Shown here: positions 1 to 64,000 of the stretch, in pieces
How the letters are laid out: the number at the start of each line of letters is the position of its first letter
Position numbering within the stretch: position 1 is the first letter of the stretch
Source of the DNA: Lentisphaerota bacterium
GTDB taxonomy: Bacteria > Verrucomicrobiota > Lentisphaeria > Victivallales > Victivallaceae
Direction: 5' to 3'
Length of the DNA stretch: 64,000 nucleotides
NCBI GenBank assembly: GCA_015061815.1
Contig: SUVW01000014.1
Span: 1 to 64,000, forward strand
Notes under the pieces: model-generated
Database searches by the model: none
Seen by the model: only the letters and a program-made list of their open reading frames with translations
What the model was told of the DNA's origin: nothing
Translations under genes and position numbers: made by a program

Positions 1-641
1 CCATCTACCTTGTCCCAAGTTTTTATACGCTTATCCCACATCAGCTGCCCGTTCATTTCCCATACACCAAGACTGAAAGTAATAAGTGCCGCTGCCACCC
101 AGATAATTTTGACTGCATTAGAGGAACGCAAGACGTTATTTGCCCATAATTCAACATCCGGAATTGCTCGCTTTTTCTCCGGAAAAGCGACGTGTTTTTC
201 CAATTCATTTTTGATGTTGAGAGCTGTTTGCGGAGAAAAAAGATTGATGTTCCAGGATTTTGTCTTACCTGAACGCAGATAAAAATGGATCGCCGCCGGG
301 ACTTCCTGTTTTTTGTATTTCTTATAAAAATATGCCAGACGGTTTACTTCCGCATAATCGATCCTGACGGGGAAAAATGTGCAATAGTAAATCGTTGCAT
401 AAGTTTCCTCAAACCGCACCCGCCAGAAAAAGAAAAGCCAAAAAACGATTCCCAATATGATTTGAGCCAAAAACGCATATCCGGCTCCATGCCGGAACAA
501 ATCGAAGATGCCGGGAAAACCCGGTTTTAAGGAGGCAATAATAAATGCAAACACTCCAAAGAGTACAAACATTCCGCCGAGAAGCGTTGGCGGTCCCCAT
601 TGGGAGAAAAATGTCTTTTTGGCTTTTCTGGAAGCTGTCAT
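1..641 (-). CDS. Membrane protein of unknown function (3' end beyond window)
   Basis: I do not recognise this protein. The frame opens with ATG at 641, has a GAAGGA ribosome-binding site just upstream, and runs off the left edge without a stop, so about 213 codons are visible. Two hydrophobic segments lie near residues 17-37 and 54-74, followed by a soluble stretch rich in Tyr, Lys and aromatic residues (about 75-170), and a third hydrophobic segment near 177-195. That layout suits a small inner-membrane protein with a cytoplasmic domain between helices; no catalytic motif is visible. It is the third of three co-oriented genes that share the same promoter leader (679-707 here), which suggests coordinated expression with the two upstream genes. 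Its function is unknown. Confidence 0.72.
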   Translation of the reverse strand, partial: MTASRKAKKTFFSQWGPPTLLGGMFVLFGVFAFIIASLKPGFPGIFDLFRHGAGYAFLAQIILGIVFWLFFFWRVRFEETYATIYYCTFFPVRIDYAEVNRLAYFYKKYKKQEVPAAIHFYLRSGKTKSWNINLFSPQTALNIKNELEKHVAFPEKKRAIPDVELWANNVLRSSNAVKIIWVAAALITFSLGVWEMNGQLMWDKRIKTWDKVD

Positions 642-674
642 GGATTTTCCTTCTTTCGTTATTCATCATCCTTT

Positions 675-712
675 GCGTAATATCCCATCTCCCGCAGGCG
701 TTTGCAAGTGCG
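675..712 (-). promoter_or_regulatory. Promoter leader, third and most diverged copy
   Basis: On the minus strand a TTGCAA -35 (707-702) and a GATATT -10 (684-679) are separated by 17 bp. The spacer and flanks (GCGGGAGATGG core) match the leaders at 1670-1737 and 3765-3832. It drives the partial membrane-protein gene starting at 641. Confidence 0.6.
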
Positions 713-746
713 AAAGGGAGAATGGCAGTGATCAAATCAATTTGCT

Positions 747-1664
747 TTACTTTATATTATGTGCTTTTTGAAAGTCAGAAACAGCTTTTTTGTATGATTT
801 CAGATCCTTTAACAGCAAAGCCCCGGCTTTCCATTGCTCTTCTTTTATACGATAGAGGCGATTCAAACGTTTCCAATATTCTTTTATCAACAACTCATTT
901 TCGCGTCCGGTCAAACTTTTATCCGCCATCAGAATATCCAGCAAACGCAATTCTTCATCCAATACAGAATCCAATGTATTTGCTCCGGAATTGAACTCCA
1001 GCGTTACAAGCCTCAATGATTCGGTTTGATGTTCCAATGCATCAAAATCAGCTTTGCTATGTTTTAAATAATCCGGGATTTGCACTGCAATCAAAAATTT
1101 TTGCAATGTTTCCGATATTTGCCGTTTTTCAATACTTGCCTGACGCTCTTCTGTATTGTTAAAGGTCAATCTTATTCCGTTTTCCTTTGGAGAAAGTTGC
1201 TTGAAATCAGTGGTCAACCCATAGTTGCCGAATTTTACAAAATACTCTCCCGGCGGCACCGGATGGTGATAATTCAAAACTTTTGGATACCGGTGAAGAT
1301 CATTATAAATATTATTCCACGTAGCATATGACATTTGTCCGGAATTTCCCTGCAAAAGCAGATATTTTCCCAGAAGAAAGAGTTTCCCTCCATCCTTTAA
1401 TCCGGCAGAATTTTTTGCAACAGGAAACGTCGAAACGATTCCATCAATACAGCGTTCAAAATACAGCGGCTTATTTATATCTTCGGCTTTGACCGGTGCA
1501 ACGAAAAAAACGATTCCATTAAAACTTTTAAAAAATGTTTTATACCTGGCACACTCTTTCAACTCTTTTTTCAATTCGTTGTTTTTTATCCACAAAACTG
1601 CAATTACAGACACTGAAAACAAAATGCTTGTCAGGAAAACTACCGTAAATATTTTACTTTTCAT
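747..1664 (-). CDS. Membrane-anchored protein of unknown function
   Basis: This 305-residue protein is not one I recognise. It starts with a short basic tip and one strong hydrophobic segment (about residues 5-27), a signal anchor without a lipobox, followed by a short charged helix (KNNELKKELKEC) and a long soluble domain that would lie in the periplasm. The region around residues 165-290 is rich in Glu, Lys and Leu and is probably helical. The start is set by a GGAGG ribosome-binding site 8 bases before the ATG. It sits between two other membrane proteins of unknown function and has its own copy of their shared promoter leader. The tail ends cleanly before the next gene's leader. Function unknown. 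Confidence 0.72.
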   Translation of the reverse strand: MKSKIFTVVFLTSILFSVSVIAVLWIKNNELKKELKECARYKTFFKSFNGIVFFVAPVKAEDINKPLYFERCIDGIVSTFPVAKNSAGLKDGGKLFLLGKYLLLQGNSGQMSYATWNNIYNDLHRYPKVLNYHHPVPPGEYFVKFGNYGLTTDFKQLSPKENGIRLTFNNTEERQASIEKRQISETLQKFLIAVQIPDYLKHSKADFDALEHQTESLRLVTLEFNSGANTLDSVLDEELRLLDILMADKSLTGRENELLIKEYWKRLNRLYRIKEEQWKAGALLLKDLKSYKKAVSDFQKAHNIK

Positions 1665-1669
1665 ATTTC

Positions 1670-1737
1670 ATTCCTCCATCGTCAAATCAACCATATCACT
1701 GGTAATATACCATCTCCCGCCAGCGTTTACAACTGCG
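1670..1737 (-). promoter_or_regulatory. Duplicated promoter leader, copy 2
   Basis: This 68-bp block differs from the block at 3765-3832 at only two positions. On the minus strand it holds TTGTAA (1732-1727), a 17-bp spacer and TATATT (1709-1704), then the GGAGG ribosome-binding site of the gene starting at 1664. It probably arose by duplication together with the gene start. Confidence 0.7.
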
Positions 1738-1759
1738 GATTGCGGAATTGCCAAAAGAA

Positions 1760-3760
1760 TTATTGCGGTATTATCAGCAAAGCCCGGGGATCATCGCTCC
1801 GCTCGCCGTACTCATCTGATGTTCCGTAAAGACCCTCATTATTGGTTTTATTTCGGCCCACGCTCCACACGGCGACGCCGTAAACTGTTTTGGTGCGGTA
1901 TTCAGTTGAATAATAGTATCCTTGCTCTATCGCTCCAACAGGGTGTTTTTCTTTTTTTAAGAATCTTTCTCTTTTTTGATGTTTACCGACTTTGTAGAGA
2001 AGCGGTTTGCCGCTGAAGTGATCGGTAATATTCAACGGAAGTTTTTCGGGGTATTTTCCTGTTTTTCGCTTGATTTTTTCCGCTTCAATCAAAACATTGA
2101 ATGCCTGATAACGCATTTCCATTTCCATCAGCCGATCGGCTGATGTCTTTAACGGAGGCATTATCATCGCAGCCAGCAGATTTTCAGGAGAATATTCTAT
2201 TTTTTTATCAACTTTATCAATGCTTTCAACATTATAACGGCTCAATAAATTATAGTAATTACGATTTGCCAGATACCATATTCCCGGCGCAAGAAAACGG
2301 TAATGTTTTATTCCTTCCGCGCCCGCGTTTTCAGTATCGCCGATCATTGATCCGTTGGCAAGTCCGTATACAGCATCACTCCCCAGAACCGCTTCGAAAT
2401 AAAGTACATCGCGCTTGATTTCCGGCATCCGCTTTACCGAATTACAAAGGAAGCTCTGAATATCTTGCAAATCATCATCTCCCAACATATTGCTCGCAAG
2501 CAGCTGTTCCAGAGAGTCCAAACGGATATTGTCAACCGCAATCATAACCAGAATCGCAATCAACGATGTGTCGTGTTTCAGATATTCTCTGATTGCTGCA
2601 CTGCGTTTCCACGCCAGTATCGCCTTGGGGTAATCATTGTTTTCGCAGGCAATACGGATCTGCCACGCAAATAATCTTGCCGCCTGCCGTATGATTTGCA
2701 AATCAGGCAGCATCATCGACATAAGTGTACCGGAAGAATAATTCCGCTCTCTTGCCGGGAGCGGAGCATCGAAAAATTTACCGATTTTCTCCGCTTCGGC
2801 AGAGAAAAACTTACTGCGGTATTGTTCTGGCAGTTTATCCAGTTGGGCAGATTCTGAAATGATTTGATTCCAGAGCTGCTCTTCCCTGTCAAACTCATTC
2901 CAAGCTTTTTTCAAAGCAATATGAAAATTTTCGTCCGCCTTACGGTTGCGGTAATAAATCTCTTTGAGCGCTCCAGCTGAAATCTTGCGTTGAAAATTAT
3001 TTTCAAGCGCATTCAACGCCGTTTTGCACTTTTTTTGCTGGAAAAGAGCCGCTGCAACTACAGATAAGTAAGAGATTGCTAACACGATCAGCAATACATT
3101 GCATCCGATGCCCCAAACATCACGCAATCGTTTATTATTTGCAGATGCCCATAGTTTAAAATTGCTCAGCATAAAAGCAATGTAAAAGAGTACTGCTGAA
3201 TATGCGATTGGAATTCTCCAATCCACAGCAACCGGGAAAAACAATTTGTCACTGTGACAATCCAAACATCGGCTCACATCAAATAATACCATCACGCCCG
3301 GCCAACAAGCAGTTCCGCAAACAAGTAAGGCAATATACCATCTGAAATTTCTTTTTCTGACACACAAAGCATTATATCCGGAAAAAATCAAAGATGCTGC
3401 AAGTATGAAGATCGCCAATTTATTATTATCATCCGATATGCTCCAAAAATAAAATAGCAAAACTGCAATTGCCACAGTGATGTACCAGAAAAACTTTTTA
3501 TATTCGGACTTGTCCTGACGAAAGAAAAATGCTATGGATAAGAATAAACAGTACACAGCCAACAGCGATTGTATGATCATCGTAACAAGTACAACTGGAG
3601 AGTCGAAAAGCCTATCTCCTTTGGAGACTGAGAAAAAAAATCTGTTCAACAGATGGAAATTACTAAAACAAAAGGTCGATACAAAAGACAATATCCAGCT
3701 GAAAACTGCACCGGCAGCTGGATCATCCCAAAAGAAAAATTTTTTCAGAAAACTTTTCAT
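1760..3760 (-). CDS. Polytopic membrane protein with large C-terminal domain, unknown function
   Basis: The 666-residue product has about seven hydrophobic segments in its first 245 residues (near 15-38, 56-82, 90-110, 114-131, 141-165, 185-205 and 217-243), then a soluble, mostly helical domain of more than 400 residues. The C-terminus contains an aromatic/Gly-rich element with VWSVGRNKTNNEG followed by DDPRA. This resembles a tail I associate with proteins of Planctomycetes and Verrucomicrobia that end in a YSVGxNG...DD pattern; the link is an inference. An ATG two codons earlier abuts the GGAGG site, so the ATG at 3760, seven bases away, is the better start and mirrors the start of the gene at 1664. 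It has the first and best-preserved copy of the shared leader. Function unknown. Confidence 0.72.
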   Translation of the reverse strand: MKSFLKKFFFWDDPAAGAVFSWILSFVSTFCFSNFHLLNRFFFSVSKGDRLFDSPVVLVTMIIQSLLAVYCLFLSIAFFFRQDKSEYKKFFWYITVAIAVLLFYFWSISDDNNKLAIFILAASLIFSGYNALCVRKRNFRWYIALLVCGTACWPGVMVLFDVSRCLDCHSDKLFFPVAVDWRIPIAYSAVLFYIAFMLSNFKLWASANNKRLRDVWGIGCNVLLIVLAISYLSVVAAALFQQKKCKTALNALENNFQRKISAGALKEIYYRNRKADENFHIALKKAWNEFDREEQLWNQIISESAQLDKLPEQYRSKFFSAEAEKIGKFFDAPLPARERNYSSGTLMSMMLPDLQIIRQAARLFAWQIRIACENNDYPKAILAWKRSAAIREYLKHDTSLIAILVMIAVDNIRLDSLEQLLASNMLGDDDLQDIQSFLCNSVKRMPEIKRDVLYFEAVLGSDAVYGLANGSMIGDTENAGAEGIKHYRFLAPGIWYLANRNYYNLLSRYNVESIDKVDKKIEYSPENLLAAMIMPPLKTSADRLMEMEMRYQAFNVLIEAEKIKRKTGKYPEKLPLNITDHFSGKPLLYKVGKHQKRERFLKKEKHPVGAIEQGYYYSTEYRTKTVYGVAVWSVGRNKTNNEGLYGTSDEYGERSDDPRALLIIPQ

Positions 3761-3764
3761 ATTC

Positions 3765-3832
3765 ATTCCTCCATCGTCAAATCGACCATATCACAGGTAA
3801 TATACCATCTCCCGCCAGCGTTTACAACTGCG
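3765..3832 (-). promoter_or_regulatory. Duplicated promoter leader, copy 1
   Basis: The minus strand shows TTGTAA (3827-3822), a 17-bp spacer and TATATT (3804-3799), then the GGAGG ribosome-binding site of the gene at 3760. It is 66/68 identical to the leader at 1670-1737. Confidence 0.72.
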
Positions 3833-4012
3833 AAAAGGCAATTTTTTGCATTTTAAGGGGCGTGTCGCGGCAGTTGCTGCAAAGGTCGAGGCAGTGGCAA
3901 AAAGCAGCGAAAATGCCCTTGTGAAGCGGTTTTGTGAAAAAAACTTCACAGAATTTTTGGCGAGAGTTGAAAAAATTGTCAGCGTTTTTTTATCTTCCCC
4001 CCCAACAATCAT
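3791..4012 (-). CDS. Possible small ORF, 73 codons, unknown
   Basis: A weak candidate. The ATG at 4012 has a GAGG ribosome-binding site five bases upstream and lies about 80 bases downstream of a good promoter (4124-4096). The predicted peptide is basic, with a moderately hydrophobic Ala/Thr/Phe stretch near residues 33-50, and its last 13 codons run into the duplicated leader. No family is recognised. The same DNA could equally be an untranslated leader, and the opposite strand is open over a similar span. Confidence 0.22.
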   Translation of the reverse strand: MIVGGEDKKTLTIFSTLAKNSVKFFSQNRFTRAFSLLFATASTFAATAATRPLKCKKLPFRSCKRWREMVYYL

Positions 4013-4171
4013 TTTTCCTCACCTTTTGCTGTGTTGATTGACTTAATAAGCATTATTCGGATTTGAGTGCAACTGTTGTTTAATATTCGTTGGTTAATAT
4101 ACTATCTGTGATGAAGTATTGCAAACCGGAACTCTCATTTTTCATTTTTACATCATATGAGCGAAGCGAAT
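4013..4171. other. Intergenic stretch with orphan minus-strand promoter
   Basis: No convincing gene is seen here. The minus strand carries TTGCAA (4124-4119), a 17-bp spacer and TATATT (4101-4096), a promoter firing leftward toward the small ORF and the 668-residue-scale membrane gene. The left part contains a C-rich run near 4003-4010. The remainder is AT-rich. Confidence 0.45.
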
Positions 4172-4344
4172 GCTTCATATTTGTAGTGAAACGGAAAATG
4201 CTTCATAACGAAGTTGCTTCATCTGAAAAGGCTGGTCCGGATTGGGTGAAGCACGCCTGCCGGCGTATGAAGCATTTTGCGGCATTGCCGCAAAATATGA
4301 AGCACCGCAGATGCGGTATGAAGCAAAGCCTTTTCAGGCTTCAT
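4172..4344. repeat. Mosaic of ATGAAGC/GCTTCAT heptamers alternating with palindromic spacers
   Basis: Eight heptamers are regularly interspersed: GCTTCAT at 4172, 4200 and 4216; GTGAAGC at 4246; ATGAAGC at 4267, 4297 and 4318; GCTTCAT at 4338. The spacers are themselves inverted repeats: 4207-4215 (AAC-GAA-GTT), 4253-4266 (5-bp stem), 4274-4296 (11-bp stem, 1-nt loop) and 4304-4317 (6-bp stem). The spacer beginning CTGAAAAGGCT (4223-4233) pairs with AGCCTTTTCAG (4327-4337), enclosing the three inner hairpins in an outer stem. The whole could fold as a multibranched cruciform or RNA. It lies downstream of tRNA-Ser. It is not a CRISPR array and I cannot name the family. Confidence 0.75.
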
Positions 4345-4375
4345 GTTTTTTTGCCTTGAATCAAGGCAAAAAAAA

Positions 4376-4463
4376 TGGCGGAGAGAGAGGGATTCGAACC
4401 CTCGGATAGTTGCCCATCACCACATTTCCAATGTGGCGCCTTCGACCACTCGACCATCTCTCC
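4376..4463 (-). tRNA. tRNA-Ser (anticodon GGA)
   Basis: An 88-nt type II tRNA. The acceptor stem GGAGAGA/TCTCTCC, discriminator G and encoded CCA are present. The anticodon loop reads TTGGAAA, giving GGA for UCC/UCU serine codons. The long variable arm and the GGTTCGAATC T-loop are typical of serine tRNAs. A promoter with TTGCAT, 16-bp spacer and TATATT lies immediately upstream. A perfect GCCTTGA/TCAAGGC inverted repeat follows the T-run after the CCA end. Confidence 0.95.
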
Positions 4464-4483
4464 GCTTAAAGCAGTTGACGTAT

Positions 4484-4511
4484 AATATAATGCCTATTTA
4501 TGAAAATGCAA
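4484..4511 (-). promoter_or_regulatory. Promoter of tRNA-Ser
   Basis: The minus strand shows TTGCAT (4511-4506), a 16-bp spacer and TATATT (4489-4484), about 20 bp before the tRNA 5' end. Confidence 0.6.
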
Positions 4512-4603
4512 GTTCTTTCACAAGAAAAAAACTTATTTTCCCGGCAGATCATCCGGTATTCCCCGGAGGAGTTCTCGTTTTCCCTCCCCCGGGGTATTTC
4601 TTT

Positions 4604-5527
4604 TTACAGAAAATAAGGCATCGACCACGCCATTTTACCTTCGGCATTTTTGATTTGGCAGCGGACATAATTGCCCTTGGGGATATCTGACAGATCAATG
4701 TCAAAAGATGTTACCACCCCGCGTTCATTGCCGGGTAACGGCCAGCGCGGTACGGATTCACAATGTCCGAATGCCTGATTACTGACCACAATTGCCGATG
4801 TCGCCGGAGAAAATTCTGCAATAAAATGTCCGTCTTTGACCTCGATCCTTTTGAATTCCGGTCCTTCGGTGGAGTAAAAATCCCCTTTCCGCAAAGCTTC
4901 AAGCAAAGCTTGCGGTGTGAGTTCATCGGCCGCGATCATCGTCCAGCCCATACCGAATGTGGAAGGACTGTGACAATCATCCACTGCCAGAGCCAACCCC
5001 GGACGGCAACCGGCATCCAGCAATTCATCCCAAGTATTCATATTGTACTCTTTGCCGATGTAGCGGCAGGAGGCATTATAAACCTCGGTGCCGTTGATTT
5101 CACCAAGTTCATCCATGATCTCTTTGGATGTTATCCCGCACCAGTACGGATGGGCGGCAAAAACCAGTCCGTTGACATCCCGGACAGCCTGCGCCGCTTC
5201 AAAGCCGCTGTTATAATTTCCGGGAAAATCCACCGCAACTCCCAGCGCAAGAATGTGCCATGTTTTGCCCAAAGGTCCTGCCGGATGCAATTCGATTCCG
5301 GAAATCAGCGGCATTTCCACTCCATAACGTTCTTTGACCTTGGCCTGAACTGCCAAAACATCATTGGTCTTGCGGTGGTCGGTAAGAGCCAGCGCGTCAT
5401 AACCGGCCTGATGATAGAGAAAACACAACTCATGCGGTTCATGAAGACCATCGGAAGTTGTGGTATGAGTATGGAGATTTACTTTATAAATATTACGTTC
5501 TTTACCGTTGAGAAACATTTTTTTCAT
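4604..5527 (-). CDS. PHP-domain metal-dependent phosphoesterase
   Basis: The 307-residue protein has the PHP signature: LHTHTTTSDG at residues 18-27 (metal-binding His19, His21), then ALTDHRK near 50 and HPYW near 130. PHP proteins are trinuclear-metal phosphoesterases or related hydrolases; stand-alone members hydrolyse phosphorylated nucleosides, sugars or short nucleic acids, so the substrate here is open. There is no signal peptide, so it should be cytoplasmic. A small C-terminal beta-rich region (about 225-307) follows the barrel. An upstream in-frame ATG at 5593 lies inside the promoter (TTGGAA, 16 bp, TACATT at 5601-5574), so the ATG at 5527 behind AAAGGGTG is chosen. It stands alone, divergent from the regulator at 5824. 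Confidence 0.88.
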   Translation of the reverse strand: MKKMFLNGKERNIYKVNLHTHTTTSDGLHEPHELCFLYHQAGYDALALTDHRKTNDVLAVQAKVKERYGVEMPLISGIELHPAGPLGKTWHILALGVAVDFPGNYNSGFEAAQAVRDVNGLVFAAHPYWCGITSKEIMDELGEINGTEVYNASCRYIGKEYNMNTWDELLDAGCRPGLALAVDDCHSPSTFGMGWTMIAADELTPQALLEALRKGDFYSTEGPEFKRIEVKDGHFIAEFSPATSAIVVSNQAFGHCESVPRWPLPGNERGVVTSFDIDLSDIPKGNYVRCQIKNAEGKMAWSMPYFL

Positions 5528-5573
5528 TTGTTCACCCTTTTTATTATTGTCTGGTAAAAACTGCCGATACCTT

Positions 5574-5601
5574 AATGTAGCATGTAAAATCACTTTTCCA
5601 A
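5574..5601 (-). promoter_or_regulatory. Promoter of the PHP-domain gene
   Basis: The minus strand has TTGGAA (5601-5596), a 16-bp spacer and TACATT (5579-5574), about 50 bp before the start codon. Confidence 0.5.
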
Positions 5602-5765
5602 ACCATGAGCCTTAAAAAAAACGTTTTCTCATTTCCGGTTATGGTGTGTTGTAACCGCAAATATCCTCATTCATCCCCCTGCCCGCCAGAATGCCTCTTT
5701 GTTTTTTGGCAGGCTAAACCCCGCCAAAATCAAAAGGCGATTACAATCCTTTTTTAATAAACCTC

Positions 5766-5797
5766 TTGCAAAAAGCGTAAAAATATTATATAATATT
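5766..5797 (+). promoter_or_regulatory. Promoter and likely autoregulatory operator of cassette 1
   Basis: TTGCAA (5766-5771), a 17-bp spacer and a perfect TATAAT (5789-5794). A 16-nt perfect palindrome (AATATTAT/ATAATATT, 5782-5797) lies across the -10 element. A GntR-type dimer is likely to bind such a site and block the promoter, so I infer autoregulation of the gene starting at 5824. Confidence 0.6.
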
Positions 5798-5823
5798 GCC
5801 AGTGACATTTTCTGGGGGTAAAA

Positions 5824-6993
5824 ATGACCTTTTTTGAGAACATAAAGCTTGATAAAAATTCTCCGGAACCACTGTTCCTGCAACTGGCAAAAAGTTTAAG
5901 CCATATTATAAAGGAACACTATCCGGATACACCGCACCAGATGCCATCGGTACGGAAATTGTCTGCGGCACTGAAAATCGACCGGTCAACGGTGGACAAA
6001 GCATATTCCGAGCTGAAAAAATCAGGCTTCCTGGAGCAGCACTCTCCCCGGATCATCCACACGGTCAAAATCAAACGAAAGCGTTATCTGGAAGCATTGC
6101 CGGGGATCGGGATCATTCTGCCGGATAAGATGGCAGCACTTGATCACAATGATCTGCAATTTATTATGGAGTACTTCAAAGGCATTTGCGATGCTGCAAC
6201 GGAAAATAACATTGCCCTATCCATGCTTCAACTGCCGGATGCTAACAGCAGGGCAGCGGAAAATGCCAGTTTCATCAAAGAGATAAGCCGTCATTATATC
6301 GGGATAATCCATCTGGGCGACCGGTTGTTCAATCTGGATTCGCCGTTGCACAAATTGATGTGCTGTCAAACCTTGCCGCAGGTGATAATTGCGGCTGAAA
6401 CAGAATACCGCAATATTCTGCAAATACTGCCGGATGAGTCAACAGGCATCAATGAACTGGCAACCGGATGCAGGGAATTGAATTTACAGAAAATTGCTGC
6501 AGTGATGCCGTTTGATGGGATAAAACCATCGCATGTGAATCCTTACTTTTATTACACTGCGTTGAAGCGTGGAGAATTTATACGTGATTTCTTTTTGAAA
6601 GCCGGATTTTCCTGCGATGAAAAACACCATATATTCAACTTCTCCAACTATCAGGAATTACTGAATAATCTCCGGCAGAAGCAAGCAGAAAAACTGCTGC
6701 CGCAACTCTATTTATGTTACAATGACACGGTTGCCTTGTGGCTGCTGCAGGCATGCGGCGAATTGGGAATAAAAGTTCCGCAAGAACTTTCCATTGTCGG
6801 ATTTGACGGCATGGAAAATCCGCAAACTGAAAATCTGGCAACCATAAAACTGCCATTCTACGATATCGGTACAAGAGCTGTGGAAGAATTGGTAAAATCC
6901 TATTCAAACGATACGCCCTTGCAGAAAAAGAAAATTCTGATCAAAACCGATTTTATTACTGGGAAAACCATTGGTCCAAAAAATCAACCTTAA
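5824..6993 (+). CDS. GntR-headed transcriptional regulator with LacI-type sugar-sensing domain
   Basis: This 389-residue protein joins a GntR winged helix (about residues 15-85; recognition region PSVRKLSAALKIDRSTVDKA, then the wing ending SGFLEQ) to a periplasmic-binding-protein-like sensor (about 95-380) of the LacI/GalR type, with the typical LSIVGFDGME near residue 325. Such GntR/LacI hybrids respond to sugars. It starts at ATG 5824 behind a GGGGG site. It is the first gene of a probable operon with the pseudopilin 19 bp downstream and the large carbohydrate enzyme after it, and is the likely local switch for that operon. A palindrome over its own -10 suggests autoregulation. A second regulator of the same architecture heads the opposing cassette at 16577. 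Confidence 0.88.
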   Translation: MTFFENIKLDKNSPEPLFLQLAKSLSHIIKEHYPDTPHQMPSVRKLSAALKIDRSTVDKAYSELKKSGFLEQHSPRIIHTVKIKRKRYLEALPGIGIILPDKMAALDHNDLQFIMEYFKGICDAATENNIALSMLQLPDANSRAAENASFIKEISRHYIGIIHLGDRLFNLDSPLHKLMCCQTLPQVIIAAETEYRNILQILPDESTGINELATGCRELNLQKIAAVMPFDGIKPSHVNPYFYYTALKRGEFIRDFFLKAGFSCDEKHHIFNFSNYQELLNNLRQKQAEKLLPQLYLCYNDTVALWLLQACGELGIKVPQELSIVGFDGMENPQTENLATIKLPFYDIGTRAVEELVKSYSNDTPLQKKKILIKTDFITGKTIGPKNQP

Positions 6994-7012
6994 ATATAAC
7001 CAGGAGGGAAAA

Positions 7013-7857
7013 ATGAAGTTCAATGAAAGAAGTCTTTACGCCTTTACCGGTAAAGGCGTAAAACCGATCGGTTTTACGCCTTTACCGGTAAAGGCGTAAA
7101 ACCGATCGGTTTTACGCTGATCGAATTGCTCGTTGTCATTGCGATAATCGCGATACTTGCGGCGATTTTGCTGCCGGCACTCAACAAAGCACGCCAAAGC
7201 GGTCTGGATGCCTCATGCAAAAGCAATCTAAAGCAGGTAATGGCCTCATCATTGCAATATGTCGATGACAATGACGGGTATCTTTTCTTCTGGGGAGAAG
7301 GCATGCCACGCGCAAATAATTCGAGCAAAAACAGTGAAAATTGGGGTTCTTTATCAAACGGCGGAGCTTATGTAAAATCATATTTCCCTGATCAGAAAAG
7401 CATTCTCTGCCCGGGTGGCCCGCCGACTGACTGGAATGACTCTAATATATATCGTTATGCCTCATACGGACTTTTTCGTGGACATATCGGCAAGCATATG
7501 AAGTTTGATACCCGTGCGCCCCGTGATTTAACTGGTATTTGGAATACAGATAAATTACTTCATTTGCCAACAAATGTTTCTCATTCCAAACTTTATGTTT
7601 TTGCCGACTCCAGACAGAAAACCTGTAGACAAACCTATGTCTGGTATCTCGGATCAAATTCCAGCCAAATGGTTCATCGTCATAACGGCAAAGCCAATAT
7701 TGCCTGGGGAGATGGTCATGTGGAACCCAAAAGTATATTCGAACTTGCAGACTTGATCAAGTCTGTAAAACCAGATATAGATCTTCCGGATTTGTATTAT
7801 TGGCCGTCAGACAGTTATACTACCGCCAACGAGAAAGGTATTTCTCACCTTGATTAA
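7013..7857 (+). CDS. Prepilin-type pseudopilin, frame broken by a 38-bp tandem duplication
   Basis: An AGGAGG site and ATG (7013) open a frame that stops at 7097-7099 after 28 codons. The rest of the gene, from the GFTLIELL codons at 7108 to the TAA at 7857, is intact in the +2 frame. Between them a 38-bp unit is present twice; with one copy removed the start joins the body in frame and gives a type IV prepilin leader ending KPIG before FTLIE, the normal cleavage context. The body has the pseudopilin N-terminal helix, a soluble domain, and an H-x9-DG motif ([12 protein letters not shown]) near the C-terminus, as in Planctomycetes/Lentisphaerae pseudopilins. As it stands, full-length protein requires a frameshift, internal initiation (TTG at 7126) or loss of one repeat. 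It lies between the regulator and the glycoside hydrolase. Confidence 0.8.
7035..7117 (+). repeat. Nested palindromes and 38-bp tandem repeat inside the pseudopilin leader
   Basis: Two perfect 28-nt palindromes centred on ACCGGT (7035-7062 and 7073-7100) alternate with two perfect palindromes centred on CGATCG (cores 7060-7075 and 7098-7113). The repeat period is 38 bp and the segment from 7049 to 7086 is itself one perfect 38-nt palindrome. The last arm (GGTTTTACGC, 7108-7117) is the coding sequence for Gly-Phe-Thr of the prepilin cleavage site. Because 38 is not a multiple of three, the second copy shifts the frame. Confidence 0.9.
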
Positions 7858-7879
7858 CAATTTACAAAGGCTTTGAGCA

Positions 7880-10800
7880 ATGAAACACATCAAAACATTT
7901 TTTCTCTTTTCACTGATTGCCGCACCCGTATTGTCGCATGCAGCAATTGAATACCAAGACTCCCCCAAAGAGTTTACCGTCACGGTCGATGGTCATAAAT
8001 TCGCCATCAATAAGAAAACTGCCCCGTCATGGGGAAGTCAGTATTCTCTGACCATTGACGGCAATAAAAATCTGCGCCTTTCCGCTTATGCCGGAATCGC
8101 GGATGAAATTTTCGGCGGCAAAGGCATCGGCCAATTAGTCCCTTCCAAAACTCCGGCCAAAGTTACCATCTTCAAAGAAGATAAAAATTCACTCACTGTC
8201 CGTGCCGAATATGCCATCGCCCAGGTCGGCAAAAAGGATGCCCCCGATTACGCCGGGGTGAAAATGATCTATTATTACACCTTTACCGATGGTATCCCCG
8301 GTACTGCAGTGAATATCCGGCTTCTGGCGCAGGATAAAGATGTTGTCGTCACCACACTCAATGCCAGTGCCGGCGGGAAATTCACCCATTACACCACCCG
8401 TGACGGTAAGAGAATAGAGTATCCGGAAAAAAGCTGGTCCGGTATTTCCGGCGGCTATGTCACCGCCGAACAGGGGGATATCAAAGTCGCCCTCACCGCC
8501 GGAGCCCGCAATCCCGGAAAAGGATTCGCATGGATCAATGGCAAAAAAATCTCTCTCGGACTTGACCAATTCGCCGAAACCAGAGGTTTTATCGGTCTGG
8601 TAAAGAGTGATAAAGATGTGAAAAAACTCAAAGATTTTTTTGATTCAGTAAAAATCCCGGCCGAAGCAAAAAAAGTCATCCCGGCCGGAACCATCGGTTT
8701 CCGGGAAAGTTCCTCTGAAGCCATCGTCACCGTCGGCGGTCACAATTTCGCCATCAATAAAAAAACTGCTCCATCATGGGGAAGTCAGTATTCTCTGACC
8801 ATTGACGGTAATAAAAATCTGCGCCTCTCATCCTATGCCGGGATCGATGATGAAATATTCCCCCCGAAAGGTGTCGGACAGTTGGTTCCTTCCAAAACTC
8901 CGGCCAAAGTTACCATCATCAGCAGAACTCCCCATTCACTTACTGTCCGCGCCGAATATGCCATCGCCCGGGTCGGCAAAAAGAATCCTCCCGATTACGC
9001 CGGAGTAAAAATGGTCTACTACTATTCGTTTGCTTCCGGACTTCCCGGTGTTGCAGTCAACATCCGGCTTCTGACTGAAAACCGCAATGTGACCGTCCGG
9101 GCATTGAATAGTGCCTGCGGTGCCGGTTTTACCGGCTATACCACCAGCGACGGCACCAAAATCGAGTATCCGGAAAAAAGCTGGAGCAATATAAAAAGCG
9201 ATTATGTCGTCGCGGAACAAGGTGATATAAAAGTTGCCCTCACTTCCAAAACCCGCAATCCCAGCCGGGGTTTCAGCTGGATCGGCCCAGCCAACGATTG
9301 GCGCAAAATAACCCTCAAACCAGGAGAATTTATCGAAAGCCGGGGCTTCATCGGCTTCGTAAAAGATGATGCGGATGTCAATAAATTGAAAGATTTTTTC
9401 AATTCCATCCAAATCCCTGCTGAAAAAACTGAAACTGCCGCCAAAGGCGATATGCTCGCTTCACCGGTCACCGTCGGCAAAGACGGTTGGCCGGTAAAAT
9501 GGCCGGCTCCGATCGTTGTCCGCAAGGGCGCCGGATGGGTACGGCCGGATACCACCGACACCTGGGGCGGTGATGACAACCTCTCCTTCACGGCCAGTGC
9601 CGGATTCGATTCCGGCTTTTTTTATCTCCGCGCAGATGTAAAAGACAGCTTTTTCCGTCAAACCGGAGTGGCTGATAAAATCTGGGCCGGTGACTGTATG
9701 CAGGTCGCATTTGATCCGCTCAATGAAAAAACAGTCAGCAACAACCTGATCCTGCTGGGATTCACCGTCACCGATAAACCATCCATGTGGTGCTGGGATC
9801 ACCCGGATAGAAAATATACCGCCAGCGATATTTCCGCATACTGCAGGGTACGCGGCAACCGGAGCAAAACCGGTTACACTTACGAAGTGGCCATCCCCTG
9901 GGAACTGCTCAAACCTTTCTCGGTCGATCGGGGAAAAATGGGCTTCAACATCGTGATGCTTGATGATGACGGTGTCGGCCCGCGCCATTGGATGGGAATT
10001 ACCGACGGCATCGCCGGAGGTAAAAATCCCGCCCTTTACCGGCCGCTGTACTTTTCCAATCCGGAACAGGTCATGCTCGCCGGAATGAAAGATCCCTCCC
10101 CGCTGCTGCGGATGGATTCAGATACCACCGTCGGCGAAGTGCCGCTTGTTTTTTCGGTTTCCCAAATGCTCCCGGAAAATCTGACCGGCGCAAAGTTGAC
10201 CGTTACCGCCGGGGAAAAAGTTTGGGACGAAAATCTCAAAACCGGATTCAACTCCTTTCAGTATACACTTTCCCCGGCCGAATTGTCCCCCGGAGTGTTG
10301 AATATTTCCGCAACACTGAATAAAGACGGTAAAGAACTTTACCGCGTAAACAAATCCACCAGAGTCGTCACCCGCAAAAGCGTGGAAGAGTTGTGCAAAA
10401 CCGCAGAAGCGGCATCCGGAAAACTTAAAACCGCTATCGCAAAATTGGAAAAAAACGGTAAAAACAGTGCCTACTTCACTAACCGGATCGCATTGACTGA
10501 TTATTTTATCCGCATGGTGCGCCTGGACAACAGCCGGGAAGCTCTTTTCCGCGCACCAGCCACCCGGGTCAAAAAACAGATGACACCCATCACCCCGGAA
10601 TACCGCCGCTGGATCTACCGCCGCAGCTGCCGGAATCTGGATTACTGCATAAAAATACTCAACGATGGTGTTGAGGAAATTGAAAATATCCTCAACGGCA
10701 AAGCTCCCGATATAAAAGTCGATCCCATGCCCATCGGAGCAAAAATGGAAATCAAAAACGGCGGATTCAGTCTCAATGGCAAAGAGATGTTTTTCGTCGG

Positions 10801-12466
10801 CCCCAACACCTGGCAAGTCCACTACACCCAGCTGAAAGATATCGCCGGAGCCGGAATGAATCTCTTTGATATAACCGGTCTTTCCCGCAGTAATACCAAA
10901 TTGCCTATCACACCGAAAGATGAGGAGTATATCCACGAAAAACTTGATAACATCTTCAATCCCAATGTCGCTTTGAAAAGCAAAGAACTCGGTCTGTACT
11001 TTTTCGCCCGTCAATTTGCCGGCTGCAGTTACGTTCAGAATCTTGATACCCCCGACCACTACCGGAAAACTCAAGCCGCCAACAGCGAAATTTGGAAATT
11101 TGAAGCCGGACAACCGCATCTGATCTATCTGATCAGCCATCTGGAATCATTTACCCATGAAAAAAATATGCCGCGCTTTGAAAAAAATATGGCTGCTCAC
11201 CTTGAGAAAAAGTATGGTTCTGTTTCCGAAGTCAATCAGACTTTAGGAACAAACTACAAGAACTTTTCCGACTTCAAAGAGAGCGACCGGAACAATCCGG
11301 CAGTAAAATATGAAATTTTCCTCTTTGAAAAAGAAGCCAACTTCAAATCTCTGAAAGAGAGCAATATGCTTAAACGGGAATTCTGGAAAAAACCCACGAC
11401 CTCCCACATTTCCACCAGTCACTGGACTGCCTGGGATACGCTGCGGAATTGTGCTGACTTTGAAGAACTCTACGCCGAATGTGACATTGCCGGTTATGAT
11501 GCCGGCGTGCGTCTGGAAAGCCGCCGCTATGCCGCCAGCTGGGAAGCAGTGATGATGCTCTGCGACTTCTCCCGTTCACTTTTCCCGGATAAACCGGTGA
11601 CCAACAATGAGTGTCATAACTTCCCCATAAACTGCCCATACGATGTCGATCCGCAATTTGTCTATACTGCCCAAATCTCGGAAATGCTGCACGGCCGGAA
11701 TGCCGGAGTGATGTGGAAGTGGGAAAAAGATTATCACGATCCCTGGGGCAGTTATGCTTTCACCCGGGCCGACAGTTTCCATTATGCCGGACGGGCCGCA
11801 CTCGATGCCCGCAGACTGGCGGCTGAAATTGCCGCATTCCGGAGTGAAAAACGGCAATTCGGCATCTTTTACAGTCTGCCGTCTTTCTGTGATCAGGGAA
11901 TGTACAAAAAGCTCAATGACCTTTATCAAGGCACTTATTTTCACGGTGTCGCGCCCGGATTCATCACCGAAAAAACTTTGCTGGAAGGGAAATTTGATCA
12001 CTATAAAGTGATTTTCATTCCCGATACCCGCCGGGTTTCCGATAAGGTTTTTGCCGCTTTGATGGAACGGGCCGCGCAGGGAGTCAAAATCATCCGCTTC
12101 GGAGAAAAATCTCTGACGATGGATGAGTACGGACATATCAAACCGGAACGTACCAAAATTCTGGCGGGACTGCCGCTTCTCAAAATCGCCGAACCGGAAC
12201 AATATTTCCCGGAAATCGGCAGAATATTCGCAGAAAACAAGATCAAAGGCAAATATGACATCACCGGCAAAGATGGCAAAAAACTCTGGGCTCTTGAATA
12301 CCGGTCAACTGCCGACGGCAAACTGTTCTATGTGATCAATTGGAATAAAAAACCGTTGGATATCGTACTGCCGGATGGTAATTGGCAGGAACTTTTCACA
12401 GAGAAGACCGCCCCGGCGAATATGACTCTCAAGCCGCTGGATATCAAATTATTCCGCCGTAAATAA
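7880..12466 (+). CDS. Very large secreted glycoside hydrolase-like protein with duplicated N-terminal domain and CBM9-like module
   Basis: A 1528-residue exported protein. A signal peptide occupies about residues 1-22 (ends SHAA). Two tandem copies of a roughly 230-residue beta-rich domain follow (about 31-255 and 280-510; both begin VTV-G--FAINKKTAPSWGSQY). Residues about 530-735 resemble a family 9-like carbohydrate-binding module (DDNLSFTASAGFD, then GDCMQVAFDP). A helical linker leads to a C-terminal TIM-barrel-like region (about 957-1528) starting GGFSLNGKEMFFVGPNTWQ, as in beta-galactosidase-like GH42/GH35 relatives, and ending in a flavodoxin-like segment (KVIFIPDTRRVSD...GVKIIRFG) and a small beta domain. 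The exact GH family and nucleophile are not assignable by eye. It is the third gene of cassette 1 and probably acts on extracellular or periplasmic polysaccharide. Confidence 0.82.
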   Translation: MKHIKTFFLFSLIAAPVLSHAAIEYQDSPKEFTVTVDGHKFAINKKTAPSWGSQYSLTIDGNKNLRLSAYAGIADEIFGGKGIGQLVPSKTPAKVTIFKEDKNSLTVRAEYAIAQVGKKDAPDYAGVKMIYYYTFTDGIPGTAVNIRLLAQDKDVVVTTLNASAGGKFTHYTTRDGKRIEYPEKSWSGISGGYVTAEQGDIKVALTAGARNPGKGFAWINGKKISLGLDQFAETRGFIGLVKSDKDVKKLKDFFDSVKIPAEAKKVIPAGTIGFRESSSEAIVTVGGHNFAINKKTAPSWGSQYSLTIDGNKNLRLSSYAGIDDEIFPPKGVGQLVPSKTPAKVTIISRTPHSLTVRAEYAIARVGKKNPPDYAGVKMVYYYSFASGLPGVAVNIRLLTENRNVTVRALNSACGAGFTGYTTSDGTKIEYPEKSWSNIKSDYVVAEQGDIKVALTSKTRNPSRGFSWIGPANDWRKITLKPGEFIESRGFIGFVKDDADVNKLKDFFNSIQIPAEKTETAAKGDMLASPVTVGKDGWPVKWPAPIVVRKGAGWVRPDTTDTWGGDDNLSFTASAGFDSGFFYLRADVKDSFFRQTGVADKIWAGDCMQVAFDPLNEKTVSNNLILLGFTVTDKPSMWCWDHPDRKYTASDISAYCRVRGNRSKTGYTYEVAIPWELLKPFSVDRGKMGFNIVMLDDDGVGPRHWMGITDGIAGGKNPALYRPLYFSNPEQVMLAGMKDPSPLLRMDSDTTVGEVPLVFSVSQMLPENLTGAKLTVTAGEKVWDENLKTGFNSFQYTLSPAELSPGVLNISATLNKDGKELYRVNKSTRVVTRKSVEELCKTAEAASGKLKTAIAKLEKNGKNSAYFTNRIALTDYFIRMVRLDNSREALFRAPATRVKKQMTPITPEYRRWIYRRSCRNLDYCIKILNDGVEEIENILNGKAPDIKVDPMPIGAKMEIKNGGFSLNGKEMFFVGPNTWQVHYTQLKDIAGAGMNLFDITGLSRSNTKLPITPKDEEYIHEKLDNIFNPNVALKSKELGLYFFARQFAGCSYVQNLDTPDHYRKTQAANSEIWKFEAGQPHLIYLISHLESFTHEKNMPRFEKNMAAHLEKKYGSVSEVNQTLGTNYKNFSDFKESDRNNPAVKYEIFLFEKEANFKSLKESNMLKREFWKKPTTSHISTSHWTAWDTLRNCADFEELYAECDIAGYDAGVRLESRRYAASWEAVMMLCDFSRSLFPDKPVTNNECHNFPINCPYDVDPQFVYTAQISEMLHGRNAGVMWKWEKDYHDPWGSYAFTRADSFHYAGRAALDARRLAAEIAAFRSEKRQFGIFYSLPSFCDQGMYKKLNDLYQGTYFHGVAPGFITEKTLLEGKFDHYKVIFIPDTRRVSDKVFAALMERAAQGVKIIRFGEKSLTMDEYGHIKPERTKILAGLPLLKIAEPEQYFPEIGRIFAENKIKGKYDITGKDGKKLWALEYRSTADGKLFYVINWNKKPLDIVLPDGNWQELFTEKTAPANMTLKPLDIKLFRRK

Positions 12467-12476
12467 GAAAAAAAGA

Positions 12477-12518
12477 GGGGGCTGTCGCTTACCTTTTTTG
12501 AGGTTTTGCAACAGCCCC
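12477..12518. terminator. Hairpin between the two convergent cassettes
   Basis: GGGGCTGT (12477-12485) pairs with ACAGCCCC (12511-12518), extended by a GC/GC pair past one mismatch. It lies 10 bp after the stop of the 1528-residue gene and just before the stop of the convergent DUF4838 gene, so it may end both transcripts. The T-tract is imperfect. Confidence 0.55.
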
Positions 12519-12534
12519 ACTTTGTTTTACAGAA

Positions 12535-14775
12535 TCATTTGACCGGAACCATGATCACCCGGTCGATCCACGCATTTTTGATTGCCGGATCATCAGATTG
12601 CGGTATCTGCAGGTCGTAAGAACCTTTGAATTCCGCTTCACCCATCAGATAAACTTCATAACCTTTTCCGGGAGTTTCCGGCAGTTTGACTTTCATCGGT
12701 TTGGCCCGGAGTTTCCAGCGGGTGGATGATTCCCAGACATTTCCGGTCATAAGAACACCTTTGGATTTCCCCTGCACTTCCACTTTGACCGTCAGATAAA
12801 TCCGGTACTTGCCCCGCAATGCATTATCGAATTCAAGACGAGCCAATCTTTTGCCATTGGCAATGATCTGCATTGCTTTACCGCCGGATGCTTCCGGGTC
12901 ATCAACAACAGTGATCCGGCGGTTACGGTTCTGATTGCATATCTTATCCGCCTCCCAGATGATCGTACCGGGAACTTTTTCGATACCTTCGGGAACTTCT
13001 CCGTCATTGTGTCCCCACAGACGGATGAGTTTTTCACGGTAATTATCCAGAGTAAATGTTTTCGGGCCGAAATAGTGAGTTATCCCGTTGGCCTTCAAAA
13101 TTTTCACATCCCGGTCATACAGAGCAGCCGCATCCAGCTCTTTCAATGCTCCATTGCGCAAATCAAAACAATCATGCAGCAGAGTCATATCATAAGGGAT
13201 CACCGCCAGTTCCACCCGGTTCTGAATGATTTTATCGCCGGATTTTTCTGCGGCTTTACGTGCATCCTGCATTTTCTGCCATGCGGCAAGATATTTTTCA
13301 TGGCCATACGCCCGGATAACGGAACTGGCAAAATTGCACACCATCAACCCCTGATTTTCCACCGGAGCTTTGCGGATGATCTGCAATGCTTTCATCATAT
13401 CCGGTGCCGCCGCGCCATAATACGGTACGCAGAAGTCAGCGATGATCTCATCCAGAGATTTTTCCTGATTCCAGAGCAAAGCACTCATAACATAGAATCG
13501 CAGCCGGATAAGATCGGTGGTATAATGTTCCGGATAGGAAAATTCGCAGAAAACAAATTCGGCGTTGCGCTCCGCCATCAGCCGGAGATCCTCATTGACC
13601 GCTTCCCAGTTGGGCTGGGTCAGGAAAGAGAGTTTCTGATTGATGGTATAAAACCATGTATAGATCTTTGCTCCGGTCTTTTGCCATGAAGCGACCTCTT
13701 CAAGCATCCACGAATTGCCTTTGGCGGTAAGCGGTTTGCTGGTATCAAGTTCGATAAAACAGTATAAAATCCCCACATTTTTCCGGGGTTTGACAACTTT
13801 GGGCGGCTTTCTGGCGGCCAGATAAGCCAATGTCACGACTTCAACATCCGGGTACTCCTCTTCCACGCCGGCGGCGACTTCATTGACAAAGTCAAGCAGC
13901 AGATCGGAAATGATCGCATCGCGCTCTTTGAGCCAATTGGTACACTCCGGACATTCACAGAAGCGGTTGTAATCATTCATCGAAACTGAAACTCTTGTTG
14001 CCGCCGGATTCTCTTTGAGCCACTTTTTCACTCCTGCGATAACATGAGCGCGAAGTTTTTTATTGGTCATACAAATTTGACCGTTATGAACCCGTTTGCC
14101 TTTGATCATGGAGTAAAATTCCGGATTTTCTTTCAGACCTTTCGGTGTGGCCGGAACAAATTTCTGAAAGGTGTGGCAACCCATAACATGTTCACTGCCG
14201 CCGAATTCCGCATCAAGGGGCAGCATATGGTTGTATGTACCGTTGAGCCGTCTTCTGGCGAGAAAAATATTTTCCTCATAATTTCTTTTGCGGTGGGAGA
14301 TCACCCTGACCTTGATTTTCGGAGCGTAGCGGAAGTCCGCTGCCGGAAGCTCTTTCAACGCCGGGATATGATTTTCAGTCGGGGTGAGGAAACGCACCCC
14401 GCAAAAACGCTCCAGATACTCATACACGGCATAGAGAGTTCCCCGTGCCTTTCCTCCGGCGAGGTAGAGATCACCTTTCACCGTCTTGATAATAAGTTCA
14501 TCATCAGCGAATTTGGAAAAATCGGCATTCAATGTTTTCGCGGCATCAGCGGTCGCTCCGATGCGGATATATTGGGCTTTGCCGTCAACTTTACTGACGA
14601 TCGGGATCTCTTTGCCCAAGATTTTTCCGGCGAAAAACTGCATCTCTTTGGCGGCGGTCTTTTCCATCGGGTTGGCATCGGGCGCAAGCAGAATTTTGTA
14701 ATCCGCCGCCGGAAGAGTGAATAACGCAGAACTCAACAGAGCCAATAACAATCTTTTACAACTTACCAATTTCAT
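12535..14775 (-). CDS. Exported DUF4838-family protein (putative glycan-active enzyme)
   Basis: A 746-residue exported protein with a hydrophobic signal segment ending near residue 25 (TLPAA). Residues about 25-150 resemble the alpha-glucuronidase/hexosaminidase N-terminal fold (GGKARGTLYAVYEYLE, GVRFLTP), and the central region carries the DUF4838 hallmark SMNDYNRFCECPECTNW near 260. A beta-rich C-terminal domain (about 630-746) may bind carbohydrate. DUF4838 proteins are widespread in polysaccharide-utilising Bacteroidetes and Lentisphaerae; activity is unproven. A GTG nine bases upstream falls inside the GGAGGTG ribosome-binding site, so the ATG at 14775 is preferred. It lies 16 bp after the pseudopilin stop, as third gene of cassette 2. 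Confidence 0.85.
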   Translation of the reverse strand: MKLVSCKRLLLALLSSALFTLPAADYKILLAPDANPMEKTAAKEMQFFAGKILGKEIPIVSKVDGKAQYIRIGATADAAKTLNADFSKFADDELIIKTVKGDLYLAGGKARGTLYAVYEYLERFCGVRFLTPTENHIPALKELPAADFRYAPKIKVRVISHRKRNYEENIFLARRRLNGTYNHMLPLDAEFGGSEHVMGCHTFQKFVPATPKGLKENPEFYSMIKGKRVHNGQICMTNKKLRAHVIAGVKKWLKENPAATRVSVSMNDYNRFCECPECTNWLKERDAIISDLLLDFVNEVAAGVEEEYPDVEVVTLAYLAARKPPKVVKPRKNVGILYCFIELDTSKPLTAKGNSWMLEEVASWQKTGAKIYTWFYTINQKLSFLTQPNWEAVNEDLRLMAERNAEFVFCEFSYPEHYTTDLIRLRFYVMSALLWNQEKSLDEIIADFCVPYYGAAAPDMMKALQIIRKAPVENQGLMVCNFASSVIRAYGHEKYLAAWQKMQDARKAAEKSGDKIIQNRVELAVIPYDMTLLHDCFDLRNGALKELDAAALYDRDVKILKANGITHYFGPKTFTLDNYREKLIRLWGHNDGEVPEGIEKVPGTIIWEADKICNQNRNRRITVVDDPEASGGKAMQIIANGKRLARLEFDNALRGKYRIYLTVKVEVQGKSKGVLMTGNVWESSTRWKLRAKPMKVKLPETPGKGYEVYLMGEAEFKGSYDLQIPQSDDPAIKNAWIDRVIMVPVK

Positions 14776-14791
14776 CAGCTTCACCTCCTGC

Positions 14792-15541
14792 TTATTTTAC
14801 AAATTCGCCGGCTTTTTTCTCATCATCGGTCATATTGGTGAAGGCATCTTTGATCGCCTGAACATCTTTGGTGACCACATGACCGTCAGCACAAGCCGCA
14901 TTGAGCTGCTTACCGTGACGGGTCGAGAAATGATTGACATCTACGATTTTGTGAAAGCCAAATGTTTCATGGCCGGGAGATGGTGCGGTAGAATCACCAA
15001 CCAAAAAAGTCGAAGATGGATTGGCTACTTTTACAGTTTTCCAGGGAGCATAATATTTGCTGCCGGTCACCAGTGTCGTGTTATCTTTGCTGCCTGCCAT
15101 AACGCCCTTGTCCCAACAGCCGCTGCCGGTATAACGGTTATAGTATTCATCCCACTTATCCACATCAGCAGTAGCCTTGTATATCATTGAGGGGCAATGC
15201 ATTACACTTGAGGACGGAATTGATTTAACATTTCCTCCCGACAAAGTAGCTCCTGGCAGATACCCCAGTGTATACAATGTATAAGTCCACACCGTTGTAT
15301 CCGCAAAATTATGCCGCATCGGAACGAAGTAATCATCGAAGGTGTCAGCATAGCTTAAAATAAACATCGCCATCGACTTCTGATTAGAGGTACACTGGAT
15401 CAATTTTCCGCGTTCCCGGGCAGAATTGAGGGCAGGAAGCAGGATCGCCGCCAGTATCGCGATGATAGCGATAACCACGAGAAGTTCAATCAAAGTGAAG
15501 CGTAAACGCTTCACTTCAACCGGTTGAAGTGAATTTTTCAT
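14792..15541 (-). CDS. Prepilin-type pseudopilin with H-x9-DG tail
   Basis: A 249-residue pseudopilin. After a 14-residue leader it has [16 protein letters not shown] and the ALNSARE turn typical of Lentisphaerae/Planctomycetes secretion pseudopilins. Near the C-terminus is HGKQLNAACADG, an H-x9-DG motif. The residue before Phe(+1) is Arg, not the Gly usually required by prepilin peptidase, so processing may be unusual. The leader codons form two overlapping inverted repeats (15493-15533). An AAAGGAG site precedes the ATG. It lies 28 bp after a GntR/LacI-type regulator and 16 bp before the DUF4838 gene, presumably one transcript. The role is inferred to be part of a type II-like export or surface apparatus tied to this glycan locus. 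Confidence 0.88.
   Translation of the reverse strand: MKNSLQPVEVKRLRFTLIELLVVIAIIAILAAILLPALNSARERGKLIQCTSNQKSMAMFILSYADTFDDYFVPMRHNFADTTVWTYTLYTLGYLPGATLSGGNVKSIPSSSVMHCPSMIYKATADVDKWDEYYNRYTGSGCWDKGVMAGSKDNTTLVTGSKYYAPWKTVKVANPSSTFLVGDSTAPSPGHETFGFHKIVDVNHFSTRHGKQLNAACADGHVVTKDVQAIKDAFTNMTDDEKKAGEFVK
15493..15533 (-). repeat. Overlapping palindromes inside the second pseudopilin leader
   Basis: A perfect 24-nt palindrome centred on ACCGGT (15510-15533) overlaps a second inverted repeat with 11-bp arms and a 2-nt centre (15493-15516). The arms are built from TTCACTT, which is also the Phe-Thr codon sequence of the cleavage site, in alternating orientation. The layout matches that in the first pseudopilin (7035-7117), although the sequence differs. 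Confidence 0.88.
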
Positions 15542-15569
15542 TTTGTTTTCTCCTTTTTTTAGGGGTTGT

Positions 15570-16577
15570 TTATTTTTGCATTTTTATTTTCACATTATCT
15601 ACCGGCAGATCGTTGATGATATTCATCACGCCACGCGCGGCAGCTTTGCCAAGTTCCCGGAATTGCCCGGTAAAAAAATCCGGATCAAAAACTTCCGTGA
15701 TATATTCCGGATTATCCCGTTTGAAAACTTCCGCCTCTTTCCAGGGATACAGGAACAATTGCGGTCTGGATTTATTTTTCAACTCCCGCAACACATCATA
15801 CAAAGCACGCAAACCGACCTCACGGGTCATCGCCACAACTCCGGAAAAATCACCGTTTTCAAGCACCTCTTTCAAACCGTCACGGTTCAGATGCTCCTCA
15901 AATACGGTAACTTCAAACTCATCTTCTCCGGCCGCTTCAAAACCATCTCTTATTTCAGAAAGATTGCCGAAAAACAGTATTTTTTTTAACTCTTTCCTGA
16001 TTACCGCTTCCGCTACTTTCCGGCCGAAATCCTGATTATCAAATGATATATAATTCCCCTGCCCGCACGATGCGTAACCTGGTATTTCCAGAATCAATAC
16101 CGGCAGTCCCTCTTCCAGCAACCGGTTCGCCAGCGGATGGACCGCCCCGGCAATAATGCAATCGAATCCGAAATTGCGCAATTCGTGAACAACCATTTCC
16201 TGTGAATCATTGCCCGTACAGAAAAAATTATATGAGCAAAAACAGTTGTTGCGCATCAATTCATCGCCCATAGCTCCCATTATGGAGAGCAACCGGCTGT
16301 CGGTATAATTATTCGTCTGCAATATGGCAATGCTGTGCATAGTCACATCTACCATTGCCGGATTGGTATAGATTCCCTGCCGCCCGGAAATTTTCTGGAT
16401 ATAACGACCTTCCAGCAGATCGCTTATCGCCCGCCGGACAGTCACCCGGCTGACTCCGATGGTTTCCGCCAGAAACATCTCGGTCGGCAGCCGTTCCGGC
16501 TCCGCGCCGCTGTGTACTATTTTCTGCAGCAGATAACGGCGTACTCTTTCAGTTTCTGAAGTATTGGAATTTTTCAT
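15570..16577 (-). CDS. GntR-headed transcriptional regulator with LacI-type sensor domain
   Basis: The 335-residue product has a GntR winged helix (about residues 8-75: LPTEMFLAETIGVSRVTVRRA, then GRYIQKISGRQGIY) and a LacI/GalR-like ligand-binding domain (about 80-335). It has the same architecture as the regulator at 5824 but is shorter and clearly diverged. It heads cassette 2 and is followed closely by the pseudopilin and the DUF4838 gene. A GAGGAAG site lies before the ATG. Its promoter (16635-16607) has a GTATTA/TAATAC inverted repeat over the -10 hexamer, which points to autorepression. The inducer is presumably a sugar released from the glycan degraded by the cassette (inference). Confidence 0.88.
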   Translation of the reverse strand: MKNSNTSETERVRRYLLQKIVHSGAEPERLPTEMFLAETIGVSRVTVRRAISDLLEGRYIQKISGRQGIYTNPAMVDVTMHSIAILQTNNYTDSRLLSIMGAMGDELMRNNCFCSYNFFCTGNDSQEMVVHELRNFGFDCIIAGAVHPLANRLLEEGLPVLILEIPGYASCGQGNYISFDNQDFGRKVAEAVIRKELKKILFFGNLSEIRDGFEAAGEDEFEVTVFEEHLNRDGLKEVLENGDFSGVVAMTREVGLRALYDVLRELKNKSRPQLFLYPWKEAEVFKRDNPEYITEVFDPDFFTGQFRELGKAAARGVMNIINDLPVDNVKIKMQK

Positions 16578-16600
16578 CGCGCTGAACTTCCTCTCTGTTT

Positions 16601-16635
16601 GTATTAAATATAATACATTTATTGAATACTGTCAA
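16601..16635 (-). promoter_or_regulatory. Promoter and likely operator of cassette 2
   Basis: TTGACA (16635-16630), 17-bp spacer and TATATT (16612-16607) on the minus strand. The inverted repeat GTATTA-AATA-TAATAC (16601-16616) covers the -10, a position suited to repression by the regulator it drives. Confidence 0.68.
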
Positions 16636-16662
16636 GCAAATAAATAAAATTTTACAAAAAAA

Positions 16663-16703
16663 TTCCCTGCCCCGGAACAATCATTGTCAACCGGCACAGG
16701 GAA
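16663..16703 (-). terminator. Rho-independent terminator after the SPFH-protein gene
   Basis: On the minus strand TTCCCTGTGCCGG pairs with CCGGGGCAGGGAA with one mismatch and a 15-nt loop, followed by a run of seven T. It ends the transcript of the gene at 16728-17654. Confidence 0.85.
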
Positions 16704-16727
16704 ATATTTTTTATTACAGGAAAATCG

Positions 16728-17654
16728 TCAATCTTTCCGGCTTGTGTTGTTTTCCATAACTTTGGCAGCACTTTTGATAAATCCTGCCACATTGGCCAAA
16801 TCAGCCGGAATTATCATGGAATTGCTCTCTTTGGCTAAACGGCCGAATTCGTTGATATACTGCTCGGCCAGCCGGAGATTGACCGCTTCAGAACCTCCGT
16901 CGCATTTGATAGCCGCCGCAATGGTGGCAATACCTTTGGCAGTAGCTTCAGCGACCAGCCGGATCTCTTCCGCGCGGCCCTGCGCTTCATTGATCCGCTT
17001 TTGCTTCTCACCCTCTGAATGCGCGATAGCTTCGCATTTTTCACCATCGGCCCGGTTGATTTTAGCTTGTCTTTCACCCTCGGATTCAGCGATTTGAGCG
17101 CGCTTTTCCCGTTCGGCGCGCATCTGCTTTTCCATTGCATCAAGCACTGACATCGGCGGCTTGATGGTTTTGATCTCATAACGGGTGACCTTCACCCCCC
17201 AGGGATCGGAAGCTTTGTCAACTTCAGCGCAGATCGCCGAATTGATCGTGCCGCGCTCTTCAAAGGTACGATCCAATTCCAGTTTACCGACTTCAGAACG
17301 CAAAGTTGTCTGCGCCAACTGTGAACAGGCAAAAAGATAATCAGATATCCCATAAGACGCTTTCACCGGATCGACAACCTGCAAATAGAGCAATCCATCG
17401 ACTTCAACAATAATATTATCTTTGGTAACACACTGCTGCGGCGGTACATCAATGGCGCACTCTTTCAAATCTCTTTTGTAGGATACCAGATCAATAAATG
17501 GAACAAGAATATGCAATCCCGCTCCCAGAGTCGAGTGATATTTCCCCAGCCTTTCCACGATCCACGCCTGCTTCTGCGGCACGATGCGGATCGATTTGGC
17601 CACTGTAATTATCACTGCCAAAACAACAATCGCTACTACAAATAATCCCGGCAT
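16728..17654 (-). CDS. SPFH/band 7 (stomatin/QmcA-like) membrane protein
   Basis: A 308-residue protein with one N-terminal hydrophobic segment (about residues 3-21), the SPFH domain (about 24-190, VERLGKYHSTLGAGLHILVP near the start), a long charged coiled region (190-245) of repeated Ala-Glu-Gly elements, and a C-terminal helical tail. This is the stomatin/paraslipin/QmcA layout; family members form large ring oligomers at the inner membrane and modulate proteases or membrane domains. The NfeD partner often found beside such genes is absent. A GGGGGAGG site precedes the ATG. It lies 25 bp after the AAC(3)-like fusion gene, so all three genes from 19768 leftward probably share one transcript. 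The link between their functions is unclear. Confidence 0.88.
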   Translation of the reverse strand: MPGLFVVAIVVLAVIITVAKSIRIVPQKQAWIVERLGKYHSTLGAGLHILVPFIDLVSYKRDLKECAIDVPPQQCVTKDNIIVEVDGLLYLQVVDPVKASYGISDYLFACSQLAQTTLRSEVGKLELDRTFEERGTINSAICAEVDKASDPWGVKVTRYEIKTIKPPMSVLDAMEKQMRAEREKRAQIAESEGERQAKINRADGEKCEAIAHSEGEKQKRINEAQGRAEEIRLVAEATAKGIATIAAAIKCDGGSEAVNLRLAEQYINEFGRLAKESNSMIIPADLANVAGFIKSAAKVMENNTSRKD

Positions 17655-17679
17655 ATTCTCATCCTCCCCCTGTTATCAA

Positions 17680-19104
17680 TCACATATTATCCAGCAGCTC
17701 GACCATTCCGGCAGCCGCCTTTTTCAACGATCCGGGATAGCAGACCCCGCCGCCCAGTGAAAAATATCCGGAAAAATTGTGACACCGCAGAATCGACATC
17801 AATTCTTTGATCTCTCCATTGCCCCGGCCCAGTTTGGCCACCTGACCATCCCACAAACCGTCATTGATATCCAACTGACCGATGATCTTGATAAATCTGC
17901 CGATGCGATAGGAACTCAAAAACGGATTTTCACCGGCTTTGGCAAATGCCGCCGGATTGAAACATGCCTTGCTGCCTTCAACCGCCCTGACCGCCGTTGA
18001 AGCAGCTGTCGCTGTATGATTGATATTACGGAAAAGCACCTCCAAACCGGCTTCCAAAGCACATTTACCGGCGGCATCGGCACCGACCGGCAAAATCAGC
18101 CGACTGATACCAGCTGCGACCGCCAATGCGCTCAACTTACCCGGATCATCGGGAACGACTTCCGCACTCAAAGCACTTATTTCGATCCCCGCTGAACGCA
18201 GCTGTTCAACTATCGGCAGAAGCTTTTCCTCTTTCATGAATGCACAGGCTTTACCCTGAACATAATCCAACTCGACAGATTTGATACCGACACTCTGCAA
18301 ATTTTCCACCATTTCCGGCACATACCGTCCGGCCAACCGCGAAGAGGCGGTCAAACGGAAAGATTCCTTCGCCATCCGGTCAGCGAAAATCGCGGCTCTC
18401 TGGCGCACACAATCAGCACATGCCGGATTGTCGCAGAGAACAAATGCCGGATCTTTTTTACCGGCTGCCAAACCGATATCAAAAAGATCTTTCGCCTTGA
18501 TCAAACGCACTTGCGCATTGCCGATGCGGGAAATTTTCATAACTCCGGCTTCCCGGTACAAGCGGTCAAGACCGATGAAATCCCGGTGCGGCCCCGGATA
18601 ATACTTCCACGTTTTGGTAACACTTTCACCCTCCGGGGTCACCAGCGAACCGGTCGTATCACTCAAATAGGGCAGTTCCAACAGAGCTTCCACGCCGTGC
18701 AAAGAGGTGTTGCGATCCTGATCGACACCAAGCAGACAGATGTAACCGCCCATTTCCGCCAGACGGGTATATGGAGTATTCGCGCCATGCGCTGTTTCCG
18801 CTTTCCAATGGTCCCGGCAAATATTTTCCGCATCAGCTCCCAACGCGGCCAATGTTCCTTTCGGACAGGGACTGATGACCGCCCCCGGCCGGTTTTTCAG
18901 CGTATCAGTAAGAATACCCAATGCGCCAAACACCGGAACCAGCAAAGTTCCCTCACTTCCAAGCACTTCCAGAAATGCATCGATCACAGCATCCGGACCG
19001 CCTTCAACTTTCCCCAGACTGATAAGCGAACTGTGCATAAGCACCTTGTCGCCCCGGGTCAATCCCATTGCGCGCAAACCGGCAATAATTTCCTGCTTTG
19101 TCAT
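17680..19104 (-). CDS. AAC(3)-family acetyltransferase-like domain fused to a TIM-barrel-like domain
   Basis: The 474-residue product starts with a domain (about 1-260) of the aminoglycoside 3-N-acetyltransferase family: HSSLISLGKVEGGPDAVIDA, then ENICRDHW, and LGVDQDRNTSLHGVE. The C-terminal part (about 265-474) looks like a xylose-isomerase/sugar-phosphate-epimerase-type barrel (VGIKSVELDYV, LRSAGIEISALS). In the segment that normally reads S-x-H-P-T-x-S the protein has SPCPKGT, so the conserved His is Cys; this argues against ordinary aminoglycoside resistance. The ATG at 19104 behind AAAGGA is chosen over in-frame codons further upstream that would overlap the preceding gene. It is co-transcribed with a cyclase-like gene 37 bp upstream. 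The real acyl acceptor is unknown; a sugar amine is possible. Confidence 0.78.
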   Translation of the reverse strand: MTKQEIIAGLRAMGLTRGDKVLMHSSLISLGKVEGGPDAVIDAFLEVLGSEGTLLVPVFGALGILTDTLKNRPGAVISPCPKGTLAALGADAENICRDHWKAETAHGANTPYTRLAEMGGYICLLGVDQDRNTSLHGVEALLELPYLSDTTGSLVTPEGESVTKTWKYYPGPHRDFIGLDRLYREAGVMKISRIGNAQVRLIKAKDLFDIGLAAGKKDPAFVLCDNPACADCVRQRAAIFADRMAKESFRLTASSRLAGRYVPEMVENLQSVGIKSVELDYVQGKACAFMKEEKLLPIVEQLRSAGIEISALSAEVVPDDPGKLSALAVAAGISRLILPVGADAAGKCALEAGLEVLFRNINHTATAASTAVRAVEGSKACFNPAAFAKAGENPFLSSYRIGRFIKIIGQLDINDGLWDGQVAKLGRGNGEIKELMSILRCHNFSGYFSLGGGVCYPGSLKKAAAGMVELLDNM

Positions 19105-19141
19105 AAAATATCCTTTCATTGTCAAATAAGTGATGATATGT

Positions 19142-19768
19142 TCAAAATTCAGCGACCAGCCGACAGGGCAGCTGGGTAACTTGCGGCATCCGGGCAAACA
19201 ACGCCGTCACCAGTACTTCACGTGCCTGCAAACTGTATAAATTGACCGGCAGACAAACCGTCGTGATCCCGGCCCCGAAAAGTTTGAGAAACACTCCGTG
19301 CAGAGCTTCGCTTTCGTAAATATCCGAAATCAACAAACGGCATTTGCTGTCAATGATCCACTCAATGGCACTGTCATCCAGAAAAACGCTGCGCTTTTCC
19401 ATTTCCAGCGGGTTCATCTTTCCCAACGCATTGATTATCATTGCCGGGGTGGTGACTTTCCCGCCGAATGCAGCTTCCAATTCAGCGGCACTAACTGCTC
19501 CATCGCCGCTTTTTTTATTCAGCCGGACCACACTTGCCGGAACCCGGAAGACCATATCCAGAGGACAATTATCCGCATACAATCCATTATCTGTTTCCGC
19601 GATATGTCCGGGGAAATCAATATAAGTTCCACTCATTCCGTCATGAGTCATGGTATACACCACACCGGTATAAGAAACCGTACCGGACTCCAATATTCTC
19701 TCTTCACGCCGGATCTCCGGAGCAAAACGCTCACCCAGAAAATCCATTGTCAAATCAACTTGAGCCAT
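19142..19768 (-). CDS. Cyclase/kynurenine formamidase-like protein with altered metal site
   Basis: A 208-residue protein of the cyclase fold that includes kynurenine formamidase. The signature H-x-G-T-H-x-D-x-P-x-H appears as MSGTYIDFPGH (about residues 43-53): both leading His ligands are replaced (Met and Tyr) while the Asp and last His remain. Catalysis as a metal-dependent amidohydrolase is therefore doubtful. An AGGAGG site nine bases upstream supports the ATG at 19768 over one nine codons earlier. A promoter (TTGATA, 17 bp, TATATT, 19830-19802) lies just upstream, making it the first gene of an operon with the AAC(3)-like fusion and the SPFH protein. Function unknown; it may have a binding role. 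Confidence 0.78.
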   Translation of the reverse strand: MAQVDLTMDFLGERFAPEIRREERILESGTVSYTGVVYTMTHDGMSGTYIDFPGHIAETDNGLYADNCPLDMVFRVPASVVRLNKKSGDGAVSAAELEAAFGGKVTTPAMIINALGKMNPLEMEKRSVFLDDSAIEWIIDSKCRLLISDIYESEALHGVFLKLFGAGITTVCLPVNLYSLQAREVLVTALFARMPQVTQLPCRLVAEF

Positions 19769-19801
19769 ATTCAAAAAACCTCCTGCCTGCTGCACTCTCT
19801 A

Positions 19802-19830
19802 AAATATAAACCTGTTATAGGAATATATCA
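19802..19830 (-). promoter_or_regulatory. Promoter of the cyclase-like / AAC(3)-like / SPFH operon
   Basis: TTGATA (19830-19825), 17-bp spacer and TATATT (19807-19802) on the minus strand, about 35 bp before the chosen start codon. Confidence 0.62.
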
Positions 19831-19896
19831 ATCAAAAAAACATATTTTTTGCGTTTTATTTCCCTGAAACGCATCAATATTCCGCCAAAACATCTT

Positions 19897-21564
19897 TTAC
19901 ATCCGGATTTTTACCTTTATTTGGTACCGGATCAACTCCTGCTGCATCCGGCGCAACAATTCCGGCGGCATATCCGGAAAAATCAACACCTCCATTGTTC
20001 TGCCGGCTAAAGCCGCCGGAGAAATCATCTGTTTGCCGCTGTTTCTGACCGCCAGACGGCTCAATTCAGGTAAATTTCTGACAAAATCAATATTTCCTCC
20101 GGAAAAACTCAATGATTCCAGCTGCCGATTCCGGAAAATTTTCCAATTCATCCGCCGGTCAATGATTTCCCGATTGCCGCCGGAGAGGATACAATCCATC
20201 ACCGCCAGATGACGCAACTCCGGCAACCGGTTGAAAAGCACCACCGGTTCGGCGATATGCCACGAACAATATTCATAAAGAGCCAAACGCCGGAGAGGAA
20301 GTTCCAACAGCAGCTTTTCCGGCACAGCTGTATTACGCAGAATCAACTCTTCCAACGGCAGTTTCCGGCAGCTCATCCACGCTTCTCCATAATCAAAGCC
20401 ATTGCCCTTGAAACGCAAAATTTTCAACGGCAATCCGGACAATAACCGGGGAGAAAAGCCACTGCCGCCCCGGCAACTGATATCCAGAAATTCCAATCTG
20501 GTCAATCCGGACAGAAATCCCCAATCATTCATTATCCGGTGCGGATGCAGAGAAAGAGTGCGCAACGGTAATCCGCGCAGCAGTTCCAACGCACCATCAT
20601 CCGCAACAAATCCGCTTAAATGCAAATTCTCCAAAGGCAGATCCTTCAGGAAATCAAAGCGGCGGCAATCACCGTGTATCCGCAGATTTTTCACCGGCTT
20701 ACCGGCAAGTGAATCAAAGTCAAAATTTCCGGAAAATGCCTGTATCCCGACGGTGTGCAAATTCCCCATTTTTTCCGGCAGCGTGATCTTCCCCAGCGGT
20801 ACTGAACGCCGGTCATTGAGGTAAAACTCCTCCAATTCCGGCAAATCCACACTGTTCAATCCGGTGACTTCCACACTGTCGATGACCAGCTTTTTCAACT
20901 TTGGCAGGGACAATCCCGTCAAATCAGCCACATCCCAGACGTTCCCTTTTATCTCCAGGATCTCCAATTCCGGATATTCATTGAGCATCTGCCCGTTTAA
21001 TTGCGGCAGACTTTTACCATCCCCCAGCTGTTTGACCGATCCTTCAACCGGGGAGTGCGCCTCCTCCCGTCCCCAGAATATCTCTTTAAAGGTCATATTT
21101 TCCGGTTTTAAGGTAAAAAATCTTTCACTGCCGATTTTCAAATGTCTGACCGTTTCCTTTTTTTCCGGGACAGCAATATTTTTCTGCTCCTCACCGGCAA
21201 CAGCGGTTGATTTAACATTTTCACCGTCTTTCACCTGAAGCGACTCCGGCCGCTGCCAGACCGTTTTACCGCAAAATCGGACCTCATCGACATCAGGCAG
21301 AACCGTTATCCGACATGATATTTTTCCGGATGCCCCGGATTTTCTGGCCGCAGATAATTCAACCCTGCTTCCATATACTGCCGCCTGTACCTTATCAAGC
21401 CCCCAATCTTTCTCGCGGTAATCGCCCCGGATATCCAATTTCCCGGTATCATCGTGATAAACGATCCGAGAAAAGTACAAATGCTTCAAATCTATCACGC
21501 TTGAGGATATGCATCCCGCTATCACCAGCGTGATCAGCAAAAAAAATGCCGTTTGTTTAATCAT
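19897..21564 (-). CDS. Leucine-rich-repeat lipoprotein
   Basis: A 555-residue protein with a type II signal peptide (lipobox VIAGC, Cys17), so it is probably anchored in a membrane facing the periplasm or cell surface. Residues about 25-190 are unassigned. From about 195 to 555 runs a series of irregular leucine-rich repeats of 20-25 residues (for example LPLENLHLSGF, LPLRTLSLHP, LPLKILRFKGN, LPLEELILRN, LPLRRLALYE), a repeat form seen in many PVC-group proteins. Such surfaces usually bind proteins or glycans; the ligand is unknown. It is monocistronic, with a promoter at 21633-21605. The repeats are of the non-canonical LRR_5/BspA-like sort by eye. Confidence 0.82.
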   Translation of the reverse strand: MIKQTAFFLLITLVIAGCISSSVIDLKHLYFSRIVYHDDTGKLDIRGDYREKDWGLDKVQAAVYGSRVELSAARKSGASGKISCRITVLPDVDEVRFCGKTVWQRPESLQVKDGENVKSTAVAGEEQKNIAVPEKKETVRHLKIGSERFFTLKPENMTFKEIFWGREEAHSPVEGSVKQLGDGKSLPQLNGQMLNEYPELEILEIKGNVWDVADLTGLSLPKLKKLVIDSVEVTGLNSVDLPELEEFYLNDRRSVPLGKITLPEKMGNLHTVGIQAFSGNFDFDSLAGKPVKNLRIHGDCRRFDFLKDLPLENLHLSGFVADDGALELLRGLPLRTLSLHPHRIMNDWGFLSGLTRLEFLDISCRGGSGFSPRLLSGLPLKILRFKGNGFDYGEAWMSCRKLPLEELILRNTAVPEKLLLELPLRRLALYEYCSWHIAEPVVLFNRLPELRHLAVMDCILSGGNREIIDRRMNWKIFRNRQLESLSFSGGNIDFVRNLPELSRLAVRNSGKQMISPAALAGRTMEVLIFPDMPPELLRRMQQELIRYQIKVKIRM

Positions 21565-21604
21565 ATATTTTCACCCCGTTCAACAACCGTTTTACTGTCA
21601 CTTT

Positions 21605-21633
21605 AATATAACTCCGGCACAGAATAATTACAA
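21605..21633 (-). promoter_or_regulatory. Promoter of the LRR lipoprotein gene
   Basis: TTGTAA (21633-21628), 17-bp spacer and TATATT (21610-21605) on the minus strand, back to back with the plus-strand promoter at 21668-21695. Confidence 0.62.
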
Positions 21634-21667
21634 GTTTCAACCTCGAGGAAAATTTACCGCATCCGGT

Positions 21668-21695
21668 TTGAAAAAATGACAAATCAGATTATATT
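21668..21695 (+). promoter_or_regulatory. Promoter of the flavin reductase gene
   Basis: TTGAAA (21668-21673), 16-bp spacer and TATATT (21690-21695). It overlaps an in-frame ATG at 21676 and so supports the later start at 21736. Confidence 0.58.
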
Positions 21696-21735
21696 AAAAA
21701 TCAGAAAGTTCAACTTTTCAGAAAGGTTTTATTTG

Positions 21736-22389
21736 ATGAAAAAGATTTTCGCTGTCAACGGCAGTCCGCGCAACAACGGCAATACCGCAAAGATCCTGCA
21801 GCACGCTCTCACCGGGGCTGAATCCGCCGGAGCAGAAACAGAATTGATAAATCTCGGGAAGTTGACTTTTTCCGGTTGCCGCAGCTGCTTTGCCTGTAAA
21901 CTCAAAGGCGGCGATAATTACGGCCGCTGTGCCTTGAATGATGATCTGACACCTTTTCTGAATAAATTGATCCATGCCGACGGCATTATCATGGGCACTC
22001 CGGTATATTTCAGCGCAGAAACCGGTCTTTTCCGCAATTTTATGGAACGCCTGTTTTTCCCGCTGCTGAAATACAGTGATCCGCCGTCATCTCTGGCCCC
22101 CCGGCAGTTAACAGCCGCATTCGTGTACACCATGAATATACCGGAACCGGCCCTGTCTGAATATGGTTACCGGGAACATCTTGAAAAATCTGCGGATTTT
22201 TCAAGTTTGATCTTCGGCGCACAAAGTGTGGAAACGCTGTATGTCTGTGACACCTGGCAATTTGACGATTACAGCAAATATGACTCTGCTCTCTTTGATC
22301 CGGCTCATAAAGCAGCCGTCAGGAAAGAGCAGTTTCCAATTGACAAACAGCGGGCCTTTGAACTCGGCCGGCGCATGGCTCTGAAATAA
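21736..22389 (+). CDS. NAD(P)H-dependent FMN reductase / flavodoxin-fold oxidoreductase
   Basis: The 217-residue product has the flavodoxin-like fold of NADPH-dependent FMN reductases and iron-sulfur flavoproteins: VNGSPRNNGNTAKIL at residues 6-20 binds the FMN phosphate, followed by FSGCRSCFACK (Cys-rich loop near 45) and DGIIMGTPVYF (about 85-95). The three cysteines could be redox-active or part of a cluster site, but the full iron-sulfur flavoprotein spacing is not certain. It is cytoplasmic and presumably reduces quinones, flavins or small disulfides. The start at 21736 is chosen because the earlier in-frame ATG lies in the promoter; an AGAAAGG site precedes it. The next gene begins 15 bp downstream. 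Confidence 0.86.
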   Translation: MKKIFAVNGSPRNNGNTAKILQHALTGAESAGAETELINLGKLTFSGCRSCFACKLKGGDNYGRCALNDDLTPFLNKLIHADGIIMGTPVYFSAETGLFRNFMERLFFPLLKYSDPPSSLAPRQLTAAFVYTMNIPEPALSEYGYREHLEKSADFSSLIFGAQSVETLYVCDTWQFDDYSKYDSALFDPAHKAAVRKEQFPIDKQRAFELGRRMALK

Positions 22390-22404
22390 GCCACTTCTCC
22401 GGCC

Positions 22405-22905
22405 GTGCAATTATTTATTCTGGACTATGCTCCGAAAGCAGCCGCGACCATGTTGTGTGACGTACATCTGCGGAAAATGTGTCTGGAAACCTCCCAGATA
22501 CTCTCCTCGGTACTTCACAACCGGCATATCGCCCCTTTCCCGGATATGCCCAAAGCATACAATCCGGCTCATCCGGTCATCCGGGCGTTGAATACTCCGG
22601 CAAAGATAAACTGGTGTATCATATATAATGATGCTCTGCACCGTGAATACACCTGCCGTTTCGACAGGATCCACGCCTATGCTTCTCTGTGCGGAATGTA
22701 CCGGAAAATTCTCTTTGTCCCGCAAGTGCCGCTGCTGCCGGAAACTCTGGATTTTGCCCGGAATTTCAAGGATATTGAGATCAGCATCCCCGATATCGTT
22801 GAAGCATACCGGGAGTATTACCGTTACAAAAAGCTGATTCTCCGCCGCTGGCAGTATACCCGCCGTCCGGAACCGGCATGGTTGAATAAACCGTCGGCCG
22901 TCTGA
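22405..22905 (+). CDS. Uncharacterised protein with phage-type conserved motif
   Basis: A 166-residue protein starting at a GTG 15 bp after the flavin reductase stop. It has DYAPKAAATMLCDVHLRKM near the N-terminus, then LETSQILS and NPAHPVIRALNTPAKINW. I associate this combination (a D/C-x-H-x-x-K-M segment, E-x-x-Q, then a His-Pro segment) with an uncharacterised small-protein family common in phages and scattered in bacteria, sometimes labelled as a putative DNA-associated enzyme. No function is established. The C-terminus is basic and tyrosine-rich (about 130-160). The ribosome-binding site is weak, so it may be coupled to the upstream gene. It converges with uvrA, with only five bases between the stops. 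Confidence 0.62.
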   Translation: MQLFILDYAPKAAATMLCDVHLRKMCLETSQILSSVLHNRHIAPFPDMPKAYNPAHPVIRALNTPAKINWCIIYNDALHREYTCRFDRIHAYASLCGMYRKILFVPQVPLLPETLDFARNFKDIEISIPDIVEAYREYYRYKKLILRRWQYTRRPEPAWLNKPSAV

Positions 22906-22910
22906 AATTC

Positions 22911-25760
22911 CTACAACTGTTTTGCCAACAGCGGGTGCAGAAAATGCCCGGTATGTGATTCCGGATGAAGCGCGACCTTTTCCGGGGTGCCGCACACAAC
23001 CAGCCGCCCTCCGGCATCCCCGCCTTCCGGTCCCAGATCCAGAATATAATCCGCCGTCTTTATCACATCAAGGTTATGTTCGATAACGATCACTGTATTT
23101 CCCATATCCCGCAATTTGAACAGTACCTTCAGCAATTGATCTATATCCGCAAGATGCAGTCCGGTGGTCGGTTCATCCAGAATATACACCGTATGTCCGC
23201 GCGGGACCCGGGATAATTCAGCTGCAAGCTTGACCCTTTGGGCTTCGCCGCCGGAAAGCGTGGTGGCACTCTGCCCAAGTTTCAAATATCCCAACCCGAC
23301 ATCCTGCAGTGTCTGCAATTTTCTTTTCAACGGCGAGATAGTGGCAAACAATTCCAGGGCCTGATCAATGGATAAATCCAGAATTTCAGCGATATTCAAT
23401 CCTTTGAAACGCACCTGCAGCGTTTCATTATTGAAACGTTTCCCGCCGCATGCCGAACAGGTCACGCTCACATCGGCCAGAAATTGCATTTCAATATTTT
23501 TAACTCCGTCTCCCGCACACTCTTCACACCGGCCGCCCTTTACATTGAAGCTGAAACGTCCGGGAGAATATCCCCGCATTTTCGCTTCCGGCAATCCGGA
23601 AAAAAGTTTGCGGATAATATCAAATGCCCCGGTGTAAGTCGCCGGATTTGAGCGGGGAGTCCGTCCGATAGGACTCTGGTCGATCACAATAGCTTTATCC
23701 ACATGCTCCAACCCTTCAACCGCATCGCACTCTCCGGGCGGTTCATCCCCGATCCCCAGAGCAGCATTGAGTGCCCGCACCAGAATACCATTTATCAGTG
23801 ATGATTTGCCGGAGCCGGAAACACCGGTCACACAGGTAAACGTCCCCAGCGGAATCGCTGCAGAGAGATTTTTCAGGTTGTGAAATTTGGCTTTCTTTAT
23901 ATTTATGAAGTTACCGTTACCTTTATTCCGGATCGACGGCACGGCTATTTCCCGGCGTCCGGCAAGATAATCACCGGTAAGAGAACGGGGAAATCCGGGT
24001 ATCTCCTCCGGAGTACCGATGGCAACGATCTCTCCGCCGTTGATCCCGGCTCCCGGCCCGAGATCGATCAGGAAATCAGCCCGCTTGATCGTATCCAGAT
24101 CATGTTCAACAACCACCACACTGTTACCCAGATCCCGCAGTTTTTCCAGAGTAGCCAGCAGCATATCATTATCCCGCTGATGCAGACCGATGGATGGTTC
24201 ATCCAAAATGTACAGCACCCCAACCAGACCGCAACCAAGCTGGGTCGCCAACCGGATGCGCTGGGCCTCGCCGCCGGAAAGCGTACTGCTGACCCGGTCA
24301 AGAGTCAAATATTCCAATCCCACATCACAGAGAAATGTCAAACGGCTGTGGATCTCTTTAAGCACATCGCCGGCGATCGCAGCATGTTCCTCATCAAGTT
24401 TCAGTGCGGACACGAATTCCCGGGCCTGCCCGATGCTCAAAGCGTTGAATTGTGCCAGATTTTTACCGCCGACAGTCACTGCAAGAGCCATCGGATTCAA
24501 TCGCGCGCCGTGACACTCCGGACAAACTCGCGGACTCTGGTATCCCGCCAAACGTTCGCGGACAGAATCCGACTCGGTTTCCATCATCCGGCGGCGCAAA
24601 TTTTCCAGAACTCCCTCAAACGGCTTGGCCCAATGATATTTTTTGCCGTGCATATAGTAATCAAATTCCAGATTTCTCTCCCCAGTCCCATAAAGCAGTT
24701 GAGTGCGGAACTCATCCGGAAGCTTGGCAAACGGCACGCTCAAAAGCGAAATGTCCCCAAATTGTTCTGCAAATTTGCGGAGCATCATGTTGTAGTAAAT
24801 TATCAGATGCCGGGGACCGCGCCGCCACCCGGGTATCGCACCGTTGCGGATGGACAATGACGGATCGGGAACTACTTTCACCGGGTCCATACACAACTGC
24901 ACCCCCAAACCGTTGCAACACTTGCAGGCACCGTAAGGAGAGTTGAAACTGAAATTGCGCGGCAGCATCTCCCCGAAAGATATTTCACACTCCGGACATG
25001 CCAGTTTTTCACAAAAAGTCTTCTCAACACTTTCGCCGCCGTCCTCGATCAACGCCGTCAAAACGCCACTGCCGTGCTTCAAAGCGGTTTCTACGGAATC
25101 GGTCAATCGTGACCGGTCGATCGTTCCGGTTTTCAACCGGTCGACAACCGCTTCAATGGTGTGACGCCGGGTTTTCGCCAATGTTTCATCCCAATCATCC
25201 AGCGCAACGACCGCACCATCGATCCGGGCCCGGACAAATCCATCACCGCGCATTTTATCGATCACCTCGCGGTGTTCACCCTTTTTGCCGGAGATCACCG
25301 GAGATAATATCGTCAGTTTTTTCCCGGCGGGCAGTGAAAGCAATTGCAATGTTATCGCTTCGGCTGATTGCGAAGCCAGCTTGCGGCCGCATTCCGGACA
25401 GTGCGGTTCGCCGCAATGGGTGTAAAGCAGGCGCAGGTAATCATAAATTTCCGTGACCGTAGCCACTGTTGACCGGGGAGTTCCTCCGGCACTGCGCTGT
25501 TCAATGGCGATTGCCGGAGCAAGACCTTCAATATGTTCAACCTTCGGCTTCTGCATCAAATCCAGAAATTGCCGGGCGTAAGCCGACAAACTCTCCACGT
25601 ATCGCCGTTGTCCCTCGGCATACAATGTGTCAAAAGCCAAAGATGACTTGCCGGAGCCGGATAATCCGGTGATGACCACCAGTTTATTGCGTGGGATCGT
25701 CAAGTCAACATTTTTCAAATTATGCTGGCCTGCCCCGCGTATGACAATATTTTCAACCAT
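22911..25760 (-). CDS. uvrA: UvrABC excinuclease subunit A
   Basis: UvrA, 949 residues, the usual length. It is the damage-recognition ATPase of nucleotide excision repair. Two ABC-type ATPase halves are visible: Walker A GLSGSGKSSLAFDTL near residue 32 and GVSGSGKSSLINGIL near 640, with signature LSGGEAQRIRLA near 490 and LSGGEAQRVKLA near 830. Zinc-finger cysteines appear as CPECHGARLNP in the first half and CEECAGDG...CSACGG in the second. GTPRSTVATVTEIYDYLR, the UvrB-binding/insertion region, is present. The ATG at 25760 begins MVENIVIRGAGQHNLKN, the family start, one base after the NUDIX stop, so the two genes are translationally coupled. It is the last gene of the operon from the 27381 promoter. 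Confidence 0.97.
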   Translation of the reverse strand: MVENIVIRGAGQHNLKNVDLTIPRNKLVVITGLSGSGKSSLAFDTLYAEGQRRYVESLSAYARQFLDLMQKPKVEHIEGLAPAIAIEQRSAGGTPRSTVATVTEIYDYLRLLYTHCGEPHCPECGRKLASQSAEAITLQLLSLPAGKKLTILSPVISGKKGEHREVIDKMRGDGFVRARIDGAVVALDDWDETLAKTRRHTIEAVVDRLKTGTIDRSRLTDSVETALKHGSGVLTALIEDGGESVEKTFCEKLACPECEISFGEMLPRNFSFNSPYGACKCCNGLGVQLCMDPVKVVPDPSLSIRNGAIPGWRRGPRHLIIYYNMMLRKFAEQFGDISLLSVPFAKLPDEFRTQLLYGTGERNLEFDYYMHGKKYHWAKPFEGVLENLRRRMMETESDSVRERLAGYQSPRVCPECHGARLNPMALAVTVGGKNLAQFNALSIGQAREFVSALKLDEEHAAIAGDVLKEIHSRLTFLCDVGLEYLTLDRVSSTLSGGEAQRIRLATQLGCGLVGVLYILDEPSIGLHQRDNDMLLATLEKLRDLGNSVVVVEHDLDTIKRADFLIDLGPGAGINGGEIVAIGTPEEIPGFPRSLTGDYLAGRREIAVPSIRNKGNGNFINIKKAKFHNLKNLSAAIPLGTFTCVTGVSGSGKSSLINGILVRALNAALGIGDEPPGECDAVEGLEHVDKAIVIDQSPIGRTPRSNPATYTGAFDIIRKLFSGLPEAKMRGYSPGRFSFNVKGGRCEECAGDGVKNIEMQFLADVSVTCSACGGKRFNNETLQVRFKGLNIAEILDLSIDQALELFATISPLKRKLQTLQDVGLGYLKLGQSATTLSGGEAQRVKLAAELSRVPRGHTVYILDEPTTGLHLADIDQLLKVLFKLRDMGNTVIVIEHNLDVIKTADYILDLGPEGGDAGGRLVVCGTPEKVALHPESHTGHFLHPLLAKQL

Positions 25761-25761
25761 C

Positions 25762-26343
25762 TCACCATCCGAATTTCCAAAACGCCAGAACCGTATAAAT
25801 CTTGCTGTCGATCCCGCATCCGGCTTGTTCCATTTGTTCAATGAACGCAGGCAACTGACTGATTTTAACCCGGAAAACCTCAATGTTTTCACACTCTTCC
25901 TGATGATTGACGGGGATCATACCGCCCGGATAATCCCTTCCGTCGATCTCCATTCCCGCCAGAATGATGGATTCACCGGTCATCCCCGGCGAACTGTAAC
26001 CGCCATCCGTGCAAAAAAGCACCCTGCCGGAAAAACCGGTCTCTTCATAAAGTTCTCTGACCGCAGTATCTGCAGCATTTTCCCCCGGATCGATCAATCC
26101 GGCAGGAAATTCGATCATCATCTTACCCGACGGCGGACGGAACTGCCGGATCAGCACCACTTCATCATCCGGAACGATCCTTGCCACCATAAATACAGCG
26201 TGAGCCCCGCCGGAACTGCCGACCCGGTCGACCGCTTCCCAATGTCTCCGGATACCCCGGATATCTGTATAAGACAACTTTTTATAAACAAGGAAATTCC
26301 CTCTGGAAATTTCCTCAACACCGTCAATATGCGGTTTATCCAT
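25762..26343 (-). CDS. NUDIX hydrolase, ADP-ribose pyrophosphatase type
   Basis: A 193-residue NUDIX protein. The Nudix box reads GLIDPGENAADTAVRELYEETGF near residues 78-100 and fits G-x5-E-x7-REU-x-EE-x-GU, with all metal-binding glutamates present. The upstream strand VVLIRQFRPPSG and the overall length are typical of ADP-ribose/ADP-sugar pyrophosphatases, which clear ADP-ribose and related nucleotide sugars from the cytoplasm. The ATG overlaps the stop of the upstream monooxygenase-like gene by one base (TGATG). The operon also contains a CBM9-like protein and uvrA, so the enzyme may supply a housekeeping clearance role beside DNA repair. Substrate specificity is inferred. Confidence 0.9.
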   Translation of the reverse strand: MDKPHIDGVEEISRGNFLVYKKLSYTDIRGIRRHWEAVDRVGSSGGAHAVFMVARIVPDDEVVLIRQFRPPSGKMMIEFPAGLIDPGENAADTAVRELYEETGFSGRVLFCTDGGYSSPGMTGESIILAGMEIDGRDYPGGMIPVNHQEECENIEVFRVKISQLPAFIEQMEQAGCGIDSKIYTVLAFWKFGW

Positions 26344-26648
26344 CAGAGTATGATTTCCTTCAGAAAACGTCCATGCGGTTCCGCAGCCAGCAGCCCTTTG
26401 CTGCCATCACTCAAAAACTTTTGCAGATGTTCAGTGGCCATGTGTTCATCCAAAGCAGCCTGATTTTTCCACTGTTCATAAATTATGATCTCATCCGGAT
26501 CATCGGTCCGGTGCAGCCGGTAACAGATATTGCCGCTTTCCCGGACAGTTGCAGCCGCCAAGCCGATCAGAGCCGTTTCCAGCTCCCCGCCCCGTCCGGC
26601 AGCTGCCCGGACCGGGCAAAGCAGTGTGATAATCTCATCCATCTGCAA
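26343..26648 (-). CDS. Antibiotic-biosynthesis-monooxygenase (ABM/YgiN-like) domain protein
   Basis: A 101-residue single-domain protein of the dimeric alpha/beta-barrel ABM fold. The family pattern is clear: LLCPVRAAAGRGGELETAL, then SGNICYRLHRTDDPDEIIIYEQWKNQAALDEHM and a closing HLQKFL. Such small proteins include quinol monooxygenases (YgiN), heme-degrading enzymes and members of unknown function. No haem-binding or other specific residue can be assigned by eye. It is cytoplasmic, second in the operon, three bases after the CBM9-like stop, and coupled to the NUDIX gene through a one-base overlap. Confidence 0.84.
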   Translation of the reverse strand: MQMDEIITLLCPVRAAAGRGGELETALIGLAAATVRESGNICYRLHRTDDPDEIIIYEQWKNQAALDEHMATEHLQKFLSDGSKGLLAAEPHGRFLKEIIL

Positions 26649-26651
26649 ACC

Positions 26652-27302
26652 TCACTCAAAAATCAAATTGCCGAATTCATCAGGCAAATGAAAACTCAAT
26701 TTGCTCAAAGGCATCCAACTCAACCAGGTCGGATGGGATGAGCGATCGGCACATTTGGTAAAATTTGCCGTCCAACCGGCTTTTTCCGGAACACTGCCGG
26801 CGTATTTTTCAAACAATTCCACCGGAATAGCGAAACCGAGATACCAGGTCACCGGTTCAGATATCTCCTCTTCGATCCGGGCAGGAAGAGTATGATAACG
26901 CTCAACGGTCGCCAGATCTTCAACGGGCAGTTCGACATAATCACCGGTGGTGATATCCTTGCAGCGGTACAGCAGCAAAGTACCGCCGCAATTGAGTTCA
27001 AAATTGAAATAAAACTCCGAACCGGCAGGTTTGACAAAAAATTCCACACAACTGTCACGGCAAACCTGATCCTGATCCTTCTCCGCCCGGGCCACCACAT
27101 AACGGTCCTCCACCCGGAAGAGTCCGCAAATCCGCTTGCCGTCATACAGCATCTTTATCTGCACATCCGGCGTATGATCACTGTTGGCATCCGGGAACCC
27201 GAATTCGACTCCGGCAATATTGGCACTGCCCCAGACTTCAGAATCCCATCCGGCACTCAAATTCACCGGTTTGTCCGATCTTTTCACTGTATAACTTTTC
27301 AT
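26652..27302 (-). CDS. Carbohydrate-binding family 9-like protein
   Basis: A 216-residue protein consisting of a single CBM9-like beta-sandwich: KMLYDGKRICGLFRVEDRYV near residue 50, CRDSCVEFFVKPAGS near 82, FNFELNCGGTLLLYRC near 98, and WYLGFAIPVELF near 150. Proteins of this type (carbohydrate-binding family 9-like) are common in Lentisphaerae and Bacteroidetes. There is no signal peptide, which is odd for a glycan binder and suggests either a cytoplasmic role or binding of a small sugar. It is the first gene of an operon with the ABM protein, NUDIX hydrolase and uvrA. Its promoter (TTGACA, 17 bp, TATATT) lies at 27381-27353. A related module occurs inside the 1528-residue enzyme at 7880. 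Confidence 0.82.
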   Translation of the reverse strand: MKSYTVKRSDKPVNLSAGWDSEVWGSANIAGVEFGFPDANSDHTPDVQIKMLYDGKRICGLFRVEDRYVVARAEKDQDQVCRDSCVEFFVKPAGSEFYFNFELNCGGTLLLYRCKDITTGDYVELPVEDLATVERYHTLPARIEEEISEPVTWYLGFAIPVELFEKYAGSVPEKAGWTANFTKCADRSSHPTWLSWMPLSKLSFHLPDEFGNLIFE

Positions 27303-27650
27303 TTATCGATCCTTTTGGTTATTTTTCCCGATAATTATTTCACGAACAGCTAAATATAACTGTCCAATGCATATTTGTCAACCCGGTTCCGGCACAAAAC
27401 AGAAGATTTTGTCACAGTGACGATTGTAAAAGTTCACAAGGACTGCAATGTTACGCGGGTATCATTTCCCGGTCAAGCTGAATGCATATTGAAAAAAGCA
27501 GATCGCTTGAGTAAATTGTCAGTCATAACCTGGCACGCAATATCGCAATAATTCTGCCGCAACATCCTGATCCGCACACTATTCCTGCGGAATCTGCGGA
27601 CAACAAAAAGGAAGAGCTTTTTTACAAATCCGGGAAAATCAGCAGTATCT
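27303..27650. other. Intergenic region with promoter and no gene
   Basis: About 350 bases between the aas-like gene and the CBM9 operon. It holds the operon promoter at 27353-27381 and a short perfect inverted repeat GTCAC-A-GTGAC near 27412-27424. The segment next to the aas-like stop has an imperfect TCCGCA/TGCGGA stem without a T-tract. Nothing else is seen. Confidence 0.5.
27353..27381 (-). promoter_or_regulatory. Promoter of the CBM9-ABM-NUDIX-uvrA operon
   Basis: TTGACA (27381-27376), 17-bp spacer and TATATT (27358-27353) on the minus strand, one of the best matches in the window. Confidence 0.7.
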
Positions 27651-30600
27651 TCAATTCTCCCGCCCGGCGGCGATCTTTTCCGCGATCTCCCGTAAAAGCG
27701 ACAGATCCGGTTTGCCGCTGCCCAACAGCGGAAGCTGTTCCACTTTATAAAAATTCTGAACCTTCGGTATCCATAAGTTGGATATACTGCGTTCACGCAG
27801 CTGACTGACCACCTCTTCCGGAGAAAACGGCATCTCTCCGGTATAAAGCACCAGCAATGCCTCTCCTTTTCCCGGATCGGGAATACTTCCGACAGCCACC
27901 ACCCGGTTCTCCCCGGCACACATCTCGTTGATGATCCTTTCCACCATCTCATGCGGAACCATCTCTCCGGCGATTTTGCTGAATCGGGAAAGTCTGCCGC
28001 AGATATGTATGTAACCATTTTTATCCATCCGGGCAATATCTCCGGTTTTATAATAATCATCTGCCATGACTTCGGCAGTCAACTCCTCATTATTCAAATA
28101 TCCCTGCATGACCAATGCCCCTTTTACACAGAGTATCCCTTCTTCTCCCGGCTCCACCGGTTTGAATGTCAGCGGGTCAAGTATACGCACGGAAATATTC
28201 TCCAGCGGGATACCGATACTGTCCTTGCATCCGGGCACTTTACCGGTATGGGAAATATCGCTTGCCAGATTGACCGAAACTACCGGCGACAATTCCGTGC
28301 ATCCGTAACACTCCACCACCTCCAGTTTGCCGGCAGTAAGTTCTCTGACCTTTGCTGCGATATCATCACGCAACTTTTCAGCTCCGGTGGCAATCAGCCG
28401 GAGAGAGTCAAGATCCTCCTTTTTACAGCGGCGCAGATACTTCTGCAAAAATGACGGTGTGGCAAAAAGCATTGTTGCCCGGAATCTGGAAATCGCTCCG
28501 CATACCGCCGCAGCATCCAGCGGATTGGGAACATATACTACCGGACAACTGTACAACCAGGGCATCCAGAAGCAGACATTCAACCCGAAAGAGTGGAACA
28601 ATGGCAGATTACCGATCACCAGATCATTACTGTCCACTGCAAATCCGCAGGCAACACTCCGGGCATTACTGTTCAGATTATGATGCGACAGCCGTATCCC
28701 CTTGGGATTACCGGTGGAACCGCTGGAAAAAAGCAAAACCGCATCCTGCTTCAAATCAAATGCCGACAATGGAGATATCATATTCATAAACTCTCCGGAC
28801 GGCAGTAAAAGTATTCCCATTCCGGCCAATATTCTTCCGGCAAGCGGCATCTCCCGTTCCAAATCCTCCAGATAATACCCCTTTTCCCCGGGCGATATCC
28901 GGATTTTTTTCAGGAAATCCCGGGCGGTTATCACCATATTGATCCGGGCGTTCCCGAGCGATATATCCAAAACCTCCTGTGACGAACTGTAATTCAGCGG
29001 CACCGGTATCCGGTCCGCCATCAATACCGCCAGAAAAGTTTTTACCATATCAGTGCCATTGGGCAGCAGAATTCCCACATAACGCTCATCAGATGATATT
29101 TTCCGCCGTATCATCCGGCTCAAAACCACTGCTTCCGACACCAGAGAGAATGCAGAATACCGCCGTCCGCTGCAATCGGAAAACATCGGTTTCCACAAGT
29201 TTTTTCTGGCAGTTTTCACAGCGGCATAATGCAAAGTAACTTCGCCTGGAAGAGCCTCCTGCGCCGCTTCAGCTCCCAACTCGATTATCTTCTGCCTGAT
29301 TTCAAACACCGGGGTATCATGAGCCAACGGTTTACCGAAAGAAACCGCCGAAAAAAACGGCATCGAAATTTTACGCTTCAACCCGGGACGGCTGAAAAAG
29401 TTGGAAAACACACTCCCCCAGGCAAAAGATATATTTACCGGAATAATCGGCACATCCACTTCAGCCGGAAGCATTTTTTCGTATCCCTGTTTGAATTCCC
29501 CGACCAGACCGTTGCCGGTCAATCTTCCTTCCGGGAAAACACAAACCAGACCGTTGCCGGCCAGATGGCTTCTGATCTCTTTCAGCAGCAAACCCATGCT
29601 CTTGATCTTCCCCACCCCGGGGACCCGGAAAAAACCGGTCATTCTGGCGATAAACCCCAACAGCGGCAATGAAAAATAGTCATCATAAAGCAAAAAACGG
29701 ATTTGACGGCTGGTACAGGCACTGACCAATATACTGTCTATCGCAGAAACATGGTTGCATAATAGTAGAGCCGGACCGCGTTCCGGAATATTTTCAGCTC
29801 CGCTTACCCGCACCCGGTAAAAGGAGTGTCCGAGTGTAAGAATAATAAAACGGAGCATAAAATTAGGCAGTATCCACATCGCCAAAAACGTAAAAATGAA
29901 TACCGTAAACGCAAAACCGCCAAAAAGAATTTGAAAAGGAATTTGCGGAATTTTATCAGAAAGCACCCCGTATCCGCCCTCCCCGCCTGGAGAGAACAAT
30001 ATCACCAGCAGCATTGCAACCGAACATACCGCAAAGGATGCAGCTTTTTTCAAAGACAGCGCAATACCGCGAACTTCCGGACGGATACGCTGAAAAATAT
30101 AACTGCGCAGAGGAATCAGCAGCAAACCTCCGGAAAATCCGGCAAATACAGCCCAACACCACGCTCCGGCGTAAAACAGTATTTCCAGAGAAGTTCCACC
30201 GGGGATATTGATCATGATCTGACGTACCGTTCCCGGAAAAAAAACCATAAACGGCAAAGATACAGTTATCCCCAATGCTCCAAGCGGGATCAATCCCAGT
30301 TCGATCTTGTTGCTTGACAGTATCCCGGCACAGAAACATCCGGCGACCAACCCCAATCCCGGAGCCAGCAGCAACAGCACCACACTGGATAAATTCCCCA
30401 TGTGCAATACATTTTTTCCGAAAAGCATCAATAACGGCAGGGCGGTTATTCCCAATCCGGTAAAACATATTTCCCCTATCGCCGAAGCCCGCAAACTGAC
30501 CGCATTGCCCAATCCCCGGAAACCTGCCTGAAGTGTCCGGCGAAACGGATAAGCCAATTCCCTTTTTTTCTGAACCGGCGTTATCACCGGCACGATCTTC

Positions 30601-31163
30601 ACTGCCGCATACAACCCGCATATTCCGGCTAAAAGCAACATCTCCCATGCCGCCCCCAGATAAAAACCGCAGGGGATCACCACTATCCCGGCAATAAATC
30701 CCGACACTGCCGCAGAAAATGTCCTGCCGCACGCTCCGGATAATTCCGGTTCAGAGAAACTTTCCGGCAGCAATCCGTCCAGAGCCGGATTGCCGAATGC
30801 CCTTACCGCCGACAACAAAAATATCAGTATCAACATCCCCGATGGCCACAACCTGCCGCCGGTATTCTGCAAAGCGTATCCGGGAAACAGCAGAATCAAT
30901 ACTTCCAGCATACGGGCGGCGATCACCACGTAACGCTTGGGCAAATGGTCGGAAATAAATCCGCTGAATACCGGCAAAAGCAGTACCGGAACCAGATAAC
31001 AAGCCAGAGCTGCAAATAAAAATGCCGGATGCTTCAAATTTTCCGGAACACTGTACAACACCAGCAATACCGCCCAGGTATTGAATCCGCTGTTGCAAAA
31101 TGCTCCGAAAAACCCAGCCACCGCCAATGGCATTACCCGCCGTGACATAGTAAAACAACGCAT
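27651..31163 (-). CDS. aas: MFS transporter / PlsC acyltransferase / acyl-ACP synthetase fusion (LplT-Aas type)
   Basis: A 1170-residue three-part protein. Residues about 1-430 form a major-facilitator membrane domain like the lysophospholipid flippase LplT. Residues about 450-640 are a PlsC acyltransferase with NHVSAID (H-x4-D) near 469 and FPEGRLTGNG near 535. Residues about 660-1170 are an AMP-binding adenylating domain with SSGSTGNPKG near 814 and YKTGDIARMDKNGYI near 1045. Together these match fused LplT-Aas proteins that import lysophospholipid and re-acylate it using acyl-ACP made by the synthetase domain. The protein is an inner-membrane one. It is fourth in the lpxK-galK-trpS operon, 44 bp after trpS. 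An alternative start five codons in is possible. Confidence 0.9.
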   Translation of the reverse strand: MRCFTMSRRVMPLAVAGFFGAFCNSGFNTWAVLLVLYSVPENLKHPAFLFAALACYLVPVLLLPVFSGFISDHLPKRYVVIAARMLEVLILLFPGYALQNTGGRLWPSGMLILIFLLSAVRAFGNPALDGLLPESFSEPELSGACGRTFSAAVSGFIAGIVVIPCGFYLGAAWEMLLLAGICGLYAAVKIVPVITPVQKKRELAYPFRRTLQAGFRGLGNAVSLRASAIGEICFTGLGITALPLLMLFGKNVLHMGNLSSVVLLLLAPGLGLVAGCFCAGILSSNKIELGLIPLGALGITVSLPFMVFFPGTVRQIMINIPGGTSLEILFYAGAWCWAVFAGFSGGLLLIPLRSYIFQRIRPEVRGIALSLKKAASFAVCSVAMLLVILFSPGGEGGYGVLSDKIPQIPFQILFGGFAFTVFIFTFLAMWILPNFMLRFIILTLGHSFYRVRVSGAENIPERGPALLLCNHVSAIDSILVSACTSRQIRFLLYDDYFSLPLLGFIARMTGFFRVPGVGKIKSMGLLLKEIRSHLAGNGLVCVFPEGRLTGNGLVGEFKQGYEKMLPAEVDVPIIPVNISFAWGSVFSNFFSRPGLKRKISMPFFSAVSFGKPLAHDTPVFEIRQKIIELGAEAAQEALPGEVTLHYAAVKTARKNLWKPMFSDCSGRRYSAFSLVSEAVVLSRMIRRKISSDERYVGILLPNGTDMVKTFLAVLMADRIPVPLNYSSSQEVLDISLGNARINMVITARDFLKKIRISPGEKGYYLEDLEREMPLAGRILAGMGILLLPSGEFMNMISPLSAFDLKQDAVLLFSSGSTGNPKGIRLSHHNLNSNARSVACGFAVDSNDLVIGNLPLFHSFGLNVCFWMPWLYSCPVVYVPNPLDAAAVCGAISRFRATMLFATPSFLQKYLRRCKKEDLDSLRLIATGAEKLRDDIAAKVRELTAGKLEVVECYGCTELSPVVSVNLASDISHTGKVPGCKDSIGIPLENISVRILDPLTFKPVEPGEEGILCVKGALVMQGYLNNEELTAEVMADDYYKTGDIARMDKNGYIHICGRLSRFSKIAGEMVPHEMVERIINEMCAGENRVVAVGSIPDPGKGEALLVLYTGEMPFSPEEVVSQLRERSISNLWIPKVQNFYKVEQLPLLGSGKPDLSLLREIAEKIAAGREN

Positions 31164-31207
31164 ATAAACCGTACTCTTTGAGGATAAATTGAGTGAAAAC
31201 CTCTAAA

Positions 31208-32170
31208 TTATTTCAGTCCGACAGCCTTACGGACCTTATCCAAAGTCACATTGGCGGCCTCCCTGGCCCGTTCCCCGTTTTTACGGAGCAATTCATCCAC
31301 GAAATCCAGATTGGCTTCCAACTCTGCCCGTCTGGCCCGCATAGGAGCGAAAAATTCCCACATTTTTTCAAAAAGTTCCTGCTTGGCGTGACCGTAACCA
31401 TAGTTCCCCGCCCGGTATTTTTCCTTCATTGCCGTCAACTCGGCTTCACTGGCAAAAAGTTTATAAAGCGCCACCACATTACACGATTCCGGATCTTTCG
31501 GTTCTTCCAGCCCCTTGCAGTCGGTAACGATACTCATGACCGTTTTGCGCAAGGCTTTTTCTTTTCCGAAAATCGGGATGGTGTTATTATAGCTTTTGGA
31601 CATCTTCTGTCCGTCGATACCCGGCACGATCGCCACCTGATCCGGGATGTAACCATCCGGTATCGTAAAAATTTCACCGTATTCGTTATTGAATTTGATC
31701 GCAAGGTCACGGGTTATTTCCAAATGCTGCTTCTGATCCTTGCCGACCGGCACCAACCCGGCATTGTAAAGCAGAATATCCGCCGCCATCAGCACCGGAT
31801 AAGAGAACAATCCATTATTCGGCAGAAATCCTTTGGCAATCTTATCCTTGTAACTGTGGGCCCGTTCCAGAAATCCCAGAGGAGTGACCGTATTGAGTAT
31901 CCACATCAACTCACACACTTCCGGCACGGCGGACTGACGGAAAAATACCGTTTTTTCAGTATCCACCCCGCAAGCAAGAAAATCGAGGGTCAAATTGATG
32001 ATGCGCTCACGGAGCTGTTCCGGTGCCGGATTGGTAGTCAAAGCGTGATAATCTGCGATAAAGAGAAAAGATTCTCCCTTGTCCTGCAATTCACAAACCT
32101 GACGCATTGCGCCGAAATAATTTCCAAGATGGGGTGTGCCGGATGGCTGAATTCCTGTAAGTATACGCAT
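31208..32170 (-). CDS. trpS: Tryptophanyl-tRNA synthetase
   Basis: TrpS, 320 residues, the standard class I synthetase that charges tRNA-Trp. The HIGH-like signature appears as QPSGTPHLGNYFG at residues 8-20 and the KMSKS loop as KMSKSYNN near 190. The Rossmann elements DYHALTT and LMAADILLYNAG, and the C-terminal helical anticodon-binding region, are all present. A TTTTGGAGA site precedes the ATG at 32170. It lies 41 bp after galK and 44 bp before the LplT-Aas gene, with no promoter evident in either gap, so it is probably read through from the lpxK promoter. Confidence 0.97.
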   Translation of the reverse strand: MRILTGIQPSGTPHLGNYFGAMRQVCELQDKGESFLFIADYHALTTNPAPEQLRERIINLTLDFLACGVDTEKTVFFRQSAVPEVCELMWILNTVTPLGFLERAHSYKDKIAKGFLPNNGLFSYPVLMAADILLYNAGLVPVGKDQKQHLEITRDLAIKFNNEYGEIFTIPDGYIPDQVAIVPGIDGQKMSKSYNNTIPIFGKEKALRKTVMSIVTDCKGLEEPKDPESCNVVALYKLFASEAELTAMKEKYRAGNYGYGHAKQELFEKMWEFFAPMRARRAELEANLDFVDELLRKNGERAREAANVTLDKVRKAVGLK

Positions 32171-32211
32171 TTTTTCTCCAAAAATATTATTTTAGATGGC
32201 TTTCAAAGTCT

Positions 32212-33363
32212 TCACTTGATTATTTTTGCTCCGTCACCCAGAGAACAGATAAATACTTCTGCCTCGATCCCGGTGCGTTTCAGATACTCTTTCCGGACTC
32301 TTCCGGCGTAATCAGCTGCCTCATCAGCCTTGACCAGATGGATGGTTATACCGCCGAATCCGCCTCCGGAAAGCCGCGCCCCCAGACAAGCCGGATCATG
32401 ACGGGCGATATCCACCAGAATATCCAGCTCTTCACTGCTGTTTTCAAAGTTTTCAACGCTGGATAAGTGAGAAGCAAAAAGCAACTCTCCAAAACCCTGC
32501 ACATCACCTTTGCTCAACAATCCGGCAGCCTGTTTCACCCTGGCACACTCTCCGGTGACATGGGCCGCCCGCCGGAATTCCCGGTCAGACAAATATTTTC
32601 CGGCCTCTGCCAGCTGTTCAGGAGTTATATCCCGCAAAGTCCGGCTGCCCGGATATATACCGGAGAGGATTTTAGCGGCATTTTCACAATCCTGCCGCCG
32701 GATATTGTAATCAGAATCCACCAGGGTGTGCTTTTTCATAGAGTTGATGACCACAAACACATATCCGCTTGGCAGAGCATGCGTACCAACGACCTCAACA
32801 CTGCGGAAGTCACTCATTATGATCGAATCTTTTTTTCCGAAAAGCGAACTGAATTGATCAAGCAGACCGGTTTTCAAACCGAGAAAATTATTCTCCACCC
32901 CCTGCCCGGCTCTGGCCAGCTCGGCCGGTGAGATGTCAAATCCGGCAACATGGGAAAAAGCCAATCCGCAGGCCACTTCCAATGCCGCTGAACTGCTCAT
33001 ACCGGCAGACAACGGCACTTTGCTTTCCAAACCGGCGACAAACGCAAAAGGCTTGAATCCGCGTTCCCGCAGCTCTTTAAGCATTCCGATAATATACTTG
33101 CTGCCGTTGCGCGGCGGATTGCGATCCAGTGCCGACAAGTCAAAACTCATTTCCGCATTATCCCGGAAATCCCGGATCACACATCTGCTGCCGGCCACCG
33201 GAGCAAGAACAAAACCGGTCGTCTGTCCCACAGCACATGAGAGAACAAAACCTTCATTGTAATCCGTATGATTTCCCAGAACTTCCAATCTTCCCGGTGC
33301 CTGGGCTGCAACCGCCGGAGCCATCTTGAATCCGGCAGTAAACCTTTCGATCAACTGCTGCAT
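32212..33363 (-). CDS. galK: Galactokinase
   Basis: A 383-residue GHMP kinase that phosphorylates galactose at C1, the first committed step of the Leloir pathway. The GalK signature APGRLEVLGNHTDYNEG is near residues 22-38, the phosphate-binding loop PLSAGMSSSAALE near 117, and the third motif GARLSGGGFGG near 325. It is cytoplasmic. The other Leloir genes are not in this window. It sits 13 bp after lpxK and 41 bp before trpS in an operon otherwise devoted to lipid A, tRNA charging and phospholipid repair, an unusual location for a catabolic kinase. That leaves open a role in salvage of galactose for cell-envelope sugars. Confidence 0.95.
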   Translation of the reverse strand: MQQLIERFTAGFKMAPAVAAQAPGRLEVLGNHTDYNEGFVLSCAVGQTTGFVLAPVAGSRCVIRDFRDNAEMSFDLSALDRNPPRNGSKYIIGMLKELRERGFKPFAFVAGLESKVPLSAGMSSSAALEVACGLAFSHVAGFDISPAELARAGQGVENNFLGLKTGLLDQFSSLFGKKDSIIMSDFRSVEVVGTHALPSGYVFVVINSMKKHTLVDSDYNIRRQDCENAAKILSGIYPGSRTLRDITPEQLAEAGKYLSDREFRRAAHVTGECARVKQAAGLLSKGDVQGFGELLFASHLSSVENFENSSEELDILVDIARHDPACLGARLSGGGFGGITIHLVKADEAADYAGRVRKEYLKRTGIEAEVFICSLGDGAKIIK

Positions 33364-33376
33364 ATTTCCCCTTTCC

Positions 33377-34549
33377 TCACATAAAACAAATTCGTGAAAT
33401 ACATTGATTGAAACTCTCCTGACCGCTTAAAATGTCGATCTGGATACGCAAATAAAGTATCGGCACATCACACCGGTCCAACCGGGGTATCCGCACCGCA
33501 TCCTTTTCTGTAGTGACTATCATCTCCGCTCCGGCAGCTTTTGCCTGATTGACAAAATCGATGATCTCCTGCTGGGTGTACCGGTGGTGATCGGCGAAGT
33601 GATCTTTCAAAACCAGTTCTGCTCCGAAATCTTCCAGAAAACGCTCAAAACTGTCCGGACGGGCGATTGCCGACAAAGCCGCCACCCGTGCTGTTTTCAA
33701 TGCCGACAACGGCAATATCTCTTTGGATTCAAGAGTCACCAGATGCTGGGGCTTATGGCAGCACTCGATTATTTCGGCCCGTCTGGTATGACGGCGCAAG
33801 AAACGTTTCAGATGTCCGATACGGTGGCTGCCGTCGGATTTGGTGAGAAAAATATAATCCGCGCGACGGATATTTTTTATCGGCTCCCGCAGGATACCGC
33901 GCGGCAGCACATGCCCGTTGCCGAATGGATCGGAAGAATCGACCAGTACGATATTAATGTGCGGCTTGAGCATCAGATATTGAAAACCATCGTCAAGAAT
34001 GATCACATCGCTCTGAAAATTGTCGATCGCATAAATGCCGGATTTCACCCGGTCCTTATCCACAACAACCGCAACATCATGCAAATTGGATGCCAGCATG
34101 TACGGTTCATCCCCGGCGTATTCCGAATTCAGCAGCAGATTTTTGCCATCGGAAACCACTTTGGGCGGAGTTTCAATTTTGCGGTGTTGAAAAACATGAG
34201 CTATCTTCTCTCCGAATGTCCGTTTTTTACTGCGGTACCCCCGGCTTAAAATCGCCACTTTGCGGCCATTGGCCGACAAGGTTCTGGCAAAAACCTCCAC
34301 CACCGGAGTTTTTCCGGTCCCGCCGCAACTCAAATTACCGATGCTGACCACAAGACATCCCAAAGCATGGTTGCGGATAACTCTTTTATCATACATCCAG
34401 ACCCGGAACTGCACCGCCATGCGGTAGAAACGGGAAGCGACAAACAGCACATTGATCAGCATCCGGTCAAACCACCGGCGGCGGCGGCCGGACATGACCT
34501 CCAGAAAATATTGTTCAAGATGCTCACTGTCCAATCTGAATTTATGCAT
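33377..34549 (-). CDS. lpxK: Tetraacyldisaccharide 4'-kinase
   Basis: LpxK, 390 residues, phosphorylates the 4' position of the lipid A disaccharide at the cytoplasmic face of the inner membrane. The P-loop is [12 protein letters not shown] near residue 80, followed by [26 protein letters not shown] and [10 protein letters not shown], all typical of the family. A hydrophobic segment near residues 30-55 serves as membrane anchor. Presence of lpxK shows a lipid A-containing outer membrane. The ATG at 34549 behind GAGGAAA is preferred over an in-frame start 31 codons upstream that overlaps the promoter (34618-34590). It heads the lpxK-galK-trpS-aas operon. Confidence 0.95.
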
Positions 34550-34589
34550 TTGACACCATTTTTCCTCAACAACAATTACTATTTGATTT

Positions 34590-34618
34590 AATATACCGCA
34601 CTTTTCTGCTTTACGCAA
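34590..34618 (-). promoter_or_regulatory. Promoter of the lpxK operon
   Basis: TTGCGT (34618-34613), 17-bp spacer and TATATT (34595-34590) on the minus strand, divergent from the mutM promoter beside it. Confidence 0.62.
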
Positions 34619-34627
34619 GGAAAATAG

Positions 34628-34656
34628 TTGAAATTTTATCATTTAGGTGCTACATT
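34628..34656 (+). promoter_or_regulatory. Promoter of mutM
   Basis: TTGAAA (34628-34633), 17-bp spacer and TACATT (34651-34656), about 45 bp before the mutM start. Confidence 0.55.
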
Positions 34657-34700
34657 AATCCCGGAAAGTAAATTGCACACAACACAGAAAGGCGGAAAAA

Positions 34701-35522
34701 ATGCCGGAATTACCGGAAGCCGAAACTATCGGCAGGGCTCTACACCAGGCCCTGTCCGGAAAGACGATCGAAAAAGTGGAGGTTTTCTCCCCGGCGATGC
34801 GTACTCCGCTGCAGCCTTTGCTGACCGCCGGGATAGAGGGCCAAACTTTTACCGGAGTCCGCCGCCGGGGAAGATATCTGCTGGCAGATCTTTCCGACAA
34901 ACGGATACTGCTGATGCACTTCGGGATGTCAGGGGTTGTCCGGGTGGAAAATGCTGCGGTGCCCAGACGCAAACATGAACATGTATTCATACATCTGTCA
35001 GATAAAAATATCTTCCGTTTTGAATGCACCCGCCGCTTCAGCCTTTTGGAGCTGCACTCCCCCGGCCCGGACGGGATCCCGGAAGTTCTGGCAAAGCTGG
35101 GAGCTGAACCTTTGAGTGATGATTTTTCCGGAGAAAGTTTTTTCAAGTGCTGTTCCAAACGCACAACTCCGGTAAAAAATTTACTTATGGACAATACAAT
35201 TGTCACCGGTATCGGCAATATTTATGCTGCTGAAACCCTTTTCGCTTCCGGTATTCATCCGGCCCGGCCGGGAAACCGGCTGCTGCCCGGAGAGTGCTGC
35301 CGGATCGCGGAGAATGCGAAAAGCATCCTGCGGGATGCCATCGAATGCGGAGGCACGACCATTTCCGACTTCCGTCACGTTGACGGCAGTGAAGGAAAAT
35401 TTGTTCAAAACTTGAAAATATACGGCAAAGAAAATTCTCCATGTCCGGTGTGCGGCACGACCATTCAGGCGATCCGTATCGGCGGTAGAAACAGCTGTTT
35501 TTGTCCGGAGTGTCAGAAATGA
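34701..35522 (+). CDS. mutM: Formamidopyrimidine-DNA glycosylase
   Basis: Fpg/MutM, 273 residues, removes 8-oxoguanine and formamidopyrimidines from DNA and nicks the abasic site. The catalytic N-terminus PELPEAETI follows the initiator Met, so Pro2 and Glu3 are in place. The helix-two-turn-helix segment NLLMDNTIVTGIGNIYAAE lies near residue 160-178 and the C-terminal zinc finger CPVCGTTIQAIRIGGRNSCF...C closes the protein. An AGAAAGG site precedes the ATG. The stop overlaps the ATG of the next gene (ATGA), so the two are translationally coupled. Confidence 0.97.
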   Translation: MPELPEAETIGRALHQALSGKTIEKVEVFSPAMRTPLQPLLTAGIEGQTFTGVRRRGRYLLADLSDKRILLMHFGMSGVVRVENAAVPRRKHEHVFIHLSDKNIFRFECTRRFSLLELHSPGPDGIPEVLAKLGAEPLSDDFSGESFFKCCSKRTTPVKNLLMDNTIVTGIGNIYAAETLFASGIHPARPGNRLLPGECCRIAENAKSILRDAIECGGTTISDFRHVDGSEGKFVQNLKIYGKENSPCPVCGTTIQAIRIGGRNSCFCPECQK

Positions 35523-36004
35523 AAAATTTTGTCGCCTTAACAGCAGCTGTTTTGCTGACTTTTTCCGGCAGTTCATGTGCCGCTCTCAAAGAGAAAAATC
35601 CGTCAGACAAGGAACCGGTGAAATTGCGGGATTTTTCTTCAGAAGATGAAACTGCCGCATTCAATACGGCGGAAAAATTTGTTCTGGCTTTTGCGGAAGC
35701 ATTGAAAAAAAATGACTTCAGCTTGTGGCAGCAGGTAATTCCTCCTGATTCCACTGCAAAGATCGGGAAAAAACAATTCGATGCCATGCGCCTGGAACTC
35801 GGCAAAGAATTCGGAACTTTTTCCGGAACTTCATATCTGGGGAAACTGGTTTCCGGAAATTTGCGCAGTTTCATGTGGAAATTTTCATTCATCCGTCAAA
35901 AAAACGGAAAAAGCAGCATCAGAGAAATAGTGTACTTCGTCCGGGTTTTCTGCGAGGAGGGAAAAACTCCGGCGATCAGCGGTTTTGGAGTGCGGGTATT
36001 TTGA
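35519..36004 (+). CDS. Small lipoprotein of unknown function
   Basis: A 161-residue protein. It begins with a signal sequence ending SGSSC, which fits a lipoprotein cleavage site, though the -3 position is imperfect. The mature part is charged and helical (EDETAAFNTAEKFVLAFAEALKKNDF) with an aromatic segment near residues 105-125; it resembles the small NTF2-like or DUF-type lipoproteins of PVC bacteria, but I cannot name a family. Its ATG overlaps the mutM stop by four bases and its own stop overlaps the TTG start of the next gene, so the three genes form a tight operon. Confidence 0.72.
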   Translation: MKNFVALTAAVLLTFSGSSCAALKEKNPSDKEPVKLRDFSSEDETAAFNTAEKFVLAFAEALKKNDFSLWQQVIPPDSTAKIGKKQFDAMRLELGKEFGTFSGTSYLGKLVSGNLRSFMWKFSFIRQKNGKSSIREIVYFVRVFCEEGKTPAISGFGVRVF

Positions 36005-36768
36005 AAAAATTTATTGAACAACAGGAATCCACTGTTCCGGCAGGACGGCGGCAGCTGGTTACCGTCAGCACCGTTCCGGTACCGAAAAAACGGGGACGCA
36101 AAAAGAATGTGGTCAATCTCCGGCGGCTGCTCTTTCTCCGTTCACTTATAAAAGCCGGACGGAGCAACAAATCCGGCACCAGAGAGGAATTCGCTTCCGC
36201 CCTCGGGCTCGACCCCCGGGCCGTCAATACTCTGGCGGCGGCATTTATCCGGTGCAGCGATGCGGAAAATATCCTCTGGCAGCAGCGGCAGCAAGAAATC
36301 GACAGACAAATGAATACTCCGGAAGGCAAGCTCACGATACCGCTGCTGGAAGCAGGGGATATCCTCCGCCGGGATTTCGAACCGAAAACCAGCTTGGACA
36401 ACAGCAACACTGTCCAAATCGACAAAGATCCTGATTTCTGGGAAAAAATGCATATTTTCGGATTTGTTATGCCGGATAATTGCATGTTGATGGATGGCAT
36501 CTGTATCAATGACCGGATCGCAGCGGTTCACAACATCCGTCCCACCATCGGTGATATGGTCGCATGCACCATTCCGGGAACGTCTGCGGTCACCGTCCGC
36601 CGGTATGTCACCACCGGCAACCCCAGTGTCTATGAGTTGTTTGAAGGCGGCACGATCAATCCGATGCGGGCCAATGAGATAGAAGATCTGATACTGGGAG
36701 TGGTCATTGATATCCGGCGCAGTTACCGGCCGCTGCGCTTGCCTGCCACCGGCAAAAAGATAATTTGA
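36001..36768 (+). CDS. LexA/S24-like protein with altered catalytic residues
   Basis: A 255-residue protein starting at a TTG whose bases overlap the stop of the upstream gene (TTGA), with GGAG upstream. The basic N-terminal part (KKRGRKKN, then SGTREEFASALGLDPRAVNT near residues 60-80) could be a DNA-binding helix-turn-helix. The C-terminal part (about 150-245) follows the LexA/S24 pattern: IFGFVMPDNCMLMDGICIND, then IRPTIGDMVACTIPGT, VTVRRY and DLILGVVIDI. Where self-cleaving repressors have G-D-S-M the protein has D-N-C-M, and where the catalytic Lys is expected it has Arg. It is therefore probably a non-cleaving regulator or uses Cys chemistry. Family assignment is by pattern and moderate. 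Confidence 0.68.
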   Translation: MKKFIEQQESTVPAGRRQLVTVSTVPVPKKRGRKKNVVNLRRLLFLRSLIKAGRSNKSGTREEFASALGLDPRAVNTLAAAFIRCSDAENILWQQRQQEIDRQMNTPEGKLTIPLLEAGDILRRDFEPKTSLDNSNTVQIDKDPDFWEKMHIFGFVMPDNCMLMDGICINDRIAAVHNIRPTIGDMVACTIPGTSAVTVRRYVTTGNPSVYELFEGGTINPMRANEIEDLILGVVIDIRRSYRPLRLPATGKKII

Positions 36769-36781
36769 TACGGGATATTTT

Positions 36782-37312
36782 ATGAAAGAAGAATTGAACT
36801 ATATCTGGCGCAGACGCAGCATCCGCGAATTTTCAGAACAACCACTGACCGGGGAACACTTCCGGGAGCTGCTTGAAGCAGCGATGGCTGCTCCTTCAGC
36901 CCGACATTGCGACCCCTGGGAATTCATCATTGTCAATGAAAAAGAAATGCTGCAAAAACTGGCCGTTATTCTGCCCAACGGCCCATTCCTCAACCACTGC
37001 GGCGGCGCGATCATTGTCTGCGGTGATCTGGAAAAAGCGTATATGAATTCTCTTTCTTATCTGCTTCAGGATTGTACCGCTGCAATGGAAAATATCCTGC
37101 TGGCCGCCCCGGCCCTCGGATTGGGCAGCTGCTGGCTGGGCATCCACCCGCGAGAAGAACGCATGCAAGGCATCAGAGAACTGTTTTCCATCCCGGCAAA
37201 CATCATTCCCACCGGAGCGTGTGCGCTTGGATTTCCCGCAGTTGAAACCGTTTCCCGCACCCGTTTCGATCAAAATAAAATTCATACCGGCGCGTGGATA
37301 AAAAAAGGATGA
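36782..37312 (+). CDS. Nitroreductase-family flavoprotein
   Basis: A 176-residue protein of the nitroreductase fold. RRRSIREFSEQPLTGEHFRELLEAAMAAPSARHCDPWEFI (given here in part: RRRSIREFSEQP, APSARHCDPWEF) is the FMN-binding start, and GLGSCWLGIHPREE near residue 117 is the second conserved block. Members reduce nitroaromatics, quinones or enones with NAD(P)H as FMN-bound homodimers; the physiological substrate is not evident. It lies 13 bp after the S24-like gene and its stop is seven bases from the start of the next gene, so it is probably part of the same operon as mutM. Confidence 0.9.
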   Translation: MKEELNYIWRRRSIREFSEQPLTGEHFRELLEAAMAAPSARHCDPWEFIIVNEKEMLQKLAVILPNGPFLNHCGGAIIVCGDLEKAYMNSLSYLLQDCTAAMENILLAAPALGLGSCWLGIHPREERMQGIRELFSIPANIIPTGACALGFPAVETVSRTRFDQNKIHTGAWIKKG

Positions 37313-37318
37313 TTGATA

Positions 37319-37978
37319 ATGGAAATCAGAATTTCTTATCAGGAGGAGTTGAAGCGGAAAGCCATCCACCTCTCATCTTTGTGGATGGTCGCGGCAACAC
37401 TGCTGCTGCCGGCACTCTTCCGGCATGGCAGATGGATATGCTGTCTGTTGTTTGCCGCACTGCTTATATTCACTTTGATAACCGAACATGATTATGCCAA
37501 CGGCGGGAAATATCTGGGAAGGTTGTACGGAAAACTTTTCCGGAAAATGCTCCGCAAAGAGGCCCGTCCCGGCATGTGGGTGGTTTCCGGCGGCGCATTC
37601 GTTCTGGCAGCCGGAGTATTGGTAAATCTGCTTTTTGCTCCGCCGACAGCAGCAGCGGCACTGGCAGTAATGCTTATCGGCGATACAGCAGCGGCACTTA
37701 TCGGCCGCCGTTTCGGCAAACACCCTGCCCCCAACGGAAAATCATGGGAAGGTGTAACGGCATTTATCATTGCCGGTTACGCAGCGTTGGCCGTGACAAG
37801 TTATTGCGCAAATGCTGCCGGATACACTTATATCGCCGGTATCCCGGCAGTAATTCTGGCCGCATTCGCGGAATTATTTGAAAAACAACTCCGGTTGGAT
37901 GACAATTTTTCCATCCCGTTGTGCATAGGTGTAACTGTCGCCGCCGCAGAATTTGCTGTTCAAACCATACAAATTTAA
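37319..37978 (+). CDS. Dolichol kinase / phosphatidate cytidylyltransferase-like membrane protein
   Basis: The 219-residue polytopic membrane protein has about six hydrophobic segments and the conserved loop GDTAAALIGRRFGKHPAPNG followed by KSWEG near residues 120-147. This pattern is shared by CTP-dependent polyprenol/diacylglycerol kinases and phosphatidate cytidylyltransferases. A role in lipid or prenyl-phosphate metabolism is inferred; the exact substrate cannot be set from sequence alone. The ATG at 37319 has AAGGA about nine bases upstream and is preferred over a TTG two codons earlier. It follows the nitroreductase at seven bases and precedes a hydrolase gene by 23. Confidence 0.84.
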   Translation: MEIRISYQEELKRKAIHLSSLWMVAATLLLPALFRHGRWICCLLFAALLIFTLITEHDYANGGKYLGRLYGKLFRKMLRKEARPGMWVVSGGAFVLAAGVLVNLLFAPPTAAAALAVMLIGDTAAALIGRRFGKHPAPNGKSWEGVTAFIIAGYAALAVTSYCANAAGYTYIAGIPAVILAAFAELFEKQLRLDDNFSIPLCIGVTVAAAEFAVQTIQI

Positions 37979-38001
37979 ATAAAAAGAAGGATTTTACAAC
38001 C

Positions 38002-39960
38002 ATGTACGATCAACACAATGGTATTTTCGGAGCCTTGCTTCAGGAGTACAACGTCTCCCGTATCCGCAAACTCAATCGTGAACGCGATTCCCGGCTCGAC
38101 GCCCTGCAAACCAAAGAGGATGCGCTGGCCTATATTGCTGACATCCGGAAAAAAATCGCAAAATCGTTTTCCCTGCCGGAGCGTTCCGGTATCCCGCAGG
38201 CAGAGATCACCGGAATAATCGACACTCCGGAGTGCCGTATCGAAAAATTGATCTACGAAAGCCGTCCGGGATTTCCGGTAACCGGCCATCTTATGATCCC
38301 CAAAAATCTTACGGCCCCGGCTCCGGGATGTCTTTTTCTCTGCGGTCACTCGGCCAACGGAAAAAATGGTGATGCGTACCAGATCGGAGCAAGAACTTTG
38401 GCGGCCAACGGTTTTGTCACCCTGATCATCGATCCGATCGCTCAAGGTGAAAGATATCAATTCACCAAAATACAAAATAATCAAACCGTTCACGGAAACT
38501 GTACAAGAGAACACAATATGCTTGGCAAGCAGATGTGGCTCTGTGATGAATTTTTCGGCTCATGGCGGGCGCACGATGCCCTCTGCGGTTTGGATTATCT
38601 GCTTTCACGGCCGGAAGTGGATACAAGCAAAGTAGCGGTCACCGGAAACTCCGGCGGCGGAACCATGACCACATTCGTTCAGGCCCTTGACCCGCGTTTT
38701 ACGATGGCAGCCCCCAGCTGTTATGTGACCAGTTGGCAGCGCAATTTTGAAAATGAGTTGCCCGCTGACGCGGAACAGATGCCGCCGGGCCTGCTGGCGG
38801 ACGGTTGCGAAATGGGAGATCTGATCCTGGCTTACGCTCCGCGTCCGGTACTGATCCTGGGGCAGAAAAATGACTTTTTCGATCCACGCGGATTAAAAGA
38901 AACTTACGAAAAATGCCGTAAAGTTTATAAACTGCTCGGTGCAGAAGAAAATCTGCAATATTTCATCGGCCCGGTCAATCACGGTTATTCTGTCGAAAAC
39001 CGTTTTGCCATGTACGGATTTTTCAGCAAACATGCCCAACTGCCGGCCGTAACCGTTGAAGCGGATTTTTCAGCAGCCGATACCGCAAATTTAAATTGTA
39101 CCGCTACCGGACAAACTGCCGACATCCCCGGGAAAAAGCTGGTTCGGGATCTTATTGCAGAAAAAGTTGATGCTCTGGCAGTTTCCAGAAAAAAATTATC
39201 TCTGCCCGAATTGAAAACTCTTTTTGCCGACGTTATGAAATACCCGGTTTCCGTCCCGGTCCCTTACTGCCGCAATCTGCGCGCGTGCAGTGCCAATGCA
39301 GACAACTCATCGCGTTTCTACTTTTCACGTTTCGGTCTGGAAACAGATCCGGGGATCATCACTCCGGTGTTGCTGAAAAGTGCCGATATGCAAAATGGAT
39401 TCTATCACTTCCCGACGGTCGATGAGATCACGCTCTACATTCCTCATCTGGCCAGTGACAAGGAGTTGTGCAATATTACCGCCTCCCGGATGGTTGCAGG
39501 AGTCGATATCCGGGGAGTGGGGGAAGCATTGCCGTTGAACTGCGATTTTTATGGCGACAACTTCTTCCACGCTTACGGCAGTGACTACCATTACAACAGT
39601 TGTTCCATCATGTTCGGTCAGTCACTGCTTCATGAGAGATTGCGGGATATTCTCGGTGTTGTCGCTTATGTCAAAAGCCGCGATATCCGTACCATACGTA
39701 TCGCCGGACGCGGTCAGGGAGCAATAGCCGCCTTGTTTGCCGCAGTGATATGTGATGATATTGCTTCGGTAAAACTTTTTGATGCTCCGGAATCTTTTGA
39801 GGCTATGGCCAAAGCGGATATCACCTTGTGGCCGCATGCAGTAATGCCGCGCGGGATATTGAAATATACGGATCTTCCTGATATTTACGAAGCGATGCGC
39901 AATACCGGCAAACTGGAAATCGTTAATTTTGCAGACAATCTTATGCAGCAGGTCCTCTGA
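38002..39960 (+). CDS. Acetyl xylan esterase-like alpha/beta-hydrolase, two-part
   Basis: A 652-residue protein without a signal peptide. The first half (about 60-380) is an acetyl-xylan-esterase/CE7-type alpha/beta hydrolase: PGCLFLCGHSANGKN near 105, IDPIAQGE near 145, nucleophile elbow GNSGGGTMTT near 215, acid candidate in LGQKNDFFDPRG near 290, and His in GPVNHGYS near 320. The second half (about 400-652) has another hydrolase-like segment (RIAGRGQGAIAALFAA near 580) lacking a Ser nucleophile, so it may be a degenerate duplicate or accessory domain. The ATG at 38002 behind AGAAGGA is chosen. Probably a cytoplasmic sugar esterase acting on imported acetylated oligosaccharides (inference). 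Confidence 0.84.
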   Translation: MYDQHNGIFGALLQEYNVSRIRKLNRERDSRLDALQTKEDALAYIADIRKKIAKSFSLPERSGIPQAEITGIIDTPECRIEKLIYESRPGFPVTGHLMIPKNLTAPAPGCLFLCGHSANGKNGDAYQIGARTLAANGFVTLIIDPIAQGERYQFTKIQNNQTVHGNCTREHNMLGKQMWLCDEFFGSWRAHDALCGLDYLLSRPEVDTSKVAVTGNSGGGTMTTFVQALDPRFTMAAPSCYVTSWQRNFENELPADAEQMPPGLLADGCEMGDLILAYAPRPVLILGQKNDFFDPRGLKETYEKCRKVYKLLGAEENLQYFIGPVNHGYSVENRFAMYGFFSKHAQLPAVTVEADFSAADTANLNCTATGQTADIPGKKLVRDLIAEKVDALAVSRKKLSLPELKTLFADVMKYPVSVPVPYCRNLRACSANADNSSRFYFSRFGLETDPGIITPVLLKSADMQNGFYHFPTVDEITLYIPHLASDKELCNITASRMVAGVDIRGVGEALPLNCDFYGDNFFHAYGSDYHYNSCSIMFGQSLLHERLRDILGVVAYVKSRDIRTIRIAGRGQGAIAALFAAVICDDIASVKLFDAPESFEAMAKADITLWPHAVMPRGILKYTDLPDIYEAMRNTGKLEIVNFADNLMQQVL

Positions 39961-40425
39961 ATGATAAAAATTCTATTTGTCTGTCACGGAAATATCTGCC
40001 GCAGTCCGATGGCGGAATTCATGATGAAAAACATGGTGAATTCCGCCGGGAACAGCGACCTTTTTGAGATAGCATCAGCCGCCGTCAGCCGGGAGGAACT
40101 GGGAAATCCGGTCTACCCTCCTGCCCGGGAGATCCTGAAACAGCACGGCATCTCATGCGCCGGAAAATATGCCCGGCAGATGACATTTGCCGATTATCAA
40201 TATTACGACTATCTGATCTGCATGGATAACAGCAATCTGCGCAATATGCAGCGGATATGTTCCGGTGATCCGGATGGCAAAATGTTCAGGCTGCTGGATT
40301 TCACAGATACTCCGGGAGAGGTTTCCGATCCCTGGTATTCCGGAGATTTCGTCACCACCTGGCAGGATATTGAATGTGGATTGCAGGCTCTTCTGAAAAA
40401 ATTATCTTCCTCACATCAGTTGTAA
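39961..40425 (+). CDS. Low-molecular-weight protein-tyrosine phosphatase
   Basis: A 154-residue cytoplasmic phosphatase. The active-site loop CHGNICRS (C-x5-R) is at residues 8-15 and the general acid is in DPWYSGDF near 125. The family hydrolyses phosphotyrosine, or in bacteria may act on tyrosine kinases that control exopolysaccharide export, or serve as arsenate reductase; the presence of DPWY favours the phosphatase type. It starts on the base after the upstream hydrolase stop and is followed by a clear terminator at 40443-40488, so it is the last gene of the cluster. Confidence 0.93.
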   Translation: MIKILFVCHGNICRSPMAEFMMKNMVNSAGNSDLFEIASAAVSREELGNPVYPPAREILKQHGISCAGKYARQMTFADYQYYDYLICMDNSNLRNMQRICSGDPDGKMFRLLDFTDTPGEVSDPWYSGDFVTTWQDIECGLQALLKKLSSSHQL

Positions 40426-40442
40426 AAACTGCATAAAAGTCA

Positions 40443-40488
40443 TTGCCGGTGTTTGCTGTAATTATTCAGAATACCGGCAAGTTTTTTT
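40443..40488 (+). terminator. Rho-independent terminator after the phosphatase gene
   Basis: TTGCCGGT (40443-40450) pairs with ACCGGCAA (40473-40480) around a 22-nt loop, followed by G and seven T. Confidence 0.85.
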
Positions 40489-40568
40489 ACAACGGACATG
40501 GCGATAATTGAAAACAGCACAAAAAAACGGGATCTTGAACTTCTCAAAACCCCGTACGAATCAAAGAT

Positions 40569-40644
40569 TGGAGCCGGCTGCCGGACTCGAACCGGCGACC
40601 TGATGATTACAAATCAACTGCGCTACCAACTGAGCCAAGCCGGC
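40569..40644 (-). tRNA. tRNA-Thr (anticodon TGT)
   Basis: A 76-nt tRNA with acceptor stem GCCGGCT/AGCCGGC, encoded CCA, D-loop GGCTCAGTTGGTAG, anticodon loop TTTGTAA giving TGT, and T-loop GGTTCGAGTCC. The anticodon reads ACA/ACG threonine codons. A promoter (TTGCAA, 16 bp, TATATT, 40694-40667) lies upstream. Confidence 0.95.
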
Positions 40645-40666
40645 ACTCCAATTGTGTTGTTTGAAC

Positions 40667-40694
40667 AATATACTGCATTTTTCGCAGATTGCAA
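40667..40694 (-). promoter_or_regulatory. Promoter of tRNA-Thr
   Basis: TTGCAA (40694-40689), 16-bp spacer and TATATT (40672-40667) on the minus strand. Confidence 0.6.
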
Positions 40695-40750
40695 GTAAAA
40701 ATTTGATAACTTTTCTTGTAATTTTCGATTTTGTGAAATATTTTATCAAT

Positions 40751-42100
40751 ATGTACAAATTTTCAGCAAATAAATACACACTGCCGGCGATTTTACTTCT
40801 GGCACTCATTCTCCGTCTGATCACGGCGATCAGCGCGATATCAGACGGAGAGCGTCTGTTACGCCCGGATTCTCCGGGGTATCTGACTCCAGCCCGCACG
40901 CTGGTCGAATCCGGCACTTACGCCGGGACCCGCCGTCCACCCGGATACCCGCTGCTTGCGGCGGCCGTATACTATTGCGGCGGAAGCAATGGTGCGATAG
41001 CCATACTTCAGGTTCTGCTCTCAACAGCTGCCTGTGCCGTCACTGCAATGGCTGTCCGAGAGTACACCAATAATGCCGCATGCGCTGATATTGCCGCTTT
41101 GCTGATGGCGGTCAATCCGACAGCGGTTGCCAATGCACCGCTGCTTTTAAGCGATACTCTGTTCATGCTCTTTGCCGCCGGACAATTTTATTTTTTCATC
41201 CGTTACCTCAAACGGATGAAGTTCCGGGAACTGGCGATTTTTTCGGTTATTGCCGCACTGGCGGCATTGATCCGTCCGATAAATCAGCTGATACCGCTGG
41301 TTGCGGCCGTATTGATCGCAGTAAACGACCGTATGATATGGAAAAAACGGATAACACATATTCTGGCATCATGTGCAATATTTGCAGTTCTTATTTTTCC
41401 CTGGATGCTCCGTAATTATCTTACCGGAGCGACATTCGACATCGACACCAATACCGGAGCGATGCGCCACCAGAATGGGGCGATGCTGTTGGCAGAGATA
41501 AACAACAGCGATTTTGAAAGTGAAAAGCAACAGCTGCTGGCACAGGAGAATACACTCGCCGCCGATGGCAGATTTCCGGATGAACGCAGCCGTGAATCCT
41601 GGCGCAAACAGGAATTCCGCCGGATGGTTCTGGCCCATCCGGTACGTTATTTCAAACAGCATTTTGATATCTGCATCCTGCTGCCTGATGCTCCGACACT
41701 GCTGGAAAACTTCGGTGTCACCACCTCTGACCGGGGAACGATGGGCGTGCTTAAAAAAGATGGGATAATTGCCGCCTGCCGCCACTACTTCGGCGAAAAC
41801 TATCTCCGGATGCTCCTGCTTCTCATACCGGTGCTGCTTCCGGCAGCGATCCTTTATCTGCTGGTTTTGCGGCAGTTGTTCAAAGATTTGCAGCACCCGG
41901 TAAAAAACCGCATGGAATTGCTGCTGTTTCTGGCTTTTGCGGAATATTACCTGTTTCTGCCGGGAGCGATCACAGCTCCGCGTTATCAATTACCGGCGTT
42001 GCCATGCCTCTGTCTGCTCGGGGCATCTGCAATAAGCAGTCTGTGGAAAAATGAAACTTCTGCCCGCGATCCTGAAACAACTCCGGCAATCGAAATGTAA
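40751..42100 (+). CDS. Polytopic membrane glycosyltransferase-like protein
   Basis: A 449-residue integral membrane protein with about ten hydrophobic segments. The first periplasmic loop carries RPDSPGYLTPARTLVESGTY and then RRPPGYPLLAA, the acidic-loop pattern of GT-C enzymes of the ArnT/PMT (GT39) type, which transfer a sugar from a polyprenyl-phosphate donor. A role in decorating lipid A, protein or polysaccharide is inferred; the acceptor is unknown. The ATG at 40751 begins MYKFSANKYTLPAI. No ribosome-binding site is evident, and a candidate promoter (TTGTAA, 17 bp, TATTTT at 40716-40744) would start transcription almost at the ATG, so the mRNA may be leaderless. Its end overlaps the comEC start by 50 bases. 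Confidence 0.78.
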   Translation: MYKFSANKYTLPAILLLALILRLITAISAISDGERLLRPDSPGYLTPARTLVESGTYAGTRRPPGYPLLAAAVYYCGGSNGAIAILQVLLSTAACAVTAMAVREYTNNAACADIAALLMAVNPTAVANAPLLLSDTLFMLFAAGQFYFFIRYLKRMKFRELAIFSVIAALAALIRPINQLIPLVAAVLIAVNDRMIWKKRITHILASCAIFAVLIFPWMLRNYLTGATFDIDTNTGAMRHQNGAMLLAEINNSDFESEKQQLLAQENTLAADGRFPDERSRESWRKQEFRRMVLAHPVRYFKQHFDICILLPDAPTLLENFGVTTSDRGTMGVLKKDGIIAACRHYFGENYLRMLLLLIPVLLPAAILYLLVLRQLFKDLQHPVKNRMELLLFLAFAEYYLFLPGAITAPRYQLPALPCLCLLGASAISSLWKNETSARDPETTPAIEM

Positions 42101-44159
42101 CTGGCATCTGTCCACATTGATTGCGATAAGTGCCGGACTTGGTTCAGCGGTCGGCTGCGGTTTGCTGGCATGGTATTTTTTGCTGCTGCCGCTGCCCGTA
42201 CTGTATATGCTCAATCGCAAACAACTGCTGATAACTTCCGGAGTGTTTTTATCTGCCCTGCTCTCCGGAATAATAAACTATCACATCTCACAAGCGGCAG
42301 CGGATAAAATACCGCACCAAAAGGCTGTGATCTCCGGAAAAGTAACCTGTATCGACACCCGGACTGCAAAATCAAAATTTCTTACTCCTCCCGCAATCGT
42401 AACCTGCCGGGTCGATACACCGGATGCTTCATTCGATGCTGCGGTGATCTGTCCGGAAAACATCAATATGTTCTATGGTGACTGCTATCGCTTTTCCGGA
42501 AAAATCCATCCGGCGCAAAATGCCGGTTTGATTTGCCGGGACAATCAGATTTCCGGAGAATATCCGCCGCTTTTCGGCAAACGGCCATTGCTCATCATAA
42601 ATGAAATGTCACCGGAGGAAACACCTTTTTCCATTATGAGAATATTCCTTGACTGCCGCAATATTCTGCTGTCAAGATTGCTGGAACGGATCAGAAATCC
42701 CGTTTACGCTGAAATGGCGGCCCGCCTGTTTCTGGGAGCAGGCAGTAATTCCAATATTCCGATGAAAAATTTTGCGGCCTCCGGCACGATCCATCTCTTT
42801 TCGGTATCCGGATTGCATGTAACACTGCTTGCCGGTATTTTTCTTCTGCTGTTCCGCCCCATGCCTTTCCGGTGGCGTTACGCTCTGGCAGCGATCATAA
42901 CTCTCTTTTATGTTCTCTGTTCCGGGGCATCATTACCGGCAATACGGGCCGGGGCAATGGTTATTGTATGGTGCATAATGCGAAGCATGCTGTTCCCGTC
43001 ATCCGGCTGGGATTCCATGATGCTGACCTGGAGCTTTTGTACTTTTCTCGATCCGGAAACTACCGGTTCATTATCTGCCCAGTACTCATTCGGGATAACT
43101 GCGGCTCTGCTTTTGATGCTGGACAGATTCAATGATCACTTCGCCCGTCAGCAGCATATTTTATCTCTGATGCCGCCCCAGGCACCTCTGACCAGAGAGC
43201 GTCGCAAGCTCTTCCGGCGTCAACGCAATTTGGCGATGATCCCGGCCGTAAGTATTACCGCTTTCATCTCCGGTGCCGGAATCGCTCTTTACCGGCAAAA
43301 TATATTCACTCCCGCCTCCATTCCGGCGAATTTGGTTCTGACACTGTTGACCCCCTTGCTTTTCGGAGCGATGATATTCAAGATGTTTTTCGGCGCATTT
43401 GCAGTGATTTTTGATGAATTCGGGGCCATGCTGCTAGAAGGTTCCTTCTGCATATTGGATAACTTCACCCGGGAAATTGCCCGCATCTTTCCCATGCAAT
43501 ACATTCAAACTCCGCCGTTATGGAGTGTGTTTTTATTCTATCTGTGTCTTTTCGGAACTCTCGGTTTCAGCTCCGCAATAAAACGGAAATGGTGTCTGCT
43601 GGGAACAGCATTGATTATCTTTAACTGGTATCTGTTTCTCCGTTCTGATGATTTTTCACTGCTGGTGATAAGCAGCAGCAGTGATCGACCGGCTCTGCTG
43701 GCTTTGATATATCCGGGAGGTGATGTGGAAGCGGTCGATATTCCGGATAAAGAAAGTGGAGCTTTGGCGGCCGGATTACTGCGCGAAAAAGGAGTAAAAT
43801 CTCTCCGGGTAAATTTTTCCGGAGCCGCCGCCCGCAACATCAGCGGTTTGCCGGCTCTTTCGCGGCAGCTGGAGTGCAGTGTTACTGCTCCTTTGAGTAA
43901 ACGGAAACCGACCAAAGCCTTTATGCGTCATCTGCGGAATGCCGGATTTACCCTCCCGGAGATACCGTCTCCGGCGAAGTTGACAACTCCTGCTCCTGAT
44001 TCATTGATTTGGGAAATACCTCACGCAAAAATAGAAATTTCATCCTCGGTCACCGATTGCGGACGAAGTATCGAAATAACCGGACGATCGGGAAAAACTT
44101 ACAAACAAATACTGCCCTGGTGTTCCCGTCCGGTGGTGTGGCAATGCGAAATCAAATAA
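42051..44159 (+). CDS. comEC: ComEC/Rec2-type DNA-uptake channel protein with degenerate C-terminal domain
   Basis: A 702-residue polytopic membrane protein. The N-terminal DUF4131-like region and the Competence domain (about 210-520; HLFSVSGLHVTLLAGIF near 250, SGASLPAIRAGAMVIVW near 290) define ComEC/Rec2, the channel that moves single-stranded DNA across the inner membrane. Residues about 533-640 follow the outline of the metallo-beta-lactamase domain of ComEC (a strand, a gap, then LREKGVKSLRVNF...ISGLPAL) but the H-x-H-x-D-H metal motif is absent. The nuclease activity proposed for that domain is therefore probably lost. Translation overlaps the upstream glycosyltransferase by 50 bases, and the 3' end overlaps nnr on the opposite strand by 8. 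Confidence 0.86.
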   Translation: MKLLPAILKQLRQSKCNWHLSTLIAISAGLGSAVGCGLLAWYFLLLPLPVLYMLNRKQLLITSGVFLSALLSGIINYHISQAAADKIPHQKAVISGKVTCIDTRTAKSKFLTPPAIVTCRVDTPDASFDAAVICPENINMFYGDCYRFSGKIHPAQNAGLICRDNQISGEYPPLFGKRPLLIINEMSPEETPFSIMRIFLDCRNILLSRLLERIRNPVYAEMAARLFLGAGSNSNIPMKNFAASGTIHLFSVSGLHVTLLAGIFLLLFRPMPFRWRYALAAIITLFYVLCSGASLPAIRAGAMVIVWCIMRSMLFPSSGWDSMMLTWSFCTFLDPETTGSLSAQYSFGITAALLLMLDRFNDHFARQQHILSLMPPQAPLTRERRKLFRRQRNLAMIPAVSITAFISGAGIALYRQNIFTPASIPANLVLTLLTPLLFGAMIFKMFFGAFAVIFDEFGAMLLEGSFCILDNFTREIARIFPMQYIQTPPLWSVFLFYLCLFGTLGFSSAIKRKWCLLGTALIIFNWYLFLRSDDFSLLVISSSSDRPALLALIYPGGDVEAVDIPDKESGALAAGLLREKGVKSLRVNFSGAAARNISGLPALSRQLECSVTAPLSKRKPTKAFMRHLRNAGFTLPEIPSPAKLTTPAPDSLIWEIPHAKIEISSSVTDCGRSIEITGRSGKTYKQILPWCSRPVVWQCEIK

Positions 44160-45615
44160 AATTGTTGTAACGGATCTTCTGCAGCTTGCAGGAGACTATT
44201 TCCGGCAGTTCATCAGCAATCAGGATATGATCTTTGCCCTCTCCGGCTGCTCCATGTGCATAAACCCCCAGCAATGCGGCTTCCAGAGGAGATATTCCCG
44301 GCTGTCCGGCCAATGCTCCGATAACTCCGGCCAAGACATCACCGCTTCCGGCGGTTGCCAGCAATTGACTGCCGGCAACAACTGTAAATACCTCTCCGGC
44401 AGGCGATGCCACAACGGTATCTCTGCCTTTGAGAACTGTGACCGCGCCGTAATATAAGGCCAATTCAGCAGCCAGTTCACGGCGGCTTCCGGCAACGGCC
44501 AATCCGGCAGCAACACGCAATCTTTCCGCCTCTCCCGGATGGGGAGTAATTATCACATCATGCCGCTTCTGCCACACTTCCGGATGTTGTGACACACAAT
44601 TCAATGCATCAGCATCCAGAACGGTCACTCCGTGAAAAGACAAAGCCTTTTGCAGTTTATCTTTACCGGCGCAACTTCCCCAGCCGCAACCGCAAACCAG
44701 AACATCTGAATTGGCAAAAAAATCTTCCGGATAATCGCCTCCGGATAATTTCCGGAAGATCACAGCATTTTTCAATCTCCCGGATAAATCAGCTTCAGAT
44801 GCACAACGAACTATCCCCGCTCCGCTTTTCAATGCTGCTTCTGCCGCCAGTGCAGCTGCTCCAGGATACTCCGGAGAACCTCCCCATACCGTGACCCGCC
44901 CTCTGGAGTTTTTATGACAATTCACCGGTATTTCCGGAAAAACTTTTACCGCATCCACATTGGTAAATACCGCTTCCCCGCTCTCTTGACCATGAGCCAA
45001 ACCGATATCCAAAAGCCGCAAACATCCGCGATATGCAGAACCTGAAGCAGTTATCAAGCCGGTTTTCACCGCACCGAAAGTCAATGTGCAATATGCTTTT
45101 ACAACTCCATTTTCTGCGGCTTTTCCGGTATCACCATTTATACCGCTTGGCAGATCCAACGCCGCAACCGGCAAATGTGACCGGTTTATCACTTCGATGC
45201 TGTTGGCGATATTCTCCCGAACTCTTTCTCCGGAAAAACCGATTCCCAACAATCCGTCAATTATCACATCCCCCGGCTGCAAATCACTGCTGCAAAGCTC
45301 TTTTTTTACCGTAACAGGGATATTTTCCGGCAAATCCATTGCTGCTTTTGCCGCACATCCGGAGTATTCAGACAATGGTTTTACCGCAAAAACCTTAACC
45401 GGTGCTGAAGTCAAATTTGCCGCCGCCACCAGAGCATCACCGCCGTTGTTACCGCCACCGGCGACCACAACAAAACGTCCGGCATCCGGAAACATTGCTT
45501 CAATCCACGCGGCCGCCATAACTCCGGCCCGGCGCATAAGTTCATATTCCGGCACTCCGGAATCTACTGCTTTTTTTTCCAACTCCCGGATCCCGGCAAC
45601 TGTCGATGTGTACAT
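44152..45615 (-). CDS. nnr: Bifunctional NAD(P)H-hydrate epimerase/dehydratase
   Basis: A 487-residue fused metabolite-repair enzyme. Residues about 1-205 are the YjeF_N epimerase domain (AGGGNNGGDALVAAANL near 55, DGLLGIGFSGERV near 118, DLPSGINGDTG near 150) and about 215-487 the ADP/ATP-dependent dehydratase (GGSPEYPGAAALAAEAALKSGAG near 240 written in part, ITPHPGEAERL near 350, ATAGSGDVLAGVIGAL near 425). Together they reconvert damaged NADHX/NADPHX to NAD(P)H. The ATG at 45615 behind GAAGGA is chosen over a start 23 codons upstream that overlaps lspA. It is the last gene of the DksA-like/lspA/nnr operon. Confidence 0.95.
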   Translation of the reverse strand: MYTSTVAGIRELEKKAVDSGVPEYELMRRAGVMAAAWIEAMFPDAGRFVVVAGGGNNGGDALVAAANLTSAPVKVFAVKPLSEYSGCAAKAAMDLPENIPVTVKKELCSSDLQPGDVIIDGLLGIGFSGERVRENIANSIEVINRSHLPVAALDLPSGINGDTGKAAENGVVKAYCTLTFGAVKTGLITASGSAYRGCLRLLDIGLAHGQESGEAVFTNVDAVKVFPEIPVNCHKNSRGRVTVWGGSPEYPGAAALAAEAALKSGAGIVRCASEADLSGRLKNAVIFRKLSGGDYPEDFFANSDVLVCGCGWGSCAGKDKLQKALSFHGVTVLDADALNCVSQHPEVWQKRHDVIITPHPGEAERLRVAAGLAVAGSRRELAAELALYYGAVTVLKGRDTVVASPAGEVFTVVAGSQLLATAGSGDVLAGVIGALAGQPGISPLEAALLGVYAHGAAGEGKDHILIADELPEIVSCKLQKIRYNNFI

Positions 45616-45617
45616 GA

Positions 45618-46136
45618 TTATTTTTCCTTCGGCAGTTCCTTGCGCAAAAATCCGGAAAGCAGATAAATCGCCACTCCGGTACATATCGCCATATCTGCCA
45701 CATTAAACACCGGATAATGCCAAATATTCTCATAATGGAGATGGATAAAATCAATAACCGCCCCATGATATGCCCGGTCAAAGGTATTCCCTGCAATGCC
45801 TGACAAAATCAATAACAGTGCATAATAACGTTCAGCACACCCCTCGGCCAGATTGCGGAAAAAAACAATGATCGCAACAGCGGCCGCCATTCCGAATGCC
45901 AACAGCATCCAGACATATCCGCTGAATATACTCCATGCCGCCCCGAGATTGCGAACAAAGGTGAAGTTGAATATCCCCGGAATAATCTCCACAGACTGAC
46001 CTGGAATAAAATTACGGGAAAAGTACCACTTGGTCAGCTGATCTGCAGCCAATATCAGCAAAGCCGCTATCCCGGCCCGGATAAACACCTGTTTCTCACG
46101 GGAGGAATTTTTATCGATCCGATCCCGCCAATTCAT
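45618..46136 (-). CDS. lspA: Lipoprotein signal peptidase (signal peptidase II)
   Basis: A 172-residue inner-membrane aspartic protease that removes signal peptides from prolipoproteins. Four hydrophobic segments are visible. Catalytic-site motifs are NLGAAWSIF near 70, GNTFDRAYHGAVIDFI near 118 and FNVADMAI near 142, giving the two catalytic Asp. The ATG at 46136 overlaps the stop of the DksA-like gene (ATGA), which fixes the start over an in-frame ATG 36 codons earlier. Its substrates in this window would include the lipobox proteins at 19897, 35519 and 62818. Confidence 0.95.
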   Translation of the reverse strand: MNWRDRIDKNSSREKQVFIRAGIAALLILAADQLTKWYFSRNFIPGQSVEIIPGIFNFTFVRNLGAAWSIFSGYVWMLLAFGMAAAVAIIVFFRNLAEGCAERYYALLLILSGIAGNTFDRAYHGAVIDFIHLHYENIWHYPVFNVADMAICTGVAIYLLSGFLRKELPKEK

Positions 46137-46522
46137 CGGTTTTTCATCATCTCTTCGTGACGGCTCTTGCATTTGATGCAAAAAATTGCATAAGGACGGG
46201 CTTTCAGGCGGGCTTCTGAAATCGCTTCTCCGCAATCCATGCAAATGCCATATTCATCATTAGCCAGACGTTCAATAGCATCATCGATCAGAGATATCAC
46301 ATTGCCGTTTTCCGTCATCATCTGCAATCCCATCTCGTTCCGGGATGAATCGCTGTCAGCCATGTGAGTGGTCACGCCGCGTTTCTCACTGTTTGTACAA
46401 TCCAGTGACTCATCGGCGCAAATCCGGATCTGCTCTGAAAGTTCATTGCGAACTTTCATCAACGCATTATAATACTCCAATTTCTTACCGGTAAACTCCG
46501 GCTGTTTTTTTCTACTGTCCAT
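46133..46522 (-). CDS. TraR/DksA-family zinc-finger protein
   Basis: A 129-residue protein with an N-terminal helical hairpin (about 15-85) and a C-terminal C4 zinc finger, CMDCGEAISEARLKARPYAI followed by FCIKC (C-x2-C-x17-C-x2-C) near residues 95-118. The DksA/TraR family binds RNA polymerase through the secondary channel and alters initiation at stress-responsive promoters. The coiled-coil tip Asp-Ala pair used by E. coli DksA is not obvious, so the mode of action may differ. An AAAGGA site precedes the ATG. It is the first gene of the operon with lspA and nnr, about 145 bp after the promoter at 46702-46674. The same DksA-lspA pairing is common in the PVC group and other bacteria. Confidence 0.9.
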   Translation of the reverse strand: MDSRKKQPEFTGKKLEYYNALMKVRNELSEQIRICADESLDCTNSEKRGVTTHMADSDSSRNEMGLQMMTENGNVISLIDDAIERLANDEYGICMDCGEAISEARLKARPYAIFCIKCKSRHEEMMKNR

Positions 46523-46673
46523 CGCTGACGCTATCCTTTTTGATCATTGTTGTCTCATTTATTGTGAAAAATATTTACCGCCGGTTTCATCCAATACTAT
46601 TTACGACTTCTGCATACAAGTCTCACAACGTCCGGGACATCAGTTATTAATCACTCATTATCCAAGACTTGTT
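46523..46673 (-). other. Long 5' leader of the DksA-like/lspA/nnr operon
   Basis: About 145 nt separate the predicted transcription start (near 46667) from the start codon. A GACTT/AAGTC stem is visible at about 46603-46620. No riboswitch family is recognised and no small ORF with a good start site is seen. Confidence 0.35.
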
Positions 46674-46702
46674 AATATAACACCTTTACAGCTTTTTTGC
46701 AA
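46674..46702 (-). promoter_or_regulatory. Promoter of the DksA-like/lspA/nnr operon
   Basis: TTGCAA (46702-46697), 17-bp spacer and TATATT (46679-46674) on the minus strand, immediately after the ychF stop. Confidence 0.65.
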
Positions 46703-46706
46703 ATCC

Positions 46707-47807
46707 TTAAACCGAAAACCGCACATGGATCACATCTCCATCCTGCATTTCATACTCTTTTCCCTCGATCCGCAATTTCCCGGCCAATTGCGCTTTGGCC
46801 CATGAACCGCATTCGACCAGATCATCGTAAGATACTGTTTCCATCCGGATGAAGCCGCGCTGTAAATCCGTATGGATCTTCCCGGCAGCTTCCGGAGCCA
46901 ATGCACCTCTGGTCACCGTCCATGCCCGGGATTCCATCGGCCCGGCGGTAAAGAATGTTATGTAATCCAGCAGCCGGTATCCGGTTTCCACCACCCGATC
47001 CAATCCGGAACCGTTGATCCCCAGATCAGCCATAAATATTTCTGCTTCCTCCGGAGAAAGCGCACTTAATTCATCTTCAAATTTGGCACATACCGGAACC
47101 ACTTCCAATCCATGTTCCGCCGCATAAGCAGCCAAACGCTTTCCGGCTTCGCAGTTGGTATAATCCGCCGCCTGTGCCTCGCCGACATTGGCACAAACAA
47201 ATGCCGGTTTGACCGTCAGCAAACCGAAATTCTCCGCCAGAGCTTTCTGTTTGGGATCATTACGGTCATAACGAGGCACCCGCCCTTCGGAGAGATCAGA
47301 GATCATCGCTACGATCAATTCATACTCTGCTTTGGCATCCGGATCATTGGAACGGGCATTTTTGTAAGCTTTGTCCCGCCTTTTTTCCAGCATTTCCAGA
47401 TCGGCCAGCATCAATTCAGTGGTAATAGTTTCCAAATCACTGACCGGATCAACTTTACCGGAAACATGCACCACGTCAGAGTCTTCAAACAACCGCACCA
47501 CGTGCGCGATCGCATCCACATTGCGGACATGTCCGAGAAACTGATTGCCCAATCCCTGCCCCTGACTTGCGCCGCGAACCAATCCGGCGATATCGATAAA
47601 TTTCAAAGTCGATGGCACGATCCGGCCGGATTTCTCCAATTCTGCCAGCACAGCCAACCTTTTATCCGGCACCTGGACTATCCCGGTATTCGGCTCGATA
47701 GTACAGAAAGGGAAATTTGCCGCCTCCGCGCCGCCATGACTCAACGCATTGAAAAGAGTGGACTTGCCAACATTAGGCAAGCCGACAAAACCACAGGAAA
47801 AACTCAT
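46707..47807 (-). CDS. ychF: Redox-regulated ATPase YchF (OLA1/Obg family)
   Basis: A 366-residue P-loop protein. G1 is GLPNVGKSTLFNAL at residues 8-21, the switch region carries TIEPNTGIV, G3 is DIAGLVRGASQGQGLGNQFL near 70, and a C-terminal TGS domain ends in YEMQDGDVIHVRF. YchF/OLA1 is an Obg-related protein that prefers ATP to GTP, associates with ribosomes and affects stress responses. An AAGGAG site lies upstream of the ATG at 47807. The gene sits between the terminator of the TIGR04073 gene and the promoter of the DksA-like operon, so it is a single-gene unit. Confidence 0.96.
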   Translation of the reverse strand: MSFSCGFVGLPNVGKSTLFNALSHGGAEAANFPFCTIEPNTGIVQVPDKRLAVLAELEKSGRIVPSTLKFIDIAGLVRGASQGQGLGNQFLGHVRNVDAIAHVVRLFEDSDVVHVSGKVDPVSDLETITTELMLADLEMLEKRRDKAYKNARSNDPDAKAEYELIVAMISDLSEGRVPRYDRNDPKQKALAENFGLLTVKPAFVCANVGEAQAADYTNCEAGKRLAAYAAEHGLEVVPVCAKFEDELSALSPEEAEIFMADLGINGSGLDRVVETGYRLLDYITFFTAGPMESRAWTVTRGALAPEAAGKIHTDLQRGFIRMETVSYDDLVECGSWAKAQLAGKLRIEGKEYEMQDGDVIHVRFSV

Positions 47808-47835
47808 TTTATATTAAAACTCCTTGAAATATTAT

Positions 47836-47865
47836 AAAAAAACCGGAACGCTTCACACGCCCCGG
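47836..47865 (-). terminator. Terminator of the TIGR04073-type gene
   Basis: On the minus strand CCGGGGCG pairs with CGTTCCGG (two G-T pairs, 7-nt loop; 47843-47865), followed by seven T (47842-47836). Confidence 0.8.
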
Positions 47866-47883
47866 CAAATAATATTACGGCAA

Positions 47884-48315
47884 TCAGGGTGCCGGATTGA
47901 CAATCGCTTCGTCGCTGTAAACAAAGTTGTTCCAATCGCTTCCCACCGGAACCACCCATGCCGGAGTCATGATCGGACCATAGCCCCAACCCACATCTTC
48001 CAAATCATCCGGACAATCTGGCAACGGGAACGGGAAAGTTATGATATCAACCACTCCGACGCCGATTCGGGCCACCGTGTAGCAGACACCTTTGAGCGTA
48101 CCGTAGGTCAAACCGGCCAAGCCGCCCTTTTCACTGCTGACTTCGGACCACTTCATCGGGATCTCCAAAAAACTGAATGCCACATTGGTCACTCCGCGAC
48201 CGAGCTTCTCCACCGGACGCATGATCCATGCATCATCGGCCTTCGCTGAAAAACTGCCGCCAACCATAATGACTGACACAAAAAGCGTGACCAAAAAAGT
48301 TTTACTGAATTTCAT
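47884..48315 (-). CDS. Exosortase-system-associated protein, TIGR04073 family
   Basis: A 143-residue exported protein. The signal peptide spans about residues 1-26 (cleavage after FSAKA). The mature protein begins with RPVEKLGRGVTNVAFSFLEI, the signature I associate with TIGR04073, a short periplasmic or outer-membrane family found in genomes with PEP-CTERM/exosortase systems (Lentisphaerae, Verrucomicrobia, some Proteobacteria). The function is not established. Hydrophobic residues around 68-95 could insert in a membrane. A GGAGTG site precedes the ATG at 48315, and a good terminator follows the stop. No exosortase gene is visible in the window. Confidence 0.8.
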   Translation of the reverse strand: MKFSKTFLVTLFVSVIMVGGSFSAKADDAWIMRPVEKLGRGVTNVAFSFLEIPMKWSEVSSEKGGLAGLTYGTLKGVCYTVARIGVGVVDIITFPFPLPDCPDDLEDVGWGYGPIMTPAWVVPVGSDWNNFVYSDEAIVNPAP

Positions 48316-48453
48316 TATCTTTCACTCCGTTTATAATTTATTGTTCTTTAAGACAAACAAAACCACTTTTTACAATACACTTTATGAATATAGCTTTCAG
48401 ATGGAAAAATTTCAACTCTTTCCGGCAAAATAATTCATTTTTTTTTGCAAAAA

Positions 48454-49092
48454 TCACTTTTCTTTTTTTCCGAAACGGTTCTCTGTACCATTGAGCAGCC
48501 GGAGAATATTGGCATGGTGACGCAAAATCGCCAGCAACGCAATGATGGTCAAAAATATCAACACCCCCTGGGAACGCGCCAGATCCGAACCGAACCCGAT
48601 CAGATAAAATATCCATGCCACGATCGGCAGCACCGCCGCCGCCGCGATACTGGCCAGCGAAACATAACGGGATACCAGAAAAACCACCACCCAAACCACC
48701 AGCGCAATGATCAGGGGAATTGGAGTCAATGCCATGATCGCTCCTGCGGCCGTACTGACCCCTTTGCCGCCGTGAAACTTCAAAAACACCGGAAACATGT
48801 GCCCGATAACCACCGCAAAAAGCGTGGCGATCACCACATATTCAAAACATTTGCCGCCGTTGAAGAAATATTGTGCGGCAACGACCGGCAAAGCTCCCTT
48901 CAAAAAGTCCAGAGCAAAACAGAGCTTTCCCGCCCCTTTGCCGACACAGCGGGTAACATTGGTCGCACCGATATTCTTCGACCCCTCTTTGCGCACATCC
49001 ACACCGTAATATCTGCCGATCAAAAATCCCCAGGGGATACTGCCCAGAAGATACGCTGCCAAAATCATCAATACTGCTTTTACAATTTCCAT
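48454..49092 (-). CDS. plsY: Glycerol-3-phosphate acyltransferase PlsY
   Basis: A 212-residue membrane acyltransferase that uses acyl-phosphate to acylate glycerol-3-phosphate, the first step of phospholipid synthesis. Motifs: GSIPWGFLIGRYYGVDVRKE near residues 17-36, GSKNIGATNVTR near 37, HGGKGVSTAAGAIMAL near 108. There are about five hydrophobic segments. An AAGGAAA site lies upstream of the ATG at 49092. It lies divergent from the M24 peptidase gene, with the shared 98-bp region holding the peptidase's promoter. The C-terminal tail is basic. Confidence 0.96.
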   Translation of the reverse strand: MEIVKAVLMILAAYLLGSIPWGFLIGRYYGVDVRKEGSKNIGATNVTRCVGKGAGKLCFALDFLKGALPVVAAQYFFNGGKCFEYVVIATLFAVVIGHMFPVFLKFHGGKGVSTAAGAIMALTPIPLIIALVVWVVVFLVSRYVSLASIAAAAVLPIVAWIFYLIGFGSDLARSQGVLIFLTIIALLAILRHHANILRLLNGTENRFGKKEK

Positions 49093-49109
49093 GATTAAAA
49101 TTTCCTTGC

Positions 49110-49138
49110 TTGAAAAACCCCTTCTCCGGGGATATATT
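49110..49138 (+). promoter_or_regulatory. Promoter of the M24 peptidase gene, with hairpin in the spacer
   Basis: TTGAAA (49110-49115), 17-bp spacer and TATATT (49133-49138). The spacer is a perfect CCCC-TTCTCC-GGGG inverted repeat, an unusual placement that could be a repressor site. Confidence 0.6.
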
Positions 49139-49190
49139 ACTTTACCAATATGATAATATGAACCACAAACAGCAAAAAGTCAATATCAAA

Positions 49191-50303
49191 ATGAAAAAAA
49201 ATATCCGTTTACTTATCGGTTCCGGAGAAAATTGTGCCGATATCCGCTATGCTTCGGGAATTTCCACTCCGGATGAGTTTATATGGTTTGAATATGGCTC
49301 CCGGCGGTGCGCCGTTCTTTCTCCGCTGGAAATCGACCGGGGGAAAAGTTGCGCAAAACCGGGAGTGGAAGTCGTACCGGACTCTTTTTTCGGCGGTACT
49401 TCCCGTTTGAACATCCTGCTGGCAATTGCCGCAGAGTGTCAATGCCGGCACTTTCTGGTACCGGATGACTTCCCGTTTGCACTGGCCGAAAAGATGCGGG
49501 CAAACGGTCTGGAATTGAGTGCTGCCGGCAGTGGTTTTTTTCCGGAAAGAGAATTCAAAAACGACAGAGAAGTTGCCGCCGTCACGGCTGCACAGCGGGC
49601 TGCTGAAGCCGGATTTGCCAAAGCGGTGGAAGTTTTGACTGATTGTGAGATCGACGGAGAAAACCTCCGCTGGAATGACCGGATACTGACCAGCGAGATA
49701 CTCCGGGCAGAAATAGATTGTGAGATACTCCGGCACGGAATGCTTCCGACCGGAACCATTTGCGCCGGAGGGAAACAGGGGGCACAGCCCCACAATGCCG
49801 GTTCCGGAACACTGCCGGCAAACGCACCGATCGTCATGGACATTTTTCCACGTTCTCCGGAAACCGGATACTGGGGGGATTTGACCCGCACCGTTGTCCG
49901 GGGCAAAGCTTCCGGCATCGTAAAACAAGCCTATGAAGCAGTATTGGAAGCCAGAGAATACGCCAAAACTTTGATAAAAAAAGGCACTTACGGAGCAGCC
50001 ATCCACTGCGCGGCAGAAGCTGTTTTGGAAAAACACCACTTTTTTACCGGTGAAAATGACCGGGGGCAATTCGGTTTCTTTCACGGCCTCGGACACGGCG
50101 TCGGTCTGGAAATCCACGAATCCCCGCGCCTTTCCCCACGCGCCAGAACCGCATTGCAGGGCGGTGAGATCGTCACCGTCGAACCGGGCCTCTATTATCC
50201 GGAATGGGGCGGGATCCGTCTGGAAGATCTCATCTATCTGCCCCAAGACGGTTCTGAAGCGGTATGTCTGACCCGGGCTCCGGATTTTCTGGAAATAGAC
50301 TGA
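49191..50303 (+). CDS. M24-family metallopeptidase (Xaa-Pro aminopeptidase type)
   Basis: A 370-residue protein with an N-terminal creatinase-like domain (about 1-140) and a C-terminal pita-bread peptidase domain. Metal ligands appear in order: VMDIFPRSPETGYWGDLTRT (two Asp near 210-222), HGLGHGVGLEIHE (His near 300), then TVEPGLYYPEWGGIRLED (Glu and Glu near 340-355). This is the pattern of Xaa-Pro aminopeptidases and prolidases, dinuclear-metal enzymes that trim proline-containing peptides in the cytoplasm. Two starts are possible: 49158, just 13 nt after the predicted transcription start, and 49191, which I chose because it matches the usual domain boundary; neither has a strong ribosome-binding site. 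Confidence 0.88.
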   Translation: MKKNIRLLIGSGENCADIRYASGISTPDEFIWFEYGSRRCAVLSPLEIDRGKSCAKPGVEVVPDSFFGGTSRLNILLAIAAECQCRHFLVPDDFPFALAEKMRANGLELSAAGSGFFPEREFKNDREVAAVTAAQRAAEAGFAKAVEVLTDCEIDGENLRWNDRILTSEILRAEIDCEILRHGMLPTGTICAGGKQGAQPHNAGSGTLPANAPIVMDIFPRSPETGYWGDLTRTVVRGKASGIVKQAYEAVLEAREYAKTLIKKGTYGAAIHCAAEAVLEKHHFFTGENDRGQFGFFHGLGHGVGLEIHESPRLSPRARTALQGGEIVTVEPGLYYPEWGGIRLEDLIYLPQDGSEAVCLTRAPDFLEID

Positions 50304-50313
50304 CGGGACAGCA

Positions 50314-51135
50314 TCACTGCAAAAACGGAAGACCGGGGAACTTAAAGTTTTCCCTGGCAGCTTCACTGTAAAAAACTTTCATCAGGAAAAGTCCGTTGGC
50401 CGGAGCTGTTTCCGGAGCAGCGGTACGGTCTTTGGCTTCCAGTATTCTGGTTACATCTTCCGGAGTAGCAACCCCTGCCCCGACCGCCTCGATCATTCCC
50501 ATCAGGCAGCGGATCATCTTGTAAAGAAAACCATTGCCTACAAATGTCACACAACAGAATTGGCCGATTTCATCCACTTCGATCCGGTAGATCGTCCGTA
50601 CCGCATCATCGATCTCTTTTCTTTCCACCACAAAACTGGAATAATCATGGGTTCCCTCCAGCCTTTCGGCGGCCTGCCGTATCCTTGAAACATCCATCTT
50701 GCGCCAGGGATGCCAGGCATACCGCCCGACAAACGGAGAATCTTCACCCAGATTGAGAACATAGGTATACGCCTTGCCGAAAGTATCATAACGCGAATGA
50801 AATGTCAGCGGCACTTCCCGGATCGTATGTATTTTTATGTCCGGCGGCAAACGGCGGTTCAAAGCTTTGAATAATCTTTCCTGTGTGATCGCCGGTTGTT
50901 CCGGCACCAGAAAACTTGCGGCAAAATTTTGAGCATGAACTCCAGCATCCGTCCGGCTGCTGCCGATCAGATGTATCGGCTGTTTGTCATACAATTTGGT
51001 CAATTGCTCCTGAATGACCTGCTGCACCGCCAGACAATGCGGCTGTATCTGCCAGCCGCTGTAATTACTGCCGTCAAATGCGATTTCCAGCAAATACCGT
51101 TTGACCGGGATATATGGTGTCGGTTCTATTGCCAT
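50314..51135 (-). CDS. truA: tRNA pseudouridine(38-40) synthase
   Basis: TruA, 273 residues, isomerises uridines 38-40 in the anticodon arm of many tRNAs. The catalytic Asp is in SSRTDAGVHAQ near residues 57-67, the N-terminal element AFDGSNYSGWQIQPH near 20, and the C-terminal FLYKMIRCLMGMIEAVG near 205. It is the last gene of the seven-gene pyr operon, six bases after the small uncharacterised gene, and converges with the M24 gene with ten bases between stops. Start at ATG 51135. Confidence 0.96.
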   Translation of the reverse strand: MAIEPTPYIPVKRYLLEIAFDGSNYSGWQIQPHCLAVQQVIQEQLTKLYDKQPIHLIGSSRTDAGVHAQNFAASFLVPEQPAITQERLFKALNRRLPPDIKIHTIREVPLTFHSRYDTFGKAYTYVLNLGEDSPFVGRYAWHPWRKMDVSRIRQAAERLEGTHDYSSFVVERKEIDDAVRTIYRIEVDEIGQFCCVTFVGNGFLYKMIRCLMGMIEAVGAGVATPEDVTRILEAKDRTAAPETAPANGLFLMKVFYSEAARENFKFPGLPFLQ

Positions 51136-51141
51136 AAATTT

Positions 51142-51522
51142 TCATGCCTTTTTCAACTTCAGAGAACAAATACTTTCCACTGTTTCCATAAAACTTACCG
51201 TCGGCACACCGGCAAATTCATCACACTCATTTTTCGTGCCATCGGTGCGGAAATACATATCTTCATCCCCTTCAAACATCTCCACCCGGCGGAATTCCCC
51301 GCCTCTGCCATCCGGCGATGTCACCAGCGCATACACCCCCTCATCCGGGAAGTTCTGGACCAGATCATCTTTGCTGATAACATCCATCACGGCTTCCCCG
51401 TCATCGGCGAAGTAGACCTGTATCCTTTCAACGACACTGCCGGCGATATCCGCGCCGGTGATGATCACTGCTCCCTGCTCCAAAAGTTCCCGGGCTTTTT
51501 CCGGCAATTGACTCTTTTTCAT
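51142..51522 (-). CDS. Conserved-looking small protein of unknown function
   Basis: A 126-residue acidic protein. The first 20 residues (KSQLPEKARELLEQGAVIIT) are helical, then come alternating hydrophobic strands with an aspartate-rich turn (FADDGEAVMDVISKDDLV), and it ends in a short basic tail KLKKA. No catalytic motif or known family is recognised. A GAGGA site supports the ATG at 51522 over an ATG five codons earlier. It is 11 bases after hemW and 6 before truA, so it is certainly co-transcribed with them; its function is unknown. Confidence 0.7.
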   Translation of the reverse strand: MKKSQLPEKARELLEQGAVIITGADIAGSVVERIQVYFADDGEAVMDVISKDDLVQNFPDEGVYALVTSPDGRGGEFRRVEMFEGDEDMYFRTDGTKNECDEFAGVPTVSFMETVESICSLKLKKA

Positions 51523-51533
51523 AATTTTAATCC

Positions 51534-52607
51534 TCACAATAATTCTGCTGCTATTTCATTCCAGAACAATAATCCGTCCGCAGATAATTTAATCCCGGAT
51601 GCGGAAATTTGCAAGCTCCCGGGAAAATATGCAGCCGCTTTTGCCGCAATTTGCAGCCGTTTTTCCCACGCATCTGCTCCGGGAACCATTTTCCACAGCT
51701 CCGGAGTCCAACCGTCAACCGTCCGCAAATTCACCGCGAAAATCTCATTCAACCGCGCTTCATGCGTAATATGATCACAACTGCACTTTTCATAATTCAG
51801 CCACCCATCCACAGATTCCACCGCAATATGCCGGTCAAATCCGTCAAAATCCGCTGCCCCGGGACCATATCCCCGCAGCAATCCGCCGCGCCACACATTG
51901 ACATTATGGCAACAGCGTGCCCCGGGGGCGGCATAATTGGATATTTCATAGCGGCTCATACCATATTCTGACAATATCTTTCCGGCCGAGTTATACATTG
52001 TCAACTCTCTTTCGTCATCGACCTCAAAGTTTTGTCCGAGCAGTGCCGTCCGTTCGGGGGTCAGGGAATAACAGGATATATGATCCGCACCGGTTTCTCC
52101 GGCACAATGCAGATCCCTCTCCCAATCTGCCGGAGTTTCATCCGGTAAAGAGTATATCAGATCACAATTCCAATGCCGGAACTTTGCTTCCCGGATCAAC
52201 TTCACGGCCATTTGCAACGCTTCATCACTGCATTGCCGGCCGATACGTTCTCGCAAATCGCGGTTGAAACTCTGCACCCCCAAACTGATCCGGGTAAAAA
52301 ATTCCCGCAGACAGGAAACTTTTTTTTCATCCAGAGATTCCGGGTTGGCTTCAATGGATAATTCTGCATCTTCCGTAAAAGTAAATTTTTCCCGCAAAAT
52401 TTTTATCAAACGGCTTAATTGAGGGCCGGATAAAAAAGTAGGAGTGCCGCCGCCAATATAAAGCGTTGACAGCTTTTCGGGGATAATGACTTCTTCCAGG
52501 TGATCAAGATAGGCATCCATCAACTCTTCCGGCGGTGAAGCCAGAGAATAAAACGCACAATATCCGCATTTTTTTTGGCAAAAAGGAACGTGGATATAAC
52601 AATTCAC
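51534..52607 (-). CDS. hemW: HemW-like radical SAM protein (coproporphyrinogen III oxidase family)
   Basis: A 357-residue radical SAM enzyme. The iron-sulfur site is CQKKCGYC (C-x3-C-x2-C) at residues 10-17, followed by LYIGGGTPTFL near 49 and ISLGVQSFN near 105. The C-terminal HemW domain is present. Relatives in the oxygen-independent coproporphyrinogen oxidase family include HemN (haem synthesis) and HemW (a haem-binding chaperone); the first four Cys-adjacent residues and the length fit HemW better. The start overlaps the end of the M20 gene by four bases (ATGA), placing it in the pyr operon. A HemN function cannot be excluded. Confidence 0.9.
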   Translation of the reverse strand: MNCYIHVPFCQKKCGYCAFYSLASPPEELMDAYLDHLEEVIIPEKLSTLYIGGGTPTFLSGPQLSRLIKILREKFTFTEDAELSIEANPESLDEKKVSCLREFFTRISLGVQSFNRDLRERIGRQCSDEALQMAVKLIREAKFRHWNCDLIYSLPDETPADWERDLHCAGETGADHISCYSLTPERTALLGQNFEVDDERELTMYNSAGKILSEYGMSRYEISNYAAPGARCCHNVNVWRGGLLRGYGPGAADFDGFDRHIAVESVDGWLNYEKCSCDHITHEARLNEIFAVNLRTVDGWTPELWKMVPGADAWEKRLQIAAKAAAYFPGSLQISASGIKLSADGLLFWNEIAAELL

Positions 52608-53761
52608 GCTTCACATCCCAGTGCAGTCAAAGCGACCGAAGTCATATATTTTATTCCCGGCTCAAGCACTTCCGGCGGCGGCAAAAACTTCACATTATGC
52701 AGCGGCGGCTGTTCTTCACCGACCCCGAGCCGGATAAAAACACCATCTTTACTGTTGAGCAGAAAACAGGAAAAATCTTCCGAACTCATTGCCGGTTCTT
52801 TCAATTCATGAACCGTCAAACCGGCTTTTTGTGCAGCTTTCAGAGCCACTTTCACTCCGCTTTCCGGATTGATCACCGCCGGATAATCCCCTTTGAAAAA
52901 TATACGGCATTCCATCCGGTGCATCCGGGCCGCTGCCTGACAAATACTCTGCACCGCCCCGCGCAACTCTCCCGATGTTTCATTATCCAAACTGCGCAAT
53001 GTACCGCCGAAACTGCAGCTTTCCGGAATCACATTATCCATGTGCCCGCCATTGATATTGCAAATGCTGATCACTGCCGGCTTCTGCACATCTATCCAAT
53101 TGGTGACCACGTACTGCAATTCATTGATCGCACTGACGGCAGCCAACAGCGGATTGCGCGACAAATGCGGCAAACTGCCATGCCCGCCGCGCCCGGCAAA
53201 TTCCACCTTGAAGTGCACACACGAACTGGCCATGCAGCCTTTTTTCAATGCCACACAGCCCACCGGAAGTCCCGGCTCAACATGCAAAGCTGCTGAAAAA
53301 TCCGGCACCGGATCCTGCAAAGCTCCGGCAGCGATCAAATCCCGCGCCATAGCCTTACCCTCTTCGCCGGGTTGGAAAACCAATCTTACACTCCCGGAAA
53401 ATTCGCCCCGCCGCGCAGCCAGTTCACGGGCAGCCCCCAACAAAATCGCCGTATGCACATCATGCCCGCAGGCATGCATCATTCCGGGAATTTCCGAAGC
53501 AAATGCGATGCCATTATCTTCACTTAAAGCAAGAGCATCGATATCTGCCCGCAAAGTCACATTTTTACCGGGAGATTTGCCGTCAATAAATGCTACTGTA
53601 TCCGTCTGCAGAAATGGTTCCAGCACCCGGATGCCGGGAATTTCAGCCAGTTCACGCCGGATAACAGCGGCAGTTTTCACCTCTTTCCCAGCTATTTCCG
53701 GAATCTTATGCAACTCTTCCCGAATCAGAACGGCCTGCCGGAGAGAATCACGATCCATCAT
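52604..53761 (-). CDS. M20-family metallo-amidohydrolase
   Basis: A 385-residue cytoplasmic hydrolase of the M20D family, which includes N-acyl-amino-acid and hippurate amidohydrolases and IAA-amino-acid hydrolases. The metal site is HACGHDVHTAILLG near residue 95, FQPGEEGKAMARDLI near 130, ALHVEPGLPVG near 160, and the closing ligand in EPAMSSEDFS near 340. The dimerisation domain lies at about 180-290. A GAAGGG site supports the ATG at 53761. It lies two bases after pyrC and overlaps hemW, so it is part of the pyr operon. Its link to pyrimidine metabolism is unclear; hydrolysis of carbamoyl or acylated amino acids is possible. Confidence 0.9.
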   Translation of the reverse strand: MMDRDSLRQAVLIREELHKIPEIAGKEVKTAAVIRRELAEIPGIRVLEPFLQTDTVAFIDGKSPGKNVTLRADIDALALSEDNGIAFASEIPGMMHACGHDVHTAILLGAARELAARRGEFSGSVRLVFQPGEEGKAMARDLIAAGALQDPVPDFSAALHVEPGLPVGCVALKKGCMASSCVHFKVEFAGRGGHGSLPHLSRNPLLAAVSAINELQYVVTNWIDVQKPAVISICNINGGHMDNVIPESCSFGGTLRSLDNETSGELRGAVQSICQAAARMHRMECRIFFKGDYPAVINPESGVKVALKAAQKAGLTVHELKEPAMSSEDFSCFLLNSKDGVFIRLGVGEEQPPLHNVKFLPPPEVLEPGIKYMTSVALTALGCEA

Positions 53762-53763
53762 AT

Positions 53764-55038
53764 TCAACACCCTTCTCTGAATACGATTTTCCCGTCAACA
53801 ACAGTTAAATTGATCTTTCCGCGAACTTTCATTCCGTCAAACGGAGTATTTCTGGATTTGGAACGGAAAGTATTTTTATCTATCGTGTATTCCGCTTCCG
53901 GATCAAAAACAGTGATATCTGCCGCATTTCCCGGTGCCAGAGAATAATCTGCCATTCCAAGCACTTCCGCCGGGCCGGTGGTCATTTTGGCGACCAGTTG
54001 AGGAATCCCGATGATCCCCGGTACTACCAATTGGGTAAAACAGACCGGAAGTGCCGTTTCCAAACCGATGATACCGAAAGGTGCGTGATCGAATTCAACC
54101 AGCTTGGCAGTCTGGGTATGCGGAGCATGATCGGTGGCGATCACAGTGATCGTACCATCGGCAACACCCTCGATCAGAGCCAAGCGGTCATCTTCCGAAC
54201 GCAGCGGCGGATTCATTTTGTAATTGGTGTCAAATTTTTTGATGCACTCATCATTGAGTGTCAAATGGTGCGGTGTGGCCTCTCCGGTGACCGGGATCCC
54301 TTTGGCCCGGGCGCGCCGCAACATATCCACGCTCTCTCTGGTGCTGACATGCTGCATATGGATCTTCCAGTTAATCTGACGGGCAAAAAGAATATTGCGG
54401 GCAATTATCAGCTCTTCCGAAGCTCCCGGGATACCATTCATGCCAAGCAGTACCGACCACTTGCCCTCATTCATCACACCTCCGGCGGCCAATGTCGTTT
54501 CCTCACAATGATCCATGATCGGCAGATTGAAACTCTTGGCGTACTCCACAACGTGGCGCATCAAACCGTGATCCTGAATGCATTTACCATCATCGCTCAA
54601 AGCCACGACCCCGGCATTTTTCAATGCGCCGATACCGGCCATCTCTTCGCCTTTGCCGCCTTTGGTCATATTTCCGCAAGGCAGAACTTTCACCACTGCC
54701 TGTTCTGCTGCGATACGGCGCAAATATTCAATCGCTCCGGCAGTATCCGCACTGGGATTGGTATTGGGCATCGCCACGATGGAAGTAAAACCTCCGGCGG
54801 CAGCTGCAGCCGAACCGCTGGCAATCGTTTCAGCGGTAGTATTTCCCGGCTGCCGCAAGTGGACATGCACATCAATAAATCCGGGTGAAAGCACTTTGCC
54901 GGCAAGTTCGATCACCTCCGGTGATTTCAACTCACTTTCCTCAACGATCACTCCGTTGGCGACCGCGACATTTCCGATTTGGTCAATATTCCGGGCCGGA
55001 TCGATTATCCGGGCATTTTTCAAAAGCAATTCACTCAT
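53764..55038 (-). CDS. pyrC: Dihydroorotase
   Basis: A 424-residue class I dihydroorotase, which closes carbamoyl-aspartate to dihydroorotate, the third step of pyrimidine synthesis. Metal ligands: DVHVHLRQPGN near residue 59 (His, His), the bridging residue near GKCIQDHG, ATPHHLTLNDE near 230, and ATDHAPH near 303 (Asp). The N-terminal MSELLLKNARIIDPARN and C-terminal KVRGKINLTVVDGKIVF belong to the small beta domain of the amidohydrolase fold. Its start overlaps the pyrB stop by four bases. Confidence 0.97.
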   Translation of the reverse strand: MSELLLKNARIIDPARNIDQIGNVAVANGVIVEESELKSPEVIELAGKVLSPGFIDVHVHLRQPGNTTAETIASGSAAAAAGGFTSIVAMPNTNPSADTAGAIEYLRRIAAEQAVVKVLPCGNMTKGGKGEEMAGIGALKNAGVVALSDDGKCIQDHGLMRHVVEYAKSFNLPIMDHCEETTLAAGGVMNEGKWSVLLGMNGIPGASEELIIARNILFARQINWKIHMQHVSTRESVDMLRRARAKGIPVTGEATPHHLTLNDECIKKFDTNYKMNPPLRSEDDRLALIEGVADGTITVIATDHAPHTQTAKLVEFDHAPFGIIGLETALPVCFTQLVVPGIIGIPQLVAKMTTGPAEVLGMADYSLAPGNAADITVFDPEAEYTIDKNTFRSKSRNTPFDGMKVRGKINLTVVDGKIVFREGC

Positions 55039-55958
55039 TTACGGCACCCCGCTACTAAAAACAACACCGCCATACGCACTGCAAGACCATTGGTCACCTG
55101 CTCAAGAATCACCGAATTTTCGCCATCGGCAACCTCTCCGGCCAACTCAACATCCCGGTTGATCGGCCCCGGATGCATTATCATGCATTCCGGTTTCATC
55201 CATTCCAGCGTGGAACTTTTCACCCCGAAGTGAGAAGCATACTCACCGATCCCCGGGAAAAAACCGTTATTCTGCCGTTCATGCTGAATACGCAGCAAAT
55301 TTATCACATCGGCATTGGCTACAGCTTCTTTCAAATTATGACACACCCGGACTCCGATCTCCTCAAATTCCCGGGGAACCAGAGTGGATGGACCGGCAAC
55401 TGTAACATTTGCACCCAGCTTCAGCAATCCCCAGATATTGCTCCGGGCCACCCGGCTGTGCAGGATATCACCGATGATCGACACATTCAGACCTTTGAAT
55501 CCACCCATCTTTTCCCGGATGGTAAAAAGATCCAGCAGTCCTTGAGTGGGGTGTTCATGTGCGCCGTCACCGGCGTTGATCACTCCGCATTTCAACCGGT
55601 CGGCGATAAAATTCTGCGCTCCGGTGGCACTGTGACGCATAACCACCAGATCGACCTGCAATGCTTCAATGTTTTTCACGGTATCCAACAGGGTTTCACC
55701 TTTGAGCAAACTGCTGGCCTGCGCCTGCATATTGACGATATCCGCACTCAAACGCTGTTCGGCAAGTTCAAATGAGACCCGGGTACGGGTACTGGGCTCA
55801 ACGAAGAAATTCACGACCGTCATCCCGCGCAAAGCCGGAACTTTTTTCACCCGCCGCTGGGAAACTTTCTTGAATTCGGCCGCAGTATCGAGGATAAATG
55901 TGATCTCCTCGGCACTCAAGTCATACAACCCGAGCAAATCTTTTCTTTTCCACTGCAT
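55035..55958 (-). CDS. pyrB: Aspartate carbamoyltransferase catalytic subunit
   Basis: A 307-residue PyrB that makes carbamoyl-aspartate from carbamoyl phosphate and aspartate. Carbamoyl phosphate-binding motif FVEPSTRTRVSFE near residues 53-65, then SSLLKGETLLDT near 83, MRHSATGA near 107, HEHPTQGLLDLFTI near 138, and HPGPINRDVEL near 267. A regulatory subunit (PyrI) is not adjacent, as is usual where pyrR and pyrB are linked. It lies 18 bp after pyrR and overlaps pyrC. Length and motifs fit the family well. Confidence 0.97.
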   Translation of the reverse strand: MQWKRKDLLGLYDLSAEEITFILDTAAEFKKVSQRRVKKVPALRGMTVVNFFVEPSTRTRVSFELAEQRLSADIVNMQAQASSLLKGETLLDTVKNIEALQVDLVVMRHSATGAQNFIADRLKCGVINAGDGAHEHPTQGLLDLFTIREKMGGFKGLNVSIIGDILHSRVARSNIWGLLKLGANVTVAGPSTLVPREFEEIGVRVCHNLKEAVANADVINLLRIQHERQNNGFFPGIGEYASHFGVKSSTLEWMKPECMIMHPGPINRDVELAGEVADGENSVILEQVTNGLAVRMAVLFLVAGCRK

Positions 55959-55976
55959 TGTTTTTATCCCTGTTAT

Positions 55977-56522
55977 TTATTTATGCCAATACACATCAAA
56001 AATACCTGCCGGAAGCTCCGGAGATGCTTCAAAATTGACCAGAACTTTTCTTTCCGCAGGCAAATCCACTTTGAATGCCACAAAATCCGCCCGTATCGGA
56101 AATTCCGGTTCTCCCCTGTCCACCAGTACAGCCAGCCGGATCACCCCCGGACGGCCATAATCAGTCAAAGCATCCAATGCTGCCCGGATCGTTCTGCCGG
56201 TGGATAAAACATCATCCACCAATACTATCTCCTTTTCATTCACATCAAAAGGTATCTCGGTTTCGTGAATACGCGGCAGCATGCTGCGGGTACCGATATC
56301 ATCCCGGTACATAGTGATATCCAACATTCCGAAATCTGCATCATATCCCTGTTTCTTCAACTCGATATTGAGCAATTCCGCCAATTTGACTCCAACCTGA
56401 TGGATACCTACCAATGCGATTTTCCGGTTCTTGCCGGAGAAACGGCCGACGATCTGTCCGGCCAGATTCCGGACAGCCGCCATCATCTCTTCTGCATCAA
56501 AAAGCTGTTGACAAGAATTCAT
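55977..56522 (-). CDS. pyrR: PyrR bifunctional uracil phosphoribosyltransferase / pyrimidine regulator
   Basis: A 181-residue PyrR. The PRPP-binding loop is VLVDDVLSTGRTIRAALDAL near residues 95-114 and RTD-type residues follow the IALVGIHQVG strand near 42. In Bacillus the protein binds an RNA anti-antiterminator upstream of pyr genes and also has weak uracil phosphoribosyltransferase activity. Here the promoter (56576-56548) would start transcription about 20 nt before the ATG, so no attenuator can precede this gene; regulation, if any, must occur elsewhere in the operon. The ATG at 56522 behind GGAGAG is preferred over an in-frame start upstream, which lies inside the promoter. Confidence 0.95.
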   Translation of the reverse strand: MNSCQQLFDAEEMMAAVRNLAGQIVGRFSGKNRKIALVGIHQVGVKLAELLNIELKKQGYDADFGMLDITMYRDDIGTRSMLPRIHETEIPFDVNEKEIVLVDDVLSTGRTIRAALDALTDYGRPGVIRLAVLVDRGEPEFPIRADFVAFKVDLPAERKVLVNFEASPELPAGIFDVYWHK

Positions 56523-56547
56523 ATTTCTCTCCGTTTTATCTGTTCTT

Positions 56548-56576
56548 AATATACCGTCCGATTTATCATAGTGCAA
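56548..56576 (-). promoter_or_regulatory. Promoter of the pyr operon
   Basis: TTGCAC (56576-56571), 17-bp spacer and TATATT (56553-56548) on the minus strand. The leader to pyrR is only about 20 nt. Confidence 0.62.
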
Positions 56577-56597
56577 GAGCCTGCAGGATTTTTCCTG

Positions 56598-59108
56598 CTA
56601 TTTTATTTCCGGCACGACCAACACTTCAGCTCCGGCCGGAGAATCAAAATACCGCCGGATGCTCCGGTTGAATTTTTCTGCTGTCAGCGATTCCAACCGT
56701 TTTTTCTTCTCCGGCAACGCTTCCGGTTCCCGGCCGTAATAGCCATCCATAACCGCTGTTCTCAATAAAACTTCCGGAGTTTCAAAACATCTGTCCAAAT
56801 CAAAAATCACACTCTTCCGGGCTGATTCAAATTCATTCGCGCTCAACCCATCTTTCCCCAATCTGGAAATTTCATCATTGAGCAAAGCCAACACCTTATT
56901 TTCCGCTCCGGAAGCAGTCATTGCATAAAAACCGATGATACCATCATGAAATCCGGCAGAAAAGCTCATCCCGACTGAATAACTCAAGGCATTTTCTTCC
57001 CGGACTTTTTTGAATAACTCCGCCGCCAGACCATTTTCAGCCTGATGCAGTATTTCCATAAAGTCCAGCACCTCATCATCCGCGCAGGAAATTCCAGGTA
57101 TCATCCGCAAAACAACCGTCTGTTCCTTATCAAGTTCGATTTTGTCCCGCTGCAATTTTCCCGGAAAAATCACTTTTTCCGGCAGCAGCAGCTCTGTTCC
57201 GCCATTACCGATATCAAACAGTTCGCTCCACCTCTCCACATCGCTCCGGCGGCAATCCCCGCCGAAACCGATCAGACAGTTTTTCTGCTTCCGGCACTGA
57301 TGATAAAAACCGGAAACCTCTTCCCCGGTCAGGCGGGCGATATCCTCTTTCTTTCCGTTGCGCGCCCACGCATAGGGGTGTTGCCCGTACATCAACTTTG
57401 CAGCCCGGTCATAGGCCGCTTTCACCGGAGAATCGGCTCTCTCTTTTAGAATTTCCAGATAACGCGATATCTCCCGGCGGACGGCGCCGGATTCAAAATG
57501 CGGTTCATTTATTATCGTGCTGATTATTTTCACAGCTTTGGACATTTTACCGGCCGGGGCGGAAAATTCCATTGTGATGGAATTCGCGCCGCCGGAAATT
57601 TCCCACTCCACACCGCAGGCATCAAGTTTTTCCAATAAAATCTTTTCGGAATATTTCCCGGCTCCGGCGGTCAATGCTGCCGCCACGATCTGCGATATCC
57701 CCCGACCGGAAGCCGGTTCAAACAAGGTTCCACCGGGCATAACGATAAAACAACTGCACAACGGCAACTGACGGTCAGGGGCAAATATCACCTGCACCCC
57801 GTGAGAATTGCGGAACTTTTCCAGCTTCGCATTTTTTGCAACCGGAAGCGTTTTTACAGCTGAAACTTTTTTCTGCTGTTTCACACATACCCAATGTGCT
57901 GTATCCAAATATCTTCCGGCGGCTTTTTTTACCTCATCTACAGCAACAGACTTCAGATTTTCCAAATAAGCATCTCCGGCATCGGGGGTGTTGTCATAAA
58001 GCATTCCACCGGCGATCTCTCCGGCAATATTGATCGGGTCACGCAATTCCCGCAAACTGTCGGCAAAGAGCTGCCCCTGCTCGCGCTTCAAGTGTTCCGG
58101 AGAAATTTTTCCGCCGGCCACACTCTCAAGCTCCCGGAACAATGCGCTCTGAAAACGCCCCAGTTTGCCGGGTGATGTTTTCCCGTAAATCCCAGCCACT
58201 GACACCTTGCCGAGAGAGTAACAGAAACTTCTGACTCCGACGCCCAACTGACGTTCAAAAATCAATTCCCGGTTCAAAATTGAACTCTCCCCCGTTCCCA
58301 AGATGCCGAAAAGCAGTTCCAGAGCCGGAAGTTCCGCCGAGCCGAATCCCGGTACCCGCGTACCACAGCAAATCCTTGCCAACGGATCAGAACAATTCAA
58401 ATCACTGCAGCGCATGGAAGCCGGAAGCATCTCTTCCGGAAAAACATCAGGTGCCAGATTCCCCCGCTGCCAATCCCCGAAACGGAGTCCGGACTCTTCA
58501 AAAAAATCTTCAACCGGCAACTCGCCGACGGCCACCACCACACAACGGTGCGGCATATAACGCAATCGGTGATACTCTTCGGCCATATCCCGGGTGACAC
58601 CGGAGATCATCTCCTTGAAACCGATGACCGGATATCTCAATGGATGCTCCAGGAACAGCGTCCGCATAAATTTTTCATGCAGTTGACGGTCGGGATTATC
58701 CATTCCTTTTTCACACTCCCGCAGGATAACCTCCCGTTCCGCAGCGAAACGACCGGCGGGCAGTTCCGGGAAACGCACCATTGCGGCCAGCATTTCCAAA
58801 CCTTTGCGCCAATATTCCCGGGGCAGTTGCATCCGGTAACAGGTCCGGTCATATCCGGTATAAGCATTGACATCTCCGCCGAACTGATTGACCAGATCCG
58901 CTATCGAACGCTCCGGAAATCCGGCACATCCCTGAAACGCCATGTGCTCGAGGAAATGGGAAAGTCCGCAACCGAGAAATTTCCCCTCATGCATACTGCC
59001 GGCGGCTATATGCACTTGTATTTCGACCGGAATCCCCGGCCGGTAAAAATAACAGAGCCGGACACCATTATCCAACTCTGTACACTGTGTTCTGCTCAAT
59101 ATTCCCAT
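56598..59108 (-). CDS. M16-family metallopeptidase, two-domain (pitrilysin type)
   Basis: An 836-residue protein made of two M16 halves. The inverted zinc motif HFLEH is at residues 51-55 with a distal Glu in REVILRECEKGMDN near 126-132. The first half (about 1-420) is therefore an active peptidase; the second (about 425-836) lacks HxxEH and serves as the partner half. No signal peptide is visible, so it is probably cytoplasmic, unlike periplasmic pitrilysin; secretion by another route cannot be excluded. The ATG at 59108 has GAGG upstream; a TTG at 59120 overlapping the preceding stop is an alternative. It is the last gene of the ffh operon. Confidence 0.9.
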   Translation of the reverse strand: MGILSRTQCTELDNGVRLCYFYRPGIPVEIQVHIAAGSMHEGKFLGCGLSHFLEHMAFQGCAGFPERSIADLVNQFGGDVNAYTGYDRTCYRMQLPREYWRKGLEMLAAMVRFPELPAGRFAAEREVILRECEKGMDNPDRQLHEKFMRTLFLEHPLRYPVIGFKEMISGVTRDMAEEYHRLRYMPHRCVVVAVGELPVEDFFEESGLRFGDWQRGNLAPDVFPEEMLPASMRCSDLNCSDPLARICCGTRVPGFGSAELPALELLFGILGTGESSILNRELIFERQLGVGVRSFCYSLGKVSVAGIYGKTSPGKLGRFQSALFRELESVAGGKISPEHLKREQGQLFADSLRELRDPINIAGEIAGGMLYDNTPDAGDAYLENLKSVAVDEVKKAAGRYLDTAHWVCVKQQKKVSAVKTLPVAKNAKLEKFRNSHGVQVIFAPDRQLPLCSCFIVMPGGTLFEPASGRGISQIVAAALTAGAGKYSEKILLEKLDACGVEWEISGGANSITMEFSAPAGKMSKAVKIISTIINEPHFESGAVRREISRYLEILKERADSPVKAAYDRAAKLMYGQHPYAWARNGKKEDIARLTGEEVSGFYHQCRKQKNCLIGFGGDCRRSDVERWSELFDIGNGGTELLLPEKVIFPGKLQRDKIELDKEQTVVLRMIPGISCADDEVLDFMEILHQAENGLAAELFKKVREENALSYSVGMSFSAGFHDGIIGFYAMTASGAENKVLALLNDEISRLGKDGLSANEFESARKSVIFDLDRCFETPEVLLRTAVMDGYYGREPEALPEKKKRLESLTAEKFNRSIRRYFDSPAGAEVLVVPEIK

Positions 59109-59116
59109 TCCCGGCC

Positions 59117-59512
59117 TCAATCAATAAATGGCAGTTTATCGGATTTGCGGCGGACACACCGGATCACCGGCGTTGCCGGGATCAACTCCCGCCCGGTACG
59201 GAAATCATCCGGGGAATCACTTTCCGAAGCCCGGAGCAATCCGGCACCGATAAGCAAATAAACAACGCTTCCGACATCATCTTCCTTGACCATTCCCCAG
59301 TGTTTCATGACCTCCCCGGCAACGGCACCGTATTTGGAAACAGCAAACGCCCGGATGCCGTCAAGCAATTCTGCCGCTGAAACGTGGCGGCGGGATTTCA
59401 AACCGGCAACCGTAAAAGCAACTGCCTCTGAAATAAAGGTATACGCCTCCTCCGGAAAACGCGGGTCCCTGGCCGTCAGTAACGCGATTTTGCGATCAAA
59501 TTCCGATTCCAT
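59117..59512 (-). CDS. Minf_1886-family protein
   Basis: A 131-residue protein with the full pattern of the Minf_1886 family: ARDPRFPEEAYTFISEAVAFT near residues 14-34 (shown here in part as DPRFPEEAYTF), RRHVSAAELLDGIRAFA near 42, KHWGMVKEDDVGSVVYLLI near 70, and SESDSPDDFRTGRELIP near 97. The family is largely confined to PVC and related bacteria, is cytoplasmic, and has no assigned function. It overlaps or abuts the M16 gene start and lies 11 bp after the upstream membrane-protein gene, within the ffh operon. Confidence 0.88.
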   Translation of the reverse strand: MESEFDRKIALLTARDPRFPEEAYTFISEAVAFTVAGLKSRRHVSAAELLDGIRAFAVSKYGAVAGEVMKHWGMVKEDDVGSVVYLLIGAGLLRASESDSPDDFRTGRELIPATPVIRCVRRKSDKLPFID

Positions 59513-59523
59513 AACTCACCGGT

Positions 59524-60321
59524 TCAAAACGGCCGCCCCTGCTGACGCTGATTTTTCATTTTCGGCTCTTCCAGAGCCAGTGCGTACCAGTTGTCGCCGA
59601 ATCCGGAGTTGCTGTAATGCTTCACTTTACCATTGGTCAAACGGTCAATATTTTCCAACAGCACCTGATTATCACTGGTCTTTTTCGCCCGGAGCAAAGC
59701 ATCAAGAGCCATATCAGCTGCATTCTGCCGGAGCTTGATCCAGGCATATACCGATGCCAGAAATGCACCGTTTTCGCCCTTGAATCTCCAACATCTCATT
59801 TTGTAGAATTTATCCAGTTTCGGATCATTGTTTTTATACATCCGGGCAAGTTTGATTCCCAGACTCTGGGGATCAAGCAGAAGTGACTTCGGCAGCAATT
59901 CGTCAACCTTACTGTACTCTCTCAACTGATAATGCAATTGCATCTTCATTGCATTGATCTGTTTATAAAGCATTGGATTCCACAGATAAAACTTTTTGAA
60001 TCCTTCCATCTCAACCAATGCCTTGCGGATCGACTCAAACTGGATTTTTTCCAATATCTGCCTCGCCGCATTCACACTTGACGGCGGACGGCGGTTGAAC
60101 ATCTCCAACTGCCGGTTCACCTTGTTCTGTGCGACCTGCATAATATTCTGGATGATCATCTGCCGTTTGTTGACAAACAGGCGTAAAAGCAAACCCAAAA
60201 CGGCCCACGATACAACCAGCGCGACAACAGCACAGGTGATCCCCCAGCCCATTCCCCACGCTTCATAAGAAAAATATCCGACCGCGAAAGCGACCACTGC
60301 TACAATCAAAGTTCCCAACAT
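59524..60321 (-). CDS. Membrane protein with TPR-like C-terminal domain, unknown function
   Basis: A 265-residue protein with two hydrophobic segments (about residues 3-20 and 26-48), a charged helix (VNKRQMIIQNIMQVAQNKVNRQ), then a mostly helical soluble domain (about 75-230) that looks like degenerate tetratricopeptide repeats (AMKMQLHYQLREYSKVDELL, ASVYAWIKLRQNAADMALDALL). The tail is basic and glutamine-rich. TPR domains mediate protein-protein contacts; nothing more specific can be said. It lies 37 bp after ffh and 11 before the Minf_1886 gene, so it is co-transcribed with them. Confidence 0.75.
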   Translation of the reverse strand: MLGTLIVAVVAFAVGYFSYEAWGMGWGITCAVVALVVSWAVLGLLLRLFVNKRQMIIQNIMQVAQNKVNRQLEMFNRRPPSSVNAARQILEKIQFESIRKALVEMEGFKKFYLWNPMLYKQINAMKMQLHYQLREYSKVDELLPKSLLLDPQSLGIKLARMYKNNDPKLDKFYKMRCWRFKGENGAFLASVYAWIKLRQNAADMALDALLRAKKTSDNQVLLENIDRLTNGKVKHYSNSGFGDNWYALALEEPKMKNQRQQGRPF

Positions 60322-60358
60322 TTTCCACCTCTTATTAAGATCAAGTATTAAACTTTTT

Positions 60359-61804
60359 TCAATGTTTGCGCTTACGCTGTTTTGCGCGTTCTTTTTTGGC
60401 CAGTTTCGCCAATTTTTTCTTATGTTCCTGCGCCTTACGGCTGATTGCAGCCGGTGCGCTGACCAATCCCCCTCCGGGGGTAAATTCCGGCATGATACCG
60501 CTGGCAGCCATTTTTCCGAGCATTCCGCCCGGACGCATCATTTTGCGCATCATCTCAAACTGTTTGACAAATGAACTTACCGCTTCCACCGGCAAACCGC
60601 ACCCCCGGGCGATACGTTTGCGCCGCGAAAAGTCGATCAAATCCGGATTTGCTCTTTCTGCTTTGGTCATGGAGTAAACCATCGCTTCCATTCTGGAGAA
60701 CTGTCCTTTATCCACACTGGAAAGCGCACTGCTCAACTGCTTGCCGCCCGGCAAAAATTTCAGGATCCCTTCCATGCCTCCCAAACGGCTGATCTGCTTG
60801 AGCTGGGAAAGAAAATCATCGTAATCAAATTTATTCTTCTTCAACTTTTCCTGAAGTTTTTTCGCTTCAGCTTCATCGATTTCGGCCGCAGCTTTTTCCA
60901 CCAGAGAAACCACATCGCCCATACCGAGGATCCTTCCGGCCATCCGGTCGGGATGAAAAACTTCCAATGCTTCAAGTTTTTCACCAAAACCGCCGAATTT
61001 CACCGGAACTCCGGTTACTTTGCGGATGGAAAGAGCCGCACCGCCCCGGGCATCACCGTCAAGTTTGGTCAGAATAAAACCGGTCAGCCCCAGTGCCCGG
61101 TGAAAATGTTCAGCCACCGACACCGCCTCCTGCCCCAAAGCGGCATCCGCCACCAGCAGTATCTCATCAGGATCGACCGACTGCCGGATGCGGATAAGCT
61201 CCTGCACCATATTTTCATCTATCTGCAGCCGCCCGGCAGTATCTATTATAACGCAATCAAAGTTTTCCCGTCTGGCCGCTGTGACCGCATCACATGCTAT
61301 TGCAGCCACATTCACACTTGTCCGTTCCACATGTACCGGGACATTTATCTGCTCACCCAGCATCGCCAGCTGATCGATCGCCGCCGGACGGTAAACATCT
61401 CCGGCGACCAGCATCACCTTTTTCCCTTCCCGGCGCAAATGCAGAGCCAGTTTACCGGCAGTCGTCGTTTTACCGCTGCCGTGAAGACCGACCAGCATGA
61501 TAACTGACGGACGGCCGGAAAACTTCAACGCTCCATCGCCGCCGCCGAGCAATTCAACCAGTTGATCGTGAACGATCCGGACGATCTGCTGCCCCGGGGT
61601 GACACTTTTCAAAACCTCCTGCCCGATGCAGGACTCTTTCACTGCGGCGATGAATTCATCGGCAACAGCAACATTTACATCAGCTTCCAGCAAAGCCAGC
61701 CGGATATCATGCATGGCTTCAGCTATATTGGATTCTGACAGTCGGCTTGCGCCACGGAGTTTTTTAAAAATTCCGTGAAGCTTGTCACTTAAAGAATCAA
61801 ACAT
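60359..61804 (-). CDS. ffh: Signal recognition particle protein Ffh
   Basis: Ffh/SRP54, 481 residues, binds signal peptides of nascent membrane and exported proteins and the SRP RNA. NG domain: G1 GLHGSGKTTTAGKLALHLR near residue 107 (usual form GLQGSGKTT), DTAGRLQIDE near 190, TKLDGDARGGAALS near 245. The M domain (about 300-440) has the methionine-rich helices and the GKQLSSALS and RRKRIARG RNA-binding segments. A basic tail (KKERAKQRKRKH) ends it. The ATG at 61804 behind AAGGAAA begins MFDSLSDKL, the family start, and is chosen over one nine codons earlier. It heads the operon with the membrane protein, Minf_1886 and M16 genes. Confidence 0.97.
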   Translation of the reverse strand: MFDSLSDKLHGIFKKLRGASRLSESNIAEAMHDIRLALLEADVNVAVADEFIAAVKESCIGQEVLKSVTPGQQIVRIVHDQLVELLGGGDGALKFSGRPSVIMLVGLHGSGKTTTAGKLALHLRREGKKVMLVAGDVYRPAAIDQLAMLGEQINVPVHVERTSVNVAAIACDAVTAARRENFDCVIIDTAGRLQIDENMVQELIRIRQSVDPDEILLVADAALGQEAVSVAEHFHRALGLTGFILTKLDGDARGGAALSIRKVTGVPVKFGGFGEKLEALEVFHPDRMAGRILGMGDVVSLVEKAAAEIDEAEAKKLQEKLKKNKFDYDDFLSQLKQISRLGGMEGILKFLPGGKQLSSALSSVDKGQFSRMEAMVYSMTKAERANPDLIDFSRRKRIARGCGLPVEAVSSFVKQFEMMRKMMRPGGMLGKMAASGIMPEFTPGGGLVSAPAAISRKAQEHKKKLAKLAKKERAKQRKRKH

Positions 61805-61854
61805 TTTTTGTTTCCTTATATATTTCTCCATACTAAAAACAACATCATCTCTTA

Positions 61855-61883
61855 ATATACTTTCTCCACATCAATCCGTCAAG
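61855..61883 (-). promoter_or_regulatory. Promoter of the ffh operon
   Basis: TTGACG (61883-61878), 17-bp spacer and TATATT (61860-61855) on the minus strand, divergent from the zupT promoter. Confidence 0.65.
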
Positions 61884-61921
61884 AGCATTTTGAATTAATT
61901 TGTCTGAATTCAAAAAAAGAC

Positions 61922-61950
61922 TTGACAAAAAAACATTGAAACGTTATCTT
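61922..61950 (+). promoter_or_regulatory. Promoter of zupT
   Basis: TTGACA (61922-61927), 17-bp spacer and TATCTT (61945-61950), about 30 bp before the zupT start codon. Confidence 0.62.
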
Positions 61951-61980
61951 TTAAAGAAGGACAGCAGGAGATAAAAAAAC

Positions 61981-62787
61981 ATGACTGATATCAGTACTTC
62001 TCAAATAATTTTCGCCTTGCTCCTCTCGCTGGGAGCAGGCATGGCCACCGCAGTCGGCAGTTGTGCCGCTTTTTTCTTCAAGCGTTCCGACCGCAAATTC
62101 CTCTCTTTCATTCTGGGTTTGTCTGCCGGAGTGATGATCTATATCTCTCTGGTGGAATTGCTGGCAGAATCCCGTAATTCACTGATCGGCATTTACGGTC
62201 ACCGTCCGGGAGCATTTCTGGCGATTGCGGCGTTTTTCACCGGTATTGCTCTGGCAATGCTGATCGACAAATTGATTCCGTCCCATGAAAACCCGCATGA
62301 ATTTCGCGGCGTGGAAGAGATGGATTGTCCGAAACACAATGACCGCCTGCTGCGCAGCGGTTTTCTCTTTGCTCTGGCAGTAGGCATCCATAACTTTCCG
62401 GAAGGAATGGCAGTATTCATCTCCTCTCTGGCCTCACCGGAAACCGGAATATCCATTGCGGTGGCTGTCGCCATTCACAATATCCCCGAAGGGATCACCG
62501 TATCCGTGCCCGTGTATCATGCCACCGGCAGCCGGAAAAAAGCATTTTTATGGTCACTGTTATCCGGAATCGCCGAACCTCTGGGAGCGTTGACGGCATG
62601 GTTGATCTTCGCCCCGTTCCTCTCTCAAACTTTGTTGATGCTGATATTTGCATCAGTTTCAGGAATCATGGTTTACATATCATTTGATGAATTACTGCCG
62701 CTGGCAGAAGAATATGGGGAACACCATCTGGCCATCGCCGGAATAATAACCGGAATGCTGATTATGGCGGTATCACTGGCAATATAA
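61981..62787 (+). CDS. zupT: ZIP-family divalent metal transporter ZupT
   Basis: A 268-residue inner-membrane importer of zinc and related divalent metals. Eight hydrophobic segments are visible. The conserved metal-pathway motifs are HNFPEGMAVF near residue 138 (His, Glu) and HNIPEGITVSVPV near 166 (His, Glu), both in membrane helices, matching bacterial ZupT. GLSAGVMIYISLVEL near 42 and SGIMVYISFDELL near 225 form the inverted-repeat helices. An AGGAG site lies before the ATG. It stands alone behind a promoter (61922-61950), with no obvious Zur-like palindrome. The following lipoprotein-like gene starts 30 bp after the stop and might be read from the same promoter. Confidence 0.94.
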   Translation: MTDISTSQIIFALLLSLGAGMATAVGSCAAFFFKRSDRKFLSFILGLSAGVMIYISLVELLAESRNSLIGIYGHRPGAFLAIAAFFTGIALAMLIDKLIPSHENPHEFRGVEEMDCPKHNDRLLRSGFLFALAVGIHNFPEGMAVFISSLASPETGISIAVAVAIHNIPEGITVSVPVYHATGSRKKAFLWSLLSGIAEPLGALTAWLIFAPFLSQTLLMLIFASVSGIMVYISFDELLPLAEEYGEHHLAIAGIITGMLIMAVSLAI

Positions 62788-62817
62788 TGACATTTTTATT
62801 CAGAAAGATTTCAAATA

Positions 62818-64000
62818 ATGAAAAGTATTACGTTTTTTACCGCCGGATTAACACTCGCATTTTTTATCAGCGGCTGCAACTGGAACCGTTTGCCGGATTA
62901 TGATGATTTTTCCACCCGGTTCAAAGGTGAACGAACCGAATTATATTATCAGGATGAAATGTGGGATTTTGCCCGTTTTCTGCAAATCGAGCTGGATAAA
63001 AATCCTGATATGCAGTGTGAAGATCTCTATAAATACTGCCGTCAGGCGGCATTCGGGATCGACAGCGACATTTCCGGAGAACGCCTGGAAGCATTCAATT
63101 CCGCATTTGCCGCAGTTGAACCGGACAGCAGCAGAGAACTGCTCAAGGTGACATCACCGGATACCGCGCGGGTGGATCTGGCTGCCTGGAAAGCTGCCGG
63201 AATGCCGCCGGAATGGCTGTTCAGGATGAGTGCCGCCGAAGGGCGTTTTTCCGATGGCAAAGAAAAGCTGCGGGAGTATCTGGATATTGCAGAAAAACTG
63301 GCTGATAAAAATTCTCTGACCTTTTCCGGCAGTGAATTCCGGAAATTTGCCGGACAGCAGGAAAACATGCCGGAAAAAAAACATCTTCCGCACTCAACTG
63401 CATATCGGAAAAACAATCCGCCCTACCGGACCATCAGCACCCGTTATTTCCATGCAATAGAAGTTCTCAAAGCTGCGGCAGAGTTGAACCGGCATAATCC
63501 GGATAAAATCCGGATCATCGCCATTGACGGCAGATCGGCTTCCGGTAAAACCACTTTGGCCCGGCAGTTGAAATTTATCCTCAATGCCCAGACCATCCAC
63601 ATGGATGACTTTTTTCTGCCGCCGGAAATGCGGAACAAAACACGCTATGAACGAGCCGGGGGCAACGTGCATTACGAAAGATTTTGCGAAGAAGTACTGC
63701 CGGGATTGAAAAAGACAACGGCCTTTTCATATCGGATATTTGACTGCAAAAAAAACCGTTTTCACGGCAACCGGATGATATGGGAAAGCCGGTGGCGCAT
63801 CGTGGAAGGAGCATACAGTCTGCATCCGGAATTCGGCAAATATGCCGATTTGAAAATTTTTTACGATATCTCACCTGATGAACAAATGCGCCGGATATAT
63901 GAACGCAACGGAGCGAAAAATGCCAGAATATTCCAAACCCGCTGGATACCGCTGGAGGAAAAATATATTGAAAACTTCAATATCCGTAAAAAAGCCGATC
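62818..64000 (+). CDS. Lipoprotein-signal protein with uridine-kinase-like P-loop domain (3' end beyond window)
   Basis: The frame is open from ATG 62818 to the right edge, giving 394 codons. The N-terminus is a lipoprotein signal with lipobox ISGC near residues 17-20. Residues 21-205 are unassigned, with a helical segment (DKNPDMQCEDLYKYCRQA). Residues about 215-394 match the uridine kinase-like NTPase family: IAIDGRSASGKTTLARQL near 235 (Walker A), HMDDFFLPPE near 262, GGNVHYERFCEEVLPGL near 280, WRIVEGAYSLHPEF near 325, and RWIPLEEKYIENF near 380. A cytoplasmic kinase fused behind a lipoprotein signal is unexpected. Either the signal is a false reading and translation begins inside, or this is a surface-anchored P-loop protein. 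An AGAAAGA-like site precedes the ATG. Confidence 0.72.
   Translation, partial: MKSITFFTAGLTLAFFISGCNWNRLPDYDDFSTRFKGERTELYYQDEMWDFARFLQIELDKNPDMQCEDLYKYCRQAAFGIDSDISGERLEAFNSAFAAVEPDSSRELLKVTSPDTARVDLAAWKAAGMPPEWLFRMSAAEGRFSDGKEKLREYLDIAEKLADKNSLTFSGSEFRKFAGQQENMPEKKHLPHSTAYRKNNPPYRTISTRYFHAIEVLKAAAELNRHNPDKIRIIAIDGRSASGKTTLARQLKFILNAQTIHMDDFFLPPEMRNKTRYERAGGNVHYERFCEEVLPGLKKTTAFSYRIFDCKKNRFHGNRMIWESRWRIVEGAYSLHPEFGKYADLKIFYDISPDEQMRRIYERNGAKNARIFQTRWIPLEEKYIENFNIRKKAD

Follow-up and report, generated by a model that had tools for sequence, protein, structure and literature searches.

Many pilin-like genes of a Lentisphaerota bacterium and of some of its relatives open with two back-to-back palindromes, which occupy the same positions in each gene and have a gene-specific sequence. 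The inverted repeats at this site are a real feature that lies far above chance and is not peculiar to the two genes that first drew attention to it. The two arms of each palindrome usually change jointly between genes, which, on the basis of sequence comparison, points to copying or recombination at the level of the DNA at these gene starts. The explanation that we prefer, and to which we give about an even chance, is that the palindromes form an inherited, recombining double-hairpin module, the arms of which would be re-matched by template switching.

Position and geometry of the palindromes

The two genes lie in a window of 64 000 nucleotides (contig SUVW01000014.1 of assembly GCA_015061815.1). 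Both match the N_methyl domain PF07963 (28.1 and 23.9 bits), although when gene 2 was scanned as a protein its score of 20.0 bits was just below the cut-off of 21.2; the other scan was above the cut-off. The product of gene 1 ends in what we take to be an H-X9-DG-like motif. The original prediction described inverted repeats in both leaders, the first centred on ACCGGT and the second carrying the Phe-Thr codons in its right arm, and this description is confirmed by the coordinates (Table 1). The centre of the first palindrome (P1) is 24 nt before the Phe codon in gene 1 and 22 nt before it in gene 2. The right arm of the second palindrome (P2) contains TTTACG (7111-7116) in gene 1 and TTCACT (15499-15494) in gene 2, with its centre 5 nt before the Phe codon in both cases (7111-7113 and 15499-15497, respectively). 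The leader of gene 1 was also considered as a dispersed identical palindrome; this was ruled out, as it is without another match in 21 genomes.

Table 1. Coordinates of the two pseudopilin genes and their palindromes in the window.
Feature	Position	Strand	Description
Pseudopilin gene 1	7013..7857	+	PF07963 match at 7108-7173
38-nt double-palindrome unit of gene 1, copy 1	7035..7072	+	TRF
38-nt unit of gene 1, copy 2	7073..7110	+	TRF
P1 of gene 1	7073-7086/7087-7100	+	Perfect 28-bp palindrome (14+14), middle ACCGGT
P2 of gene 1	7094-7105/7106-7117	+	Perfect 24-bp palindrome (12+12)
Pseudopilin gene 2	14792..15541	-	PF07963 match
P1 of gene 2	15510-15521/15522-15533	-	Perfect 24-bp palindrome (12+12), middle ACCGGT
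P2 of gene 2	15493-15503/15506-15516	-	11-2-11 inverted repeat

Leaders were compared in the genome of the window (G000) and in G008 and G012, all of one genus with one genome per species. Exact inverted repeats with arms of at least 8 nt, covering the Phe-Thr codons and with the left arm no more than 45 nt upstream, were found in 35 of 72, 18 of 78 and 38 of 87 distinct leaders, respectively. Codon-shuffled leaders gave means of 1.0, 0.7 and 1.0 in the same order, and positions deeper within the same genes gave 0.5, 1.9 and 0.5. The values are high when leaders are exchanged between genes (15.3, 8.5 and 20.8) because Phe-Thr codon variants and arm types are common to many genes. In the three genomes covered, the predicted excess over codon-shuffled controls is therefore large and specific to this position. 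The palindromes are not a general trait of FTLIELL leaders: in other bacteria one of 92 leaders (80 named loci) has an arm of at least 8 nt.

A loose inverted-repeat score for P1 gave no separation between the leaders (174 of 237) and upstream (148) or downstream (172) positions, and a scan of fixed geometry was therefore used. Across 236 distinct, unselected FTLIELL leaders from the three genomes, peaks appear only at dyad centres -22 (72 leaders) and -5 (75 leaders) relative to the Phe codon, with between 0 and 11 leaders at each of the other centres. P1 is a 14-nt dyad that typically lies 22 nt before the Phe codon, and P2 is a 20-nt dyad of the form GTRAA-N10-TTYAC that typically lies 5 nt before it; these two adjacent simple dyads make up a 34-nt module core. 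The centre of P2 is at -5 in 80 of 93 cases and that of P1 at -22 in 67 of 86, while the distance between the centres is 17 nt in 68 of 86. An extra copy of TTYAC is frequently present to the left of P1. The sequence varies by gene, with 116 distinct cores among 121 contexts.

Distribution, tandem units and cassettes

The three genomes together contain 117 module genes, and in G000 36 of the 42 P2-like sites fall within pseudopilin genes. In the class as a whole, 31 of 197 genomes, belonging to five of 85 genera, carry the anchored P2 pattern (reversed control, none), and module leaders from other genera, another family included, have both dyad centres in 15 of 17 cases. The module also precedes four related genes for non-pilin secreted proteins, with Leu-Thr in two of them, and at L418, L028, L039, L089 and L191 the right arm is other than pilin Phe-Thr. 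The one P2 match in viral contigs (L426) is without a clear P1 and was taken for chance.

The original prediction overlooked that the entire 38-nt unit of gene 1 is exactly duplicated in tandem (TRF; 100% match, 2.2 copies). Because of this duplication the ATG at 7013, which lies 98 nt upstream of the first base of the Phe codon (7111), is out of frame with FTLIELL, and the sole start listed by the ORF tool in the FTLIELL frame is a TTG at 7126. Tandem units are present in 12 of the 117 module genes; their period is never a multiple of three, and the duplications, of 34, 35 or 38 nt, shift the frame. An in-frame ATG is found in 104 of 105 single-copy module genes compared with two of the 12 duplicated genes. 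The duplication in gene 1, both palindromes of which are perfect, may possibly be an assembly artefact. A pure assembly artefact was rejected as the explanation for all of the duplications, as the P2 spacers of L016, L045, L079, L163 and L181 are asymmetric and equally oriented in both copies, which is not expected from an assembly graph turning back on a palindrome.

In-frame cassettes of 84-342 nt lie between copies of FTLIELLV, in stacks of up to three. The cassette gaps are a multiple of three in 45 of 46 cases and are without an in-frame stop in all 46. Some cassettes end in the module, and the start of an E-type cassette precedes the module at L027, L028, L066, L180, L222, L356, L383 and L402; most modules lie away from any visible cassette end. 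A search for a phage or plasmid origin with one cassette pair (412 nt) gave no match in either collection.

Joint arm changes and the origin of the module

Paired changes were assessed in 87 nearest-neighbour pairs among the 116 cores. The stem changes comprise 97 two-sided changes with pairing retained, 27 one-sided changes and one two-sided change with loss of pairing, in cores selected for at least 5/7 and at least 8/10 pairs, as a result of which fewer one-sided changes are visible. In slid-partner controls pairing was retained 0-3 times. The prediction that the elements differ between genes yet match locally is thus borne out, with both arms changing together. The G001 orthologues of both window genes carry double palindromes of different sequence; gene 2 and its gap-free orthologue differ by seven two-sided changes with pairing retained and a single one-sided change, at the unpaired centre. 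The orthologous pair G000_L012 and G012_L082 is identical. The Phe wobble base is paired with its partner in 115 of the 116 chosen modules, which indicates that pairing is maintained at the DNA level and not at the mRNA level. Among 1612 pairs that have the same outer arms, ten have P2 inner hexamers that are mutually reverse-complementary, against an expected 4.4 (p of approximately 0.008, the pairs not being independent), an excess that may hint weakly at spacer inversion.

In the explanation that we prefer, the module would have had one or a few origins, after which recombination in a common 14-residue stretch, which would also be the place of cassette insertion, would have carried it from one pseudopilin gene to another and, on rare occasions, into genes for other secreted proteins. 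After arrival the arms would drift and be repeatedly re-matched by replication template switching between them (quasi-palindrome correction), so that each gene would end with its own palindromes fitting its own Phe-Thr codons. Slippage between the left and right copies of TTYAC may gain or lose whole units and so shift the reading frame. Template switching had been proposed from the outset, and it is a credible candidate to explain why the arms match. The fixed spacing, and the fact that four related genes for secreted proteins retain the module, would be compatible with selection for a functional site as well. It also counts against this explanation that template switching as known extends beyond a single gene family, that leaders from other bacteria lack the pattern and that one orthologous pair is identical.

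The main rival, which we regard as a tentative possibility, is that the module is a shape-recognized recombination or transposition site analogous to integron attC. A putative recombinase would insert and stack cassettes by means of the double hairpin and FTLIELLV, with the dyads maintained by selection. Such a site is consistent with constant geometry and free sequence, with the stacked and sometimes module-ended cassettes and with the precedent of attC, described in PMC2727003 as retaining structure without sequence conservation. It also accords with the innermost pairs in the dyad scan, which are relaxed like those of hairpin loops, and with cassette families A, B and C, in which, as judged by eye, the right-hand copies have cassette-like codons in common and the left-hand copies look native. 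However, cassettes A-D terminate in hairpins other than P1-P2, homologous recombination among about 80 FTLIELLV near-repeats could yield cassette mosaics, and the arms of P2 are perfect through the centre in 27 of 73 cases, which is unnecessary for a hairpin. A wider proposal, which is rather doubtful, is that of a cassette system inside protein-coding sequence. Small in-frame cassettes would terminate in shape-recognized double-hairpin sites, renewed by arm-to-arm copying, and would travel among the FTLIELLV codons of the dozens of pilin-like genes that each genome contains; the 34-nt unit would act as a frameshift on/off switch, and the leaders of secreted pseudopilins would be continually reshuffled and switched.

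A switch in the mRNA, with two mutually exclusive hairpins governing how the pseudopilin operon is translated or transcribed, is already weakened and seems improbable. Both leaders do fold better as RNA than 200 shuffles (z of -5.1 and -5.4), and alternative pairing of segments 1-2 or 2-3 is possible, but any palindrome folds well and these do so as DNA too (z of -3.4 and -4.8). The covariation with G-U tolerance expected of an mRNA structure element is not seen: the silent G-U pair (TTT opposite GTG) is used in one of 116 modules, and G-T and A-C mismatches are about equally frequent overall (43 and 48). Rfam families gave no match in window positions 6900-15700.

The original prediction held that the palindromes of each gene had probably arisen independently, out of the Phe-Thr codons of that gene. 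Arms that match locally and orthologues that differ in sequence agree with this, but the centres are constant across genera, some related cassettes carry the module as their right end, and the module occurs in non-pilin genes and with right arms other than pilin Phe-Thr. The module thus behaves as a unit common to many genes, from which the Phe-Thr codons usually come, and we consider separate construction in each gene unlikely. The matching of arms in place stands, whereas the module itself is shared and probably spreading. A role for P1 as operator of a local regulator of the GntR/LacI type, another for each operon, is very improbable and was set aside: each window gene stands directly behind a gene for a regulator that has a GntR-like domain (24.6 bits, short of the cut-off of 27, and with Peripla_BP_3, for the first and 34.5 bits, above it, for the second), but in the 76 leaders for which sufficient upstream sequence was available the module genes follow many kinds of gene (by eye, from C-terminal sequence), and P2 and the lock to the Phe codon are left unexplained.

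Relation to known systems and significance

REP sequences are palindromes of 20-40 bp that are extragenic, present in many copies with a common sequence and moved by Y1 (RAYT) transposases; the module shares their short, multi-copy character but is intragenic and variable in sequence. Quasi-palindrome correction by template switching makes arms match, several paired bases per event, according to PMC8794818 and PMC8604942, and the latter gives spacer inversion as a known outcome. Joint change of both arms is common to such mutations and to the module; known template-switch events are scattered and not confined to a single gene family, whereas here two dyads are fixed beside one motif in one family. 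The attC sites, which PMC2727003 places at the end of small, stacking mobile cassettes, have a four-box R/L layout of 57-142 nt, unlike the 34-nt core of two simple dyads inside coding sequence. Rickettsia palindromic elements (RPEs) and intragenic MITEs are described in PMC10969869 as small palindromic elements in frame within protein genes. RPEs are about 150 bp long and form sequence families in unrelated genes, in contrast to gene-specific palindromes nearly always at one motif; in-frame insertion that leaves the host gene open is a property of the cassettes and not of the tandem units. The perfect inverted repeats retained inside mitochondrial coding sequences of Nematomorpha (PMC6649704), which reach 284 bp and lie in conserved parts of proteins, differ from a short module of fixed geometry in a variable leader.

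Palindromes in coding DNA with fixed geometry, free sequence and near-zero wobble pairing preserve, as few natural sequences do, the traces of arm copying or shape recognition at the DNA level, and in the module genes of the three genomes the re-matching of arms, the inversion of spacers and the duplication of units could be measured. Should a shape-reading enzyme prove to be involved, this would be another system with integron-type logic, and also a route by which the beginnings of the members of a large secreted protein family could be varied or switched.

Geometry and frequency of the double palindrome

The inverted repeats that the original prediction placed in both pseudopilin leaders of the window were found in gene 1 (7013..7857, plus strand) and gene 2 (14792..15541, minus strand), each of which carries the FTLIELL cleavage-site motif. 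They form a module of two adjacent palindromes preceding the Phe codon of this motif: P1, a 14-nt dyad, and P2, a 20-nt dyad of the form GTRAA-N10-TTYAC. Within 5824-16577, a regulator carrying a GntR-like domain lies on one side of each of the two genes and a large secreted protein (CBM9_1; DUF4838 with Glyco_hydro_67N) on the other.

Inverted repeats in the two pseudopilin leaders of the window
Feature	Left arm	Right arm	Strand
Gene 1, first inverted repeat	7073-7086	7087-7100	+
Gene 1, second inverted repeat	7094-7105	7106-7117	+
Gene 2, inverted repeat	15510-15521	15522-15533	minus
Gene 2, inverted repeat	15493-15503	15506-15516	minus

Leaders were collected from DNA around matches to PF07963 (the N_methyl domain of type IV pilins and pseudopilins) in the window's own genome (G000, 73 matches) and in two genomes of the same genus (G008 and G012, 86 each). 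Every FTLIELL-like match was read, giving 285 rows; clean DNA reached far enough upstream in 282 of them, and 237 leaders remained once rows of one genome that shared their last 30 bases had been merged. The predicted excess over codon-shuffled controls is clear in these three genomes: 91/237 leaders have exact arms of at least eight bases that span the Phe-Thr codons, compared with a mean of about 2.8, summed over the three genomes, after shuffling. Swapping leaders between genes gave a sum of 44.6, a high value because codon variants and arm types are common to many genes.

The geometry of the module is largely fixed. When 236 leaders, not selected for palindromes, were scanned for dyads with at least 6/7 inner pairs, symmetry peaked at centres -22 (72 leaders) and -5 (75 leaders) relative to the Phe codon; the remaining centres between -45 and +7 had 0 to 11 leaders each. 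In an exact parse, a P2 arm of at least 7 was present in 93 leaders (80 centred at -5.0) and a P1 partner in 86 (67 centred at -22.0, and 68 lying 17 nt from P2). At least 7/10 pairs at -5 were found in 38/72 leaders of G000, 21/77 of G008 and 43/87 of G012, and of the resulting 102 leaders, 79 have P1 as well. Pairing is relaxed at the two innermost positions of each dyad (51 and 80 of 102 for P2; 54 and 73 of 82 for P1), as in loops, yet symmetry there is above random.

Paired change in the arms

Both window operons have orthologues in genome G001; the stretches that match are 67-76% identical at the DNA level. The gene 2 leader aligns with its G001 counterpart without gaps. Seven pairs have changed, each on both arms and without loss of pairing, and one extra difference lies at the unpaired centre. 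The Phe-Thr codons have changed from TTC ACT to TTT ACC, with the arms changed to match. Gene 1 in G001 carries a different double palindrome and a cassette of family A. Among 18 reciprocal best pairs between G000, G008 and G012, judged by reading, both members have the module in four: it is identical in G000_L012/G012_L082 and differs in G008_L231/G012_L159, G008_L211/G012_L157 and G000_L027/G008_L215. Only one member has it in G000_L038/G008_L198 (mature part 91% identical) and in G008_L111/G012_L167; in the other pairs the leaders shown are cassettes or lack the module.

The centres of P1 and P2 are of many sequence kinds. We compared 116 distinct canonical cores, drawn from all collected loci and selected by at least 5/7 and 8/10 pairs, a selection that reduces the visibility of broken pairs. 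Over 87 nearest-neighbour pairs the stems show 97 two-sided changes with pairing kept, 27 one-sided changes and one two-sided change with loss. Changes at central positions are mostly one-sided. Sliding the partner by 1-3 bases drops the kept double changes to 0-3. The wobble base of the Phe codon is paired in 115/116 cores (65 T-A and 50 C-G; the remaining one is G-T) and that of the Thr codon in 99/116. TTT opposite GTG is a silent G-U, which would be tolerated if pairing in the mRNA were selected; it occurs in one of the 116 cores. Mismatches comprise 43 G-T and 48 A-C overall; the stems alone have 9 and 4, numbers too small for a distinction. Folded as RNA or as DNA, the gene 1 and gene 2 leaders are both better than shuffles, as expected of any palindrome. 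Pairing therefore seems to be kept at the DNA level.

Cassettes, other sites and distribution

We found 46 distinct cassette gaps between two FTLIELLV copies (36 in G008 and five each in G000 and G012), with lengths of 84 to 342 nt. The length is divisible by three in 45/46 and the frame is free of stops in all 46, one of which has unread bases; three are stacked at locus L116. Further examples include L199, L200, L207, L209 and L125 in G008, L028, L031, L032, L042 and L059 in G000, and L106, L141, L143, L162 and L180 in G012. By eye, left-hand FTLIELLV copies look native and right-hand copies are often cassette-like. The 17 family A rows, selected on their last 29 bases, match one another across the 40 bases shown, and the Phe-Thr codons after them vary. 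DNA of a cassette pair has matches in 13/13 genomes of the genus (weak in G006, G007 and G009) and in 0/8 genomes from other families of the order. These in-frame, sometimes stacked cassettes of several sequence families are possibly a family of mobile elements that targets pseudopilin genes. Family C cassettes (L116:1092-1323 in minus-strand reading, L199, L213) carry an array of differing small hairpins, each followed by GCTTCAY. Two named Lentisphaerae/Lentisphaeria records, L330 and L340, have cassette-like leaders, in L330 right behind a first LIELL copy; those of L340, a Lentisphaeria record, resemble cassettes C and D, a likeness that hints at Lentisphaerota as the source of the window.

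The type E cassette ends in P1-P2, and the module can therefore belong to a cassette. The start of type E lies ahead of the module in L027, L028, L066, L180, L222, L356, L383 and L402, and L399 of family f4 has a type-E-like cassette by eye.

The original prediction that the palindromes are templated from each gene's own cleavage-site Phe-Thr codons is not supported. In G008 a module also precedes the signal peptide (recognized by eye) of a large secreted protein that has carbohydrate-binding CBM_4_9 domains (Pfam; L391/L408), and each of the three homologues closest to this protein (G175, G164 and G176; 61, 58 and 49% identical) has a double palindrome of its own, with Leu-Thr in two cases. 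In L418, L028, L039, L089 and L191 the real FTLIELL is downstream of the right arm. Since modules occur outside the pilin site, the cleavage-site codons as such are not the source of the module, which in the usual case provides them. Across four genomes (L408-L411), the double palindromes before the signal peptides of CBM_4_9 proteins differ in sequence. Homologues further removed, L416, L417 and L418 among them, lack the module at their start.

An anchored P2 pattern is present in 31/197 genomes of the class, in 5/85 genera and two families (f1 and f4); read backward, it occurs in 0/197. Outside the genus, P1 is also found in 15/17 module leaders fetched (L395 and L400 fall below threshold). 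An arm of at least 8 was seen in 1/92 leaders from 80 named loci of Verrucomicrobia, Lentisphaerota, Planctomycetota and others. Within G000 the loose pattern GTRAAG-N(3-11)-CTTYAC occurs at 42 places, compared with 18 for the reversed control; against the PF07963 match list, 36 fall inside pseudopilin genes or a short way upstream, and six elsewhere. G005 has 108 PF07963 matches and no anchored P2 pattern, so the module is dispensable for the gene family. Together with G007 and G010 of the same genus (38 and 32 matches), which also lack the pattern, it offers natural negatives for finding a responsible gene.

Reading frame and origin of the module

The original prediction did not include an exact 38-nt tandem duplication of the whole palindrome unit of gene 1 (7035-7110). 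The 38 nt are not divisible by three, which leaves the ATG at 7013 in another frame than FTLIELL; the only start offered by the ORF tool is TTG at 7126. The P1-P2 centre distance is 19 nt in gene 1 and the canonical 17 nt in gene 2. Similar tandem units occur in 11 more module genes of the three genomes, giving 12/117 (34 nt in nine, 35 in two and 38 in one), and none of these lengths is divisible by three. An in-frame ATG is present in 104/105 single-copy module genes versus 2/12 duplicated genes, and the sole single-copy exception, L233, also looks duplicated. Slippage between the two TTYAC copies would produce such a unit. It could act as an on/off switch or reflect decay; for perfect copies like those of gene 1, an assembly effect is another possibility.

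Among the papers listed from the open-licence PubMed Central literature, none describes such palindromic pilin leaders by title and abstract opening. The main rival explanation is that the module would be a selected recombination site recognized by its shape, by analogy with attC (PMC2727003). Two other papers report that template switching homogenizes arms and inverts spacers (PMC8604942) and makes compensatory changes in a single event (PMC8794818). We favour a shared module that would spread through recombination in the FTLIELL-coding stretch, its arms then being re-matched by template switching.
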